Assembly: GCA_963575745.1 (NCBI GenBank) | Contig: CAUYUJ010001700.1 | Location: 26,001 to 90,000 of the forward strand | DNA from: Prorocentrum cordatum | Lineage: Eukaryota > Sar > Dinophyceae > Prorocentrales > Prorocentraceae | Reading direction: 5' to 3' | Length of the DNA: 64,000 nt | Part shown: positions 1 through 64,000 of the stretch, piece by piece | Layout of the letters: each line of letters starts with the position of its first letter | How positions within the stretch are numbered: the first letter of the stretch is position 1 | Notes under the pieces: generated by a model | Database searches by the model: none | The model's input: the letters and a program-made list of their open reading frames with translations, nothing else | What the model was told of the DNA's origin: nothing | Translations under genes and position numbers: made by a program

Positions 1-39
1 GAGGGTTTCTTCCAACATCGTTGATGACTCTTGGGTTTA

Positions 40-305
40 CAGTGGTCCTCCTCCTCCCCCTCCTCCTCTTTCTCCTCCTCCTCCTCTTCCTCCTCCTCCT
101 CCCCCTCCTCCCCCTCCTCCTCCTCCTCCGCCTCTTCCTCCTCCTCCTCCTCTTCCTCCTTTTCCTCCTCTTCCTCTTCCTCCTCATCCTCCTCCTCCTC
201 CTCCCTCCTCCTCCTCCTCCCCCTCCTCCTTTCCCTCCTCCACCTCCTCCTCCTCTTCCTCCTCCTCATGCTCCTCCTCCTCCTCCTCCTCCTCCTCCTC
301 CTCCA
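40..305. repeat. CTC/TCC trinucleotide tract
   Basis: Almost pure CTC/TCC triplets with a few CCC, CTT and GCC interruptions. The open frames through it encode only Leu, Ser/Pro or Glu/Gly runs and are products of the repeat, not genes. Confidence 0.95.
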
Positions 306-518
306 CGCCCGCTCGTCGTCGTCTACGTATCCATTGCTTTGCCGACCAGCGCGGGCCCTCGCACCCCGCCCGCTCCCCCCCCCAATGGAGCAGATCTTGG
401 CCGCTTCGGGCGCCGTTTTTTCCGGGCAGGCGCAGCCTCCCCCCTAACGGACGCCCCGCTGCAAACGGGCGCACGGAGCAGAGGTCCGGAGCCGGAGCCC
501 GCCCCCCCCCCCGGCGCC

Positions 519-690
519 CGTCCGCCCAATGCCGGAACGCCGAAGGAAGAAAACGTTGCACCTCCACCTCCTCCTCCTCCTCCTCCTCCTCCTTCTCCTC
601 CTCCTCCTCCTTCTCCTCCTCCTCCTCCTCCTCCTCCTCCTCCTCCTCCTCCTCCTCCTCCTCCTCCTCCTCCTCCTCCTCCTCCTCCTC

Positions 691-721
<31 letters not shown>

Positions 722-764
722 TGCGCTCGTCCGCCCAGTGCCAGAACGCCGAAGTAAGAAAACG
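519..764. repeat. Direct repeats flanking a second CTC tract
   Basis: Two 37-bp copies at 519-555 and 728-764, with about three differences, bracket a CTC tract at about 565-716. Both contain GAACGCCGAAG followed by AAGAAAACG. The arrangement suggests a tandem duplication of about 209 bp whose interior became a pure triplet run. Confidence 0.7.
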
Positions 765-933
765 CCGGCGCCCTCCAGAGAGGGGGGCTCGCCCTCGAGG
801 ATCGAAGGGGCGCGCTCCAGGCAGCGCCCCGCGCGGCGCGCTCCGGGGGAGGGGCCCCGGCGGAAGGCGGGCGGCGGGCGGCGGGAGCTGTGGGCGCGGC
901 CGCCCCTGCCGGCGGAAGGCGGCGGAAGGCGGG

Positions 934-955
934 CGGAAGCCTCGACGGCTCAAGA
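934..955 (+). other. Possible degraded DinoSL relic upstream of LINE A
   Basis: The 22 bases end in GGCTCAAG and contain AGCC at the right distance, matching the dinoflagellate spliced leader at about 14 of 22 positions. The central T run is lost. It lies before the first LINE A frame, as clearer DinoSL copies do before other elements here. On its own this is weak. Confidence 0.25.
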
Positions 956-1063
956 CGTTGCGTCGCAGCGACGGTCGTGCCAGGTCGCAAGTCCTGGCCA
1001 GTGCTTGCCCCCTGACGGCCGCGCCATGTTGGGTGCTGCACGCCGCGGAGGGGGAGAGCTTCG

Positions 1064-2389
1064 GTGACTACTGCGAGGTGGGCGTTCGCGGGCTGCCCGA
1101 CCCGCGAGGACGGCAACACCGAGTTTGGCCTGACGTGTTGCTGGAAAAAGGGCGTACGGGCGATGCGTGGCAAGCGTGCCCTGAGGCGTGCAGCGCGGCT
1201 TGCGCTGGTGGTGGGTGCGGCCTGGTACCGTGGACAGAAGATCACACGAGCCTCAGCCGCGCAGCTGGTCTCTCCCGAGAGTGTCGCGGAGCTGACCCAG
1301 ACGCCACATCGAGCAGATGAACGAGTATGTGAGAAGTTGGAGAGAAACACGTGTCAAGCAAGACAGCGATCCGCATGGAAGCAACGTGCACTGAAGGTGT
1401 GGAGCTTCAACGTGGAGTCGCTGCGGAGAGTCGGGAGGATGGATGAGTTGTTAGAGTTGGCAAGGGCTGAGGACGTGGTCATTTTCACGATGCAAGGCAC
1501 GCAGATGGACTTAGGCAAGACATGGAAGTCGGGCAGCTTCGAGGTTCACTCCTTGGCGAGATCGGGCAAAGGTCAGCGAGACGGATGCCTCACTGCGATA
1601 AATTTGAAGTTCTTCCAGAAGGGGGAGGTCAGATGTGAGCATGCTTGGTTGGAAGGTAAACTACAGGGAGTGCGACTTCGCAGCATCAACAAGCGCAGGT
1701 ACGAGCGCGACATATACGTGCTGAACGGTTACGCACCCACGAATGAGGCTGGCCACGTTCCTAAGGGAGTTGAAGCAATGGAGTATCGCGAGAAGCACTT
1801 GGAGGCCAGAGACACGTTCTGGCAAGTATGTCGGCGAGCTGTTGGTCAGGTGCCTGCGCGGGCCTCATTGGTCATCACGCTCAACGCGAACGCACGCGTC
1901 CCGCCGATGCTGCCTTGGGTGGGGTTTGCAGGTGTGCGCAGGACGGGGCCAGCGATCAACGGCAACGGTCACGAGCTGATGGGCCTGATGGAGGACTACG
2001 GGCTCATGGCGCTGAACACGTTCGGGAAAAAGGGGGCGATCCAATGGCACGTGGAAGAGCCCACAAGGAGGTTGGACGACGATAGACTACGTGCTGGTGC
2101 GAAGGCAAGGGGGATATGGACACTCTGCTCATCCAAGGGCCGATTTACATGTGAACTTGGGCGGCTACATGGACCACAGACCTTTGGAGGCACAGATCTA
2201 TGTTGGGGTGAAGGCCAAGACGGTGAAGGAAGTTGGCAAATTTCGGTGGCGGCGGGAGCTCATGAGTGCAGACCTGCTGAAGGTGCAGCAAGCAGAGGCG
2301 GATCTCGACAACCAGGAGCAGCTTCCGAAACGCGCGCTCAACTTCAGACTCAAGGTTCAGGAGGGGCTCGAGTGCAAGGGGCTCTATGA
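1064..2389 (+). CDS. LINE A endonuclease domain (degenerate)
   Basis: In non-LTR retrotransposons this domain nicks the target DNA to prime reverse transcription. Visible motifs of the endonuclease/exonuclease/phosphatase fold are WSFNVESLRRVGRMDEL near residue 112, the VYAP-like block LNGYAPTNEAG, and LNANARV where GDFNARV is expected. The catalytic Asp of that block is therefore replaced, so the enzyme is probably dead. Useful coding ends near 2040, at an A5G5 homopolymer; the next motif, TTIDYVLVRR, is read in the following frame, so a small indel separates them. The N-terminal 80 or so residues look unconserved and the real start is uncertain. Confidence 0.75.
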   Translation: MTTARWAFAGCPTREDGNTEFGLTCCWKKGVRAMRGKRALRRAARLALVVGAAWYRGQKITRASAAQLVSPESVAELTQTPHRADERVCEKLERNTCQARQRSAWKQRALKVWSFNVESLRRVGRMDELLELARAEDVVIFTMQGTQMDLGKTWKSGSFEVHSLARSGKGQRDGCLTAINLKFFQKGEVRCEHAWLEGKLQGVRLRSINKRRYERDIYVLNGYAPTNEAGHVPKGVEAMEYREKHLEARDTFWQVCRRAVGQVPARASLVITLNANARVPPMLPWVGFAGVRRTGPAINGNGHELMGLMEDYGLMALNTFGKKGAIQWHVEEPTRRLDDDRLRAGAKARGIWTLCSSKGRFTCELGRLHGPQTFGGTDLCWGEGQDGEGSWQISVAAGAHECRPAEGAASRGGSRQPGAASETRAQLQTQGSGGARVQGAL

Positions 2390-4451
2390 GGACTGGGCAG
2401 ATGTGTGCGGTAAGGGCAAGCAGTACGAGTCGCCGTCGGAGTATTTCAACGAGCTCGAGGGAGTAGTGATCGAGGCGGCTTTGCAGGACTACATCTCACC
2501 ACCTGTGACGGGGAAAGGCGATGGCCCAGTGTTCGGAGATGAGACGGTGAAGCTGATTCAGACTAAACAGTACTGGCAGTACCAACTGGCAGCTCTTCCT
2601 GAAGGCGCAAGGTGGATGAGGACGCTATTACAGGAGCGGTTTAATGAAGCGGCGAATATTAGGGCAGCGGCGATCAGGAGCGAGAAGCGGCACAGGACGG
2701 CGGAGATGGCGGCAGTGGCAGAGAGAGCGGCAAGCCAAAGGAACCTAAGGCGCCTACACAACACCGTGAACAAGTTTGCACCCAAGCCTGCGGCACCCAT
2801 TGGAGCGGTGAAGGATCCAGCCACAGGCCTGCCATGCTTCGACGCAGTGGACGACCAGCGCGTGCGCATTCAGAGCATCTGTGACATATGCGAGGGCCAG
2901 GCGATGGAGCTAGACGCGCGCCCTCCCATGGTCGGCAGGAAGGAGCGCGACGACGGCAGGATTGGCAGCTACGACATGGCAGCGGCGAAGGCAAGCATCA
3001 TGGAGCTGCCCAATTTGAAGGGCGGTTCTACGCTCAGGTGGCCGTTGAGGGGCCCGCCTGGTGGTGCTGTTGCTGAATCTTGGAAGCTGGCGATCGACTC
3101 TCTTGCACCGCCCATCATGCAAGTCTTCAACGCAGCGCAGGCGCTGGGTGATGCCCCTCAGAGGTTCAAGGACGGCGACGCCATGCAGTTGCGTAAGCCG
3201 AAGGGTGACGGGTGTTCGGCGTCAAAAGGCTACGGGACCATCAACTTGGTCAGTCATGTGGGGAAAGCGCGCGCTAAGGTCACCACGCACGAGGCGGTGC
3301 GAGAAGTAGCACGCAATATTTCCCCGACGCAGTTTGGAGCCATGCCTGGGCGAGGTGCGCGGGGCGCAGTTGCAGTGGCAAGTGAAGTAATTGTTCGACA
3401 TCAGCGTGCCCATCGAGCCAGACGGCGTGGGCGCTCTTCTAAGCCCCCACCGATGCTGCTGGCGGTCCTCGCCGACATTGAGAAGGCGTTCGACGCGGTT
3501 CCCAGGGATAAGATTTGGGAGGCGTTGGAGGCGTTGCAAGTCCGCTGGGATGCGCGAGTTACACTGGAAGAGCTCCATGAAGGCATGTGCTACTTGTTCC
3601 GCGATGTGACGACGCACGAGCCAGTGGCGAGGATCAGGGTCAAGAAAGGTGCACGGCAAGGGGGAGTTGAGAGTCCTTGGCTTTTCGTGGCAGTCTATGA
3701 TGGGATAGTATATCGCATCTCGCACGAACTCCGCCAGCAGGAGGTCACGGCAGTCAGAGCATTCTTCGACCCCACGCTGAGGAAGCTCCGCAACAATGAC
3801 AGCCTGAAGGAGGAAGAGTGCGAGGAGATAGACGTGTCCCAGCTAAAGTTCCTGGACGACCTGCTCACGTTCGCTGAGATTGAGGAGTTTGACGATGCGT
3901 CCATCATTTTGGAGGTCTTGCAGGGTGAGATCTGCGGTGGAGGTATGCGAGTCAACCCCAGAAAGACGGAGTTGCTGCTCACGCCGTCGGGAATTGGGAG
4001 CAAGAAAAGGATGAAGGATATTCGAGCGCAGAACACCCGCATTGTGACGTGGGAGGAGGACGACTATTTCCCATTGCGCCCGCAGCCGTATGTGAAGTAT
4101 TCGGGCGTCCAGCTGTCGGCGACGGGCTCGCACCAGGGGGAGGTCACTAGTCGAATCAGGGCCGCCAACTCCACTCATTCTCGTCTGCTTCGTCGTGCTT
4201 TCAAGAGCGGGTTCAGCCCCAAGTTGAAGATCAGATTGTGGAAGGCCTTGGTGAGGTCAGTATGTCTGTATTGCCTGGAGATCAACAACCTCGCCAAGCG
4301 GGAGCTCAACAGGCTGGGGAGCTGGCAGGTGCAGAAGCTCCGCGGGTTGCTGCACTTTCCCGCCCACCTGCACAAGCAGACCAACCGCGAGATCAGGAAG
4401 CGAGCCCGCACGCCGACGGTCACAAAAGCACATTGCTGTTGCGAAGGTTGA
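2043..4451 (+). CDS. LINE A reverse transcriptase
   Basis: The frame opens with the last endonuclease motif (TTIDYVLVRR, then YMDHRPLEA) and continues into a non-LTR reverse transcriptase. Recognisable blocks are LADIEKAFDAVPRDKIW (motif A, with its Asp), GARQGGVESPWLF (motif B), QLKFLDDLLTF (motif C, FLDD instead of the usual F/YADD) and GMRVNPRKTELL (motif D), followed by a thumb region. The catalytic Asp residues are present. The frame stops at 4451 in the middle of the thumb/connection; the protein continues in another frame from about 4430, so a frameshift lies there. It would make the cDNA of the element if intact. Confidence 0.85.
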   Translation, partial: NGTWKSPQGGWTTIDYVLVRRQGGYGHSAHPRADLHVNLGGYMDHRPLEAQIYVGVKAKTVKEVGKFRWRRELMSADLLKVQQAEADLDNQEQLPKRALNFRLKVQEGLECKGLYEDWADVCGKGKQYESPSEYFNELEGVVIEAALQDYISPPVTGKGDGPVFGDETVKLIQTKQYWQYQLAALPEGARWMRTLLQERFNEAANIRAAAIRSEKRHRTAEMAAVAERAASQRNLRRLHNTVNKFAPKPAAPIGAVKDPATGLPCFDAVDDQRVRIQSICDICEGQAMELDARPPMVGRKERDDGRIGSYDMAAAKASIMELPNLKGGSTLRWPLRGPPGGAVAESWKLAIDSLAPPIMQVFNAAQALGDAPQRFKDGDAMQLRKPKGDGCSASKGYGTINLVSHVGKARAKVTTHEAVREVARNISPTQFGAMPGRGARGAVAVASEVIVRHQRAHRARRRGRSSKPPPMLLAVLADIEKAFDAVPRDKIWEALEALQVRWDARVTLEELHEGMCYLFRDVTTHEPVARIRVKKGARQGGVESPWLFVAVYDGIVYRISHELRQQEVTAVRAFFDPTLRKLRNNDSLKEEECEEIDVSQLKFLDDLLTFAEIEEFDDASIILEVLQGEICGGGMRVNPRKTELLLTPSGIGSKKRMKDIRAQNTRIVTWEEDDYFPLRPQPYVKYSGVQLSATGSHQGEVTSRIRAANSTHSRLLRRAFKSGFSPKLKIRLWKALVRSVCLYCLEINNLAKRELNRLGSWQVQKLRGLLHFPAHLHKQTNREIRKRARTPTVTKAHCCCEG

Positions 4452-5026
4452 GGTGGCGGCAGAAGGTGTTGTGGCCGGCCTTCAGGGACCCCAGCAAAGA
4501 TCTGTGCGACCCGACGCTGGCGGTCAGGGCGGTCGTCTTTGGCCGTCTTTCGTTCGAGCAGGTCGGCCAGGGTGAGCATTCTGGCCTGCTGACGCTGCTG
4601 CTGGACGACATGCGGCAGATGTGGCAGACAGCAGACGCTCGGGAGAAGCTCACGGCTCGCCAGCTCTTCCTGCTGCGCGGCGACCTCCCTGAGCTGGGCG
4701 AGCCGTGGCTGCGCTGGCTCGCTTCCTTTGAGCAGCGCTGCTTCCGCCGTGTGCTGACTTACGGCGGCGAGACTGACGCTGTGAAGGATGCTGCAGCAAT
4801 CGTCTGGCTGGAGTGTGAACTGTGCGGGCAAAAATGTGATAGGGAAAATGGGTTAGCGAATCACAGACATGCTGTTCATAAAGTCTATGCAAACCCAGAG
4901 CCCGAAGCCCTCACAGAGACGGACCTGAAACAAAATACCTGCCCCCACTGTCTGAAGACCTTCACGAGGAAAGACATCCTGATCAGACACATTAAACAGA
5001 AACGATGCCTGTCCCGTCCCAGCGGA
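4430..5026 (+). CDS. LINE A zinc-finger segment
   Basis: This continues the reverse-transcriptase polypeptide after a frameshift (LRRLRWRQKVLWPAFRDP is the typical post-thumb segment). Two fingers follow: CELCGQKCDRENGLANHRHA with a second His further on, and CPHCLKTFTRKDILIRH ending in a Cys (C2HC). Such fingers in LINE proteins bind nucleic acid. The same frame stays open to 6103, but beyond about 5020 it turns into Gly/Arg/Gln-rich shadow sequence while the neighbouring frame becomes coding-like, so a further frameshift is inferred there. Confidence 0.75.
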
Positions 5027-5027
5027 G

Positions 5028-5888
5028 TTGCGGCTCAAGCCATACTCTCAGAACTACCTGATCCAGCTGGCCCCTCCGCTGGACCTGCCCCAGAGGCCGC
5101 GCGCGATGTTCCAGCCGATAGGCGAGGTGCAGGCGGCGACGGGCAGCAAAGAGCACAAGACGACGGCGGCCGAGGCAGGGGTCGCGGCCGAGGGCAAGGG
5201 CGCGCAGCAGGACGTGGTGGGCCCCCTGGCCAAGGCGCTCGCGAGCCTGGTTCTGCAGCACGAGGACATGGCGCGCTCGGCTCACAGGGGCGACAATTTC
5301 GTGATCCCACTGAAGCAGGCACAGAAGATGGCGATTGCGCTGGACCAGGCCCTGTCGCACTACGAGGAGGAGGGCACCAAGGCCAAGGAGAAGGCCAAGG
5401 AGAAGCAGGAGGACTACATGGGCAACCCGCTCGGCAAGAGGCCCGACGCACTGGCGAGGGCGGTCCTGTTCCGCGTGGCGGAGGCCGTGGAGGGCAAGAA
5501 GGACGCCGTGCTGGCGGCCGTGGAGCAGGGCATCGAGCCGCAGGCCACCAAGACGGCGCTGGACGAGATCATCAAGTTCGGCAAGCTGGTGCAGGACCCG
5601 CAGATCAAATTCGCGGCGACGAGGTGCTTCAAGGTGGAGGCCAAGGCGGACGAGGAGGGCGGCGAGCTCTCGGAATGCAAGTGGATATTCGCGATCAACC
5701 ACTATCCGTCGCTGAAGGAGTCGTTGAAGATGGTTCGGCTCAACGGCGCCCTGGCCGCGGTCGGCATCAGCCTGCAGTACGACATCGCGAAGCGCTCGAA
5801 GGCGGCCAAAGAGGTCGAGGCGCTGGCGTTCAAGACGGGCAAGGGCGGCGCACAGGCAGCAAAGGGCAAGAAGCCGAGGAAGCATTAG
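5028..5888 (+). CDS. LINE A C-terminal domain
   Basis: About 286 residues of soluble, helix-prone, Lys/Glu/Ala-rich sequence end at a stop at 5886-5888. The stretch from AMFQPIGEVQ through EWK-like SECKWIFAINHYPSLK to the basic tail GKKPRKH reads as a genuine protein with balanced composition. I infer that it is the C-terminal part of the LINE A polyprotein, because it follows the zinc fingers directly on the same strand with only a one-frame change. Its function is unknown. It starts without ATG, consistent with being an internal piece. Confidence 0.65.
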   Translation: MRLKPYSQNYLIQLAPPLDLPQRPRAMFQPIGEVQAATGSKEHKTTAAEAGVAAEGKGAQQDVVGPLAKALASLVLQHEDMARSAHRGDNFVIPLKQAQKMAIALDQALSHYEEEGTKAKEKAKEKQEDYMGNPLGKRPDALARAVLFRVAEAVEGKKDAVLAAVEQGIEPQATKTALDEIIKFGKLVQDPQIKFAATRCFKVEAKADEEGGELSECKWIFAINHYPSLKESLKMVRLNGALAAVGISLQYDIAKRSKAAKEVEALAFKTGKGGAQAAKGKKPRKH

Positions 5889-6257
5889 GTGAGGGCGCTG
5901 CGACTTCAGCACCGTCGGCAGCAAGGATGCCAGCGCCTACGCCAGCGCCGACACCAGCACTTACCCGTGAGCTGGGAGGCTCTGCCACCGCCGCCGAGAG
6001 TCTCCACTCCTCCCTCTCCTTTACCTCCCCTTTCGACCTCCCCCTTCCCCTCCCGACCTCTCAGACGCAGCTCGAACAATATTTTCAAAGGGGGCCGCGC
6101 TAAACTGCGGGGGGCCCGTGCGCCTTGCCCCTCACCAGAAGGGGGGGGGAAGCCGCCCTCGCAGGTGCCACTCCCGCAGGGGTGGGGGTGCGCGGGCGCG
6201 GGGTTGGGGGCCACCGTGCTCTCCGCTCGCGCCCGCTGTCCGTTTTCAGGGCTTCGA

Positions 6258-6530
6258 TCGACCTCGATCGCGCCGCGTCGTTTTCTCGGTAGTTGCTGGT
6301 GCCCCCGCAAAACTTCCTGGGCTAAGGGGAGTCGCGTTGAAAAAAAAAGGAAGGCGGGCGGCGGGGCTGAGGCAATTGCTGCCTCGTCGCCTCGCGCCCG
6401 CCCTCGTCCCGGTTCGGGCTGCGGTCGGGCCTCGATCGCGCGGCGAGGTTGGTCCGGGAGACGCCGGTGTCCCCGCGGAGCTTCCCGAGCAGCGGGAGCC
6501 GCGTCCCCCAAAAAGGGAGGACGGGCGGCA
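6258..6530. repeat. Degenerate tandem duplication, period about 170 bp
   Basis: Two related blocks, about 6258-6365 and 6430-6530, share CCTCGATCGCG near the start, a GGTG.CCCCGC block, GCTTCC-like sequence, and an A-rich run followed by GGGCGGC. The 5889-6257 stretch before them is GC-rich and C-rich, with no supported gene. Confidence 0.5.
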
Positions 6531-6589
6531 TGCGGGCTCTTGCACAGTTCGAGGCGTCTGGGGTCTGCTGTGCCTCGAAGGAGACAAAG

Positions 6590-6723
6590 CGCCATAAACA
6601 GAAACTTGTGGCGCTTCGCGCGGGTTTCTTGGATCCGCGCTGGCCGCGGAGCGCGCCAGGGACGGGGGTCCAGCGCAGATCCAAGAAATCGGCGCGGAGC
6701 GCCAAGAGTTTCTGGCTGTGGCG
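6590..6723. repeat. Fold-back (palindromic) element, copy 1
   Basis: A 134-bp imperfect palindrome. The left arm runs from CGCCATAAACAGAAAC through GGCGCT.CGCGC to TTTCTTGGATCCGCGCTGG; the right arm is its reverse complement with scattered mismatches. A homologous 121-bp copy lies at 19600-19720. Two dispersed copies with the same arms but a different centre look like a MITE or fold-back transposon family. Confidence 0.8.
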
Positions 6724-6984
6724 GTTCTTCTTCTTCTTGGTGCTGTGGCATCCTGTGCCTGGGCATTCCGAGGATAGTGCTGCGCCGCGAGTGCGGTTGC
6801 GTTTCGTCGGGCCCCTCGCAGGACACCTCCGGCCGAGTCTTGTAGGGTGCAGCGCCGGAGAAGGAGAGGGAAGGCTGGCAGCAGGCGGCGGCAGCAAAAG
6901 TCCCCCCCGCCCAAAAGAGGCGGCATCGCTTTTGGGTTGCAGGGTTGCTGGGATCGGCCGCTGGGATCCGCCGTGCTTTGGCTG

Positions 6985-7082
6985 GCCCGCCGAGGAGGAG
7001 GAGGAGGAGGAGGAGGAGGAGGAGGAGGAGGAGGAGGAGGAGGAGGAGGAGGAGGAGGAGGAGGAGGAGCAGGAGGAGCAGG

Positions 7083-7124
<42 letters not shown>

Positions 7125-7130
7125 AGGAGA
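6985..7130. repeat. GGA/GAGCAG tract
   Basis: Pure GGA triplets pass into GAGCAG hexamers. The sequence from 7131 to about 7650 has no supported gene; it contains a short inverted pair GGAAGTAGG / CCTACTTC near 7255-7310. Confidence 0.9.
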
Positions 7131-7654
7131 TTTCAACTCAGTTGTGCCCTCAGAGGGGGGCTCCACGGCTTCGGGAAGAAGAAGAGGAGATTTCAACTCG
7201 AGATCCTGGTCAGAACGTGCCCGGGAGAGGTCCGGGGAGTACACGCCGGTCGTTGGAAGTAGGTATTCTTGGATACCCAGATCCCAATCTACTTCAAGCG
7301 CCTTCCTACTTCAAGAATCGACCTGATTTTGCTTTGTTTTGTTATTCTCTGGGAGGCCCTGGACCCAATCCACTTTATCCACCTTCCTACTTTATGTTTT
7401 TACCTACTTCTCCCGACCGACGTGTAGCGGCATCGGTACCTGTTGGTTTCCCCATGCCCCGGCTCCCGCTCCACCGTGCTCCGGCCGGTACTCTCTGGGA
7501 GGGGGAGGTCGAGAGGATGAGGGGGGAGGGTGGCGGGGGGAGCTCCAGGTGCTCGCTGCTCTCGTAGAGGCTTCTCTTCGCAGGCTCTCGTCGTCTGCGT
7601 GGCTTCCTGGAGGTCGTGGTTCTTCGTGGTGAGGGCCTAGCCTAGGGAGCAGGG

Positions 7655-7975
7655 GGAAGAAGGAGGAGGAGCAGGAGGGGGAGGAGGAGGAGGAGGAGGA
7701 GGAGGAGGAGGAGGAGGAGGAGGAGGAGGAGGAGGAGGAGGAGGGAGGAGGGGAGGAGAGGAGAGGAGGGAGGAGGAGGAGGAGGAGGAGGAGGAGAGGA
7801 GGAGGAGGAGGAGGGAGGAGGGGAGGAGGAGGGAGGAGGAAGGAGGAGGAGGAGGAGGAGGAGGGGGGAGGAGGAGGAGGAGGAGGAGGAGGAGGAGGAG
7901 GAGGAGGAGGAGGAGGAGGAGGAGGAGGAGGAGAGGAGGAGGAGGAGGAGGAGGAGGAGGAGGAGGAGGAGTAGG
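7655..7975. repeat. GGA tract before LINE B
   Basis: Over 300 bp of GGA triplets with occasional GGG and GAGA interruptions end immediately before the DinoSL copy at 7982. Reading frames across it encode only homopolymers. Confidence 0.95.
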
Positions 7976-7981
7976 TTGTGT

Positions 7982-8018
7982 TCCGTAGCCATTTTGGCTC
8001 AAGCCATTTTGGCTCAAG
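7982..8018 (+). other. DinoSL plus tandem truncated DinoSL relic
   Basis: Positions 7982-8003 match the 22-nt dinoflagellate spliced leader exactly (TCCGTAGCC then ATTTTGGCTCAAG). Positions 8004-8018 repeat its last 15 nt, CCATTTTGGCTCAAG. In dinoflagellates the leader is added to mRNA by trans-splicing, so a genomic copy joined to a gene means that mature mRNA was reverse-transcribed and reinserted. A full plus a truncated copy implies two cycles. It lies about 120 bp before ORF1 of LINE B and marks that element's 5' end. Confidence 0.95.
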
Positions 8019-8138
8019 GTTTCCCGCCGCTGTGCGACAACCATCGAGGGGGCGCCCGACGCATTCTCGTGGGCCTTGCCCATCTTCACTTCCCGCGAGC
8101 TTCACTGTCTCGCCCAGTCCCGCGCCGCACTTCGTTTG

Positions 8139-9182
8139 ATGACCCGCGGAGGCGGGAAATACTCAGGAGGGGATGCTGGCGCCGCCTGCCCCACCTGTGG
8201 ATGCAAGAAGAACCCGAGCCACTTCCGCTTCTGCTACTACCACTGTCGTGGCACTCTCCCTCGTCTTGGCGCTGCTGAGCCGCCTGCTCCTTCTGGTGCA
8301 TGGGCGCGCGCACCTTGGCGTCGTGTCGGAGGGCATGCTTGGTCTGGCGGCTTGCAGGGTGGTTGCAAAGGAGGGCGCCCCAGGGACTCATTGTTGGGCT
8401 CTAAAGGACGAGGTGGTGCCCATCAGTCGGGTGGGAAGCCCCTTGGTGCCTTGGAGGAGCTCCACCGTATGCAGCAACTGTGCTCAAGCAAGTTCAAGGA
8501 CGCCTTGCCGCAAGAAGCTCGTTCAGCAATTGCAGCCGCGTGGGAGTCCGCCCAGCAGGCAAAGGAGAGCGAGTTGCCCCCGTCCCGTGTGCTGCAGAGA
8601 GTGGAACAAGATCAGTATCGCCGTGACAAGCGGATCGAGCGTCTCGAAGCGGACCTGGCCAAGGTGGTGGAGCGGATGCAGTCGCTGGCCAACCAACGTG
8701 CAGAGTTGGAGCAGTCCATTGTGTCGGAGAGGAAAGCCATGGAGGAGACCAAGGCCGCTGCCGCGGAACGTCTTCGACACGCTGACCAACCTGCTTCAGA
8801 CCTTCCTGACTTGGGAGGACTCCGCCGCCAGCTGGAAGATGTCCAGCATGTGCTTGCAGGTGTGCAAGCAGGAGAGCTTCGCGAGTCGCTTGAGGCCAAG
8901 TACCAGAACATCTTGGAGATGCTACCGCCCAAGCCTGTGCCTCAGCCTGCTGCGGCTGCCCCCGCCGCCACAGGGATGGTGGTGGATGAGGCCGATCTGG
9001 AGGAGGCTTGCATGGCTGCGGGCGTCGGCTCCGATGCCGTCAAGCGTGGTCTACTGGAGGCGCTGCTGCAAGCCGGCAAGAAGCCCCGTTTTCGCTCGCC
9101 AGGCCCAGGCGGGAGGATCAATGCCGCCTTTCGTCACCCACGACCAGGTTGGGAAGGCGTTGGAGCAGAGGATGACCTCTAA
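8139..9182 (+). CDS. LINE B ORF1 protein
   Basis: ORF1 proteins of non-LTR elements bind the element's RNA. From the first ATG (8139) the protein is about 347 residues. It carries a zinc ribbon near the N-terminus (CPTCGCKKN, then CYYHC). After a Gly-rich linker comes a long charged helical segment (KRIERLEADLAKVVERMQSL and onward, residues about 170-250), a predicted coiled coil, and a C-terminal globular part around DEADLEEACMAAGVGSDAVK. The same ribbon-plus-coil design is seen in LINE C ORF1 (CSVCGCKKN, CKHCG). An upstream in-frame TTG at 8076 is possible but unnecessary. This is the only unbroken frame of LINE B apart from the RNase H part. Confidence 0.75.
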   Translation: MTRGGGKYSGGDAGAACPTCGCKKNPSHFRFCYYHCRGTLPRLGAAEPPAPSGAWARAPWRRVGGHAWSGGLQGGCKGGRPRDSLLGSKGRGGAHQSGGKPLGALEELHRMQQLCSSKFKDALPQEARSAIAAAWESAQQAKESELPPSRVLQRVEQDQYRRDKRIERLEADLAKVVERMQSLANQRAELEQSIVSERKAMEETKAAAAERLRHADQPASDLPDLGGLRRQLEDVQHVLAGVQAGELRESLEAKYQNILEMLPPKPVPQPAAAAPAATGMVVDEADLEEACMAAGVGSDAVKRGLLEALLQAGKKPRFRSPGPGGRINAAFRHPRPGWEGVGAEDDL

Positions 9183-9540
9183 GCAATATGCCTGGAGTGA
9201 TGAACAGGATGACGACACAGTGCGCGCCACAGCGGCCAGTTCGATGGCTTCCTCGGCGGCGTCACCAGCGAGCCCGTGGCCATCGCGAACCCCACGGAGT
9301 GGTCCAGCTTCCTTGTGTGGTTCAACGGAGTTGTCGTCTGCTTCCTTCACGAGGGGACCTTCCTCAGTGCCCTGTGGGTCTCCTAGGCCTTGGGGATCTA
9401 CCTCGGCGAGGACAGGCGAGGTGGCAGGATTGCCACAACCCTCTTCCCCATCTTTTGCTGCCCGCAGTGTCGAAAATCGTGTATCAGGACGCGGGGCGTT
9501 CAATCGTCCCTTGCAGGGACAAGCTCCTGCGCTCGTTCGG

Positions 9541-10437
9541 AAGCGTCGAGTTTGTGATTTGCGGCCGTTGAAGCTCCTGACGTTCAGCGGATCCAGTTGG
9601 GTTGCCGAGCCCAGGGAGTGTGATGGTCTGGAATCCATTCCGAGGAAGGCCCCTAGTTTCAACGAGTTGGTCCGCGAGACGGATGCTGACATTTGTTTCT
9701 TGCAGGAACGCCGTCTTGCAGGTGCCCTGTACCAGCGCACGCAGGCGCGACTGCAGAGAGCAGGTTGGCGCGTCTTCGGCTGCGAGTGTATTCAGACGGA
9801 GGCTGGGAACGGATCAGGAGGGACTTTCATTATTGCGAGGAAGCATCTTGATACGTGGGTTCCCCCAACCTCTTCATATACGCTTGTTGCTGGGCGAGTC
9901 TCGCGTGTGTTCTTTCGCAGTGCAGGTCGTGGTCTGATGGCCCTGTATTCTGTTTATCTGCGGGACTCGGAAGGGATGAAGGAGGAGAACGTCAGGGTGA
10001 TGAATGCCATATGGAAGGATTGTTTTGAGCACAGCGTTCCTTTCATTGTCGCAGGGGGTTCCAATGTTGCTCCTAGTGTGATGGCATCAGTTGCTCCGCT
10101 GGCGCAGGTAGGGGCAACCATCAGGGCTCCATTTGTGCCTGCGCATGTTGCGCCAGGGTCGTCGTCGTACCTCGATTATTTTATTCTCAGCCGTGTGTTG
10201 GACCACACCTCGGCAGATCTAGAGACGGACCTCAGCGCCCCCTTCAGCCCGCATAGGCCAGTCATTGTGAAGCTCGCGCAAGCATGCCAGGACATCGCAG
10301 TTCGGGTCCCCAAGGCGTACCAGAAGGTCCCAGCTGAGCCAGCTATTGGGCCCAGAGTGGCCCCGCCATGTTATTTGGACTTAGAAGGCAAGATTTCTTG
10401 GAGCATCGGCTGGACGGGAACGGCATGGGCACTATGA
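9541..10437 (+). CDS. LINE B endonuclease domain (degenerate)
   Basis: The AP-like endonuclease begins near LKLLTFSGSSW. Recognisable blocks are DICFLQERRL (the QE block that carries the metal-binding Glu), SGGTFIIARKHL, FIVAGGSNVAPS where GADFN is expected, SSYLDYFILSR and FSPHRPVIV. The Asp of the GDFN block is lost (GGSN), whereas LINE C keeps GADFN, so this copy is probably inactive. The frame is open from 8173, but upstream of about 9540 it is a shadow of ORF1 and of a degraded linker. It ends at 10437 before the reverse transcriptase, which continues in other frames. Confidence 0.72.
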   Translation, partial: KRRVCDLRPLKLLTFSGSSWVAEPRECDGLESIPRKAPSFNELVRETDADICFLQERRLAGALYQRTQARLQRAGWRVFGCECIQTEAGNGSGGTFIIARKHLDTWVPPTSSYTLVAGRVSRVFFRSAGRGLMALYSVYLRDSEGMKEENVRVMNAIWKDCFEHSVPFIVAGGSNVAPSVMASVAPLAQVGATIRAPFVPAHVAPGSSSYLDYFILSRVLDHTSADLETDLSAPFSPHRPVIVKLAQACQDIAVRVPKAYQKVPAEPAIGPRVAPPCYLDLEGKISWSIGWTGTAWAL

Positions 10438-12759
10438 TTTGGGGTCATGCTCGTGAGATGGGAGTTACCATTCTGGAGGAGGTTTTCTTGGAATGGCGTA
10501 AACGTGCGTGGCAAGAGCTCCTGCAGATCACACAAGTGATCCCAAGGGGCTACTCGGAGGGTCTCAGTTGGAGTTCAAAGATGTCTCGGTTAGAACCCTC
10601 TTGGCCACCAAGCAGTACTCAAGTGCGTTTCCTGGCCGTGCCATTCATCGGGTGGTTTTGCGGTTCAGGGATCTGCGAGCCCTTTTCCTCAGCCCTGAGC
10701 GCATGGAGGACTGCCGCCACGTCCTGTTGCGCCAGTGGGAAAGGCTACCGGTGCGAGGTGGCCCTTTCAGGCGCTACTGGAGGCAAGGCATCTCGTTCTG
10801 GCATCCCTTTTTGGCGACCTGTAACATTTACAGGCCAAGAGGTCGGATGAGGAGCATGTCCATTTCATCGACGCCTGTCTGCCTTTTGTCACTGTCTTTC
10901 TTCGCATGGGGCAGTTGGAAGTTGGGGCAAGGCCAGAGCAGCATGGGAGGAATGGAGTGGAGCTGCTGTCAGCAATGGTGGAAGGCGAGCTTATTCTTTT
11001 CTCCGCTCGGGAGTGCCACTTCGTGAGGAAGTTGCGGAGGAGGGCGGCGCGTTTTCCAGCTCTCTGCCAGTTCGCCTCCGCGCAGAGACCAAGTTGTGGA
11101 GGCAAGCCTGGGCTGCTGCTGCCGATGCCAGTTCTGTTCAGCCTCCCCTCGAGCTCCCATCAGTATCGGTGCCAGTCCCAGGCCCAGTCCCTCCAGAACA
11201 ACTTCAGCACATTGGGTCGCGGTTTGCAAAGTTCTATTTGTTGCTGAGTCTGGAGTCTCTGGGAGTTGCGTCTTGGCTTTATCATCTTATGGATGTGGTA
11301 GGTCAGGCCCCGTCTTCTATGCAACAGTTGGTTGTCTTTTTGATGGGCCGTCCCGACAAAGGCAGAAGGCCCATTGGCCACTACAATGCTTTCGAAAGGC
11401 TTCACGGAAAGACCCATCGGGATCATTGTCGTCGTTGGGAATGCGATGTGGGGTTAGGACCGCAGTTCTCCATGGGGCAGGGCCGTAGCTGCCTGGACAT
11501 TGTTTGGCGTCAAAGTGTCCGAGCACATAGGACATCAGGAGTTGGTGAATCAAGGTTTTTCGTGCCACTTCCCCCTCCACGTTCTGATTTATACCATTCC
11601 CACCTATCGGTGGACCAGGTACCTGTTATTCGATGGCGCGCACTCGGAGGGGATCACTCCTACTCTGGGGATCGTTGCGGGTAGCACCTCGGCCACCTAC
11701 GAGGCCAAAGCTTTCATGTTACCTTCCGTTCAGAGGTCTACAGGTGTGCCCGACACAGGACTCGGGCTGCACATCGACGATCTCTCGTTTCACTCGTGGC
11801 ACGGGAGCGAGCGCGTCTGCGTGGCCAACCTCAAGGCGTTGGCCACGACCATGGCCTACTATATCTCCTCCACCCTCCGTGTCCCGCTTGCCGAGAGGAA
11901 AATGATGGTGGCGGGAAATCCGTCGAGGCTCGTGAAGGACATCCGCGAGGCTCTGGGTCAACTAAGTGGCACCAGGGCTTATGCCCCAGGAAATCTTGGC
12001 GTGGCGTTCTCGGCGGGCAAACACCAGCACACACCTTTAGCTCGGGCTATTCGCAAGAAGAGGTTTCGGATTTTTCGGGCCCGTACGAAGCGACTGGCGT
12101 TCTTGAAGGTGTCTCGGCGTGTACGTGCCCGACTGTTCAAAAGTGGATGTCTCAGTGCTGTATTTTATGGGATGGAGGTGCAGGGGGTTGCGCCCACTGA
12201 GATTCTTCATTTGAGGAGGGCCTCTGCAAGGGCTTCAGGTATTAGTAAGATGGGCTGCAACTTGGACCTCATGTGGGCTGTGCACAAGCATCTTGGAGAC
12301 CCCCTCTGCCTAGCCTCAGGACCTCTCAGACGGTATGCGTGGGAATGGTGGCACCCCAGTGGGCCCTCTAGCTTTGCGCGACCTCGACACAGTGACGCCC
12401 TAACCCCAGGCCAACTAAGCAGAGTGTTTCATAGCGCTATTGCCACCCTCCAGACCACCCAGCGAAAGCCGTGGCTGTATAGGACGCGTGGCCCGATCTC
12501 GGCCATGCTGTTGTGGTTGGAAGCTGGCGGATGGTCTTGGGAGGGTCCAGCTACTTTTGTGTCCAGGTCTGGATTCAAGTGGATCCTCACGGAAAGGCCA
12601 CCTGCCCAAGTGGCTGGCGTTTTCACCCGTGACCTCCAGGATGTGTATCTTAGGAGGTACCTTCTCAAGCACCTGCCGAGCCCAGGTGTTGAGCATGAGA
12701 TTGTGTCCAGAGGGCTGTGGCTACCTGCTATTCAGAGAGTAGCAAAAGCCTTGGATTGA
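10438..12759 (+). pseudogene. LINE B reverse transcriptase, motif A deleted
   Basis: Homology to the LINE C reverse transcriptase is spread over several frames. RPDKGRRPIGHYNAF corresponds to the KPTGGYRPIGVF block, and DIVWRQSVRA to DVVWRQAVSA. The next match, HQELVNQGF (11500-12759 frame), corresponds to RCRKLGF. About 33 residues, including the motif A block FFDLSKFYE and its catalytic Asp, are therefore missing. Later blocks remain: IVAGSTSAT (motif B) and LGLHIDDLSF (motif C, HIDD). The frame from 11500 ends at 12759. The element cannot encode a working polymerase. Confidence 0.75.
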
Positions 12760-14276
12760 GGCCAGCGTCATTTTTTTTTCAACTTTTAGCAGGATCGATG
12801 CCTGCAGGAGCTTCCATGTCCAAGTGGGGCTATGCGGTGTCCGATCTCTGCCCGCACTGTGGTGAGCGAGACACGGTGCGGCACAGGTGCTGGACTTGCA
12901 CGTGCAGGCCAGCGGTAGTTGCTAGGAAGGAACATTTCTGCCAGGAGCTTGTCGACCAGGCCCTGGCTGCAGGGCCAGAGTCGTGTCTTTTCAGTCGTCT
13001 GTGGGCCCCCTTCCCTGACCTTCCCGAGCCCGCCCAGGACTGGGGTTTCAGGTTTTTCGAAGGAGAAGGGGTGCCCTGTGAGCCGTTTAGGTTTCAGCTT
13101 GAGGACACCCTATTTACGGACGGGTCCTGCTTTCACGGGGGCTTTCCCGCAATCGCGAGGGCTGGCCTCGCTGTAGTTCACATGGATGGGGAGAGACCTG
13201 TCAGAGGGATCTACGGACCCCTCCTTAAGGAGTTTGCTCAGCAAGCGGCCGATGCCGAGCATGCAGGCCTAGCAGTTGCTATTCTTAGGACACAGCAAGA
13301 GGAGGCCCAGCCAAAACCTATCTCGGTTGATTGTGCGGCGTTGGTGTCTGGGTCGAGGTCTCCTCGGAAGGTTTTGGAAGGGTCTTCCAGGCTTCATTTC
13401 TTCGGGCGGGAGATCAGTAGGCACTGTGAAGATTGGCCCTCCCTCACGAAGGTCAAGGCCCACCGCAGCACGGAGAGTGCTACCAGTTTTGAGGATGGGT
13501 GCGCCATCTCTGGCTCGACTGCGGTGGATCATTGGGCCAAGCAGGGAGCCAGAATTCATTGTCTCAGTTCAGGGGAAGTTTCGCTTTTTGAAGAAGGGAT
13601 GGCAGAATACGCCTCCCTAGCTGCAGGATTGGTCGCGATCCTGTCGGTGTGGCCCCAGTTTGAGAAAGTGTTCAAAGGTGTGAATCGGCCCGTGCGGGCC
13701 AAAGCGCCCAGAGCACCCTCCACCCACCTCCCAGTCCCCCATGGAAAGGGTTATTGGTGCAGGAGGTGCTTGCGAGCCATCACACCTGTTACCACCACCC
13801 AGTGCGCCAACCCCAATCCCACGCTGGTTTCGCTCTTGCGGGGGGGTGGTGGGGCGCGGCACAAGTTGCACTGGGCGCGGCTGGTGGAAACGGATGTGCC
13901 GTTAATCTTTTGCGTTGCATGTGGAGGGATCGCGTGTGTACGCGCGGGGACTAGGCTCCTCAGCGATTGTGATCCCCCTGTGAGAAGTGCTGAAAGGAGC
14001 AAACTTCTCCGAGGACTGTACCCTGGGACTAACTACAGGCTGGGCCCTTCCCTGCCTTTGTCGTCCCTCCCGTTTTATCCTCTGTCGTCTGCCTCGTCCT
14101 CGTCTGGCCCCGTTCCTGGTCGTGACCCAGACCCTGTTAGCCCTGGGCAGAGTGAATCTGCCCGCACCGCAGCCCAGAATCTCGCTCTGGTGCGGTCGCG
14201 GCTCTTGGAGGAAGAGGACGAAGCGCCCCTGCTCCCACCCTTCGGAGGCAGGAGCCCATCCGACGACAGCGACTAA
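12717..14276 (+). CDS. LINE B zinc knuckle, RNase H and C-terminal Cys cluster
   Basis: From about residue 17 the frame continues the ORF2 polypeptide (SFFFQLLAGSMPAGA). A zinc knuckle follows: CPHCGERDTVRHRCWTC. RNase H motifs come next: LFTDGSCFHG (first Asp), the AEHAGLAVA helix (Glu), SVDCAALV (Asp), and KVKAHRS with AVDHWAK (last Asp). All four acidic positions are occupied. RNase H removes RNA from the cDNA hybrid. The C-terminus has two Cys pairs (YWCRRCLRA and FCVACGG), a Ser/Pro-rich linker and the acidic end SDDSD. LINE C shows the same C-terminal plan. Confidence 0.8.
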   Translation: MATCYSESSKSLGLRPASFFFQLLAGSMPAGASMSKWGYAVSDLCPHCGERDTVRHRCWTCTCRPAVVARKEHFCQELVDQALAAGPESCLFSRLWAPFPDLPEPAQDWGFRFFEGEGVPCEPFRFQLEDTLFTDGSCFHGGFPAIARAGLAVVHMDGERPVRGIYGPLLKEFAQQAADAEHAGLAVAILRTQQEEAQPKPISVDCAALVSGSRSPRKVLEGSSRLHFFGREISRHCEDWPSLTKVKAHRSTESATSFEDGCAISGSTAVDHWAKQGARIHCLSSGEVSLFEEGMAEYASLAAGLVAILSVWPQFEKVFKGVNRPVRAKAPRAPSTHLPVPHGKGYWCRRCLRAITPVTTTQCANPNPTLVSLLRGGGGARHKLHWARLVETDVPLIFCVACGGIACVRAGTRLLSDCDPPVRSAERSKLLRGLYPGTNYRLGPSLPLSSLPFYPLSSASSSSGPVPGRDPDPVSPGQSESARTAAQNLALVRSRLLEEEDEAPLLPPFGGRSPSDDSD

Positions 14277-14403
14277 TTGTGGTAGGGCGTCGGCCGATCA
14301 TGGATTGACCAGGCGCGCCAAGGTCTGTAAGGTCTGTAAGGAAGTTGTGTTCGCGTCGCCTCGTGCTGTCTGCCACCAGCTGCGCCTCGCCGAGTGTTTT
14401 CCG

Positions 14404-14406
<3 letters not shown>

Positions 14407-14467
<61 letters not shown>
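14407..14467. repeat. Poly-G run, about 61 bases
   Basis: An uninterrupted run of about 61 guanines lies 130 bp after the LINE B ORF2 stop. Such runs form G-quadruplexes and are hard to sequence, so its length is uncertain. Confidence 0.9.
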
Positions 14468-14469
<2 letters not shown>

Positions 14470-14485
14470 GGCATCGTCTCGCACG

Positions 14486-14945
14486 GCCGCCGCAGGCCAT
14501 CGAGGTATGTCAGGAGGGGAAAAAGCACGCAGACACAATCATCCTCGATTCCCAGGAAAATATGGGAAGATATGGGAAGCGGGGGGGAAGACAGAAACCC
14601 AAAACATATGGGATAATATGGGTAATCCTGTTATCTGTGTTTATTTATTTGTGTGTCCCACGGCGATCGTTGTCTTCGTGGTTTCCTGAAGGTGGTGTCG
14701 CCGCCGCAGGTTCGAGGTATGTCAGGAGGGGAAAAGCACACAGACGCAATTCATCCTCGATTCCCCAGCAAGTATGGGACGATATGGGAAGCGGGGGGGG
14801 GAAGACAGAAACCCAGAACATATATGAGAATACAGGGGAATTTGGTTATTTGTGCTTATTAATTTGTGTGTCCCAGGGCCCCTTGATCGTTGTCTTCGTG
14901 GTTTCCTGAAGGTGGTGTCGCCGCCGCAGGTCCGAGGTATGACCC
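14486..14945. repeat. 212-220-bp tandem repeat 3' of LINE B
   Basis: Three starts of the same unit fall at GAGGTATG 14502, 14714 and 14934, giving steps of 212 and 220 bp. Units share TCAGGAGGGGAAAA, CATCCTCGATTCCC, ATGGGAAGCGGGGGG and GTCTTCGTGGTTTCCTGAA. LINE C also carries a tandem repeat in its 3' region, so this is likely the LINE B 3' UTR. Confidence 0.75.
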
Positions 14946-14965
14946 GCAGAACCAGCCCTACGACT

Positions 14966-15262
14966 CCTCCTCCTCCCCCTCCTCCTCCTCCCCCTCCCTC
15001 CTTTTCCTCCTCCTCCTCCCTCCTCCTCCTCCTCCTCCCTCCTCCTCCTCCTCCTCCTCCTCCTCCTCCTCCTCCTCCTCCTCCTCCCTCCTCCCTCCTC
15101 CCTCCTCCCTCTCCCTCCTCCTCCTCCCTCCTCCCCTCCTCCTCCCTCCTCCCTCCTCCCTCCTTACCCTCCCTCCCTCCTCCCTCCTCCCCATCCTCCT
15201 CCTCCTCCTCCTCTCCTCCTCCTCCTCCTCCTCCTCTCCTCCTCCTCCTCCTCCTCCTCCTC
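14966..15262. repeat. TCC tract
   Basis: TCC/CTC triplets with CCC interruptions. No gene is present. Confidence 0.92.
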
Positions 15263-15327
15263 CCGTGGCGGTTCTGTCTCGACTGCGAGGGCGTTATGGC
15301 CGCGCCGCCGACCCTGAAGGGGGAAGA

Positions 15328-15382
<55 letters not shown>

Positions 15383-15455
15383 CATGAGGGCGACCCTGAG
15401 GACGACCCTGAGGACGACCCTGAGGACGACCCTGAAGACGACGACGACGACGACC

Positions 15456-15511
<56 letters not shown>

Positions 15512-15679
15512 CCTGAGGACGACCCTGACGACGACCCTGACGACGACCCTGAGGACGACCCTGAGGACGACCCTGAGGACGACCCTGACGACGACCCTGA
15601 CGACGACCCTGACGACGACCCTGACGACGACCTGAGGACATGAGGACGATCCTGAGAACGACCCTGACGACGACCCTGA

Positions 15680-15723
<44 letters not shown>

Positions 15724-15727
15724 TTCT
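15328..15727. repeat. GAC array with CCTGAG interruptions, copy 1
   Basis: Runs of GAC are interrupted by GACGACCCTGAG 12-mers. It is open in several frames (poly-Asp, poly-Thr, poly-Arg), which is expected of a triplet repeat and not evidence of a protein. Confidence 0.93.
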
Positions 15728-16091
15728 GGAGCCGAAAGCTTCTCCAATGGAGGGGGGTCCCATCCCAGGGGGTGTCACACCTCCCTCCCAACCCTCCCCA
15801 GTTTCCCCTCCTCCTCCTGCCCCTCCTCCTCCTCCTTTCCTCCTCCTCCTGCCCCTCCTCCTCCTCCTCCTCCTCCTCCTTCTCCTCCTCCTCCCTCTCC
15901 TACCTCCTCCTCCTCCTCCTCCTCCTCCTCCCTCCTTCCTCTCCACCCTCCCTCCTCCTCCTCCTCCCCTCCTCCTCCTCCTCCTCCATCCTCCTGTTCC
16001 TCCGCCTCCTCCTCTCCTCCTCCTCCCGGTGGCGGTTCTGCCTCGACTTCAAGGGCGTTATGGCCGGCGCCGCCGACCATGAGGGGGGAAG

Positions 16092-16092
16092 A

Positions 16093-16138
<46 letters not shown>

Positions 16139-16192
16139 CCTGACGACAACCCTGACGACGACCCTGAGGACGACCCTGAGGACGACCCTGAG

Positions 16193-16231
<39 letters not shown>

Positions 16232-16285
16232 CCTGACGACAACACTGACGACGACCCTGAGGACGACCCTGAGGACGACCCTGAA

Positions 16286-16357
<72 letters not shown>

Positions 16358-16466
16358 CCTGACGACGACGACGACCCTGCGGACGAGCCTGACGACGACC
16401 CTGACGACGACCCTGAGGATGACCCTGACGACGACGACCCTGAAGACGACGACGACGACGACGTTC
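16092..16466. repeat. GAC array with CCTGAG interruptions, copy 2
   Basis: This is the counterpart of the array at 15328-15727 in the duplicated cassette. It has the same 12-mer interruptions in a different order. Confidence 0.93.
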
Positions 16467-16881
16467 TGAAGCCGAAAGCTTCTCCAATGGAGGGGGGGTC
16501 CCATCCCAGCGGGGTGTCATATTCCCCCCAACCCTCCCCAGTTCCCCCCCACCCCACCCCCGCCCTCTCGGCGGGGGAGGGATCAAATGGGAGGGGCTTC
16601 CCTTCGACGCTGGCTGGAACTCTTGAGTGGTTGACGACGTCGACGACGGCGACGACGCTCACGCTGACAGGTCGGCGGATCTCGTCATTTGGGGGCTGGT
16701 TTCGAGCCAGGGGGCCATCAAACATTGATCACCTGATTCAGGCCCCGTCGTACTCTCACGAGCCGCTTGGGCTCTGGCTGCCGCTGTCCCGCGAGCGGTT
16801 TGACACATCACATTTTGGTGACGCCCCGACCGCCACACGTAAATTGGATCTTCTGTTGGCTGCGGAGCACTAGCTTGCAGA

Positions 16882-17598
16882 ATGTTCCAGCCGACGCAAA
16901 ATGTGAGGGACGAGGTCATGAAGTTCTTCTCCAGTCAGGGAACACATTTGAAGTCCCGCCCAGAGCTTCGTTGTTTGGTTGGCGCCTCCGGTGATGATTT
17001 CCACCTTCTCCTTGGAATGACAAAGCGAAGCATTCAGCAGATAGCAGGGACGATTGGCTTTACTCCAGAGGGTTACAGCCGTAAGGCTGCGTTTGAAAAG
17101 CGTGGGAAGTCCGATTACATCACCCCGATGTGCGGCCCTGAGCTGACAGGATACGATTTTATCGAGAGTATCAAATTGTGGATGACAGATACTAACAATA
17201 GAGAATGGTCTGTTGCAGAAGTATGGCTCTCCAGAAAAGACCGTGGTGTGGGAATGGCCACCCTATTCGTGTCTCACGTGCAGGCGCAGCCATTAGAGGC
17301 TACATTGAAAGCTGTACCCGACGATGCCCACTTATGGCTTGATTATCGAAGGCGCTACGGCGAACCACCGCCGCTCCCTGCCTTTTGGCAGCGCCCATGC
17401 GGCCAAATGTTGGGCCAACATCTGTCCAAGCTAATCGGCTATGTGCTCTCCCAGCCTTTGTGGAACTCCTTGGCCCCTTGGGGGTACACCTGTGAGAGAA
17501 AGAGCCAGAAGGAGGAGAGAGAGGACGAGAGGGAGGAGGAGGAGGAGGAGGAGGAGGAGGAGGAGGAGGAGGAGGAGGAGGAACAGGAGGCATCTTGA
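16882..17598 (+). CDS. TIR-like/FVSH domain protein, N-terminal exon of the ARM gene
   Basis: The ATG at 16882 follows an in-frame stop. The first 150 or so residues are ordinary protein ending in ATLFVSHVQAQPLEATLKAV and LWLDY. This FVSH...WLDY pattern is the first half of a signalling-type domain that I recall as common in dinoflagellates. Its second half (TLRQCQDDF, LNRSFCIFEVACTV) appears at 20283 in the plus strand, so I infer an interrupted exon. Coding probably ends near 17350; the frame then runs through unrelated sequence into a GGA tract and stops at 17598. Exact splice sites were not identified: GC at 17352 and AG at 20266-20267 are candidates. The function is unknown; ARM repeats follow downstream. 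Confidence 0.6.
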   Translation: MFQPTQNVRDEVMKFFSSQGTHLKSRPELRCLVGASGDDFHLLLGMTKRSIQQIAGTIGFTPEGYSRKAAFEKRGKSDYITPMCGPELTGYDFIESIKLWMTDTNNREWSVAEVWLSRKDRGVGMATLFVSHVQAQPLEATLKAVPDDAHLWLDYRRRYGEPPPLPAFWQRPCGQMLGQHLSKLIGYVLSQPLWNSLAPWGYTCERKSQKEEREDEREEEEEEEEEEEEEEEEEQEAS

Positions 17599-18260
17599 GG
17601 CCGTCTTGCTGCTTCCTGGGTGCTTCCCGGGAACCTCTTGGGGGCCTCTGGGGACCTCTTGGGAGCCTCCCCGGGCCCCTTTGGGGCCCGCGGGGCCTCT
17701 CGGGGGCCTTTAGGGACCTCTTGACCTTCGGAGGCCGTCTCGGGGGCCTCTCTGGGAAGTCGTGGGTCCCTCTTCGGGCTGTTCTGGAGATCCATGGGGC
17801 CGTCCTGGGTGGTCCCTCCTGAGCCGTCTTGGGGGCCTCTTCGGGGCCTCGTGGGCCGCCTCGGGGCCTTCTTGGGGGCCTGCGGGCCGTCCTGGAGCAT
17901 CGAGTGCCCGAAATGGCGAGAACGCTAAAGCCTTTGACAAACCCACGGGCAATCACTGATCTGGGCCTCCTGGAGGTCCTCTTCGGGCCCTCTGGGGGCG
18001 TCTTGCCTGGCCCTCCTGGGCCGGCCGTCCAGAGGAGGGCGTCCTGGGCCGCCTCGGGGCAGTGCCTGGCCGTCCCGGGATCGTCTTGAGCTCCCTAGGA
18101 ATTATCTTGGATCTTGGCCGTCCTGGAGGCCATCTCTTGGCCGTCTCGGAGGCCATATCTTGGCCGTCTCGGAGGCCATATCCTGGCCGGCCTGGGGGCC
18201 ACATCCGTGCCGCCCTGGGGGGAAAGGAGGCCGACGGAGGCCGCGCGGGATCGGCCGAGG
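17536..18260. repeat. GGA tract and CTTGGGGGCC-type minisatellite
   Basis: GGA triplets (17536-17589) are followed by a degenerate minisatellite rich in CTCTTGGGGGCCTC and GGCCGTCTCGGGG units, fading by about 18260. Related sequence occurs at 19745-19815, 37216-37560 and 47780-48790. From 18260 to 18870 I see no gene; a CGTCGTCGTTGTCGTTGTCG stretch lies near 18330. Confidence 0.75.
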
Positions 18261-18878
18261 CTCCAGTTGGGACTCTGGTCTTAGCAAGAGAACAAGCTTC
18301 CCTCGCTCCGTCCTCCCCCCCCTCCTTGTCGTCGTCGTTGTCGTTGTCGCCGTCGTACACGGCCACGCCGCATGGGACAACTCAGCGGCCAAAGCCTTGC
18401 CAGCGCACGTCTGCACGGCAGCTGCTCCTGGATGCGGGCGCCGGGATCCTTCACCGCTTTGCCAGTGCACATCTGCACGGCATCCTCTCTGCCGATGCGC
18501 CGTCGAGGCGCCTGGCTCCTGCCGCAAGAGGACAAGGTACTGGAACGGTCGGCGCCGGCAGGGGGCGGCGGCTCCTCCCTTCGGCCAGCCCCGAGAACGT
18601 GTCAGCTCACCGAGCGCGTTCCACTGTCAGCATCGTTCGATCGATCCCTGTCCCCGGCCCGCCACCGTGTACACCTCGAGCCCCGCCGTCTCGTCACCTC
18701 AGTCGGGGATAGGCCCCTCGAGGCCCGAGGAGAGCAGCCTATATACACCCCTCCAGGGGGGTAGAATCGGCCAGTGGGGCCCAGCCCTCGCTGGTGGGAA
18801 TGGGGATCGGATAAAAGCGATGCTCGCACTGCTCGCAAAGCGCCTACTCTTATGTCGGGCGTGTCCGCCTACAGGGGG

Positions 18879-19014
18879 ATCTTCGACGAAAAATGAAAAC
18901 ATACCCCCAAGATGCCCCCCAAAGGTAAAACAAGTCCCCAAAAGATAGTCTCCTGACTATTTGGGGAGTATTCCTTGCCTATTTTGGGGGTATTTTTTTG
19001 GTTCTTCGTCGAAC
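18879..19014. repeat. Imperfect inverted repeat
   Basis: The left arm contains CTTCGACGAAAAA and CATACCCCCAA; the right arm contains TTGGGGGTATTTTTTTGG and TTCTTCGTCGAA. The arms pair over roughly 60 bp with small loops around a centre near 18950. Confidence 0.75.
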
Positions 19015-19324
19015 CTCTCCCTGGTCGGGGGACAGGCTCGACGTGAGCCCGCTCGCGCGCGTCCGAAGAGCGCCGCCTCGTGGCGCCGGGGGGGCCGAGG
19101 CCGCGAGGGGGGCCGAGGCGGCGAGGGGGGGGGCGAGGGGGCCCTGGCCGCCGCTCTGGCAGGACAGCCTACTGCTCTGCCGCGGCCGGGCGCGGAAGAG
19201 GGCCGCGAGGCGGTGTCCTGCGACGCCCCGTGGGGCCACGGCACTTGTGTGCCTGCGTATTCGGCACTCGGCGTTCTTTCTTTCTCTTCCCCTTTTTGTT
19301 TATTAATATTTCTTTCTTTTTTTT

Positions 19325-19328
<4 letters not shown>

Positions 19329-19370
<42 letters not shown>

Positions 19371-19375
19371 GCGCG

Positions 19376-19412
<37 letters not shown>
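19329..19412. repeat. TC-TA-GA compound microsatellite (self-complementary)
   Basis: About 20 TC units are followed by GCGCGA, then TA units, then GA units. Because TC and GA runs pair with each other across a TA centre, the whole is a long palindrome. A T-rich run precedes it. Confidence 0.9.
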
Positions 19413-19599
19413 CGCAATGGATCACGAATCCCCCGCGGCGGATCCAGGCCATGTCTGTTCTGCGAGTGGTGGAACGCGCCTGTCTAGCAGCGCAGCAGCA
19501 CAGAGAAGGGAAGGCCCAGTTCAAGAGCCGTTCCAGCTCGGTGCGCTTTCTGCTCGCTCTGCGGGGTCTCGAACACCCCTTGTCTCGAAGACGAAAAAT

Positions 19600-19720
19600 C
19601 GCCATGAATAGAAACTCTCGGCGCTCCGCGCACCCTTCCTGGACTCGCGCCAGGGGGGGGGGTCCAGCGCGGATCCCCAAAAACATCCGCGCGCAGCGCC
19701 AAGCGTTTCCGTTTATGGCG
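19600..19720. repeat. Fold-back element, copy 2
   Basis: The left arm CGCCATGAATAGAAAC...GGCGCTCCGCGC pairs with a right arm ending GGAAACG...TTTATGGCG read in reverse. It is homologous to the copy at 6590-6723; the left flanks (CTCGAAG, about 15 bp out) also match. It lies inside the 2.9-kb interruption of the TIR-like domain. Confidence 0.78.
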
Positions 19721-20262
19721 TGCTTTCTTCTGTTGTTGTCCCAAGCCTTGTCGTGGGGGGCCGTCTCGGGGGGCCGTCCTGGGGGGCCTTCTCGGGGGCC
19801 TCCTGGGTGTTTTGGCACGGGGGCCGCCGAGGGCCTCGGGGCCCTCTCGAGCGCGACCGCTAAACATCGTCTTTGGTGCGCCTTGGCGGGCCGAAGGGGG
19901 CTCTCTGACGCTTTCCCGATGCCGATCTTCAATCGAAGAGCTTGGGAGTCACACAGCCTTGACATTCGGCTCACTGTTCGTTGCGTCGGGCCTTCAACGG
20001 TCTCGCCGCTAACTGCCTCTTCGGTCGTGGGTTGTTAGGCCGTCTTGGATTGGTCCTCGCAGCTTGCGGCTGTCTCGGAGCAATACTTGGCCATGCGGGA
20101 GCCTTCTAGAAGCCGAGAAGGTTGCCAGTGAGCAGTACGCCATCCTAGAAGGGGCAGTTTCCGAAGGCTGCTTCCTACGAGGGGGTCGCCCTTCGAAAAT
20201 TGCAGAAGAAACCCTAGGAGACAGCTGACAACCATTCTAACACTCCACTCCGCTACCGTGCA

Positions 20263-20760
20263 GGCACGGTGGCGGATACCACACTTCGCCAATGCCAAGA
20301 CGACTTTGAACCTGAGAGAGTGGCTGGCGTAATCAAGTATTTATCAAATGCCCACGATGGCACGCGCGCAGTACTGGATGAGCCGTCGCCGACCTACTTG
20401 AACAGGTCTTTTTGCATATTTGAGGTTGCTTGCACCGTGAGCAGTAAACTTCACGTCGATATGAGCGACGATACCTCGTTCAAGTTCGTAGAGGGCGCCT
20501 TCCCCGTTGACGCGAAAGCAGCCACATCGACAAAAGAGAAGCACAAGACCTTGGTGGATGGTTACATTCTTGGGCAGTGGGGGTCTTTCATAGAATTCAA
20601 TGACAGCGTTTCACTATCGTTCATGTCGGCGGCCGTGGGCCGCCTGGTGGGCCTGCTGGCCGGCGGCGCCCCGGGCGCGCAGCTCGAGCGGGCGGCGCGC
20701 GCGCTGGCCAACCTGCCTTGCTGCGACGACGGCGCGCCATCGGCCGGGCCCCATCCCTTC
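20263..20760 (+). CDS. TIR-like/FVSH domain, second exon, and first ARM-type unit
   Basis: The frame contains TLRQCQDDFEPERVAGVIK, LNRSFCIFEVACTVSSKLHV and DMSDDTSFKF, the second half of the domain that begins at 16882. It then passes without a stop into [20 protein letters not shown], the same [11 protein letters not shown] sequence that defines the ARM units downstream. This ties the domain and the ARM array into one gene. After about 20745 the sequence becomes CCTCCTGCCC repeats and the frame stops at 20787; ARM coding resumes near 21020. The interruption may be a small intron or an insertion. Nothing shows where the protein acts. Confidence 0.65.
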
Positions 20761-20780
20761 CTCTACCAATTTGCTCCTGT

Positions 20781-20965
20781 GCCTTGACCCCCTCCTCCCC
20801 CTCCTTCTCCTCCTCCTCCTCCTGCCCCCTCCTCCCCCTCCTCCCCCTCCTCCTGCCCCCTCCTCCTGCCCCCTCCTCCTGTGCCTTGACCCCCTCCTCC
20901 CCCTCCTCCTGCCCCCTCCTCCTGCCCCCTCCCCCTCCTCCCCCTCCTTCTTCTCCCACCTTGCC
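20781..20965. repeat. CCTCCTGCCC / TCC repeat interrupting the ARM array
   Basis: TCC triplets are interspersed with CCTCCTGCCCC units and two copies of TGTGCCTTGACCCCCTCC. It separates the first ARM-like unit from the main array. Confidence 0.85.
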
Positions 20966-21072
20966 CTTCCCCCCCCCCACACCCCGCGTCTCCTCCTGCG
21001 CCCCCTCTTTGCCGCCACCTGGCCTGGGAAGGCGCCGAGAACCGGCGCGTCATCGGCCGGGCCGCGGGCGCC

Positions 21073-22554
21073 GTGGAGGGCCTGGTGGGCCTGCTGGCCG
21101 GCGGCGCCCCCGGCGCGCAGGAGCAGGCGGCGCGCGCGCTGGCCAACCTGGCCCACGCCGACGCCGAGAACAAGCGCGCCATCGGCCGGGCCCCGGGCGC
21201 CGTGGAGGGCCTGGTGGCTCTGCTGGCCGGCGGCGCCCCCGGCGCGCAGGAGCAGGCGGCGGGCGCGCTGGCCAACCTGGCCTGGGAAGACGCCGAGAAC
21301 CGGCGCGCCATCGGCCGGGCCCCGGGCGCCGTGGAGGGCCTGGTGGCTCTGCTGGCCGGCGGCGCCCCCGGCGCGCAGGAGCGGGCGGCGCTCGCGCTGC
21401 AGAACCTGGCCTGGGAAGACGCCGAGAACCGGCGCGCCATCGGCCGGGCCCCGGGCGCCGTGGAGGGCCTGGTGGGCCTGCTGGCCGGCGGCGCCCCCGG
21501 CGCGCAGGAGCAGGCGGCGCGCGCGCTGGCCAACCTGGCCGTCAACGACGCCGAGAACCGGCGCGCCATCGGCCGGGCCCCGGGCGCCGTGGAGGGCCTG
21601 GTGGCTCTGCTGGCCGGCGGCGCCCCCGGCGCGCAGGAGCAGGCGGCGCGCGCGCTGGCAACCTGGCCGTCAACGACGCCGAGAACAAGCGCGCATCGGC
21701 GGGCCCCGGGCGCCGTGGAGGGGCCTGGGTGGCTCTGCCTGGCCAGCGGCGCCCCCGGCGCGCGGATCAGGGCGCGACGCGCAAGAAACCTGGCCGTCGA
21801 CGCCGGAGAACCAGCGAGCCCAAGCGGCCGGGCACGTGGGCGCCGTGAGGGCCCTGGTTGGCTCGCTGGCCGGCGGCGCCCCCTGGCGCGCAGGAGCGGG
21901 CGGCGGGCGCGCTGGCCAACCTGGCATGGGAAGAGCCGAGAACCGGGGGCGCCCATCGGCCGGGCCCCGGGCGCCGTGGAGGGCCTGGTGGCTCTGCTGG
22001 CCGGCGGCGCCCCCGGCGCGCAGGAGCGGGCGGCGGGCGCGCTGGCCAACCTGGCCTGGGAAGACGCCGAGAACCGGCGCGCCATCGGCCGGGCCCCGGG
22101 CGCCGTGGAGGGCCGCAGGAGCCGGGCGCGCGCGCTGGCCAACCTGGCCCACGACGACGCCGAGAACCGGCGCGCCATCGGCCGGGCCCCGGGCGCCGTG
22201 GAGGGCCTGGTGGGCCTGCTGGCCGGCGGCGCCCCCCGCGCGCAGGAGTGGGCGGCGCTCGCGCTGGGCAACCTGGCCGCCAACGACGCCGAGAACAAGC
22301 GCGCCATCGGCCGGGCCCCGGGCGCCGTGGAGGGCCTGGTGGCTCTGCTGGCCGGCGGCGCCCCCGGCGCGCAGGAGCCGGCGGCGCGCGCGCTGGCCAA
22401 CCTGGCCTGGGAAGACGCCGAGAACAAGCGCGCCATCGAAAGAACGACGGAGAACAAGCGCGCCATCGGCCGGGCCCCGGGCGCCGTGGAGGGCCTGGTG
22501 GCTCTGCTGGCCGGCGGCGCCCCCGGCGCGCAGGAGCAGGCGGCGCCGCGCTAA
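21073..22554 (+). CDS. ARM-repeat array, block 1a
   Basis: A tandem array of about 126-bp units, each encoding about 42 residues of the form [38 protein letters not shown] and a variable WEDAE/VNDAE/HADAE link. The spacing and the ALxNLA and VxxLVxLL helices fit armadillo-type repeats, which form protein-binding superhelices. Unit-to-unit DNA identity is very high. The frame loses its phase around 21655-21960, where units are damaged by small indels, and ends at 22554. Whether this is real decay or assembly error in a high-identity GC-rich array cannot be decided from the sequence. It continues the gene that starts at 16882. Confidence 0.7.
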   Translation: MEGLVGLLAGGAPGAQEQAARALANLAHADAENKRAIGRAPGAVEGLVALLAGGAPGAQEQAAGALANLAWEDAENRRAIGRAPGAVEGLVALLAGGAPGAQERAALALQNLAWEDAENRRAIGRAPGAVEGLVGLLAGGAPGAQEQAARALANLAVNDAENRRAIGRAPGAVEGLVALLAGGAPGAQEQAARALATWPSTTPRTSAHRRAPGAVEGPGWLCLASGAPGARIRARRARNLAVDAGEPASPSGRARGRREGPGWLAGRRRPLARRSGRRARWPTWHGKSREPGAPIGRAPGAVEGLVALLAGGAPGAQERAAGALANLAWEDAENRRAIGRAPGAVEGRRSRARALANLAHDDAENRRAIGRAPGAVEGLVGLLAGGAPRAQEWAALALGNLAANDAENKRAIGRAPGAVEGLVALLAGGAPGAQEPAARALANLAWEDAENKRAIERTTENKRAIGRAPGAVEGLVALLAGGAPGAQEQAAPR

Positions 22555-22592
22555 GAAACCTGGCCTAACGACTCGGCCGGGCCCCGGGCGCC

Positions 22593-23655
22593 GTGGAGGG
22601 CCTGGTGGCTCTGCTGGCCGGCGGCGCCCCCGGCGCGCAGGAGCAGGCGGCGGGCGCGCTGGCCAACCTGGCCTGGGAAGACGCCGAGAACCGGCGCGCC
22701 ATCGGCCGGGCCCCGGGCGCCGTGGAGGGCCTGGTGGCTCTGCTGGCCGGCGGCGCCCCCGGCGCGCAGGAGCAGGCGGCGCGCGCGCTGGCCAACCTGG
22801 CCGCCGACGCCGAGAACCGGCGCGCCATCGGCCGGGCCCCGGGCGCCGTGGAGGGCCTGGTGGGCCTGCTGGCCGGCGGCGCCCCCGGCGCGCAGGAGCA
22901 GGCGGCGCGCGCGCTGGAACCTGGCCGCGACGCCGAGAACCAGCGCGCCATCGGCCGGGCCCCGGGCGCCGTGGAGGGCCTGGTGGCTCTGCTGGCCGGC
23001 GGCGCCCCCGGCGCGCAGGAGCGGCGGCGGGCGCGCTGGCCAACCTGGCCTGGGAAGACGCCGAGAACCGCGCGCCATCGGCCGGGCCCCGGGCGCCGTG
23101 GAGGGCCTGGTGGGCCTGCTGGCCGGCGGCGCCCCCAGCGCGCAGGAGCCGGCGGCGAGCGCGCTGGTCAACCTGGCCCACGACGACGCCGAGAACCGGC
23201 GCGCCATCGGCCGGGCCCCGGGCGCCGTGGAGGGCCTGGTGGCTCTGCTGGCCGGCGGCGCCCCCGCGCGCAGGAGCCGGCGCTCGCGCTGCAGAACCTG
23301 GCCGCCAACGACGCCGAGAACAAGCGCGCCATCGGCCGGGCCCCGGGCGCCGTGGAGGGCCTGGTGGCTCTGCTGGCCGGCGGCGCCCCCGGCGCGCAGG
23401 AGCAGGCGGCGGCGCGCTGGCCAACCTGGCCGGACGCCGAGAACCGGCGCGCCATCGGCCGGGCCCCGGGCGCCGTGGAGGGCCTGGTGGCTCTGCTGGC
23501 CGGCGGCGCCCCCGGCGCGCAGGAGCGGGCGGCGCTCGCGCTGCAGAACCTGGCCTGGGAAGACGCCGAGAACCTGCGCGCCATCGGCCGGGCCCCGGGC
23601 GCCGTGGAGGGCCTGGTGGGCCTGCTGGCCGGCGGCGCCCCCGGCGCGCAGGAGC
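22593..23655 (+). CDS. ARM-repeat array, block 1b
   Basis: This continues the same 126-bp units after the break at 22540-22590. Several units carry one-base or three-base losses, often at the boundary GCGCTGG(CC)AACCTGGCC, so the phase flips among frames. The block ends exactly at GCGCAGGAGCA (23655-23656 = CA), where TIR element 1 begins. The next host base after the element (31631) continues the repeat, in the same reading phase (AQE joined to [10 protein letters not shown]). Confidence 0.68.
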
Positions 23656-23656
23656 A

Positions 23657-23706
23657 CCCAGAGGCCCACGATCGTCATAATTATAGAGATTCTCTTTTTT
23701 TTTGGA
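23657..23706. repeat. TIR element 1, left terminal inverted repeat
   Basis: CCCAGAGGCCCA followed by CGTCATAATTATAGAGAT and a T run with GGAGT. It pairs with 31579-31628. AT-rich sequence with no gene follows to about 23950. Confidence 0.8.
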
Positions 23707-23960
23707 GTTAACTTCCACATATGTACGATTTAGGAGGTGGATTTTGGAGAATCTCTAAAATCTATCTCCTTATTCTATAATTTATGGTGATATCTCTTTA
23801 AAAATAGAGTTGCGTATCCATAATAAGGATATGGGTGTGCTTTCTACGATTATGGAGATAACTATCTCTAAAAGTTTGTATCGGCCCCTTCGGGTTCTAC
23901 AGATGAGTGTGAAAGGCGGATGGTCGCAAGACTAGGTATACGCATATTTTTATCACACGT

Positions 23961-25905
23961 CTACTCGAGGCCCTCGTCCTCGAAACAAAGAACAAGCCAC
24001 TTCACTAACAGCACGGAAGACATGGTATTGGGATGGAGGGCTCCAGCCGATTCAGTGCACAGCCCAACTAAGTCCTCGTCGCCATAGCACCAGTAGTAAG
24101 ACGCATTCCCCCATTCGGCTTGTTGCCACTCGCACGAATGCTCGACTAGGTGAGCTTTCGGGGTCAATTTCCACATCCTTTCGTTATTTTCTAGAGCATC
24201 GTTATGAAGCCAGTGGTAATACAGGCCAATCTTACGGCCCACATCTGCAAGCTCATCTTTCACATCATCAGGATAAAACATTGGATTGTTCGCCATGATC
24301 TCGTAAAGTTTCAATACTTCCTTACATAGTGCGAGCCTCATTTCGTCGTGGGTTGAGCCAGTGTTGAAACGCCTGCAAAGGTCTACCAAGTAAGGTGTAA
24401 GATGCCGAGCGCCCGCCCCTTTAGCTTTTAATTTTGGGTATTGCCCATCCTCCCGAATTCTGGTTGCAGTTAGTTTTCCCCTCAGCCTGGATGTGATTTT
24501 TTCTCGTTTGTAAAAGTCGTCTAGGTCACGGGCCAAACGCGCCGTGTTCTCTTCAATGTTCCGTCCGTGAAACACGCGTCGTCGAATACACTCCCAGAAA
24601 ACATTTCCCGCGATATGCATCTGCAGACCCAGGTCCATCGCGTGTAATATGTCTATCATCACACAACTTAATTTTAGACCTACAACTTGTCTGAACAAGA
24701 CTGGGATTGGTTTCCCCTGCTCGGTCAAGTAATCCAGGTAACCTTGGTGGGTCTCCTTGGTATCCCTCCACCCCGCGCCAGGGCCAAAATCGGTCCAAAA
24801 CAAAGCTGGGTTTGTGCTGGATGCCTTACACATCCAACACATTCGGTCAGCCCCCTGCCAAGATGGAATGTGCAGCACCTCTGCGTAAAATTGCCAATCA
24901 CCCCTTATTTGTACTAAACAACCGCGCCATTTGCCAGCTATACGAGGTCGAGTGGCACCATCACTTAGAAGCTTGTTTCCTGACCAATCGACCGCAGGCA
25001 TCGCGCCAGACAACAGTGAATTCATTGACCAACTGAAAACAGCCCAGATGGCATCCAACGTCATTGTCGTGTAAAGGCTTTTCGAAATAATCGTGAAAAT
25101 GAATCTCTTTCGTCTGGTATTGCCCCTGCCGAGTAAACTATTCCAGGACAGCACTAGAATAGATTCCTGTTTGTTGCAGGACCCTGCGTCTCCATGCAGT
25201 CCGAGTGGGATCGTTCGACCCCAGTCTTCCTCCTCGGGAGGGGGAGGGACAAAAGAGAGAGGGGGGGTGAAGAGGGGAAGAGCGAAGGAAACGAGGACGG
25301 GTGCGAAGGGGGTCAACGATATGAAGACCGCTAGCGCATTCTGATAAACGACTGCAAGGGTCCTTGAGATCTGGATGCTCCTGGACAAAGCTCGTGTGTC
25401 TGACTGCTCGCCAGTACTCCTCGCAAGAACCTGGCGGGCCAGCGACGCATGCGTGCCAAATGTCCCTCCGATCTGAATGCAGACACGAGAAAAGCGAATG
25501 AGGCAGGATGAATGGATGTGGTACCATCCCCTTTGTAGTCGGGATGTTGTAATACACGATATTCGGAGCTCCAGCTGGTTTCCCGAAGAGTCCAAGCAAG
25601 GCTCGTTGAATATGCTGAGGCCTTTGCCCAGAAGCTCCAGCCGCCGCTAAAGCATCTAACTTTTCGGCGCCCTGAGCCCGAGCATTCATCGCATAGTCTT
25701 GGACTTGCCGCGAATTTATTTTTCCAGTCGCCCAGTCTCGCTTGAGAACAGAAGTAAAAGGTAGCGGAGCCGCCTCAGACGCATCGTCATGCGATGCTTC
25801 CTGAACCCTCCTTCGGAGGGAGTTCGTGCTGGAAACGCCAGTGGAGGCCTCGTCGGGGCCCTCGAAATCTGCGCGTTCCAAGTGCTGAGAAATGCGACGC
25901 TTCAT
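23961..25905 (-). CDS. Conserved dinoflagellate multicopy protein, likely two exons
   Basis: The start ATG is at 25905, 38 nt after a double DinoSL relic. Exon 1 (about 25905-25350) carries IPTTKGMVPHPFILPHSLF and EEYWRAVRHTSFVQEHPDL. Exon 2 (about 25230-23961, in another frame) resumes at GRTIPLGLHGDAG and continues through LVLSWNSLLG, GDWQFYAEVLHIPSW, CWMCKASSTNP, DILHAMDLGLQMHIAGNVFW, WKLTPKAHL and YYWCYGDEDLVG to a stop at 23961. The intervening 120 or so bases are C/T-rich in the gene's sense, as in an intron's 3' part. I recall this motif series as a very large unnamed dinoflagellate family with the copy number of a transposon gene. Its biochemical function is unknown; a transposase role is a guess. 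Confidence 0.72.
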
Positions 25906-25942
25906 CCAAACATTGAGTAAGCAACGTGTGGGCTAGAACTGG

Positions 25943-25980
25943 TTTGGAGCCAAACTGGTTTGGGCCAAAATGGATACGGA
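25943..25980 (-). other. Double DinoSL relic upstream of the 25905 gene
   Basis: On the minus strand, 25980-25959 matches DinoSL at 19 of 22 positions (TCCGTATCCATTTTGGCCC...). A second truncated copy, CCAGTTTGGCTCC, follows at 25958-25943. From 25981 to 26462 I see no gene. Confidence 0.85.
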
Positions 25981-26462
25981 GATGGACCAGATTCGAATGC
26001 CAGATCGGAAGCCCACTTGGGAGCGCAATCGTGTCAATGACTGGCAGCGTTAATCAAATGTGTTTCGTCGAAGAGTGTTTGCGTGCAAAGTCGTTTTTAT
26101 GTTTGTTTATGGTCGTGAGCATGTTTTCGGCTGGAAGAAATGATACTTGCGCGATGCTCGTTTTTTCTTCGTTCCGGGCCTCTCCCGAAAAGCACCTCGC
26201 TCCTGGTGTTGATGTTTCCCCCACCTGGGACTCCAATTCTAAACGCCCTGTTTGTTGTTCTATTCAATGTCGTTTGTTCGTTTTTTTGTACTCGTGAAAG
26301 CCTCGTGATGCATCGAACTTGTGAAAACGTCGCATCGCTAGGGTGGACCGCTGCGCTCGCCACGACATCACACCCAGAATAGCTCAACACAACGAAACGC
26401 ATGCCTCAGTCGCTCGTCAGGCGAGCGACCTATGTAAATTCTCCGTGGCAAAACAACCCTGC

Positions 26463-27398
26463 TCAACTCTTGCGCCTGCGCTTGACGGCCTTCTCGATCA
26501 GCCCGAACTTGGTCGCCCACTCCTCGATGTCACGCTGCTCTTTCTCGAGCTTGGCCATTGTCTCCACGAGCTGTTTCAAACCCGCGCTCTCTGGCTCCCC
26601 CCCCCCGACGATCTGGTCGATGATCTTCACAACCTTGTTCAAGCTGGACAAGTGTTTCTTCATCGCGTCATGAAGGTTCTCCGCGTACTTGGTATCTCCA
26701 GCTTTGTTGATCAAGCACTTGGTGGTGGTGACGAAGTCCTGAAATTTCCTCAGGATTGGTTGGGGGTTGTTCTTTATCTCCTCAACCTTCTCCTTCGTGA
26801 GCTCAGCCTTGCTCTTGGGCTCAATCTTGACCTGCCCCCCCTCGGGCTTAGCTGAAGAGGCTGGCTCCCCGTCTGCCAAGGCGGCCAAGTCGTCGAGGTC
26901 GCAGTTGGCCGCTTCTACCGTCGATCCGACCCTGACGTCCGTCTTGTCACCCTTCGCATACCTCGTCATCTCGCGAGGCACTCTGTATTCTTTCAGAGGG
27001 TCCTCGTTGCTGCCTGTCAGCGGATCAGGCCTAGTGAGGAGCTTGCCGCTCTGCCGCCACGCCTTGCTTTTCTCGATCCCCAGCTCCTTGTCCATGGTCT
27101 CCAAGCTCCACCAGAAGAACAAGCTGTTATCCTGCTTCTCGGAGGTCATCTGGCGCTCCACGGTCCGCTCCTTCTTCGCCTTCTTGTCCCGCATCTGCAG
27201 AGCGAGGAAATTCACCAAGAAACGCTTGCGGTCATCGCCACGACTGCTCGACGCGCCGTCGTCGTCCTCCGAAGGGTTCTTTTTCAACCAGGCGACCATG
27301 CAGCCCATCTTGGAACGCAGGCCTTTCTGATCCTCGATCATCTTTCTAGCCGCCTCCACCTCCTGGGCAGAGGGTTTCACATCCGAAAGCTTGCCCAT
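26463..27398 (-). CDS. Hypothetical charged protein (312 aa) of TIR element 1
   Basis: I chose the ATG at 27398 (MGKLSDVKPSAQEVE) because a DinoSL relic sits 64 nt upstream; the frame is open further but would translate the relic itself. The protein is rich in Lys/Glu, with FLVNFLALQMRDKKAKKE and FFWWSLETMDKELG near the N-terminal third, an acidic middle, and long helical segments that end in the basic tail EKAVKRRRKS. No catalytic motif is recognised. It lies between two other genes of the same strand, and its intact 312 codons suggest past selection. It might be a nucleic-acid or protein-binding partner of the element, but nothing proves this. Confidence 0.7.
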   Translation of the reverse strand: MGKLSDVKPSAQEVEAARKMIEDQKGLRSKMGCMVAWLKKNPSEDDDGASSSRGDDRKRFLVNFLALQMRDKKAKKERTVERQMTSEKQDNSLFFWWSLETMDKELGIEKSKAWRQSGKLLTRPDPLTGSNEDPLKEYRVPREMTRYAKGDKTDVRVGSTVEAANCDLDDLAALADGEPASSAKPEGGQVKIEPKSKAELTKEKVEEIKNNPQPILRKFQDFVTTTKCLINKAGDTKYAENLHDAMKKHLSSLNKVVKIIDQIVGGGEPESAGLKQLVETMAKLEKEQRDIEEWATKFGLIEKAVKRRRKS

Positions 27399-27462
27399 GG
27401 CGCGTGGCCGCTGCGAGCTGGCTAGCGCGCGCGTGCGACGGAGGTGCGCCTCGTGCAGGCTA

Positions 27463-27484
27463 GTTGAGCCAAATTGATTACGGA
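27463..27484 (-). other. DinoSL relic upstream of the 27398 gene
   Basis: The reverse complement of these 22 bases begins TCCGTAATCA and ends TTTGGCTCAAC, matching DinoSL at 18 of 22 positions. Confidence 0.82.
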
Positions 27485-27642
27485 CGTGAGCCTCGTGAGG
27501 CCTCATGGGCCCCTTGAGACATCATTAGACGCCAGAGGTCTGCACGTTGCACTTAGCGCCCCCTGGGCGTACCGCAAATGAGAAATCGACACCAACCCGG
27601 CCCTGGGGGCCGGAACCAGGCCCTGGGGACCGGAAGGGGCAC

Positions 27643-27786
27643 GTCAAAAAGTCAAAAAGTCAAACAGTCATTTTTTGACTTTTTGACTTTTTGACTTTGT
27701 TTTTTTGTGAGTGTTTCGAGGATTTGGGCAGTCAAAAAGTCAAAAAGTCAAAAAATGGCGTTTTGACTTTTTGACTTTTTGACTTC
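27643..27786. repeat. Two GTCAAAAA / TTTTTGAC hairpins
   Basis: GTCAAAAA direct repeats are followed by TTTTTGAC repeats (27643-27697), and the pattern recurs at 27731-27786. Each half folds on itself, and the halves also pair with each other. They lie in the spacer between two genes of TIR element 1. Confidence 0.9.
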
Positions 27787-28197
27787 CCCCTTTGGGTTAT
27801 CGGGGTCGCGCTCTGGGTTCCCAGGGTCGAGTCCCAGCAACGCGGGTGGATCTGGTTTCGTTTGGGCCAGCGTTGGCCTCGTTGTTGGGGCGAGCGATTC
27901 CGTAGAGGGCGATTTCGTTTTAAATTCGTTATGCGTTCGTCTTATGTTCGTCTTAGTTTCATTTTTTATGTTCGTCTTATTCGAACGAGCGCGAGACAAA
28001 TGTGGTTGTTTTCTGGATCTTGGGAAGCCTTTGGGGAGCCTTTGTTTTTCCATCTTTCCAGCTCAGCCTCGAAAAATACCACACTCCTGGTTGCGCGTTT
28101 TCCCCACCAGTGAGCCTCTTGGAGCTAGTTTTAATGTCTATCGAAGGCTGCTTTGGGGGCCTCTGTTGTACCTTGCGGGGCCTCAGTTGCCACTTCC

Positions 28198-28242
28198 GAG
28201 GGTTAAAACTGAGGCCAAACTGGGGCCTCAGTTTTAACCCTC
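28198..28242. repeat. Perfect 19-bp inverted repeat
   Basis: GAGGGTTAAAACTGAGGCC, a 7-base spacer, then its exact reverse complement. It is a strong hairpin in the spacer at 27787-28330, which has no supported gene. Confidence 0.9.
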
Positions 28243-28334
28243 AAGCGGGCCAGGTCACCGATGGCCATGGCGCCGTTTGTGGACGTACGCTGTCCTTTCA
28301 TCTGATCGCTCCTGATCGCTCCTCCTCCCCCCCC

Positions 28335-28441
28335 TCCTCAAGAGAACCAGGCGAGCCTTGATGGGGCCCGAGCCCGCACAACTTTTACATACAATTGTCC
28401 GCCTCCTCCTCCTCCTCCTCCTCCTCCTCCTCCTCCTCCTC
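28335..28441. repeat. 62-bp direct repeat plus TCC tract, copy 1
   Basis: A 62-bp block (28335-28396), from TCCTCAAGAGAACCAGG to ACTTTTACATACAATT, is identical to 29368-29429. In both places a TCC tract follows at once. Confidence 0.9.
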
Positions 28442-28797
28442 ATCGCCAGATTCACTCAAGCTGACCCTGGGAATGACTGGAATGAGAAGGCACAGCCGCA
28501 GCATGCAATTCATTTTCCGACTTAGTAGATGTCGCAGACGCCCTGCGCAACCCTCCCCGCAGAACGTCGAAATCTGCTGCATCGCTGGTCTTGCCAGTTG
28601 GACAAGCTCAAACTCGCTTGAAATCGGCAGCTCGCGCAAGCATGGCCAGGGGACAAGGGGGAACGAGAGCATGGGACACATGGCGTGTCTTTGCAGACAG
28701 CACTTGGTCCAGTCCGCCGCCCGAAGCAAACAAACAATACGTTGGAAGAGAGTGGGAGGGAACATGAGCTGAGAGACGGCGCGACTGCTGGCGAGGC

Positions 28798-29298
28798 TCA
28801 CTTTCTGCTACTCTTTTTGATGATGCGACGCTTCTTCGGAGGCTCGGACTTCTCTGGTTCCTCGTCCTCCTCGTCGGAGGTCTCGTTGAATTTCGCTGCG
28901 AGCTTCTTCAAGCTGCCGAACTCACGTGCGCAGTGCTGGGTGATCGTTGCCACTTCAAGGCTAGGGTCCGACCGACGATTATCTGCCTGGAGCGGTTCTA
29001 ACTTCGATAAGTTGCACGTGATCATGACGATGAGGTCATCGATGCCTTTCAAGAGGTCATTCGTGTGTGGATGCGCTGGAATGCGAGCAAGCCAACCTCC
29101 CGCAACAGTTTTCATGTTCTCGAGGGTCTCGAGCGCATCTCCAAAGTCGAACCCTTCATGGCTGCCGCGTGGAGAAGGGCTATCCTCCACCACTGGTACG
29201 TCGTGTACTGCCGATCCATCTCGTGGGGAAATTTCCCCAGCTGGGCCCAGGCGAAACGCCCGTCCTGTGTAAAACGGGATGTCTGGTTGGCTAGACAT
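28798..29298 (-). CDS. Small hypothetical protein (166 aa) of TIR element 1
   Basis: The ATG at 29298 opens MSSQPDIPFYTGRAFRLG. A helical middle (FDFGDALETLENMK, LLKGIDDLIVMITCNLSKL, CAREFGSLKKLAAKFNE) leads into an acidic patch (SDEEDEEPEK) and a strongly basic tail (PPKKRRIIKKSSRK) that resembles a nuclear-localisation signal. No family is recognised. The last 12 nt of DinoSL lie 39 nt upstream. Two identical 62-bp repeats bracket the gene, which raises the possibility that it was duplicated or captured as a unit. Confidence 0.65.
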   Translation of the reverse strand: MSSQPDIPFYTGRAFRLGPAGEISPRDGSAVHDVPVVEDSPSPRGSHEGFDFGDALETLENMKTVAGGWLARIPAHPHTNDLLKGIDDLIVMITCNLSKLEPLQADNRRSDPSLEVATITQHCAREFGSLKKLAAKFNETSDEEDEEPEKSEPPKKRRIIKKSSRK

Positions 29299-29337
29299 GT
29301 TCTGCTGGTGCCGAGGGCACTGGCAGCCCGATCGCGC

Positions 29338-29359
29338 CTTGAGCCAAACAGCTCTGGCA
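29338..29359 (-). other. DinoSL relic (3' half) upstream of the 29298 gene
   Basis: The reverse complement ends TTTGGCTCAAG, the exact last 11 nt of DinoSL; the 5' half has diverged. It is weaker than its neighbours, but its position is the same. Confidence 0.6.
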
Positions 29360-29367
29360 GCAGTGGG

Positions 29368-29470
29368 TCCTCAAGAGAACCAGGCGAGCCTTGATGGGGC
29401 CCGAGCCCGCACAACTTTTACATACAATTTTCCTCCTCCTCCTCCTCCTCCTCCTCTTCCTCCTCCTCCT
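29368..29470. repeat. 62-bp direct repeat plus TCC tract, copy 2
   Basis: Identical to 28335-28396 over 62 bp, then TCC triplets. The following 29520-30223 shows no supported gene. Confidence 0.9.
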
Positions 29471-30223
29471 ACAGGACCCTGCACGAAAAGTCTGACCGAA
29501 CGCCATTCTTGATGCATGGCGATGCTCGCTGCGCTACCTGATGAAAACTGATGCGCCATGCGGGAGGTCGTCTGAGTCCGCTGGTCGGAGTATGAGTGAA
29601 TCAGATGTCTAGACACATCGGCGCATAGGAACGCGTGTTGTGTACGTGTGGGGAAGTGCGTGCATGAGTGAGTGCGTGAACGGGTCTAGTTTGCAGTGAG
29701 TCTGAGTATGAATGGGCCTCAGAAAGGGGGCTCCCAAATGAGACACCCCCTCCTTGCGGGCAGTCGGATATGCTTAGTTTGTTTCCTTGCCTGGAGGTTA
29801 CTGCGTAGAGCCTCGATGGTCCCCTGTAGAGAGCCCCAGGGATCCCCGTGCTAAACAAAAATCCCTGTGCTGAGCAAACAATGCTTGCACTTGCTGTAAA
29901 AGCTCGGCAAGACAGGGATGTGTACTGAGAAGGCCAGAATCAGTAGGAGCGATACCATGGGAAAAGGCCGCCTGAGAGTCATGCTGTTTGGAGCTCCGAC
30001 GGGCACTACATCTGCTGCTTGCTCTGCATGTATGAGGTTGTTGTTTTGTTTGAAGGGCACTCTGGAACACTCTGAGGCAATGCCATCTGGATCAGAGTGG
30101 GCTCGCATCGGAGCCCGCAAAAAACTCAAGCGATATTGCGAAGAAATGCGTATGTATTAAATGCTGGCGGAGATAGTAGCAGATGCATCGACATAGCAAT
30201 GAAAGTGCCAAGGCGTCTGGAAA

Positions 30224-31300
30224 TCAATCACCGCCTCCGTATTTCCCTTTGAATCGATCCATCACAGTTTTAGTAGCTTGGCTTGCTCTTTGACTCACCA
30301 TGTCATCAGCCATTTCAGCTTTTCTGCAACGATCTCTCTCTCTGTGCCAGATAATCGAGTGAAGTCTCTTGTACTGTGTCTTGTAGGGCTGGCTTTCCGT
30401 GGGCTTGTATCTCTCGAACAACTCATCGATGGAAATCTCCTCACCAGGTGAACATGCTGCTGGTCTTTTCCGAGCCTTCTCCACCTTCGCACCTGGCTTT
30501 TGCGGTTTGACGTCAAGGGCAGCCTGCATCAGATCAACTTTGCCTTTCGGCGTCGTTCCGCAGGGTTCCTCGGCATCATCAGCAGCAGGTTTCTTCATGG
30601 GACTTCCTTCGGCCCCGTCAGCAGCTGAACTGGACTGTGTGATATGTCCTGCGCCATGGGCTGCAACCTCCTTGGAGCCGCTGGTCGAAGCACGCGCCCT
30701 TGGGAAAACAGCTGCTTCCAGTTGTTCGAAATCGATCTCCCCTATGTTAGTTCCCGAACAAGAGCTGGGCGAAACGCATGTGCTGGACACAGAGATTGCA
30801 AGAGCCCTCTTCTTTCTGGGTGGTGATACTGCCTCAACGTCGCTGCTGCCGTTCTCCTCATTATCGCTGTCATCTCCGTCCACAACAATTGTCTGTAGCA
30901 GAGCCGATAACGGCTTGTACGCTGTCGGCGGTTCCTTCCCAGATTTGGTCGAAGCCCGTTTGAAATCTCGCAGGTGCGACATCATGTTACGAAGTCTGTA
31001 CGATATTACCTCACAGTCTGGGTGGGTGACCCGCACATTGTTTTTATTGTAATAAGTGTGCAACTGAAGGCAGAATGTTTTGTGTTTGAGCATGCGTCCA
31101 CCCGTTAGCTGAAATATGTCGGTGAGAGCTTGGCGATTCTTTTTGATTCCAGGCCAATCGACGCTCTTTTTTTTGTCATTTGGACTTCCCTTCGCATACT
31201 GAAATATTGCTTTCAGCGGGCTCCCAACATTCACGTTCGAATCGAAGAATTGGTTTGCTTCGACATCAGAAATCTCTTTTCCAGTAAGTCGTGGAGGCAT
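30224..31300 (-). CDS. Hypothetical protein (358 aa) of TIR element 1
   Basis: The ATG at 31300 (MPPRLTGKEISDVEANQFF) follows a DinoSL relic by 7 nt; an upstream in-frame start would translate that relic. The N-terminal 120 residues look globular (FQYAKGSPNDKKKS, VDWPGIKKNRQALTDIFQL, HTYYNKNNVRVTHPDCEV). A Ser/Asp-rich linker with PPRKKRALA follows. The C-terminal part has EEISIDELFERYKPTES, then basic helices ending in MDRFKGKYGGGD. No catalytic motif is recognised. It is the first gene of the minus-strand series, next to the right-hand end of the element. Confidence 0.7.
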   Translation of the reverse strand: MPPRLTGKEISDVEANQFFDSNVNVGSPLKAIFQYAKGSPNDKKKSVDWPGIKKNRQALTDIFQLTGGRMLKHKTFCLQLHTYYNKNNVRVTHPDCEVISYRLRNMMSHLRDFKRASTKSGKEPPTAYKPLSALLQTIVVDGDDSDNEENGSSDVEAVSPPRKKRALAISVSSTCVSPSSCSGTNIGEIDFEQLEAAVFPRARASTSGSKEVAAHGAGHITQSSSAADGAEGSPMKKPAADDAEEPCGTTPKGKVDLMQAALDVKPQKPGAKVEKARKRPAACSPGEEISIDELFERYKPTESQPYKTQYKRLHSIIWHRERDRCRKAEMADDMVSQRASQATKTVMDRFKGKYGGGD

Positions 31301-31307
31301 GAATCTT

Positions 31308-31329
31308 GCTGAGCCAAAACGGCTGCGGA
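31308..31329 (-). other. DinoSL relic upstream of the 31300 gene
   Basis: The reverse complement begins TCCGCAGCCG and continues TTTTGGCTCAGC, matching DinoSL at 18 of 22 positions. Confidence 0.82.
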
Positions 31330-31578
31330 AAGGAACGGCGACAAGGCCAATGACAAACCGCGTGAGGGGTGTGCCGAAATACATGGAGGAAGCATGCGAA
31401 CGTCACCACTGGGGCCCTCGATGGAGCTCCATTGGGGGGTCATGAACCGCGTGAGGGGTGTGACGAAATTGGCGGCGTAGACGCATGCGACCGCTGCCAC
31501 TGGGCCTTCGGTGGAGTTTACTGTGGGGTCACGGCATATCTCTATATTTTATATTTTGGAGTTGCGTTTGTGGCATGA

Positions 31579-31628
31579 CTCCAAAAATAAAGCATTTCCA
31601 TAATTATGACGCTGGATGGGCCTCTGGG
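31579..31628. repeat. TIR element 1, right terminal inverted repeat
   Basis: Ends ATAATTATGACG...TGGGCCTCTGGG, pairing with 23657-23706; CA and the ARM array follow immediately. Near 31360-31510 a block GTGTG.CGAAAT...GCATGCGA..G is repeated twice about 83 bp apart. Confidence 0.8.
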
Positions 31629-32266
31629 CAGGCGGCGGGCGCGCTGGTCAACCTGGCCCACGACGACGCCGAGAACCGGCGCGCCATCGGCCGGGCCCCG
31701 GGCGCCGTGGAGGGCCTGGTGGCTCTGCTGGCCGGCGGCGCCCCCAGCGCGCAGGAGCAGGCGGCGCGCGCGCTGGCCAACCTGGCCGTCAACGACGCCG
31801 AGAACCAGCGCGCCATCGGCCGGGCCCCGGGCGCCGTGGAGGGCCTGGTGGCTCTGCTGGCCGGCGGCGCCCCCGGCGCGCAGGAGCAGGCGGCGCTCGC
31901 GCTAAGAAACCTGGCCGTCGACGACGAGAACCAGCGCGCCATCGGCCGGGCCCCGGGCGCCGTGGAGGGCCTGGTGGCTCTTCTGGCCGGCGGCGCCCCC
32001 GGCGCGCAGGAGCAGGCGGCGGCGCGCTGGCCAACCTGGCCTGGGAAGACGCCGAGAACCGGCGCGCCATCGGCCGGGCCCCGGGCGCCGTGGAGGGCCT
32101 GGTGGCTCTGCTGGCCGGCGGCGCCCCCGGCGCGCAGGAGCGGGCGGCGCTCGCGCTGCAGAACCTGGCCTGGGAAGACGCCGAGAACCGGCGCGCCATC
32201 GGCCGGGCCCCGGGCGCCGTGGAGGGCCTGGTGGGCCTGCTGGCCGGCGGCGCCCCCGGCGCGCAG
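31629..32266 (+). CDS. ARM-repeat array, block 2
   Basis: About five ARM units of the same 126-bp type ([18 protein letters not shown] and so on) lie between TIR elements 1 and 2. Its first roughly 180 bp are identical to the start of block 3 at 41035. Small indels (for example VDDENQ for VNDAENQ, and a lost base near 32010) shift the phase within the block. It ends at GCGCAGGAG, exactly where TIR element 2 begins. Confidence 0.7.
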
Positions 32267-32308
32267 GAGATTTTAAGTTTTTTTGAAAACACATAACGCG
32301 CGTTATGT
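32267..32308. repeat. TIR element 2, left terminal inverted repeat
   Basis: 42 bp that end in the perfect 18-bp palindrome ACATAACGCGCGTTATGT (32291-32308), followed by GGGTGGGTGGG. Confidence 0.85.
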
Positions 32309-32499
32309 TGCTGGGTGGGTGGGTGGGTTCGCTGCCACATAACATAACGCAGTCGCCCGCGGCTGCTCGAATGCGGTTCTGCACTGCAAATGTTGCTATT
32401 GTTGTTGGTATCCATGTAGCGAAAGGGCCTGGTAGCTGCGATCGCCACAAGGCGCATGCACAACATCGCCTGTGTACACCACAGGCACACCTCTCCTGT

Positions 32500-32575
32500 C
32501 TCCTCCTCCTCCTCCTCGTCCTCCTCCTCCTCCCCCTCCTCCTCCTCCTCGTCCTCCTCCTCCTCATCCCCCCTC
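32500..32575. repeat. TCC/GTCC tract
   Basis: TCC triplets with GTCC interruptions. A minus-strand frame here (DEEEE runs) follows [18 protein letters not shown] (about 32640-32700), which could be the end of a short exon, but I cannot support it as a gene. Confidence 0.85.
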
Positions 32576-32756
32576 ACCCTGGCGCCCAACGTCGGCGGCG
32601 CCGGCCGTGAGGCCTTCCCACTAAACCAGTCGCAGCGGGGACACGGGGCGTTCACAGCGCCTTGGTCGGCACGGTGGTAGTGCACGAATTGCCCCGGGAA
32701 GTTGCGGCGCACCGCAGGCACCGGAGCGCCGCGCGCCACGTAGCCGTCGAGGACCA

Positions 32757-32790
32757 CTTGAACCAAAGGGACACTTGAGCCATGAAGCCT
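32757..32790 (-). other. Possible tandem DinoSL relics
   Basis: On the minus strand, TTCATGGCTCAAG is followed by CCCTTTGGTTCAAG, each resembling the 3' half of DinoSL (about 10-12 of the last 14-17 nt). No convincing gene follows, so this is tentative. Confidence 0.35.
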
Positions 32791-32810
32791 GGTTGGGCTA
32801 AAAACCACAC

Positions 32811-32925
32811 GCGCGCACGCACGCGCGCGCGCACGCACACACACACACACACACACGCACGCACAGAAACTTACACACACGCACACACACACACGCACAC
32901 ACACACACACACACGCACTGCTCCC
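32811..32925. repeat. CA/CGCA microsatellite
   Basis: CACACA and CGCACGCACG dinucleotide and tetranucleotide runs. No gene is present. Confidence 0.92.
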
Positions 32926-33286
32926 TGCAGCCAAGGTGGACGACGCGACACAAACATTCCTCGGAAAGGACACGCACGGCTCGCTGGATACACATGCGGG
33001 TGGCAGGCGTGCCCATCCGCACGAAGTGCGAGGACCGAGCGTTGGAAAGACACACGGCAGCCTGTTTGTGCAGCTCTCGCCCAGGCCACGCGGGGACGGC
33101 AGGGTACATGGGCCCCATCTGGGGGCCCTTGCTGCCCTCTTATTCTCCCGAGAGCACGGCTGGGCGCGGCACGGCACGACGCGGCAGTCAGAGGAACCGC
33201 TCCGCCGCGGAGCAATACTTTTTTGGCGCTGACACAGGGGCACAGGAACCGCTCGCCGCGGAGCCGGTGATCGGTCGCTGCCCACA

Positions 33287-33417
33287 GGGGGTGGCAAGAG
33301 GGGGGTCGTCCTCACAGAGGGCGGGGGGATCTCTTAGAAGCCATCGGCGGCAGCCGCCGAGGGTTTCTGAGACCACCCCCCGCCCTCCTTGAGGACGACC
33401 CACATCTTGCCACCCCC
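33287..33417. repeat. 131-bp palindrome
   Basis: The left arm GGGGGTGGCAAGA...GGGTCGTCCTCA...GAGGGCGGGGGG...CGGCGGC pairs with a right arm that begins GCCGAGGG and ends CTTGCCACCCCC, with a few mismatches around a 4-base centre. It is unrelated in sequence to the fold-back family at 6590 and 19600. Confidence 0.85.
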
Positions 33418-33791
33418 TTGGGGCTGCCACCGAGCTGGCGCGTCGGCCTGCTACACGGATGGGCTCGCATAGTCGGCCAGCAGGGGCACCTGCCCCAACC
33501 ATTTGTGCTCCTCTCGCGCCCCCGGACACGCCTCGGCCCAGCGCCGGAGCCTCGCAATCGCCTCGGCGCGGGAGAACTGCTTCGCGTAGGTGAGGTTCCG
33601 CGAATACCTCTCTGTGTTCCCTCTACTGCGTTTTTCCTCCGGCCCCCGGGGATCCAAGGGGGGTCATACGTTTTTTTTTCTGTCAGTTTTCCGATGTTTT
33701 TTGGCCCTTTTTCGGGCCTCGGTGGGCCTCCGGGGCCCTCCAATGACCTCTGGGCACCCCCGGGGGACAGGATTTGGGGCGGGAGCACAGC

Positions 33792-34733
33792 TTAGTACTT
33801 CCCTCCTCCTACTCCTCGTCCTCCTCCTCCCTCCTCGTCCTCCTCCCTCCGCCCCCCAGGCTCCCCCTCCTCCTCCCCCTCCTCCTCCTCCTCCTCCTCC
33901 TGCTCCTCCTGCTTTGTCCCGTCCTCCCCCTTCTCCCTCGCCCTTCTCCTCCTCCTCGCCGTCCCTGAATCAGGGCACCGGCACCGAGGGCAGCGAAGGC
34001 TGATGCCCGTGACCACCCCGGCGCCCCCCGGGGCCAAATCCGTGAAGTGTTCGTCCCCGATGGGGGCGGCGCGCGCGCCCCGCGGCGCCCGGGCTCCTCC
34101 TGCGCCGTCTGGTGCACCTCCACCTCCTGCTGCGCCCTCTGCTGCACCGACGCGCTGGCGTTTCGGCGAGGGCCCCCCCACCGACAGCACAGCCGCCTCG
34201 AAGGCAGCAGCGGCCGACATACTCGAAGCCGCCGAAGATGCTGGCCCCGCGGCCGCGGGCGCAGCCACCGCGACGGCGGCCGCGCACGCCGCCTCGCCCC
34301 CTGGGTTAGCCGGCTCGTCCTCGCACCACACGCCGAGGGCATGCGCTGCAGGCGCCACCTCCGGCTCTGCGGGGCCCTCCAGCCCGCTGCCAGGCTGCTC
34401 GCCCTCGGTGCTGGCGCCGGCGACGCCGGCGTCCCCGTCCTGCTCGTTCGCGCCCCCGTCCTGCTCGTGCGCGGCGTCGGGCCCGCCGCCCTCGCCCCAG
34501 GGGCCGAAGAGCTCTGCGTCGGAGTCCGGCTCGCCCACTGCGGCGGCCGCCGCCGCCGCCGCCCGCACGGCGGCCATGGCACTGGGCGGCACGGCGCCAG
34601 CAGGGGGTCCACACTCTGGCATCACAGCCGCTTCCCAGGCCGCCGCGGCTTCAGCCCGACGGAGATCCTCCGCGGCAGCCGCCTCTCTCTGGCGCTCGAG
34701 CTCGAGCAACTCCTCGAGGGGGCGCCAAAGTGA
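33792..34733 (-). CDS. C-terminal exon of the TIR element 2 gene
   Basis: After the 180-bp intron the protein resumes at SLWRPLEELLELERQREAAA, an alpha-helical Ala/Glu segment. Low-complexity Ala/Gly/Glu-rich sequence follows, with PSPKRQRVG (possible nuclear signal) and CPRCRCPDSG (a Cys cluster). The frame finally runs into Glu/Gly repeats encoded by a TCC tract and stops at 33792. The last 60 residues are repeat-encoded and may not be translated. Phase 0 joining to the upstream exon (FAQ then SLW) supports the exon assignment. Confidence 0.55.
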   Translation of the reverse strand, partial: SLWRPLEELLELERQREAAAAEDLRRAEAAAAWEAAVMPECGPPAGAVPPSAMAAVRAAAAAAAAVGEPDSDAELFGPWGEGGGPDAAHEQDGGANEQDGDAGVAGASTEGEQPGSGLEGPAEPEVAPAAHALGVWCEDEPANPGGEAACAAAVAVAAPAAAGPASSAASSMSAAAAFEAAVLSVGGPSPKRQRVGAAEGAAGGGGAPDGAGGARAPRGARAAPIGDEHFTDLAPGGAGVVTGISLRCPRCRCPDSGTARRRRRAREKGEDGTKQEEQEEEEEEEGEEEGEPGGRREEDEEGGGGRGVGGGKY

Positions 34734-34908
34734 CTTTTGGCAAGACTGACCTTTGGCGCGCAAAACTCCGCTCAGAACCGTCCCCCGGACCCCTTCCGGA
34801 GTCCGACACGAACCCGTTTTTCGAGCTCCGTCCGGCCGCGGCGCCGAGGAGGCACCCCGAGGGCCAGAAAGCCGCGCACCAAAGGTCACTCCGGCGAAAG
34901 GTCACTCT
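34728..34908. mobile_element. Introner-like element forming a GT-AG intron
   Basis: A 181-bp element with imperfect inverted ends of about 36 bp: AAGTGACTTTTGGC...TGACCTTTGGCGCGC on the left, and GCGCACCAAAGGTCA...GAAAGGTCACTCT on the right. On the minus strand it supplies both splice sites: CAG|GTGTAAGAG at 34914/34913 and CCAAAAG|TCACTTTGG at 34734/34733. Removing 34734-34913 joins two open frames in phase 0. This is the structure expected of an intron made by a short non-autonomous DNA transposon. Confidence 0.78.
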
Positions 34909-34913
34909 TACAC

Positions 34914-36872
34914 CTGAGCGAACTCCAGGTGGCTGTTCTTCAAAGCCTCCCACCCGCCCTCTGGCGGCGGCGTCTCCGGCGTGCCGGGCTGGGCGCCCAG
35001 CGCGGGCGGCGTGGCGCAGCCGCCCACTTCGCCCTGGCCTGGCTCGGCCGCCTCTCCGGGCTCGGCCGCCTCGGCGGGCCCCGCGGCCGCCTGGCGAGGC
35101 TTCCGTCTGGGGGCCGACGGTCGCGGAGGGCAGTCGGCAAGGCTGTAGTCCTGACACGCCGGAGGGGGCGCCCGCGCGTCTGCCTCCGGCTCCACGCGGC
35201 CAGGAACAGCCTCGCCCTTCACTCTGTGGTGGAAGACGGCATGCCGCTCCGTCTCCGCCTTCGAACGACAGAGGTACGGGCAGCCTGCGGACGCACTGCA
35301 AGCATGCCACTGTTCTTTCTCACACACAGGAATGACGAGGTCATCCTTCATGCTCTTGGATGGTTCCCTGATGCACTGCAGGAAGCTCTTGTACGGTCCG
35401 CCCGCGCAGAGGGAGACAGGCTGCAGCTCCACCACATCGCTGCGCACGCGAAATGGCCGCTGGATCTTTTTCTCCGCGCCCCCTGCGTCCTCGGCGCCCT
35501 CAGCGCCACCGGCGCCCCCTGCGCCCTCGGCGCCCTCAGCGCCATCGCTTGGCGCTCCGGGCTGCTGCGGCGGGGCGCGGCCAGCCTCGTATTCGACGAA
35601 TGGGAGGCGATAGCCGAACGGCCGCAAAGGCGCGAACAGTTCCTCGAACGAGAACGCTGGCCTCTGGCTCTGTTTCTCCGCTAAGAGGGATTCGCAGATG
35701 GCGCACCTGGGGGGCTCCACGCAGACGCGGAAGTGAATCTCGCTCGGCCCCTTGAACACGATGTGTTTGCCGAGGTCAATGGCCTCCTCGCGCAGACCGG
35801 CGAATCTGGGCTCCAACACGTGCTTGGAGGACGACCGAGAATAGAACTCTTCCAGCAGCAACCAATCGCTGAGGTCCGCGACGGGGACCGTGTCCCTTGG
35901 GTGGCGCAGATCGGCGGCCCATGCCTTCCCTCGCTCATGCGCGTATGTCGTGATCAGCTGGTGGTACTCCGTCATGGCGGCTTCCGTTGTTCTCTCTATG
36001 ATGGTGTCCCTCGGAAAAGGCTGGTCTGCTGGATCTCCATCGCACCATGTGCGGCCGAGGTGCTGGTTCTCCAATATGGAACGTAAGCCAGAGAATTGTG
36101 ATTCAATCTGCCAGTGCCATGCCGAATGGTACGGAGCCTGAGAGCCCATATCGAGCCAGCACCACTTCATGGCGCGGAACATGCGGAACAAGGAATGCTG
36201 CAACACCGGTTCGCACACTGCGTAGCCTGGCCCGTTATCCGCCCCTATGTGGATCATGTCCTCGCCTTCCAAGTCCCTGCGAACGCACGTCTGCCAGAGG
36301 TCCAGCAGGTGCGCGTACTGACCGTCCGCAAGATATCGGTAGGGCCTGATGTAGAGGAACAACTCGCTGCATCGAGCCTGGGCCAATTGAGGTTTCGATT
36401 TGCCAGGCACCTCTGTGGCCGTCGTGGGGACGTCGCACACAGCCACGGCCGACGTGCATAGCAAGCACTTCTCGGCCAAAGGGAATCCATGGTCCGTGGA
36501 CCGCAGCGCGCAAACGCCGTTCTCGTCCCGGATCACGAAGCCCTGCCTCCTCCGGCCCGCGGGTCGTGCCGTGATCCAGTACGGGACTTTGGCCATAGCG
36601 TCGACGTGGAGCTCTGTGCACCTGAAACCGCGCGCCTTCCCCAGCGTCAGGTTCTGGGAGGCAAATTTCATCCGGCTTGCAGAGTAAGCCGCTCTCGGGT
36701 GCGCTCGCTTCTCTCCTTTGATGGCCCTCGCCACGCGTGCTTCTACGACGCCGCGGCGCCGCTGGTGCGCGAGGCCCACGGAGTCCTTGCGCACTGGAGA
36801 TCCGCCAACGCCCCCTTGGGCACGAAGCGGGCGCGGCCTCAACTCTCGTCCCCGTGGCCGCCTGTCCCTAGC
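34914..36872 (-). CDS. DDE-transposase-like protein of TIR element 2
   Basis: The core reads DAMAKVPYWITARPAGRRRQ, MIHIGADNGPGYAVCEPVLQ, WCWLDMGSQAPYHSAWHWQI and ESQFSGLRSILENQHLG. A conserved DxAKVP block, the ADNGPGY Asp and a later Glu in IESQF are consistent with an RNase H-fold DDE integrase/transposase, a recurrent arrangement in marine protist elements. The true catalytic triad is not proven. A Cys/His cluster (CPYLCRSKAETERHAVFH) follows near the C-terminus. Coding probably starts upstream of MKFASQNLTL (36671). The frame before it runs into the 12-bp minisatellite, which may be an intron separating it from the 37562-38926 exon. Confidence 0.62.
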
Positions 36873-36885
36873 TAGTCCTACCGCT

Positions 36886-37173
36886 CCAGCACAACCTCCA
36901 GCACAACCTCCAGCACAACCTCCAGCGCAACCTCCAGCACAACCTCCAGCACAACCTCCAGCACAACCTCCAGCACAACCACCAGCACAACCACCAGCAC
37001 AACCTCCATCACAACCTCCAGCACAACCTCCAGCACAACCTCCAGCACAACCTCCAGCACAACCTCCAGCACAACCTCCAGCACAACCTAACCTCCAGCA
37101 CAACCTCCAGCACAACCTCCAGCACAACCTCCAGCACAACCTCCAGCACAACCTCCAGCACAACCTCCAGCAC
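36886..37173. repeat. 12-bp minisatellite ACAACCTCCAGC
   Basis: About 24 units of ACAACCTCCAGC with CACCAGC and CATC variants and one 8-base slip (near 37087). The minus strand encodes VVLE or WRLC runs, which come from the repeat. Confidence 0.95.
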
Positions 37174-37215
37174 AAAAAGATATTCAGATGACCATGGCCA
37201 TCTGAATATCTTTTT
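37174..37215. repeat. 42-bp palindrome, copy 1
   Basis: AAAAAGATATTCAGATG, the 8-base centre ACCATGGC, then the exact reverse complement of the arm. A second copy lies at 37346-37384. Confidence 0.92.
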
Positions 37216-37560
37216 CGGCCGTCGCGCGGCCCTCTTGGGGCCCTCCTGGGGCCCCCTTGGAGCCCTCTGAAGCCCCCAAGAGGGCCCCAAGACGGCCCAA
37301 GATGGCCCCAAGAGGGCTCCAAGACGGCCCCAAAAAGGGGCCCAAGAGATATTCAGATGACCATGGCCATCTGAATATCTTTTTCGGCCCTCTTGGGGCC
37401 CTCTTGGGCCATTTTGGGGCCCTCTTGAGGCCCTCTGAAGGCTTTTGGATGGGCCAATGGGGCCGCAAGAGAGCCCCAAGACGGCTCCAAGAGGGCCCCA
37501 AGACGGTCCCAAGAGGGCCCCAGAGATGCGGCTGGGGGCCTCTTGGGGGCCTCTTGGGGG
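37216..37560. repeat. GGCCCTCTTGGGGCC minisatellite with palindrome copy 2
   Basis: Degenerate units of CCTCTTGGGGCCC and their complement GGGCCCCAAGAGG are in both orientations, arranged around a second palindrome (37346-37384: AGATATTCAGATG...CATCTGAATATCT). The block as a whole is roughly symmetric. Confidence 0.85.
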
Positions 37561-37561
37561 C

Positions 37562-38926
37562 TTCTTGGCAGATTTTGATGTACTGCAAACGGGCATCGGC
37601 GAGAATGAAGGACTGCAAGCGGCTGATCGGCACGGGGAGGCCCGACAGCCAGGCCGTGGTCGCCTCGGAGCAGGTGCGAGCAGCACGTCGATACTGGTCA
37701 TACTCCACGAATGCCTGCTTAACCTGCGGACTGCCCACTGCGGGGCGGCCCGCGCGCGAGCGGCGCGAGCCTCGCTGCGCAAGGCGAAGGGGCGGCGGGC
37801 AATGCCCGCCGTCCCTCGGCCCAGCGGCGCGAGGCCCGGCCGCCCGTGCGCGGGGCCGTCCCTCGGCGGGCAGAAGCACCTTCGTGGCATTGTTATGAAT
37901 GTCGCTAGAGCCGAGGAGAAAACGCCTCAAGTCTAAGGAGGCGTTGATGTCGTCCACCGCCCTGGACAAGCGGGAATGGTGATCATCTGCGAAGGTATCG
38001 ATCGCTACTGGCGGCTGGATATCCTCAGGCGGCGGGTCGGCCACAATCCGAGCGCGGATGTGGTTGAACTGGACGAAACCATCAGGGAGACGCGCAGTTG
38101 GGGGGGCCTTGAGAATGATTTCCTTGCCAATCTGTGCCTCGGAGAGGGCAGGAATCAATACTGGGGCGCTTTCTGCCTGGCCTGGCCACGCCTGGATGGC
38201 GACCGGATCGGGCGCCTCGGGCCGCTGCGCTGATGCAGCCGAAGCGCCCTGGACAGGCACGATCGCCTCGTCGTCTGAGATCTGTATCGCCGGGGCGGCG
38301 ACGGCAGGAGCTTGATCTGCCTCGGGGGCCGGCGCGGCGGCCGGCCTCGGCGGCACGGCCGAAGAAGAACCGGAAGTCCCCCCAGCCGCCTCCGCGGGCA
38401 AAGCCGGAGAAGGCCCCAATGTCGAGGGCCCGCACAGGCTGGCGATCTCTCCCTGGACACGGCGTCGCGCCTCTGCCAACCACTGTGCCGCGAGAGCCTC
38501 TGGATCGACATCACGACCGGATATCTCAGCTTTCCACTTTTTCTTGAAGCCCTTCTGGGATTGCACCTTCGGCAGCGGCTCTGCCAAGCGTGTGTACACG
38601 CGCTGCAAGAAATCCGCCACCGCGCCCCGTAGCACGAAATGGAATGCCCCCAGGTCCTCAGGAATACCTAAGAGGGCCCCAGGCGACCCACAACCCAAGC
38701 ACGGTGGCAGGACGGGCCGAAGGCCACTAGATAGTAAGGGGTTTCCTGCTCCCCGCGGTGGAATTGCAAGCTGTCCAAGGACGCCTGGCGCGCCAACATT
38801 AAGCCCCGATTGAACGCCAGCATCACACTGACGAGAAGGCAGGCGAACTTCATTACCACAGAGCTCAGACTGGATGCAAAAAGCATTCAAACAGCTGCTG
38901 AGAGCCATAATTGCGTCGACAGCCAA
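37562..38926 (-). CDS. Probable N-terminal exon of the TIR element 2 gene
   Basis: An open frame of about 455 residues before it enters the minisatellite. It contains FHFVLRGAVADFLQRVYTRL, KVQSQKGFKKKWKAEISGRD, an Ala/Pro-rich linker, AIQISDDEAIVP, and DGFVQFNHIRARIVADPPPE, then a basic segment ending LQSFILADARLQYIKICQEA. Composition and the lack of stops support coding. No family is recognised. Its strand, and its position directly upstream of the transposase-like exon with only repeats between, suggest one gene with an intron at about 37560-36880; this is inferred. The start is uncertain. Confidence 0.5.
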
Positions 38927-38969
38927 AGTGCGAGGTCAGGAGCTCCATCACGAGCTGATGGGCGGTATG

Positions 38970-39215
38970 GGGGGAAGCCCAGGAGGCCCCAGGAAGCCTC
39001 AGGAGGCCTCAGGAGATTCCAGGACGTCCCAGGAAGCCCCAGGAGACCCCAGGAAACTCCAAAGCCCCAGGAGAGCCCAGGAGACGCCAGGAAACCCAAG
39101 AAACTCCCAGGAAGCCCCGGGAGCTCCCAGGAAGCCCAAATAAGTCCCAAGAAGTTCCAGGACTGAATGCCCCAAGAGGTCCAGGGATGCCCAAGTAGGC
39201 CCCAGGAAGCCCAAG
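38970..39215. repeat. CCCAGGA(G/A)GCC minisatellite
   Basis: Degenerate units around CCCAGGAAGCCCCAGGAG. The plus and minus frames encode Pro/Arg or Gly/Leu/Trp repeats only. Confidence 0.85.
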
Positions 39216-39522
39216 TGGGAGCTTCAGGGAGACTCGACAGGAGGCTCAATCCTAAAGAAAATGTGGTGGCCCCTCAGAACCGGTGGCTATATTCAAAAGG
39301 ACCCGCAGGATCCCAAATAGGCAGGATCCCAAATAGGGGGATAAATCCTGAAGGAAACGTAACACCACAAGGAGACTCGATGGGAACCTGAAGCCATAAA
39401 AAACTCCGGGGCCCCAGGGAGCCTCGACAGAAATCATAATCCAAAAGAACCCGTAGAAACCTAACGGATATTGGATCGGAGGCTGCAGGATCCTCCTCAT
39501 GCACGGCTCTTCCTCCTCCTCC

Positions 39523-39662
39523 TCATTGCCATCATCATCATAAGAATCATCATGATCAGCATCAGCATCATCATCATCATCATCATCATCATCCCCCCTC
39601 CTCCCCCTCCTCCTTCTCCTCCTCCTCCTCCTCCCCCTCCTCCTCCATTTCCTCTTGCGGTT
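39523..39662. repeat. ATC tract followed by TCC tract
   Basis: CATCATCATC triplets pass into CCTCCTCCTCC. The 39663-40980 stretch has no supported gene. It contains paired CCTGCGTGCACCACA units near 40475-40505 and a GTCGTCGTCGTC stretch near 40540. Confidence 0.85.
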
Positions 39663-40986
39663 CCTCCTAATCCTCCTCTCCTCTTCCTCGCCCACCTCCT
39701 CTTCATGTTCATCCTTGACTGGTATTTCTGTCGCGGGTTTGCCGCCTCAGGTCCCTCGACCCTCGCGGGCTGTCCCCAGAAGACGGGGGGCAGGCAACTA
39801 TCAATCATCCGTATGGGTGGTCGCAATCGGTGGTCTTCTGGAGACTCAGCGCCTCGACCCGCACACCCCCGCGCGCGGGCCCACAGCACAAGCGAGGGGA
39901 GATGCTGCGGGGTCGGACCAATGTCAGCAAGCCGCGCGTGCATGCGAGCCTGTTGCGCTGGGCCCGCCCATATCCGTTGGATCGGACGCAACGTGAGCAC
40001 GACTGCTGCGCTAGGCCCCCCCTCCCCCATTTTGCCTCCCCAAGAGAGCCGATGCCAGCACTGCCAATGGCAATCTTGGATCCGCATTCGCTCTCCCCCA
40101 CCTCCCCGAGCAGCGACAGCGCCTCGAGCCCCGAACACAACGAAAAACTTTGATGATCGAATCTCGTATTCCCCCTCCTCCTCCTCCCTCGGAATTCGGC
40201 CTTGAAACTGATCCCTTGGTGTTCTGACCAGAATTCACAAGGGGATCCAGCCGTGGCGACGAGGAGCCCACCAGAAGCCAACAAAAATCGAAAAACGCCA
40301 AGCGACCTTGGTTTGGGACCCTCGAACCTCAATCCCCCTCATCCTCCTCCCCTTTCGGGCAAACAAACAAGGGGGGTTACTCGGCAGCGGCTATCGCCGA
40401 AAGACGATGACGGAAGACGGAGAACAACGACGACCACGGCGACGACCAGGGCGACTGCGACGGCGGCGTGCCTGCGTGCACCACAGCGCCTGCGTGCACC
40501 ACAACGCCTCACTTCCATCCTCGTCGTCGTCATCCTCCCTCCCGTCGTCGTCGTCGTCGTCCTCTTCGCCCCTCTCGTCGTAGTCGCCATCGTCGTCGCC
40601 GCCGCGGCGGTACCAGACCCCCTCCCCCCGCACGTTCGCTACCGTAAGTTACTTTCTTTCATGGTTCTTCTATGCAAAAACCGCCAAACCTGCTCCAGTG
40701 GGCACTGCAATACGCCTGTGGGCACCGCGGCGTGCCCGCGAGCGCCACATTATATGCCTGCGGGGATCACTTTTGCGCACAGCGCGCCTGCGTGGGCCCC
40801 ACAACAACCTGCGCGCGCCACGCGCCCCTCCGAATCACAGGCGCGTGCCTGCGTACACTGCAAACACGCTGTCCGCACACTACAAAGAGCATACCTATGC
40901 GCTACACAACAGGCGCTGCTGCAACGGGGGTGGGTGGGGCGGCGGCCGTTATGTTATCTACTGGGTGGGTGGGTGGGTTGGAGGCC

Positions 40987-41028
40987 ACATAACGCGCGTT
41001 ATGTGTCCAAGTAAAAAAACTTAATCTC
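40987..41028. repeat. TIR element 2, right terminal inverted repeat
   Basis: The perfect palindrome ACATAACGCGCGTTATGT (40987-41004) is followed by AAAAAAACTTAATCTC, the inverse of the left end; CAG and the ARM array follow. Confidence 0.85.
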
Positions 41029-41031
41029 CAG

Positions 41032-43170
41032 GAGCAGGCGGCGGGCGCGCTGGTCAACCTGGCCCACGACGACGCCGAGAACCGGCGCGCCATCGGCCGG
41101 GCCCCGGGCGCCGTGGAGGGCCTGGTGGCTCTGCTGGCCGGCGGCGCCCCCAGCGCGCAGGAGCAGGCGGCGCGCGCGCTGGCCAACCTGGCCGTCAACG
41201 ACGCCGAGAACGGCGCGCCATCGGCCGGGCCCCGGGCGCCGTGGAGGGCCTGGTGGCTCTGCTGGCCAGCGGCGCCCCCGGCGCGCAGGAGCAGGCGGCG
41301 CGCGCGCTAAGGCCACCCTGGCCGTGGAACGCCGAGAACCGGCGCGCCATCGGCGGGGCCCCGGGCGCCGTGGAGGGCCTGGTGGGCCTGCTGGCCGGCG
41401 GCGCCCCCGGCGCGCAGGAGCAGGCGGCGCGCGCGCTGGTCAACCTGGCCGTCACGCCGCCGAGAACCGGCGCGCCATCGGCCGGGCCCCGGGCGCCGTG
41501 GAGGGTCCCCTGTTGGCTTCTGTCTGGCCGGCGGCGCCGCCGGCGCGCAAGGAGCAGCGGAGTCGCGGACCCAGACCCCCTCGAGCAATGAAAAAATCAC
41601 GACGGGAGGTTTTTCCTAATTTTCGGCCTCCGGGGGCCCTCACCGGGCCTCGGGAGCGTCAAAAAACGACTCAGGATGCAAAGCCGGTCATGGGGAAAGG
41701 GTCGGGACCTCTGGGGGTCGACGTAACGAAAAAAACATTACGTCGGGGGTCTGGGGAGCAGGCAGCGCGCGCGCTGGCCATCGGCCGGGCCCCGGGCGCC
41801 GTGGAGGGCCTGGTGGCTCTGCTGGCCGGCGGCGCCCCCGGCGCGCAGGAGCAGGCGGCGCGCGCGCTGGCCAACCTGGCCGTCTACGACGCCGAGAACC
41901 AGCGCGCCATCGGCCGGGCCCCGGGCGCCGTGGAGGGCCTGGTGGGCCTGCTGGCCGGCGGCGCCCCCGGCGCGCAGGAGCAGGCAGCGCGCGGACCCAG
42001 ACCCCCTCGAGCAATGAAAAAATCACGACGGGAGGTTTTTCCTAATTTTCGGCCTCCGGGGGCCCTCACCGGGCCTCGGGAGCGTCAAAAAACGACTCAG
42101 GATGCAAAGCCGGTCATGGGGAAAGGGTCGGGACCTCTGGGGGTCGACGTAACGAAAAAAACATTACGTCGGGGGTCTGGGGAGCAGGCAGCGCGCGCGC
42201 TGGCCAGCCTGGCCGTCTACCGGCGCGGCGCCATCGGCCGGGCCCCGGGCGCCGTGGAGGGCCTGGTCCACGTGGTTGTGCTGGCCGGCGACGCCGAGAA
42301 CATGCGCGCCATCGGCCGGGCCCCGGGCGCCGTGGAGGGCCTGGTGGCTCTGCTGGCCGGCGGCGCCCCCGGCGCGCAGGAGCAGGCGGCGCGCGGACCC
42401 AGACCCCCTCGAGCAATGAAAAAATCACGACGGGAGGTTTTTCCTAATTTTCGGCCTCCGGGGGCCCTCACCGGGCCTCGGGAGCGTCAAAAAACGACTC
42501 AGGATGCAAAGCCGGTCATGGGGAAAGGGTCGGGACCTCTGGGGGTCGACGTAACGAAAAAAACATTACGTCGGGGGTCTGGGGAGCAGGCAGCGCGCGC
42601 GCTGGCCAGCCTGGCCGTCTACGACGCCGAGAACCGGCGCGCCATCGGCCGGGCCCCGGGCGCCGTGGAGGGCCTGGTGGCTCTGCTGGCCGGCGGCGCC
42701 CCCGGCGCGCAGGAGCAGGCGGCGGGCGCGCTGGCCAACCTGGCCTGGGAAGACGCCGAGAACCGGCGCGCCATCGGCCGGGCCCCGGGCGCCGTGGAGG
42801 GCCTGGTGGCTCTGCTGGCCGGCGGCGCCCCCGGCGCGCAGGAGCAGGCGGCGCGCGCGCTGGAACCTGGCCTGGGAAGACGCCGAGAACCAGCGCGCCA
42901 TCGGCCGGGCCCCGGGCGCCGTGGAGGGCCTGGTGGGCCTGCTGGCCGGCGGCGCCCCCGGCGCGCAGGAGTGGCGGCGCGCGCGCTGGCCAACCTGGCC
43001 GACGACGCCGAGAACCGGCGCGCCATCGGCCGGGCCCCGGGCGCCGTGGAGGGCCTGGTGGGCCTGCTGGCCGGCGGCGCCCCCGGCGCGCAGGAGCGGG
43101 CGGCGCGCGCGCTGGCCAACCTGGCCGCGACGCCGAGAACCAGCGCGCCATCGGCCGGGCCCCGGGCGCC
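41032..43170 (+). CDS. ARM-repeat array, block 3a, with three in-phase insertions
   Basis: ARM units resume directly after TIR element 2. The longest frame (41324-43864) reads through three identical introner-like elements (MKKSRREVFPNFRPPG each time) because each adds 204 bp, a multiple of three. Units around 41440-41560 and 42230-42300 are damaged or truncated (for example VEGLVHVVVLAGDAENMRAI). After about 42860 the ARM phase moves to other frames through single-base losses. It is part of the gene whose first exon is at 16882. Confidence 0.68.
41567..41756. mobile_element. Introner-like element, copy 1
   Basis: 190 bp with perfect 11-bp inverted ends (CCCAGACCCCC ... GGGGGTCTGGG) and an internal hairpin GACGTAA...TTACGTC near the right end. 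The left flank has decayed (GGAGCAGCGGAGTCGCG); the right flank is GGAGCAGGCAGCGCGCG. Confidence 0.85.
41993..42182. mobile_element. Introner-like element, copy 2
   Basis: By eye identical to copy 1 over 190 bp. It is flanked by a 17-bp direct repeat, GGAGCAGGCAGCGCGCG, starting at 41977 and 42181, a step of 204 bp. Splicing at AGCAG|GCAGCG on both sides would give a GC-AG intron that removes exactly 204 bp. Confidence 0.87.
42395..42584. mobile_element. Introner-like element, copy 3
   Basis: By eye identical to copies 1 and 2. The flanking direct repeat (starts 42379 and 42583) has one mismatch (GGCGGCG against GGCAGCG); the step is again 204 bp. Confidence 0.87.
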
Positions 43171-44151
43171 GTGGAGGGCCTGGTGGCTCTGCTGGCCGGC
43201 GGCGCCCCCGGCGCGCAGGAGCAGGCAGCGCGCGCGCTGGTCAACCTGGCCCACGACGACGAGAACGCCGCCATCGGCCGGGCCCCGGGCGCCGTGGAGG
43301 GCCTGGTGGCTCTGCTGGCCGGCGGCGCCCCCGGCGCGCAGGAGCAGGCGGCGGGCGCGCTGGCCAACCTGGCCTGTCGACGCCGAGAACCGGCGCGCCA
43401 TCGGCCGGGCCCCGGGCGCCGTGGAGGGCCTGGTGGCCTGCTGGCCGGCGGCGCCCCCGGCGCGCAGGAGCAGGCGGCGGCGCGCTGGTCAACCTGGCCT
43501 GCGACGCCGAGAACCGGCGCGCCATCGGCCGGGCCCCGGGCGCCGTGGAGGGCCTGGTGGCTCTGCTGGCCGGCGGCGCCCCCGGCGCGCAGGAGCAGGC
43601 AGGCGCGCGCGCTGGAACCTGGCCGTCGACGCCGAGAACCGGCGCGCCATCGGCCGGGCCCCGGGCGCCGTGGAGGGCCTGGTGGCCTGCTGGCCGGCGG
43701 CGCCCCCGGCGCGCAGGAGCCGGCGGCGCGCGCGCTGGCCAACCTGGCCCACGACGACGAGAACGTGCGCGCCATCGGCGGGGCCCCGGGCGCCGTGGAG
43801 GGCCTGGTGGCTCTGCTGGCCGGCGGCGCCCCCGGCGCGCAGGAGCCGGCGGCGCGCGCGCTGACAAACCTGGCCGTCGACGCCGAGAACCGGCGCGCCA
43901 TCGGCCGGGCCCCGGGCGCCGTGGAGGGCCTGGTGGCTCTGCTGGCCGGCGGCGCCCCCGGCGCGCAGGAGCAGGCGGCGGGCGCGCTGGGCAACCTGGC
44001 CGTCGACTCCGAGAACCAGCGCGCCATCGGCCGGGCCCCGGGCGCCGTGGAGCGCCTGCAGGGCCTGGTGGCCGGCGGCGCCCCTGGCGCGCAGGAGGAG
44101 GCGGCGCGCGCGCTGGGCAACCTGGGCAGTGGGAGGTGCCCGCTGCTGTAG
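43171..44151 (+). CDS. ARM-repeat array, block 3b, and C-terminus
   Basis: About eight more ARM units, with [20 protein letters not shown] and VDSENQRAIG links. The final unit is divergent ([20 protein letters not shown]), as is usual for a capping repeat, and the frame ends ALGNLGSGRCPLL followed by TAG at 44149-44151. This natural-looking end supports a real gene rather than satellite DNA. Phase changes caused by small indels occur at 43380-43750. Confidence 0.7.
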   Translation: MEGLVALLAGGAPGAQEQAARALVNLAHDDENAAIGRAPGAVEGLVALLAGGAPGAQEQAAGALANLACRRREPARHRPGPGRRGGPGGLLAGGAPGAQEQAAARWSTWPATPRTGAPSAGPRAPWRAWWLCWPAAPPARRSRQARALEPGRRRREPARHRPGPGRRGGPGGLLAGGAPGAQEPAARALANLAHDDENVRAIGGAPGAVEGLVALLAGGAPGAQEPAARALTNLAVDAENRRAIGRAPGAVEGLVALLAGGAPGAQEQAAGALGNLAVDSENQRAIGRAPGAVERLQGLVAGGAPGAQEEAARALGNLGSGRCPLL

Positions 44152-44261
44152 GCGCCGCCGCCCCGGCCGTCGGCGCAGAGCATCCGCGCGTGGCCGCGCC
44201 GCCGGGCGGCGGCAGCGTCTTGATTTCTCAGGACGGCGTCCCCAGAAACTCCCGCCCTGAC

Positions 44262-44475
44262 TCCAGATCCGCCCTACTTCGTTTTTTTTCCAACTTAGGA
44301 TTGCGTCGGAAATCCACTTGTAAAACGCCGAAGCTGTAGGGCGGAAATTTCTGCACCCAACAGAAGGTAGGGCGGACATCCACAGAAGTAGGGCGGAAAT
44401 AGCAACAGAAAAGTAGGGCGGAATTTGGCGTCAGCGGGGCTTGAAAAGTAAGGCGGAACTGCCAAGCCCTACTTA
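44262..44475. repeat. GTAGGGCGGA short-repeat cluster
   Basis: Five forward copies of GTA(G/A)GGCGGA (near 44336, 44366, 44388, 44412, 44446) are flanked by the inverted form, TCCGCCCTAC at 44267 and GCCCTACTTAC at 44466. It lies 115-320 bp after the ARM gene's stop. Confidence 0.8.
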
Positions 44476-44789
44476 CGAATCTCCCCCTCCGGAGTCAGGG
44501 GCGACCCTGCCCCAGGACCGGCTCTTCGCCCCGAGCTGTTTCGTGACGGCCCCAGGGGCCCAGCGAGGGCCCCGCGAGGGGCCAAAAATACTGAAAGACT
44601 TGCCGTCCTGATTTCTGAGCGACGCGATCCTGTCTGCAGGCGGGAGGCCGCGCCCCGCCCCGGGCGGGAGGCCGCCGCAGAGAGGGAGGGCCGCGGCCGA
44701 GCCGCGCTGCCCGCGGGCCGCGCGGCGACCGCCCGCGGAGGCCACCTGAGGGCGTGAGGGCAGCTGCACCCCGCAGGGCGTACACAGAC

Positions 44790-44905
44790 CTCCTCCTCCT
44801 CCTCCTCCTCCTCCTCCTCCTCCTTCTCTTTCTCCTCCTCCTCCTCCTCCTCCTCCTCCTCCTCCTCCGCGTCCTCCTCCTCCACATCCTCCTCCTCCAC
44901 ATCCT
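44790..44905. repeat. TCC tract
   Basis: CTCCTC triplets with CTTTCTC and CACATCC interruptions. The 44480-44789 stretch has no supported gene. Confidence 0.9.
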
Positions 44906-44919
44906 CGGGTCGTGAGCAA

Positions 44920-45292
44920 AGCGCGACGCGAGATGTTTTTTTTTGTTTCGGCATCCAGGGGCCCCTACCGGGCCCCAGGAACGGCAAGCGACGACTCAGG
45001 CTGCAAAACGGGCCCCGTTGAAGTGTATTGGGAAACCTGCTTCCAACTAAAGTTACGTGCATTGGGAAGTCGAACCTGCTTCCCAAAAAACTGCGTGATT
45101 TGGAAACTCGAACCTGCTTCCAAAACAAAAACAAATTCCCCCCAAATCAGGTTCGACTTCCCAACGCACGCAGTTCATCACTGGAAGCAACTTTTTTTTG
45201 GAAGCAGGTTCGACTTCCCAATGCACGCAGTCCATCTCAGACCTCTGGGGGTCGACGTTGTGAACAACATCACGACGTCGGGGGTCTGGGTA
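44920..45292. repeat. Diverged relative of the introner-like element
   Basis: The left part contains GGCATCCAGGGGCCCC, TACCGGGCCCCAGGAACG and ACGACTCAGGCTGCAAA; the right end contains GACCTCTGGGGGTCGACGT and GACGTCGGGGGTCTGGG. All correspond in order to the 190-bp element of the ARM array. A block of CTTCCCAA/GGAAGCAGGTTCGA repeats sits in the middle, so this member is longer. Confidence 0.7.
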
Positions 45293-45329
45293 CGCAGGCT
45301 GGGCAGTGCGGCGCGGCTGGCGGAGCAGC

Positions 45330-45564
45330 GGTGTGTGTGTGTGTGTGTGAATGTGTGTGTGTTTGTGAATGTGTGTGTGTGAATATGTGTGTGCATATGT
45401 GTGTGCATATGTGTGTGAATGTGTGTGCGTGTGTGTGTGTTAATTCGAATGTGAATGTGAATGTGTGAATGTGTGAATGTGTGAATGTGTGAATATGTGA
45501 ATATGTGAATATGTGAATGTGTGAATGTGTGCGAATGTGAATGTGAATGTGAATGTGAATGTGA
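45330..45564. repeat. TG and GAATGTGT microsatellites
   Basis: TGTGTG runs pass into GTGTGAATG and then GAATGT hexamers, with a G run at 45565. It is not telomeric. Confidence 0.93.
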
Positions 45565-45973
45565 TGGGGGGGGGGCGGCGTTGCAGCCGTTGCAGCCGTA
45601 AATACCCTGCAGGGCGGGCTTGGCTGGCGGAGGGCAGCCGCACTTACCCCACGGGGCACGCTTGGCGGAGCGGAAGGGTGGAGGGAGGGAGGAGGACGAC
45701 GAGGGAGAGGAGGGAGGAGGGAGGAGGGAGGAGGGATCCGAGGAGGGAAAGGTACCCATGCCGCTACCCCTCCCTCGTGTTCGCCTTTTTGTCCCACCTG
45801 GGAGGCCCTCGTGGCCACAGCTGGATTCGCCTTGCGATTTCGGCCCTAACGCACCCCGGGAGAGGTCCAGGGAGTGGCGGTGTCGATAGTTACCCTTCGG
45901 TTTCCCAAGGGAGGGGGCAGGAGTCTAGGCCTCGCAGATGGGGTGGGAGTACAAGATGGGGTCGGAGGATCGC

Positions 45974-46003
45974 GCCGCATCGCCGATGCATCGGCGATGC
46001 GGC
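45974..46003. repeat. Perfect 30-bp palindrome
   Basis: The arm GCCGCATCGCCGATG is followed with no spacer by its reverse complement. CGCCGATGCATCG recurs at about 46038. The 45600-45960 stretch has no supported gene. Confidence 0.93.
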
Positions 46004-46044
46004 TCTATGTGGGGCTCGATTTGCTTCACGTCGACGTCGCCGAT

Positions 46045-46185
46045 GCATCGAGTCCGGTTGGGGCCGGTTCGGGCCGGTTCGGCGGCGGCCGGTTCGGTTG
46101 CAGCGGTTCGGTTTCGGCACGGGTCCGGTTTGTGACAATTCGGTTTTGCCTCGGGACGGTTCGGTTTCGGGCGGTCCAGTTCGGG
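46045..46185. repeat. CGGTTCGG short-repeat cluster
   Basis: At least eight copies of (G)CGGTTCGG or GCCGGTTCGG variants with irregular spacing. Confidence 0.75.
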
Positions 46186-46266
46186 TGATCGAAAGGTTGG
46201 CGCGCCAACGAGTATTGTTGCATGTTGCGGCCGCGGATCGAACCGCGAAAAAAGCATGAGCAGGAG

Positions 46267-46329
46267 TGGGAGGAGGAGGAGGAGGAGGAGGAGGAGGAGG
46301 AGGAGGAGGAGGAGGAGGAGGAGGAGCCA

Positions 46330-46362
<33 letters not shown>

Positions 46363-46405
46363 GGAAAAGGAGGAAAAGGAGGAGGAGGAGGAGGAGGAAG
46401 GCGGG
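46267..46405. repeat. GGA tract
   Basis: GGA triplets with AAGATGA and AAAAGGA interruptions. Confidence 0.92.
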
Positions 46406-46567
46406 GGAGAGAGAGGGGGAGGGAGAGGAGCGAAGGCGGCGGCGACGACGATGGCGGCGCCCCTACGTCCCGGACCGGGGGGGGCCGGACCGGGGGGTCC
46501 CGGAACGGGGGGTCCCGGACCCACTTTAAAGTGAGCTGGGATACAGGCGAGAGGTAACGATCGTGTG

Positions 46568-46589
46568 TCCGCGGCCGTTTGGGCTCAAG
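46568..46589 (+). other. DinoSL relic before a gag-like pseudogene
   Basis: The 22 bases begin TCCGCGGCCG and end TTTGGGCTCAAG, matching DinoSL at 18 of 22 positions. Confidence 0.8.
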
Positions 46590-46599
46590 CGGCTGGCCG

Positions 46600-47700
46600 C
46601 CCAGATCTGACTACGCTTCAGCGCGAGGTGTACCATTTGTCATCGAGACCAAAACATCCTTTGCTTGAGATGGTTCGTCGCTCCCGCGACGATCTCCTAC
46701 TACTGGGACTATCGCTACTACGGTATAACAGAGCTGGAGCTGGGCTTCGCCTAAGGCGAAGCTGCTGGTTGGGCCTCCCAACCCCTTTCAAACTTGGTAG
46801 CGGAGCTGGCCTATGGTGGTCAGCTCTTGCTCTACTTCTCACCATCCACGGCACTATCTGGTGGATTACTGGACTACTGACATGGTGGAACATCAGGGTG
46901 CAGTGGGTCTGCGCGGAGGAATGTACATAACTACGCACAGCCGCAAGGACACGTGCAGTGATACCTCTGCTCACGCAGAGGCCTCTTACTCGAGTTATAC
47001 ATCCCTGGGCTACTACACTCCTGACGTCCACCCACCTACTCCACTTGGAAATTTCTTCGACAATACAATGCGTGGAAACATGCGATACGACATTGTGCCG
47101 CCTCCACCCCCACGCAGGCTTACGACAACACACCACAAATCCCAACCAACCACATTCGACTACGACCTACGAGGCCACTGGATTGGTATAGCTATGTTTG
47201 GCTCATATCGGTAGCTATCGGGTGTGCAGTGGGACACATGCGTGGCGGAGACGACACAAGAACAGCCAGCCCTCACTGGGACCCGGCCGGTCAAGTACCC
47301 TTCCGCGAATTTGTTCGCGAGGTGCATGCCTGGATCAACGTGGCCACAGGCACCATGATGCCCTCCCAACAAGCTGCGGCACTGCAGCGAGGCTTGGGAG
47401 GCCTCGCGCGGACCATAGCCATGAGAGTTCCCTCAGCAGTTATCATTTTTGGCGTCAACATAGGTGGCCGCCATATACCGATGGCGTCACCTACATCATG
47501 TTCCTCTTAAGCACGAAGTTCGAGAACCTAGACGAGGAACGCCAAAATCTGTGGTAAAGGTTTCATCGACTTCCGAGTCCATGCGGGGGAACGGATCGAC
47601 CAGATTTTGGAACGCTTCGAGATGGACCGCTATGAAGCTGAAGCGGCAGGCTTGAACATCCCCAACTTGCAAATTCTAGCAGTTATTCTAGTAAGAGCCT
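46600..47700 (+). pseudogene. Degraded gag-like retroelement gene
   Basis: Pieces of one protein are spread over frames: GQVPFREFVREVHAWINVAT, PSQQAAALQRGLGGLARTIA, then in another frame YTDGVTYIMFLLSTKFENLD, then FIDFRVHAGERIDQILERFE and DRYEAEAAGLNIPNLQILA. This order (a reaction-like W..T block, QQAAAL..LGG, a helix ending in LDEE, then GERID..LERF) resembles the gag-like N-terminal region of copia-type elements that I associate with dinoflagellates. Gag coats the element's RNA. Frame changes and stops make it a pseudogene. The upstream part (46813-47214) has PPPPPRR and is less clear. The DinoSL relic at 46568 suggests a retroposed mRNA origin. Confidence 0.5.
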
Positions 47701-47779
47701 TAGGAGCCATGTGTTATCGGAAGATACGGTGCCGAGGGCCGGCGCAGGCAGCCGCGTGCGGAGGCAATGCTGAATCGGC

Positions 47780-48790
47780 ATTGGGGCTTCCTCGGCGCCT
47801 CTGGGGCCTGCTGCGGGCCTCTTTGGGGCGGAAGGCTCGGATTTTCGGTTTGTGTTCCCCCAGTGGGACTCATTTTGGGGCCGTCTTGGGGCTCTCTTGG
47901 GTTCCTTCGGCGCCTCTTGGGCCGTTGTGGTGCTCTGTTGGGCCGTTTGGGTTTCTCCTGGAGGCCTTTCGGGCCGTCTTGGGGTAGCCGGGAGTGTTGG
48001 GAAACCGAGGCGATGAGAACGCCCACATCCCTGAACACCCTGAGGAACATCAATGATGTGGGCGCGTTGAGGCTCTCTGGGGAGACCTCGGCCTCCTGGG
48101 CCGGGAGTCATCTTGGGCGTTCTTGGCGCGCTCTTTCGGCGACTCGCGGCCTTTTTGGTCCGTCTCGGGGGCTTCTTGGCGCCCTCTCATGGCCCGTCTT
48201 GGGGTCTCATGGGCCCGATGCGGTCACGCGACAAGACGCGGGGAACTCCCAGAGATTTGGGCCGAGGAGCTGCGAACCCTTCAAAAACTCCGCAAGAGCG
48301 AGGACCGAGGCTTAGAGGGGTGGCTTGAGGACCTGAGGACACGCCTAGTTGGGGCGTCGCGGGCCGTCTTCGGACGATCTTGGGGCCTCTGGCGGCTCTT
48401 TTGTGGCCTTTTTGGCGGCCCTCTTGGGGCCATTTCGGGCTCGTCTGGGGTCCTCGCAGGCCGTCCTGGAGCGCTCTTGGGCAGCCTCGGGTGGCAAGGG
48501 CCATTTTGGGGATCTCTCTTGGGGTCCTCTTGGGCCCTCTTGGGGCTGTCCTGTGGCTCCATCGGGGCAATATTGGGAGCCTTGTGGGCCCCTCTGAGGC
48601 CGTTCTTCGGCTGTCATGGGGCTCTCTGTGGCCGTCTTGCGGCTCTCTTGGGCTGGTTTGGGGCTCTCTTGGGGACTGCCTGGGCGGTCTTGGGGCGATT
48701 TGGGGGGCTTCTTTGCTTCGTGGGGGTCGTCTTGGGGGCCTCTCGGGGCGTCTTCGGGGCCTCTTGAATCCATCTGGAGACCCCCATTGG
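47780..48790. repeat. CTTGGGGCCGTCTTGGGG minisatellite
   Basis: About 1 kb of degenerate units around GGCCGTCTTGGGGCTCTCTTGG, interrupted by a less repetitive stretch at 47995-48055. It is related to 17598-18260 and 37216-37560. The reading frames across it are Gly/Leu/Ser/Trp-rich and repeat-derived. Confidence 0.85.
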
Positions 48791-49259
48791 AACGTTTTTG
48801 GCTGTGTGAGGCCTCTACGAAACCATCTTAGAGGGCAGTAATAACTTGTTATTGCAAGTCATAAGTCGACGCCCCCAGGCGGGAGTGTCCCGCCGTCGGC
48901 GCACCGCGCGATGGCGGGCGCCCGCATGTCCACCCGCCACGCGCCGCCGCTACGTCGGGCGGGCCAGGCCCCGCGCGGGCATGCTGGCGTGCCGCGCGGC
49001 CGTGCGTCGGGGTCCTTCCTCCCTCTGCTCCTCCGTGCACGGTCGCGATGTCTCCTCTTTGCCGCCTGGCCGCGGGGCGGGATATCAAGTGCCCGGTCAT
49101 GTCTGCAGCGCCCCACCTGCCTAGTGTGCACTCTTCAGGTGGGGCGGCTGGCCGGGGTGTGGTCCTCTGTCTGCCAGCGTGCGGCTCTGGACCAACCCTG
49201 GGGGCGACGCGCGGGGCGTCCGTTCGCCAGAGTGCGTCGGACGCGACCGCGGTCGCGCT

Positions 49260-49685
49260 TCTTTTCTGGCCCAGTGTGGCCCCTCGTGGGTGTCGTTGTC
49301 TAGGGCTTTTCCCTGCGGGTCCTGTGTCCCTTGGTTCACCTCGGGCCAACGCCGCTGGTCCTTGGTGACCTACGCGTTGTTTCTCCACCCTGGCGGAGTC
49401 TGTTTCACGGCCCTGAGGGGTCACGGCATTGCTATCAAGCCCAGAGTGGCCTCTTACGTCGGCCCAGTGTGACCAACGTACCCATAGGGTTCCCCCTCGC
49501 GGGTCCAGAGCGACCCTCGTCTGGCGGCCCAGAGTGGCCATTCAGTAGCAGGGCAGCCGATGCCAGCCCGCATGCCTGGCGGCCCTAGAGCGGCCAATCT
49601 TCGATCGGGCGGCCGTTGCGGCTTGCCTGTGACTGCCAGCAGACCCGCGCGTCTCGCTTGGAGGCCCATATTGGCCAATCGTTGC
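49260..49685. repeat. GGCCCAGAGTGGCC degenerate repeat
   Basis: Copies such as GGCCCAGTGTGGCC, GCCCAGAGTGGCC, GGCCCAGAGTGGCC, GGCCCTAGAGCGGCC and GGCCCATATTGGCC recur every 40-75 bp upstream of the DIRS-like element. They could be promoter-region repeats; the 48840-49260 stretch has no supported gene. Confidence 0.6.
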
Positions 49686-49858
49686 AAACGTTTCTTTCGC
49701 ATTCCCAGTGAACAGTCGAGCGCGAGATCGCAGCGCGCCAGACTCGCAGCGCAAAGGCAGCGATTTCCCGCCGTCGGTCGACGGTTTTTGCTCTGGCTGC
49801 CGCAGGTTCGCAGCGGCTCCGAATGACGGGTGAAGTCAGCGGCTTTTGCTTGCTTGCG

Positions 49859-50357
49859 ATGGCGGAGCAGGCTGCGCAGGCGGCGCTCGTGCCGTTCGAG
49901 GCGAAAACAGAAATGGGCTCCTTGGTGCGCACCGCATCCCGCGCGCGGGTCGCGTACGCAGACACAGTGTTGTCGCAGGCGCGCGAGCGGCTTCGCTACC
50001 TGCTGGTTAAGGGGGCGGGCCCCAGGCTGCAGGGGCGAGCGCCAAGGGGCCCGCCCCTAGCAGTGCCAGCACCACCTGCCAACGAGCTGCTGGTCGCCAG
50101 TCCGACTCGGAGCAGCCGGCCCTCGGTCAGTAAGGCTGGAGCAGGTGTGGGCTGAACTGCGCTTCGCCCTGGCCCAATGCGCACCGCGTTTGCCGCGCGA
50201 CGTCTGCCATATCATAGTGGGCTACGCTAAGCCCCAGATCGTCTCTGCGCCCGTGATACGCTACCGTCTAATGGACAATCCAGACAGCGGCGATGAAGCG
50301 CACTTCCGCTGGGCCAAGCTGCGAGTGCGCCCGCCAGCGCGGGTCGCGGGCGCCTAG
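49859..50357 (+). CDS. Small unknown protein, frame-broken
   Basis: The ATG at 49859 gives MAEQAAQAALVPFEAKTEMG and continues to about 50130. The neighbouring frame then carries VWAELRFALAQCAPRLPRDV and CHIIVGYAKPQIVSAPVIRY up to 50357. The second part looks like the end of the same protein after a one-base shift. No family is recognised. It lies at the left of the DIRS-like element and could be its first gene or a host gene. Confidence 0.4.
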
Positions 50358-50501
50358 GGCGGCGCACGCGACCACAACGCTTTTAACAAACACGCGCGCT
50401 CGTGCCGCGCGTGTTGTCCCAGTGTGGATTTGCGCGCTCCCTCCCGCAACTGGAGGCCGCATAGGGGTCGCTGCGCGGGCTACTAGGTGCGCCGTGTAGC
50501 G

Positions 50502-50804
50502 ATGTCGTCTGACGACGAGGTGCCGTCAACGCAGCCCGCCTCATGTCGCGAGACGTGTCACATTGGCCATTTTGTGTGTTCTCACTGTCGCGTGTGCGGG
50601 CGGCGGGAGCATCCAGCCCCCCGGCGCGATCGCAGCAGATCGTCGCCGCGGAGGCGCACATCTGCCGCAGGGCCCTCAGGCAGCCCCTCGATGGAGCTGA
50701 CGGCCACGGTGCCGCTTGGGCCGTGCGCACGATGCGCGAGGATCGACCAGCTGGCCAGCGCCTGCCCGCTCGGTAAGACGCGTGACCCGCGCTCACGCCC
50801 ATGA
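50502..50804 (+). CDS. Small Cys-rich protein (100 aa)
   Basis: MSSDDEVPSTQPASCRETCH opens at 50502. Cysteine pairs follow: CRETC, CSHCRVCGR and CARCARI, with a basic Arg/Ser stretch (DRSRSSPRRRTS) between. Pairs spaced this way suggest zinc binding, but the order matches no family I know. The frame ends at 50804, before the direct repeat at 50803-50950. It may belong to the DIRS-like element; confidence is low. Confidence 0.35.
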   Translation: MSSDDEVPSTQPASCRETCHIGHFVCSHCRVCGRREHPAPRRDRSRSSPRRRTSAAGPSGSPSMELTATVPLGPCARCARIDQLASACPLGKTRDPRSRP

Positions 50805-50950
50805 GCGGACCAGGTTTCCGCAGGCATCTCGCGTTGCGTTCCCGGCGCCGCCGTTCCTCCCCCGCGTTCGGGGTGCGCGCGTTCGTTTTGCGTCTGCGAA
50901 GCGGCGGACCAGGTATCTGCAGGCACCTCGCTCGTGTTGCTACTGGCGTC
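50803..50950. repeat. Direct repeat, period about 98 bp
   Basis: GCGGACCAGGTTTCCGCAGGCATCTCGC near 50806 recurs as GCGGACCAGGTATCTGCAGGCACCTCGC near 50904, each followed by TGTTGC/TTGCG and GGCGTCGCCG-type sequence. Confidence 0.7.
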
Positions 50951-51060
50951 GCCGTCTTTCTGTACGCGTGTTGAGTGCGCTGCGTTGCAGTCGGCCCGCC
51001 GCGTGATTCCCGCGTGTGCGAGCAGTGCGACGCTGGTGTTTTCTGGCTTCTTTGTTCGCG

Positions 51061-51405
51061 ATGGCGGACGGACCGCTGCTAAGCTTTCTGCGCCAAGACC
51101 CCGTGTTCGGGGCAGAATGGTCGGACATCGAATACAAGGTTGCGATTGACTGCCTAGGCGCTAATAAGCTGCTGACGCCGGCACAGCTGGCGAACATTCG
51201 GCTAGAAGAGCTGTCAGGCTCGGAGGGCCTGCCAGCGGGCGTGAGAGGCGTGCTCCGCCGCGCGCTGGAGCGCGCCACAACTGCGGGTAAGCAGGTAACG
51301 TGCGCGAGCGCGCCCGGCGAGCCCCCCTGGTCTGCACGCTCGCATCGGGGCGGAGGTCAATGTGGAAATGGCCGTCCCCGTGCACCACGTAGACGTGGGC
51401 GCTGA
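51061..51405 (+). CDS. Gag-like protein of the DIRS-like element, N-terminal part
   Basis: The ATG at 51061 gives MADGPLLSFLRQDPVFGAEW, then DIEYKVAIDCLGANKLLTPA, QLANIRLEELSG and VRGVLRRALERATTAGK. The first 75 residues look like a compact helical domain. Gag-like proteins of such elements package the RNA. After about 51290 the frame becomes Arg/Pro-rich and stops at 51405; a second gag-like stretch resumes at 51466 in the same frame. Confidence 0.45.
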   Translation: MADGPLLSFLRQDPVFGAEWSDIEYKVAIDCLGANKLLTPAQLANIRLEELSGSEGLPAGVRGVLRRALERATTAGKQVTCASAPGEPPWSARSHRGGGQCGNGRPRAPRRRGR

Positions 51406-51465
51406 GTTAGCGACGATTACGTTGAACGGCCTCAGCCAGACGATCTGGCCGAGGCGCGCCTTCAC

Positions 51466-52507
51466 GTGAGCGCGCCAGCGGCGGTGACAGCGGTCGCTGC
51501 CTTGCACAGGAGCGAGAAATGTGATTGGATGGCTGCCGAGGTCGTACGCGCGAGAAAGAGGGGCTGCGCGAATCCTTTCGTTTACCTTGATGTGCGCGGC
51601 TTTCTCCCGACCTGGGCCGCGAGTGCCCACGGGGTCGACGACGCAGACGCCAACGGAGTGACGGCTGAGTGCGGCAATAAAGGTCAGCGCGCGTTGTCGT
51701 GGGCCGAGTTTCACCTCGCCTACGACGCATGGGCGATTGCGGCTGCTGCCACTAAGCAGCTATCTTACGCGCGCTGCTTGGAGCGCAAGCGATTTGTGCC
51801 CCAGGTCCGCGACGTGCCAGCGCGCATACGTAGCGGCGCGCGCACCCGTTGCCTTTCGCGAGGTGGCCTGGGAAGCTCCGCTCGCGGGCCGCAAGGCGGG
51901 GCTTGGGCCCCTGTACGACAAAATCGCCCGCAAGAGCTGGACCGAGCGCTCGCGACAGAGCGGCGTCGAGAAGTTCAATATTGCGGAGGCCTCGAAAGGG
52001 CTCGACGCGTTGTCCGCGCGGTCTGCCGAGAACGAGTTCGACCGCGCAGCCAAGGTCGCCCGCGCGCGCCGGGGGCGTCGCGCGTCGTGCGTGACAGTTG
52101 CGTTTGCAGGCGCAGGGGCAGGCCGCCCAGGCCACGCCCGCGGGCAACGGCCGCGGCAGTGGCCGCGCCGCGCCGAACAAGGGCGCGGCGGAGACGCGCT
52201 CTTCGCATTCCGGTGCGTCCTGGCACAGCGGCGGCTGGGGCCGATCTACGTGGAAGACGGGCGCGTGGGGCAGCTCGAAGAGGCCGGCGCCAGACGCGCC
52301 GCGCACGCCGCCCCGGCCCGCGAAATGGGCCAAGAAGTAGGGGAGCGCTTGACGTCCCCAATATTCGCGGCGCCCTCGCAATGTTTGCGCGGTCGCGCCG
52401 TTCGCTCCGCGGCCGCGCGCGCGGCAGGCGCTGCTGCAGATAACGCAGGCGGCGCCCGTGACCTGCGTGGCTTTCCTGCCTGGCGCAGCGCGCTGGCCTC
52501 GCGCTGA
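51466..52507 (+). pseudogene. Gag-like protein of the DIRS-like element, C-terminal part, frame-broken
   Basis: The first frame holds MSAPAAVTAVAALHRSEKCD, LSWAEFHLAYDAWAIAAAAT and KQLSYARCLERKRF, to about 51800. The next frame holds REVAWEAPLAGRKAGLGPLY and DKIARKSWTERSRQSGVEKF, then FDRAAKVARARR. A third frame ends GSSKRPAPDAPRTPPRPAKW near 52340. The order helical core, then Lys/Arg/Pro-rich tail is typical of gag-like proteins that precede a DIRS-type reverse transcriptase. At least two frameshifts are needed. Confidence 0.45.
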
Positions 52508-52941
52508 GGCATTTTGACGCATTCGCCTGCGGTTACATTTCTATGAAGAGAGGGCCATTCGCGCGCGGCCCGTCCCAAGGCACGTAGCGTTTCTGCTCGC
52601 GCGCATGGCGCGGCGCGCGGCGTTGCACGCAGGTCTGGTCTCGCCTTATCCGCGGTGGGTGCACCCGTGGAAGGCGTACAAGCATCCCGCAGAGGCCAGG
52701 GCTTCTCGTGCGAGGCCCTGCTCGGCTTGGGGGTGCGCTACCAATGCTCTCGCGCCCTCGCCCTGCCCACGCGCATTGGTGGAGTGTGGCGGGTGGCATC
52801 GGTTGCCGCCGCAAGCGCGCGCATCGGCGGTGTCGCGCCTCTCGTGGAGTCAGCGGCGGCAGAGTTTTGCTGCAAGAGAGGACGCGCAGGGGCTCACGGT
52901 TGCGCAGTCTTCGCACTCTTGTATCATGGTGGTGCGGCCAT

Positions 52942-52953
52942 AACGGTCAAGCA
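52942..52953. repeat. LINE C target-site duplication, left
   Basis: AACGGTCAAGCA, identical to 60733-60744. Confidence 0.85.
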
Positions 52954-53124
52954 GCCGTTCTGGCTCAGGCATTTGCCTGTGCTTGCAGCAGCTTAGATTC
53001 AGAACGGCACACAGCTGTTGCGGGCCATTGTGGTTTCCATTCTCGCAGTTCGCGGGATCTCAACCCGCATTCTTTCATTTCAGCTCCGTGGGAGCTACTC
53101 CCTGACCACGACCCAGTCCGTGCG

Positions 53125-54390
53125 ATGGCAGGAGGAGGTGCTGGAGGACATGGGCGCATCTCGTGGGCTCCATGGCACCGCTCATGGGCATCTCCGTCGC
53201 CGGCCGCCAAGCGTGACCAAGTGTGGCCCCCCCTGGTCCCTGGCCCACAAGGCTCTCTGCCTGGCGGCGTTGGTCATCATGGTCACTTGTCCGCGTCCAA
53301 GAGATGGACATGCAGTGTCTGCGGGTGCAAGAAGAACGAGGCCAGATTCTTCTTTTGCAAGCACTGTGGCCAGCTCAAGCGCGACTCTGCCCAGCACGGT
53401 TCGGCCTGGTCGTCTGGCAAAGCTCTTGCCATGTTCGGCGACCGCCCCAGCTCCTCGGGCAAGAGTGGCGAGAAGGGCGTTCCTGGCTCAGGCAAAGGAG
53501 TTGCTGGCGCCCCGTCTTCTGCTGGTGCTTCGAAGCTCTCTGCAGACGAATACCTTCAGCTGGCATCTCTGCACGACAAGATGGGCGACTCTCGGGCAGC
53601 AGCTGCACATCGCGCTGCGGCTGCGGCACTGTCGGCGCCCGCCACGGCATCAGTTTCGGTGCAGGCGCTTTTCAACAAAGCTCACCAGAAGGCCCGTGCC
53701 ATTGAGAAGAAGCTTGAGAGCGCAGTCAGCAAGTTCGAGATGCTGGAGGCTCAGCTCGCGGCGCAGCGCAACCAAGTGCTGGTCTTGCGCAGCAGCCTGG
53801 AGCAGGCTGAAGGCGAACACGGCGAGCTCGTGCGGCGGCTTCATGACGAGCTGCCGAGCACTGGCCCACCGTCGGACACGGCCTCAGGCACGAAGCTCTG
53901 CTTGGAGGACCTGCTGGACGAGAAGCGTTTCTCCCAGATGTTCGACCTCGATGTTGGGGATTGCTTCACGATCACCGACGACGAACAGCTCTCGCCAGAC
54001 GAGGCCAAGCAGCTGTCAGATCGGGTGGACCTCTTCAAGTCTAGCATCAGCGACATGGCTCGCTCCCTGTTCGCCGAGGCCAAAGCTAAAGTTGATAAGT
54101 TGCGGGAGGAGCACAAGCAGTTGTCTCAGCGCATCGCCAAGAAGCGCAAGACGGACAGTGGTGCTACGGTCGACGGTGCTGATGTCCCTGTTGATCAGGC
54201 TCCCCCACCTGCTGGTGCCAGCAAGGATGAATCTTCTGCGTCTGGCGCCAATGGTGGAGACCGCCCAGAGGCAAGAGCAGGTTCTGCTGGCTCGGCCTCG
54301 GAGCAGTCTGCGACGGGCTCGGCTTCGCCTACCACTCCGTCAAGTACCAGGGCGCGTGCTGACAGGATTGCTGGAGCTGCCTCTGCTTGA
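53125..54390 (+). CDS. LINE C ORF1 protein
   Basis: The ATG at 53125 starts a 421-residue protein. A zinc ribbon (CSVCGCKKNEARFFFCKHCG) lies near residue 65. A Gly/Ser-rich linker leads to KLSADEYLQLASLHDKMGDS and long helices (FNKAHQKARAIEKKLESAVS, FEMLEAQLAAQRNQVL), a predicted coiled coil. A DDEQLSPDEAKQLSDRVDLF segment and a further coil (AKVDKLREEHKQLSQRIAKK) follow; the Ser/Ala-rich tail ends in GAASA. Coiled-coil multimerisation and nucleic-acid binding are the expected roles. The frame is intact, and ORF2 begins about 100 nt downstream. The ribbon and coil match LINE B ORF1. Confidence 0.82.
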   Translation: MAGGGAGGHGRISWAPWHRSWASPSPAAKRDQVWPPLVPGPQGSLPGGVGHHGHLSASKRWTCSVCGCKKNEARFFFCKHCGQLKRDSAQHGSAWSSGKALAMFGDRPSSSGKSGEKGVPGSGKGVAGAPSSAGASKLSADEYLQLASLHDKMGDSRAAAAHRAAAAALSAPATASVSVQALFNKAHQKARAIEKKLESAVSKFEMLEAQLAAQRNQVLVLRSSLEQAEGEHGELVRRLHDELPSTGPPSDTASGTKLCLEDLLDEKRFSQMFDLDVGDCFTITDDEQLSPDEAKQLSDRVDLFKSSISDMARSLFAEAKAKVDKLREEHKQLSQRIAKKRKTDSGATVDGADVPVDQAPPPAGASKDESSASGANGGDRPEARAGSAGSASEQSATGSASPTTPSSTRARADRIAGAASA

Positions 54391-54490
54391 GCCCCTCCTG
54401 GAGCCCGTTTGTGTTGAGTGTTCCTTGAGCCTTGGGATCTTGGGCCTCGTCCCTCGGTATTCCTGGTGGTTCGGGACGGCCTGGTTGGCC

Positions 54491-56236
54491 ATGAGCTCGG
54501 ACAGCGGTAAACTCCAGGGGGGCATCGTTTCTTCGTTTAGCTTTGGCCGCACAGCGGCTCAGGTTGCGCTCTGGTGCAAGCGAGGCCTACCTCTGGTTCT
54601 CGCTTTCTCCTCTGATGAGTCTTTCCCCCAGAAGTTGAAATCATTTCAGAAGGTCCCGCCGTCAGCCCGATGGCGCGACCTCATGACTCGCGTGGATTCG
54701 GCAGTCTTTCAGGCAGTCGACCACCCGTGTCACTCGTTTTATCGTATGTGCCCGGCTCCTGTGAATTTTGCTTGTCCAGCGAATGAGTATCCTGCGCTCT
54801 CTCTTGACAAGGATGTTCCCTGTCGCACCACCTTAATCAGGCTGCCTTTGCCCGAGCCCATGGAGGTTCGGCAAGGTGCGGGCTCTGGCAGGACTGGTGC
54901 TGTGTCAGGGAGTCTGGACACTTGCAGCCATGATCTTGGGACTCCTGGGCCGTTGGTGGACCAGGAGACTCGACGTGACCTGCAGTCGCCACCTTTTGCT
55001 CGAAGCGCTCGGTTTTTGGTCTCAGGACGTGCAAGCAAGGGTCTAGATGGCCGATGCTTCCCCACTGAAGGAGCTCGGTCTCCCAAGGTCAGTGGCGTGG
55101 CTGTTGATGCCCAGCTCGATTCCGTCTCGCTCAGGGTTCAGACCATCAATTGCAATTCCTGGGGCCGAATGCGTAGCATGATTGAGGGCACTGATGCGCA
55201 TGTGTTGCTTGGTCAAGAGCACCGTCTGATTCGTTCTGACGATATCGATCAGGCTAGCGCCTGGTGCCTCCGCCGCGGATGGAAGAGCGTCTGGTCGCCT
55301 GCCACGGCCACCGAGATGGGGGAGTCCTCGGGGGGGGTCGCCATTTTCGTGCGCTCGTGGTTGGGGTGCTTGGAGGTGCCTGGAGGTCAGGTTGTCAGCG
55401 GGCGCGCCCTGGTTTGTTCGTTTGAGATCCCTGGGTGCCCCCCTTTCCTTGCCGCCTCTGCCTACCTTCACCACTCGGAAGGCTTTTCTGACGCCAACTT
55501 GAGCCTGCTCTCGGCTTTGGGGGTGGTGCTTTCCACGGCTGCGAGACCCTGGATTCTCGGTGCTGACTTCAACATGGACCCCGAAGTGCTCCGAGGGTCT
55601 GATTTTGTGCAAGAGCTCCGAGGTGCTCTGATCGCGCCAAGCGTTCCGACTCACTATCCTGCTGGGCCCCCGTCCACCTTTGACTATTTCGTGGTGTCAG
55701 GTGGTCTCAGCAAGGCCATTGAACGGATCGACACTAGGTTGGACACTGAGCTCTCGCCCCATCGGCCTGTGGACCTTCGGTTCTTTAAGCAGCTCGGAGT
55801 GCTGAAAGCTCTCTCCTTTCGTCGCCCCCCCCCCCTGCCTTGCGAGGCTGTCTTCGGGCCCGCCCCCTGCCCTCCCGTTTGGTCTGGGGTGCAGCTTCTC
55901 ACTGATGCTGCCTACCAGCTTGTTGAGACGGACAGGCCGCAGGAGGCCGCCGCTTTGCTTGGCCCCCTGTACCAGCGTTGGGCGGACCTGGCTGAGCAGG
56001 AGCTCGTGCCGCTGGTTGGCGAAACCCCTGTCAAACTTGGGTCCCGAGGTTTGGGCCCCCCAGCTTGTTTGGAAGTCTGTCCTTGCCAAAGATGGCAAGG
56101 TTCGGTACACCGCCCATCGCTCGATTGTTTGGCTCGGTCAACAGCTCAAGGCCTACATTCATCCCCTCAGAGCTGGCGCCGCGATGGCGGGTACTTTGAA
56201 GGCCCTGTTGTTGCAGCCTCCTCAGTCTATCGATGA
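54491..56236 (+). CDS. LINE C ORF2, endonuclease part
   Basis: The ATG at 54491 (MSSDSGKLQGGIVSS) opens ORF2, 100 nt after the ORF1 stop. The N-terminal 200 residues are unassigned. The AP-like endonuclease follows: LRVQTINCNSWGRMRS (Asn block), AHVLLGQEHRL (metal-binding Glu), GGVAIFVRSW, ILGADFNMDPE (intact Asp and Asn), PSTFDYFVVSG and LSPHRPVDL (catalytic His). All expected catalytic residues are present, unlike in LINE B. The true product changes frame near 56030; the last 60 or so residues of this frame are shadow. Confidence 0.85.
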   Translation: MSSDSGKLQGGIVSSFSFGRTAAQVALWCKRGLPLVLAFSSDESFPQKLKSFQKVPPSARWRDLMTRVDSAVFQAVDHPCHSFYRMCPAPVNFACPANEYPALSLDKDVPCRTTLIRLPLPEPMEVRQGAGSGRTGAVSGSLDTCSHDLGTPGPLVDQETRRDLQSPPFARSARFLVSGRASKGLDGRCFPTEGARSPKVSGVAVDAQLDSVSLRVQTINCNSWGRMRSMIEGTDAHVLLGQEHRLIRSDDIDQASAWCLRRGWKSVWSPATATEMGESSGGVAIFVRSWLGCLEVPGGQVVSGRALVCSFEIPGCPPFLAASAYLHHSEGFSDANLSLLSALGVVLSTAARPWILGADFNMDPEVLRGSDFVQELRGALIAPSVPTHYPAGPPSTFDYFVVSGGLSKAIERIDTRLDTELSPHRPVDLRFFKQLGVLKALSFRRPPPLPCEAVFGPAPCPPVWSGVQLLTDAAYQLVETDRPQEAAALLGPLYQRWADLAEQELVPLVGETPVKLGSRGLGPPACLEVCPCQRWQGSVHRPSLDCLARSTAQGLHSSPQSWRRDGGYFEGPVVAASSVYR

Positions 56237-57581
56237 AGCTAAGGAAGAGTACGCACCGCTGTTCAGTTTGGTGAAGGAGGCTGTGACGCGCACGGTCGAT
56301 CCCTACTCCTTTGCGGACGTTTACACGCAGGTGCACGAGGCCGTCCAGGCCGCCGGCTCGAAGTTCCGTGCCAAGGCCCGCTCTGAATGGAAGGCTTGGC
56401 TCAATGTCGGAGTGCAAGCGGGAGCGAAAAGAGCGCACACCCTTCTTAGGGACCCCACCCCGTGGGCTGCCAGTTCGACCCTTTCGGCGGCTGGCAACGT
56501 GGTTTCGGACCCCCTGTCGTTGCTGAAAGCTGAAGGGGACCGCTTTGCTTCCTTATGGGGCCCTGGGGTCGGTGCGGACTCGGCCCTTGAGAGGCTGGAT
56601 GACCTCCCCAGGTTGGGTGCCCAACAAATCAGGGACGTCTCTGAGTCTTATAGGACGGCTTCGGCCACCTCGGTGGATGGGTTCCATTGCAGGCACTTCT
56701 CGCCCCTTTCCGATCCCTGCCTTGACTGCCTTGGAGCTCTTTTCAGCCTCATGGAGGCTTTAGGCATCTTGCCCCCTCAGATCTCTGTTGCCCTCTTGGC
56801 GCTGTTGCCGAAGCCGACTGGCGGCTACAGGCCCATAGGGGTGTTCTGCTCCTGGTACAGGGTGTGGGGACGCTGCAGACGTCCCTTGGCCCTGGCCTGG
56901 GAGCTGGCCCACCCCCGCGAGTACTGGGCTGCTGGCCAGCATCGGGGAGCAGCCGACGTGGTTTGGCGTCAGGCCGTGTCTGCCGAGGCTGGAGTTGCGA
57001 AGGGCCTCGCCAGTTGCAGTATCTTTTTCGATCTCTCTAAATTCTATGAGAACATCAACCTCTTGCGTCTAGAGGACCGTTGTCGCAAGTTGGGTTTTCC
57101 CATGGTGGTTGCCCGCCTTTGCATCTTTGCCTACAAGGTTGGCCGCTGTCTGGGCCTGGGTGGTTGGCTCGAGGGCCCGCACTTTTGTGTCAATGGGGTC
57201 ATTGCTGGCTGCTCGATGGCCACCACCCTTATCCGAGTTTATTGCATGGAAGGGTACGATAGCATTCCCCTGTCCCCTGCCGCTTCGCTGGACGTTTACA
57301 TTGATGATCAAGGGCTGTCGTCGACTGGCCCCCCCCGAAAGTCGTCATTGACTCGATCGTTCGTGGGGCCATGGCCCTCGACTCTGTCGTCCAGGAGGTG
57401 TTCGGTTGTTCCTTCGCTCTGGAAGAAACGGCTATTGTGTCCAGCTCCAAATGTGTGGGTTCGCAAGTTCTCTCTCGTATCAGCCATCTTTGCCAGCGTT
57501 GTACAGGCTCAGCCGTCAACCTCGGAGTTGACTACTCGGCAGGCCGTGCTGTTAGAGTTGCTGGACGATCGGCCAAGATGA
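56028..57581 (+). CDS. LINE C ORF2, reverse transcriptase part
   Basis: From NLGPEVWAPQLVWKSVLAKD the frame carries the linker and polymerase: LLPKPTGGYRPIGVFCSWYR (fingers), HRGAADVVWRQAV, CSIFFDLSKFYENINLL (motif A, Asp), GVIAGCSMATTLI (motif B-like) and LDVYIDDQGLSS (motif C, YIDD). These are the catalytic blocks that LINE B has lost in part. At the C8 run (57331-57340) the coding passes to the neighbouring frame (VVIDSIVRGAMALDSVV), so one base gained or lost there separates polymerase from RNase H. The remaining frame to 57581 is shadow. Confidence 0.85.
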   Translation: MSNLGPEVWAPQLVWKSVLAKDGKVRYTAHRSIVWLGQQLKAYIHPLRAGAAMAGTLKALLLQPPQSIDEAKEEYAPLFSLVKEAVTRTVDPYSFADVYTQVHEAVQAAGSKFRAKARSEWKAWLNVGVQAGAKRAHTLLRDPTPWAASSTLSAAGNVVSDPLSLLKAEGDRFASLWGPGVGADSALERLDDLPRLGAQQIRDVSESYRTASATSVDGFHCRHFSPLSDPCLDCLGALFSLMEALGILPPQISVALLALLPKPTGGYRPIGVFCSWYRVWGRCRRPLALAWELAHPREYWAAGQHRGAADVVWRQAVSAEAGVAKGLASCSIFFDLSKFYENINLLRLEDRCRKLGFPMVVARLCIFAYKVGRCLGLGGWLEGPHFCVNGVIAGCSMATTLIRVYCMEGYDSIPLSPAASLDVYIDDQGLSSTGPPRKSSLTRSFVGPWPSTLSSRRCSVVPSLWKKRLLCPAPNVWVRKFSLVSAIFASVVQAQPSTSELTTRQAVLLELLDDRPR

Positions 57582-59755
57582 AGGCCAGGCTCGCTAAGGC
57601 GGGCAGAGCTGCGCGGCGCCTAGTGCGGCAGGCTAAGGTACTTACTCGGTCTACGTCCTTGAAGGTATTCTCTGCTGGCCCCCTGGTGGGGGCCTCATAC
57701 GGTACCGAAGTCACGGGCATAATCGATCATGACCTTAGCTTGCTGCGCCGTCGCCTTTTTAGTGTTGTGCGCCCGCACAGTCGGCTGAGGTCCCTCACGG
57801 TCCTCGCCCTGCTGGACAATGACCCGACATGGCGATCGACCACCGCTCCCATTCTTAGATGGAGTAAGGAGATCTGGCTCATACAGACAGGCGCGTTCAG
57901 CTGGGCTATCCCTCTGCCCACGTTGAAGTCTGCCTGGGCCGCCATCTTTTCTGACCCCAGCTGCAGCTGGAGGAAGGTTGCGGGACCGATCACTGCCATG
58001 AGGAGGTCTCTGGTCAGATTAGGGTGGAGTATGCCTAACTTCATGACCCTGGTCGGCAATTCCGGGAAATCTATCCCCCTCGGGATCTTCTCGCCCGCTC
58101 TCGTTGGGTCCCTGGTCCGTGCGGGTTTTCTGCGAGTTTTGGAAAGAGATGCTGCTGCCAGGAGGGGCATCTCTTACCGTCTTTGTTATGACGTTGCCAA
58201 GGAGGCTATCGCTCCCCGTAGTAAGCGCTTCACGGCCCTTCAGAAGGCTAGGATTAGAGCCTTCTCTACGGAGGCCATTTTGACTCGGGCTCGAGCCAGG
58301 GCCCTCGGGTACGACATTGATCCGTGTTGTGTCCACTGCGGGGCCAACGACACCATCTTCCATCGGCTTTGGGAATGCCCTCTCCCCGAGGCTGCTTCAG
58401 CTCGGCTTGAGGCTACTGACAGTGAGGTGCTTGAGGCCGCTCTGTCTGCTAAGGCGTCTGGAGATGATGACGAGCTGTTGGTCTTTATATATGGTGCTTT
58501 TCGGCACCCCGCCGACTCCTTCCCTCGGACTGTTGATGAGCAAGGTGATGGTCCGACCCTGGTCTGGCACAAGATGCCCGATTTTGACCCTGGAGGTGCC
58601 CCCGTCAGCAACAGAGCGTGGGGCTCCTTATTTGTTGATGGCTCGTGCTCCCGTCACGCTGTCAAGGAGCTCTCTCGTGCTGGCTCCTCAGCCTGCATGG
58701 TCGACGAGTCGGGAGATCTTGTGGCTGAGCTGAGGGCCCCTGTTTGGGGCCCCTACCCTCAGACCCCCCAGAGTGCTGAATTCAGTGCGTTCACCTGGGC
58801 CAATGTTCTGGCGACCCATCCTGCTGAATGCCATGTGTATTCTGATTGCAGTAATGTGGTCCAGACTGCGGGTCTCGCTAAGCAGATTCAGCTCTCGCCA
58901 AAGCGCATGTATGCTGGGGCTTTTCTTCAGGTGCACGGTCAGGTCTCGGGGATAGCTGCCTGCTCCAAGGTGGCCGCCCACCTCGACGTGGACGCTCCAG
59001 GGATTTCTGCCGAGGAGCGTTGGCGTCTTCTCGGCAACTACCATGCGGATGTAGGGGCTAAGTTTGCGGTCCGCCTCCATCCTACGGATGACTCTCTTCT
59101 GCAGGAGGCCGACCACCTTGTGGCCTTAGCGAGGGCCACCTTGAAGGTTGCGGTGCATGTGCCCCCCGCATGGCCTCCTGTGGACCTTGATGGGGCCAGC
59201 AGACTCCCCGTGGTGCAAAACCCGAGGAAAGAGGTGCGTGGGCACGACTGGAGGTCGTGGGGCGGAGTCTGGAGGTGCGCTCACTGTTTGAGGGGGAAGC
59301 GTTCCCATTCGAAGCCAGCTCCAGGTTCCTGCTCTAGGTCCTCTCTTGTCCACGCTGACTCTCAGGACGCGCTAGGCCATCGGACTGTGGCCTTTCCGTG
59401 TTCTGATAACTCTGTTCTCTTTATTTGTCTTAGATGTAAATGTCTCACGTGTGGTGGGCACATTCGTGGACTCAGCAAACAGTGTATTTCGGTCCCTTCG
59501 CGTGCGTGCAAGCAGGGTTGGGATTATGTGTGCAAAGGCCTCCACCCTAGGTATCAGTTGCGTATTGCTGGCGTCACGGTGGACACCGAAGGCCTGATTC
59601 AGTGTTTCAACTCTGAAGCCGCACTTGCCGCCCTTGCTGAAGGTACTTCCGAGGTGCCTGCGCATGAGGAGCGGCAGGAACCCCAACAGTCGCGACAACT
59701 CACCCCTTCTTTCCTGGCGAGACGCCGCCAGGATGAGTCGGATAGTTCTGATTGA
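57371..59755 (+). CDS. LINE C ORF2, thumb, zinc knuckle, RNase H and C-terminus
   Basis: The frame opens just after the C8 slip (MALDSVVQEVFGCSFALEET). The thumb/connection is followed by the zinc knuckle CVHCGANDTIFHRLWEC. RNase H follows: LFVDGSCSRHAV (Asp), SAEFSAFTWA (Glu), VYSDCSNVV (Asp) and GNYHADVGAKFA (Asp), all acidic positions present. A C-terminal Cys cluster (WRCAHCLRG, FICLRCKCLTCGG) and an acidic end (DESDSSD, stop at 59753-59755) close the protein. The same C-terminal design in LINE B shows that this end is conserved in the family. Confidence 0.85.
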   Translation: MALDSVVQEVFGCSFALEETAIVSSSKCVGSQVLSRISHLCQRCTGSAVNLGVDYSAGRAVRVAGRSAKMKARLAKAGRAARRLVRQAKVLTRSTSLKVFSAGPLVGASYGTEVTGIIDHDLSLLRRRLFSVVRPHSRLRSLTVLALLDNDPTWRSTTAPILRWSKEIWLIQTGAFSWAIPLPTLKSAWAAIFSDPSCSWRKVAGPITAMRRSLVRLGWSMPNFMTLVGNSGKSIPLGIFSPALVGSLVRAGFLRVLERDAAARRGISYRLCYDVAKEAIAPRSKRFTALQKARIRAFSTEAILTRARARALGYDIDPCCVHCGANDTIFHRLWECPLPEAASARLEATDSEVLEAALSAKASGDDDELLVFIYGAFRHPADSFPRTVDEQGDGPTLVWHKMPDFDPGGAPVSNRAWGSLFVDGSCSRHAVKELSRAGSSACMVDESGDLVAELRAPVWGPYPQTPQSAEFSAFTWANVLATHPAECHVYSDCSNVVQTAGLAKQIQLSPKRMYAGAFLQVHGQVSGIAACSKVAAHLDVDAPGISAEERWRLLGNYHADVGAKFAVRLHPTDDSLLQEADHLVALARATLKVAVHVPPAWPPVDLDGASRLPVVQNPRKEVRGHDWRSWGGVWRCAHCLRGKRSHSKPAPGSCSRSSLVHADSQDALGHRTVAFPCSDNSVLFICLRCKCLTCGGHIRGLSKQCISVPSRACKQGWDYVCKGLHPRYQLRIAGVTVDTEGLIQCFNSEAALAALAEGTSEVPAHEERQEPQQSRQLTPSFLARRRQDESDSSD

Positions 59756-59789
59756 GTTGCTGTGGCACAGGGCGGCCTATCTTTCTTTC

Positions 59790-60110
59790 ATTGCACGGCC
59801 CAATGCGACTGACCCTTTTGGCAGGCATCCGTGCTTAACCCCACATCTGGGGCGAGACTGAGGTCGTCCTGGCGCTCTCTGCACCAGGGGCTTCGGACCT
59901 CGTCGTCCTTGTGTGGGTGGTCGAGTTCTCCCAGTGGCGAGGGTTCGCCGTCTTGTGTTTTCTTGCGCGGCCCGATGCGGCTGGCCCTTTTGGCAGGCAT
60001 CCGTGCATTACCCCACATCTGGGGCGTGACCGTATGTCGTCCTGGCGCTGGCTGCACCAGGGACTGCGGGCTCGCCGTCCTTGTGTGGGTGGTCGAATCT
60101 TCTCCTTTGC
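59790..60110. repeat. 172-bp tandem repeat in the LINE C 3' region
   Basis: Two units, anchored at GCAGGCATCCGTGC (59821 and 59993), share CACATCTGGGGCG, GTCCTGGCGCT, CTGCACCAGG and GTCCTTGTGTGGGTGG. From 60111 to 60732 I see no gene; this is probably the rest of the 3' UTR. Confidence 0.85.
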
Positions 60111-60732
60111 TTGTTTTTGTGCTGTTCGTTGTGCGTGCGCCCGTCGTGCACGCGTGTCAGGCTCCCCATTCTTGGGGGAAGGTGCATGCACACTTTGGGT
60201 GCGCTCTGCGGTTCCGAGCACGGGGGTATTTTATCCCGATTGTGGCTCGTCCGATGTTGCTGCGGCCTGGGGCTTTGGTTCCTGGCCCCAACATCCTTTT
60301 GTTAGGCGTTGGGCGTGCGTCTTCGTGTGTGCGTTCGTTGCACGCCCCTCCGCCTTGCCCCCCACCGCTTATTGCCACTGGCGTGTGGGTGGGGCTCTGT
60401 CTTGCTCGCTGCCCCTCTTGTTCTGCCGAGGACAGTCGGCACGAGAGAGCTTTCCAGCTGCTATGCTCTGCAGTTGGATGTTTTGCGCTGTCAGCTCTGT
60501 GCCCTCCGTGGCACAGCGCGCCTGCCCCCTCTCATAGAGATGTTGTGGCAGGTGTGCGACGAGCTTGGGCACTTGGACGCAGAGGTCTTCGTCCTCTCGT
60601 CGTGCCATTTTTTGCGCGGTGACCCTGGTGTTTACCTTGGTCAAGGTGCCAGCATCCCCCTCCGCTGCTGGCTCGTTTCCTTGGTCAGTCCAAGGTTTTG
60701 GAGGCGCGGCGTTGATGTAAACAAAAAACCAC

Positions 60733-60744
60733 AACGGTCAAGCA
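60733..60744. repeat. LINE C target-site duplication, right
   Basis: AACGGTCAAGCA, identical to 52942-52953. Confidence 0.85.
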
Positions 60745-60746
60745 TC

Positions 60747-61547
60747 ATACCGGCGCCGCCGCCGCCGCCGAAACGACGTTGCACGGCGAAGGGCGCGCCG
60801 CCCGCACCGGCGCCGCCGGCGCGGGACGGCGCAAAGTGCGCCCTCAAGCGCGACTTCATACGTCAGGCCCAAGGCAGGACATACGAATTTGAAAAGAAGA
60901 TCACGTTGGCGACAGACGTCTCAGACGCGGTGCGCTGGATCAGTGAGCGCACGCCCGGCGCGGTCCGGCGAGCGCGCGAAGAAGCCGTTTGGCGCATTGA
61001 AACTCGGGCCCGCCAGCTCGAGCAGAGTGGCGCCATCGAGGCGTGGCACCGCGGCGCAGACGAAGGCGTTCGCGGGGTCGCCTGGTATGTCAACGGGCCG
61101 CTGCTTGCAGAGTTGGCGGCCAGCATTGGACGCATTGATCGCGAATGCGTGGAGTTCTTTCGTCAGGCGTGCCCACGTGCTGCCGTCGTTTGCCATCGCG
61201 CGCCCGTCGCGCGCGAGGGGGCGCCCCTGCTGGGTGAATTACCGGTGTCGGGCATTGGCGCGCCTGCTACATTTCCGCAAGAGAAGTCCACCGAGGTTCT
61301 TGTAAAGGGCGCCCAGGCGGCAAACAAGCGTCTGCTCGCGCGTTTACGCTCCGACCCCAACGCGCAAGAGTCGTGGGACCTCACGGATAAAGATTTCCGA
61401 TTATGGAGGATGCGAGCGCCCGAGGGTCTGTCAGACCTCGACTTGGGCAGTATCATTCTGGTGCCCCGGCTCGGGGTAGTACAGGGTGTCAGGAGCGACG
61501 GCGCCCGCAAGGCGCGCGCGCGCGCGCCCGCGCGAAGCGTTGTTTAA
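60747..61547 (+). CDS. DIRS-like pol, N-terminal region
   Basis: Right after the LINE C insertion the frame reads PPPPPKRRCTAKG, FIRQAQGRTYEFEKKITLAT, DVSDAVRWISERTPGAVRRA, VLVKGAQAANKRLLARLRSD and DLTDKDFRLWRMRAPEGLSD, and ends LGVVQGVRSDGARKARARAP before a stop at 61545-61547. The last block (VPRLGVVQGVRSDG..KARA) precedes the reverse transcriptase in DIRS-type elements that I recall from dinoflagellates. The N-terminal start is lost or lies upstream of the insertion: the frame entering from the left has a stop at 52941-52943. Confidence 0.6.
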   Translation: MPAPPPPPKRRCTAKGAPPAPAPPARDGAKCALKRDFIRQAQGRTYEFEKKITLATDVSDAVRWISERTPGAVRRAREEAVWRIETRARQLEQSGAIEAWHRGADEGVRGVAWYVNGPLLAELAASIGRIDRECVEFFRQACPRAAVVCHRAPVAREGAPLLGELPVSGIGAPATFPQEKSTEVLVKGAQAANKRLLARLRSDPNAQESWDLTDKDFRLWRMRAPEGLSDLDLGSIILVPRLGVVQGVRSDGARKARARAPARSVV

Positions 61548-61550
61548 AGT

Positions 61551-63237
61551 TTGTCGTGCGCGCGCACTTCGCGGCAGGTTCGCGCGGTGGGCGATTGCTC
61601 CATTGCCGGCATCAACACCGCAACGCGTCCGCGTGAGCGTATGCGGCACGAGACAATTGATCGCCTATACCTGCTTTGCCGACTATTTACTGAAACGGTG
61701 GCCGCTGCGTCGCCACGGCGCAAGGGCCACGCGCGCTCGGGTTGCAGGCATCCGCTGTGCCGCGCTTGTTTAAGCTCGACATCGACGCCGCCTTCCGGAG
61801 GCTTCCGCTGCGACCTGAGCATCGGGCTTTGATTAGGGTCATATTCAGTTACAAGGATGAGGTCACGGCGCATGCTCACTGCGCGTGCCCATTCGGGGCA
61901 GGCGCGTCGTCCGCTCTCGGCGCACACCGCGTCGCACTTGTCCCCCGCGCAGTTGCAAGCGTTCATAACTGGGAACGCGTTGGCGCCCTCATATGCGCGA
62001 TTCTACGCCGTGTACTCCACGCGGCGATCCTTCGTTACGTGGACGATATGTTCGGCGCCGAAAGGTGGGCCGAGGCGCGGGGTGTCACGCGAGCCGGCCG
62101 ATCGGTCGCCGTCACGCGCCGCGCGGCAGGTCGAACACCTGCTGGATTGCATCGCGCGCATCGTAAGATGCTTATTGGGCCGGTCCGCGCTGGCAGACGA
62201 GAAGATTTCCTGTGCTGTCCCGCTCGGTATCCTGGGACTTCGCGTCGACCTCTCATCGGAGGGGTTGTCGTGCGTTCCGCTGCCCGACAAGATCGCTAAG
62301 TGGACAGCACGTATCACGTTGGCACTCGACTCGGGCATCTTACGCGCAGGCGTGGACCCAGTTTGCGGCCCGCCACGCAGCGTCGTGGCGCGCGCGGCCA
62401 GTTGACGCGAGCAAACTCGCGGGCGCACTAGCCTGGGCATCCAGTAACATGTTCAACCGCGCGGGGCGCGCCATGCTCAGGTGTGTTTTTCTGTGCCGTG
62501 CGCCGGCAGCGCACCCATTTGCCACGCCCACGTTGCGGCAGGCCGCTCTACGCCCAGGCACATCGCGGCTCTCCCGACATGCCGCAAGCGCTACGGCTAG
62601 TGCTGCGGTGGTGGTTGATCGTGCTGGGCGGCGAGCTGGCACAGTCACGAAGGTGGTGCGACGAAGCGGCGGGCCCCGTGGCCCATCTGTTCTGCGACGT
62701 AGCCAGCCGCCCGCCCATGGCGGCCGCCGTACTGTTCGTTGACAACAAATGCTACTGGACGTGCATGCCACCTGCCGCCCGGCACGGCTGCGCAGGTCAG
62801 CGCCAGTTTTGGTCGCGACGCGCGCGCACGCGTGCGCCAGGATCTTGAAGGCGTTCCAGCCCAGGGAAGATATTCAAACCATGGGCATGGAAATGCTGAG
62901 CAGTGCCCTGGGCTTGTGCTCGTTTGAACACCTGCTCCGCCGTCGGCGCGTCGTAATCTGGTCTGACAACACAGGCGCGCAGGCCGCCGCCGGCAGCGGC
63001 GCCGCGCGCGCGTTCGATCACGCTTGTCTCGCACACGGCCTCTGGGTCAAGATTGCGCAATTGCGGTGTCTAGCACGTGTGGAGCGGGTGCCGACAGACG
63101 AAAATATCGCAGATGATCCGTCCAGGGGTGAGTTCGGGCTGCTGCGGCAGCTCGGTGCAGTGCGAATTGATCCGCACCTGGACGAGGCGTTCTGCACGCC
63201 AGCGTCATGGACGTCGATGCTCATCCCGACAAGGTGA
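61551..63237 (+). pseudogene. DIRS-like reverse transcriptase and RNase H, frame-broken
   Basis: Fragments in order are RHETIDRLYLLCRLFTETVA, then FKLDIDAAFRRLPLRPEHRA (motif A), CPFGAGASSALGAHRVA (motif B-like), AILRYVDDMFGAERWAE (motif C, YVDD), VPLGILGLRVDLSS (motif E-like), then LFVDNKCYWTCMP, MEMLSSALGLCSFEHLL and VVIWSDNTGAQAAAGSGAAR (RNase H Asp block), ending ENIADDPSRGEFGLLRQLG and a stop at 63235-63237. Four or more frame changes are needed. The catalytic acids survive, so decay seems mainly by indels. The YVDD and RNase H architecture fits DIRS rather than LINE elements. Confidence 0.65.
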
Positions 63238-64000
63238 GCCAGCGCTCGCAGCACGGCTACGCTGCGAGGCAGCCGAAACTCGGCGCCAGCTATCGGGTAT
63301 CTCGCGGCGCGCGCCACGGTTGACGCGCGCCACTCAGCAGGGGCTCACACCGCAAGGTCCACGCGACCTAGCCTGTATCATTATGCCGCTCAGCTGAGCA
63401 ATGTTCTGCCCAGAGCGTCACGTGCTGATATCGACGCGGTTTGCTCTTGCCTGCGGTTTAACGGGATGACGCGCTGGCAGCACCTCGAGGGCGCGCTGTT
63501 CGATGACTTTCTGGGTCGTGAACGCCTTTCTGTCACCGCAGCGACAGCAGTGCGAGAGCTGCTGGCACGCCCGCAAGGTGGCGTGCATCGCGGGCGCGCG
63601 GGTCGTGCGCGCGCGCCGCGCGTATTCTTAAGGACGATGGGCGAACGCCAGGCCCAACGGTGGCGAGGCGGCGCGGGCGCGCCCGTCGAGTCAAGGCTCT
63701 GCGAGCTCGGCTTCTTCATCGTCCTCTTCCTCGAGTGTGCGGTTATGGGCACCCCGCGTGGTCCGTCGCAGACCGCTTTTCTCCGCGCGTTGCACGCGCG
63801 CGACGTCTTCGCGCGCGGCCGCGCGCGCAGGGCACCCCAGGGCCAGCGCCGCCACCGGGGCCTCCACCCGCGATGCTTGCGGCCCGTCGGCGGCGCAGCC
63901 GCAGCTCGGCAGCGGACCCAGTGGCAGCGGTACGCCGTGCGCTACGTACGGCAACGGAAGGTTTCGAGCGTCAGATGGGCGATCCGCGTTGCGAGATCGC
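63238..64000 (+). CDS. Unidentified open frame running off the window
   Basis: The frame that follows the previous stop stays open to the last base. It contains YHYAAQLSNVLPRASRADID, AVCSCLRFNGMTRWQHLEGA, LFDDFLGRERLSVTAAT and RLCELGFFIVLFLECAVMGT. The first ATG is at 63466. In a DIRS-type element the next gene after RNase H would encode the tyrosine recombinase or a methylase, but no such catalytic motif is visible, and the Arg-rich end may be shadow. It could also be a separate gene. Confidence 0.3.

Follow-up and report, generated by a model that had tools for sequence, protein, structure and literature searches.

A Prorocentrum cordatum element with terminal inverted repeats and genes headed by DinoSL-like leaders

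The 64,000-nucleotide stretch of Prorocentrum cordatum DNA analyzed here (the window) contains a 7,972-bp element with terminal inverted repeats (TIRs) at positions 23657-31628, which carries four genes, g1 to g4. These ends bound a unit that is mobile in its entirety; deeply diverged subfamilies have the gene set and most of the leaders in common, and the leaders found show far more conservation than neutral evolution would leave. On balance, the sequence comparisons favor an autonomous TIR transposon of a large, diverse family with conserved g1-g4, in which each gene forms its own unit under a genome-encoded leader that would derive from retroposition and would then have been maintained. The features, in window coordinates, are the following.

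23655..23656, no strand: target-site duplication CA, g4 side; matching 2-bp flanks in 5/5 copies
23657..23684, plus strand: terminal inverted repeat, g4-side end; extended end pattern, 10 genome-wide sites
23961..25232, minus strand: g4 exon 2, core of the putative transposase; homologues 38-100% identical, invariant acidic residues
25233..25362, minus strand: probable g4 intron, 130 nt, read as GA...AG from alignment to intronless relatives
25363..25905, minus strand: g4 exon 1; 35-62% identity with uninterrupted g4 proteins in their N-terminal parts (frame 25905-25138)
25947..25979, minus strand: g4 DinoSL-like leader (18/21) with truncated second copy; homologous relic in L018
26463..27398, minus strand: g3, 311 aa; homologues (27-54% identity) directly precede g4 in the arrays
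27463..27483, minus strand: g3 DinoSL-like leader, 17/21
28335..28437, no strand: 103-nt direct repeat, copy 1; 97% identical to 29368-29470
28798..29298, minus strand: g2, 166 aa; homologues 24-41% identical
29338..29348, minus strand: g2 DinoSL-like leader, last 11 nt only, exact; ties the shuffle maximum
29368..29470, no strand: 103-nt direct repeat, copy 2; 97% identical to 28335-28437
30224..31300, minus strand: g1, 358 aa; at least 88 genome-wide matches
31308..31328, minus strand: g1 DinoSL-like leader, 17/21
31600..31628, minus strand: terminal inverted repeat, g1-side end; CCCAGAGGCCCA match, end alignment and extended end pattern
31629..31630, no strand: target-site duplication CA, g1 side; matches the CA at 23655..23656

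The first-pass annotation had described inverted ends with a CA duplication, and both are borne out. The sequence CCCAGAGGCCCA occurs exactly at 23657-23668 (plus strand) and 31617-31628 (minus strand), with no other exact match in the window, and the similarity of the ends extends past it as CGTCATAATTAT and further (29 nt, 83%). The CA dinucleotide stands on both flanks, and the tandem repeat broken by the element resumes beyond its far end. The 4.13-Gb genome holds five complete copies, 0.16-0.43% apart, with identical ends and unrelated flanks, which upholds the annotation's view of a DNA transposon. TIRs bound all five, as in class II elements, and each copy has a 2-bp target duplication: CA in the window, GC (L039), CA (L040), AC (L041) and AG (L042). 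All four ORFs are open in 4/5 copies; g2 is frameshifted in L042. A failure of the ends to recur had been named as evidence against the annotation's reading, and they do recur: the strict extended end pattern has exactly 10 sites in 4.13 Gb, corresponding to two ends of five copies, and none in the reversed control. The bare 12-mer CCCAGAGGCCCA was rejected as a diagnostic end, as it has 6,073 exact genome-wide matches versus 827 in the reversed control; the eight 12-mer loci inspected are without the look of element ends.

Multi-gene TIR DNA transposons such as En/Spm-CACTA, MuDR and KDZ combine TIRs and a short target duplication with a large conserved ORF and accessory ORFs. The element shares this organization; unlike them, its ends start CCCAGAGG, it shows no Pfam transposase domain and each gene has its own leader copy. 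Membership in the CACTA (En/Spm) superfamily, whose termini are CACTA/CACTG, was considered and rejected on the CCCAGAGG termini and on the absence of a Pfam Tnp2-type domain from the window frames and four relatives. Reverse transcriptase, the domain that would mark a retrotransposon, is absent from the element's five proteins scanned against Pfam.

The four genes lie on the minus strand, as annotated earlier, with ATGs at 31300 (g1), 29298 (g2), 27398 (g3) and 25905 (g4). In a correction to that annotation, g4 proves not to be one continuous open frame: a 130-nt stretch (25362-25233) interrupts it and reads as an intron. This stretch is found in all five copies, 130 nt long in each, and also in the older copy L018, where its first two bases are GG; when it is left out, the g4 protein can be aligned to relatives that have no intron. 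The eight other arrays all have g4 as one uninterrupted ORF. The probable transposase is g4, on the grounds of its position, its conservation and its acidic residues. Ten g4 proteins share the invariant residues D214, D310, D392, D398 and D583-E584-D585. The window frames and four relatives gave no Pfam match for g4 (weak hits only), and the PDB search gave no match, or only matches with E above 1; the single-sequence structure model (mean pLDDT 33.5) is too poor for a fold search. Among the element's proteins, none is above the Pfam cut-offs, the best being g3 against Frigida (E 0.0056, 16.5 bits versus a cut-off of 25.7).

The subfamilies, 40-72% identical in g4, have homologues of the same genes in mostly preserved order. 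Genes found independently of the ends had also been named as contrary evidence; instead, the genes travel together, and at 44 of 77 merged g1 loci a scored g4 follows in the same orientation, 5.0-8.6 kb downstream. These counts come from 114 scored of 3779 g1 candidates, with at least 88 genome-wide matches, and from 80 scored of 5050 g4 candidates within this genome. Other subfamilies have related ends beginning CCCAGAGG, and paired ends with 2-bp duplications are seen in 3/6 further subfamilies examined (AA, CA, CA); C15422 has a better-matching end candidate without a target duplication. Altogether, nine arrays and further g4 subfamilies were observed, each with up to four leader-headed genes.

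The leader is normally added by the cell only to RNA; here, DNA copies head four transposon genes, one copy being partial. The 21-nt DinoSL core is matched at 17/21 before g1 (31328-31308) and g3 (27483-27463) and at 18/21 before g4 (25979-25959), where a truncated second copy follows. Before g2, the match is confined to the final 11 nt, which are exact, at 29348-29338. In first-order Markov-shuffled sequence, about zero sites of at least 17/21 are expected per 64-kb strand. Over 150 nt upstream, g1, g3 and g4 beat all 300 shuffles and g2 merely ties the best. The earlier claim of a DinoSL-like sequence before each gene is sound for g1, g3 and g4 (17-18/21) and weak for g2.

Across the family, the 150 nt upstream of 28 of 32 array genes contain a DinoSL-like sequence better than any of 300 shuffles. 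The best shuffle outscores C14595 g2 and C20710 g2 and equals window g2 and C20710 g3. The 32 genes omit C5202 g1 (beside an N run) and C15422 g2, C20857 g1 and C20857 g3 (not found), and four start positions in the test are set off an ATG or are not known. A set of 30 g4 loci, which includes many near-duplicates, shows a match of 14/21 or better in 29 cases and a decayed homologous relic in the 30th; 21 of these 29 leaders precede the ORF's first ATG by 31-71 nt. Fifty g4 places lie outside these loci, of which 10 were set aside as look-alikes and 20 of the other 40 were read. In these 20 further 5′ regions, 17 score at least 12, with control scores of 10 or less, and no leader was found at L061, L068 and L071.

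Such enrichment bears on the explanation that nothing here is specific to transposons, in which most single-exon genes of the genome carry leaders and the elements follow the rule. It draws on the 48,069 genome-wide leader-like sites with up to 3 mismatches (121 in the reversed control), on other leader-headed long ORFs of the window and on a perfect tandem leader in one of eight arbitrary 3-kb loci. However, the genome has one site of at least 18/21 per 86 kb, whereas the coding strand of the eight arrays (97 kb) has 19 sites of at least 17/21 and the opposite strand 2. Published relic frequencies, taken as the yardstick from the portions of those reports consulted, reach at most about a quarter of genes, and we regard this explanation as improbable.

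The comparison with neutral decay is based on 48 leaders, namely those found, omitting near-duplicate loci, L061, L065, L068, L071 and C14595 g2. Fourfold sites are near saturation in 7/8 subfamily pairs (24-38% identical), whereas the 48 leaders keep 13-21 of 21 positions (62-100%). This contradicts a single ancestral capture, in which the four genes went through one retroposition and left relics that persist passively and decay neutrally; despite the g4 relic of the window having a homologous relic in L018 (83% nucleotide identity), inherited with the element, such a history is very hard to credit. The leaders seem to be kept for use rather than as mere leftovers, because distant relatives in the same genome retain leader-headed genes. 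Conservation is uneven by position; 0/20,000 permutations reach this degree in the full set of 48, and a set trimmed to 39 gives p 0.001. This unevenness may partly reflect mutational bias, with 98 transitions and 73 transversions.

Ongoing refreshing is a further alternative, unlikely in our judgment and yet the most serious of the three. Element mRNAs would be reverse-transcribed by host retroelements and recombine into the copies, with the 22-nt relic as 5′ homology arm and decay between renewals. Consistent with it, the leaders are too close to the canonical sequence for old neutral relics, the C20857 g4 leader is perfect, and g4 is uninterrupted in the eight other arrays. Window g4 and C14595 g1 clearly have truncated tandem copies, and C20857 g4 has a weak, though possible, one. 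This genome has 3,890 sites with a leader plus a truncated relic, and recycling is therefore common in it. Steady renewal, however, predicts many perfect leaders and overdispersion; 1/48 is perfect, and the variance of match counts is 2.92 versus 2.76 expected, an argument weakened by selection on visible match, which trims the low tail; related subfamilies, moreover, are not independent of one another. No recognizable second copy stands behind 45 of the 48 leaders. The other three reach a second-relic score of at least 7 (13, 10 and 8), as do 2% of control stretches, so that about one is expected by chance; the mean excess over all 48 (p 0.001) has these three cases as its top scores. The uneven conservation and the relic common to close relatives, as in the window and L018, also speak against refreshing. 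Constant conversion of the genes by their own cDNAs, suggested in the first-pass annotation, is thus possible but disfavored, and maintained leaders from retroposed mRNAs are the favored reading.

The annotation's other suggestion, assembly from retroposed trans-spliced mRNAs, survives as an account of origin, given the two clear and one weak second copies and a strong similarity that is confined to the leader itself when the 48 are aligned. Recent self-assembly by the window element does not, as the gene set and leaders are shared by deeply diverged subfamilies. On the contrary side, a few flanking columns lean to one base as well, with T at -1 (25 of 48), T at -3 (24), C at 22 (26) and C at -12 (25), and 10/48 leaders have C at position -1, for which DinoSL offers T, A or G. 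Under the maintained-leader reading, an ancestor would have gained genes, or new 5′ ends for them, through retroposition of trans-spliced mRNAs, and some individual genes may later have gone through retroposition again. The leader would now be retained as a working 5′ module of the gene: as a start site with a TTTT-type promoter, as a ready-made leader, or as a trans-splice acceptor whose internal TAG is preceded by a pyrimidine-richer stretch. The whole unit would move as DNA via g4, and the leaders would therefore be copied by transposition, not by new retroposition. We tentatively suggest that working 5′ modules are written in the transposon DNA, so that the element moves as DNA with genes headed like mature trans-spliced mRNAs. 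With comparable caution, such heading may provide each gene with a portable promoter, splice acceptor or ready-made leader, together with 22 nt of 5′ homology for renewal by its own cDNA.

Dinoflagellate mRNA recycling, with retrogenes carrying DinoSL relics, was described by Slamovits and Keeling (2008), as related in parts of PMC6050394, PMC12014239 and PMC3229502. In the sections consulted, relic rates are about 20-25% of genes or transcripts, and 0.7-2.3% of full-length transcripts in Polarella. Like those retrogenes, as far as these sections describe them, the genes here have a relic just upstream of the start codon and, in 2-3 of 48 cases, a truncated second copy without the first nucleotides; unlike them, the relics here sit on a conserved gene set inside a DNA transposon, would be copied when the DNA transposes and are more conserved than neutral decay would allow. 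Intron loss relative to a parent gene is a further mark of such retrogenes, and window g4 itself has a probable intron. Retrogenes are counted by their relics; should leaders on transposon genes be multiplied by DNA transposition, such counts may include some that stem from transposition rather than retroposition. The consulted literature also proposes that the DinoSL relic has promoter activity of its own (TTTT box), and the family offers a multi-copy natural experiment on this proposal. The element would join DNA transposition and RNA-mediated gene renewal in one unit, and a literature search of titles and abstract openings found no such element among the matches listed.

Leader-headed ORFs elsewhere in this genome are, by their motifs, presumably non-LTR-like. 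They share the 5′ leader copies, which in their case are perfect and tandem (window 7983, L003). In an RNA-copied element a leader is expected, whereas the TIR element moves with TIRs and 2-bp duplications. Within the window, long ORFs outside the element are also leader-headed, the perfect tandem leader at 7983 being an example.

The element (window 23657–31628) interrupts a GC-rich tandem-repeat array, the encoded units of which we take to be of the armadillo type. The dinucleotide CA flanks both inverted ends and the uninterrupted form of the site is visible in the adjacent repeat units, in agreement with the CA duplication proposed in the first-pass annotation. The four minus-strand genes described there, each with a DinoSL-like sequence upstream (the leader, scored as matches to a 21-nt core), were also recovered:

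Start 31300, minus strand: g1 ORF, leader of 17/21 upstream
Start 29298, minus strand: g2 ORF, last 11 nt of DinoSL upstream
Start 27398, minus strand: g3 ORF, leader of 17/21 upstream
Start 25905, minus strand: g4 ORF, leader of 18/21 upstream, plus a truncated second copy

A probable 130-nt intron (GA...AG) lies in g4 at 25233–25362 (minus strand). It is found in the window subfamily and at the related locus L018 (with GG there) and is absent from the related g4 genes compared, so it was probably gained inside a transposon. A 103-nt direct repeat (97% identical), adjoining TCC/GGA runs, flanks g2 at 28335–28437 and 29368–29470. Inverted TGACTTTTTGACTTTT repeats are clustered between g2 and g3 (27643–27785), and a similar motif occurs in contig C14595 near position 6900 in the array direction.

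Genome-wide searches covered the 4.13-Gb assembly of 21,875 contigs. The search with the g4 frame returned four more copies with 99% protein identity, which align to the window over the full span between the outermost bases of the two ends; outside that span they share with it just the duplicated dinucleotide or, by chance, a few bases. Divergence among the five copies is 0.16–0.43%. Four of them keep g1–g4 open; in the fifth, L042, g2 is frameshifted. One copy (L039) carries about 0.8 kb of extra A/C-rich low-complexity sequence between g2 and g3. Matching dinucleotides flank every copy (CA, GC, CA, AC, AG), and a stricter end pattern occurs exactly 10 times in the genome, these being the two ends of each of the five copies (reversed control, 0). 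The element is therefore a complete unit that has been moving recently. The DNA-transposon reading had been made to depend on the recurrence of the inverted ends and on the genes not being independent of them; the ends recur and the genes are found together, and neither check refuted the reading. Movement with 2-bp duplications is observed for the unit. The mover would be g4, probably a transposase, which would carry the whole unit between its TIRs and create the duplications; g1–g3 are conserved proteins.

The wider family is diverse. In the g4 search, 80 genes were scored among 5,050 candidates, with identity from 100% down to 38%. Close variants of CCCAGAGGCCCA terminate several subfamilies, and the subfamily around C15612 terminates in CCCCAACGCTT instead. 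Six subfamilies were examined for paired ends with 2-bp duplications, and three had recognisable ones: C16977 (AA), C14595 (CA) and C15422 (CA; another end candidate matched better there, without duplication). Of the other three, C5202 and C18687 yielded no such pair and C20710 only a poor candidate. Eight arrays beyond the window were assembled from overlapping fetched stretches, each within a single contig. The genes, where found, are homologous across arrays, with identities of 25–34% (g1), 24–38% (g2), 27–53% (g3) and 40–72% (g4) in one comparison; a second one added more matches. The order g1-g2-g3-g4 is found in the window, C18687, C16977, C20710 and C14595, and C15612 has g2-g1-g3-g4. 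The C5202 g1 is a partial match adjoining a run of N, g2 was not found in the C15422 array, and in C20857 a g2-like match lies behind g4, with neither g1 nor g3 found upstream. In a separate g1 search, 44 of 77 merged loci had a g4 5.0–8.6 kb downstream on the same strand, counted only among the 80 scored genes; the remaining 33 may have an unscored g4. DinoSL-like sites also lie about 150–180 nt inside the g4-side end in C18687 (L025, oriented 11851, 18/21) and C16977 (L021, oriented 11172, 17/21), with no gene recognised behind them.

A leader of at least 14/21 is present at 29 of 30 g4 loci, a set that includes many near-duplicates; it lies 31–71 nt before the first ATG of the ORF in 21 of the 29 and 74 nt before it in the five window-subfamily copies, and the ORF is cut short at the 5′ end in three. 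The thirtieth, L018, has a decayed homologous relic. A further 20 g4 5′ regions were aligned locally: 17 reach a score of 12 or more (controls at most 10), one of them, L065, with its leader some 480 nt away from the protein match; L061, L068 and L071 failed. Across the nine arrays including the window, a leader within 150 nt upstream outscores all 300 shuffles in 28 of 32 genes, ties the best shuffle at window g2 and C20710 g3, and fails at C20710 g2 and C14595 g2. Detailed examination of 48 leaders showed strong similarity only within the leader itself; outside it the strongest leanings to one base are to C directly behind the leader (26 of 48), to T at −1 and to C at −12 (25 each) and to T at −3 (24). 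Position −1 is C in 10 of the 48, whereas DinoSL has T, A or G. Leader copies are common in this genome, with 48,069 sites within 3 mismatches (one per 86 kb) against 121 in the reversed control, and 3,890 sites of leader plus truncated relic, likewise within 3 mismatches, against 0. They are nevertheless clustered at the array genes: in the eight arrays outside the window (97 kb), 19 sites of at least 17/21 lie on the coding strand and 2 on the other.

The age of the genes bears on how the leaders were kept. Fourfold sites of g4 are 24–38% identical in seven of eight subfamily pairs, near chance, and the proteins are still 44–73% identical, which indicates purifying selection on the genes. 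The eighth pair, C15422/L034, is closer (72% fourfold identity), and g1 and g3 show a milder form of the trend (27–46% in five pairs). The 48 leaders read keep 13–21 of 21 positions (mean 17.4). Judged from these near-saturated silent sites, passive inheritance from one event cannot explain their retention. Renewal from cDNA can, and a truncated second copy, read as a mark of mRNA re-splicing and re-integration, is clearly seen at C14595 g1 and window g4 (scores 13 and 10) and weakly at C20857 g4 (8), with about one of the 48 expected to reach 7 by chance. The C20857 g4 leader is perfect, and recycled leaders are frequent in the genome. Selection can also explain the retention. In its favour, the C20857 g4 leader is the only perfect one of the 48, the mismatch counts give no sign of mixed ages (variance 2.92 against 2.76 expected, p 0.37), and conservation is uneven: positions 11, 12, 15 and 18 stand at 94% or more, position 9 at 65% and position 21 at 50%. 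None of 20,000 permutations was as extreme, and p is 0.001 once nine rows and the four end positions are removed. Selection may act alongside occasional renewal. In the earlier proposal, retroposed mRNAs as the origin of the genes gain support from the second copies, and repeated conversion by the element's own cDNAs is possible but less likely. A splice-acceptor AG is kept at positions 5–6 in 33 of 48, at 20–21 in 22 and at either in 40, and pyrimidines make up 63% of the 12 nt upstream vs 53% downstream; such hints of a leader in use are weak but agree with one another.

Every gene would be expressed on its own, from a 5′ end headed by a leader, and retroposed mRNAs would bring in new gene copies or replace old ones. 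Such entry or replacement would account for the altered order in C15612 as well as for an extra leader-headed ORF in C20710 (L049). This array has two additional leader-like sites between g1 and g2 (oriented 2986 and 4522), the first followed by that 289-aa ORF (3058–3927), perhaps a further array gene. The leader would allow an arriving copy to be expressed at its landing site, as is proposed in the literature for host retrogenes. Passages in PMC6050394, PMC12014239 and PMC3229502 place DinoSL relics in about 20–25% of genes or transcripts and propose a promoter role, whereas in two Polarella isolates one relic is carried by just 0.68% and 2.31% of the full-length transcripts (PMC7245778). 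Among the open-licence papers listed for dinoflagellate transposons together with spliced leaders or DinoSL, no title or abstract opening describes such elements.

Outside the element, window 7983–8018 (plus strand) holds a perfect DinoSL and, after it, a 15-nt truncated copy without mismatch, ahead of long ORFs that carry a Cys-rich motif, and L003 has a perfect tandem leader too. Taken with a stretch at 58574–59755 that is putatively RNase-H-like by its motif, these may be heads of non-LTR-like retroelements. A further DinoSL-like site (17/21) is located at 46569–46589 (plus strand).
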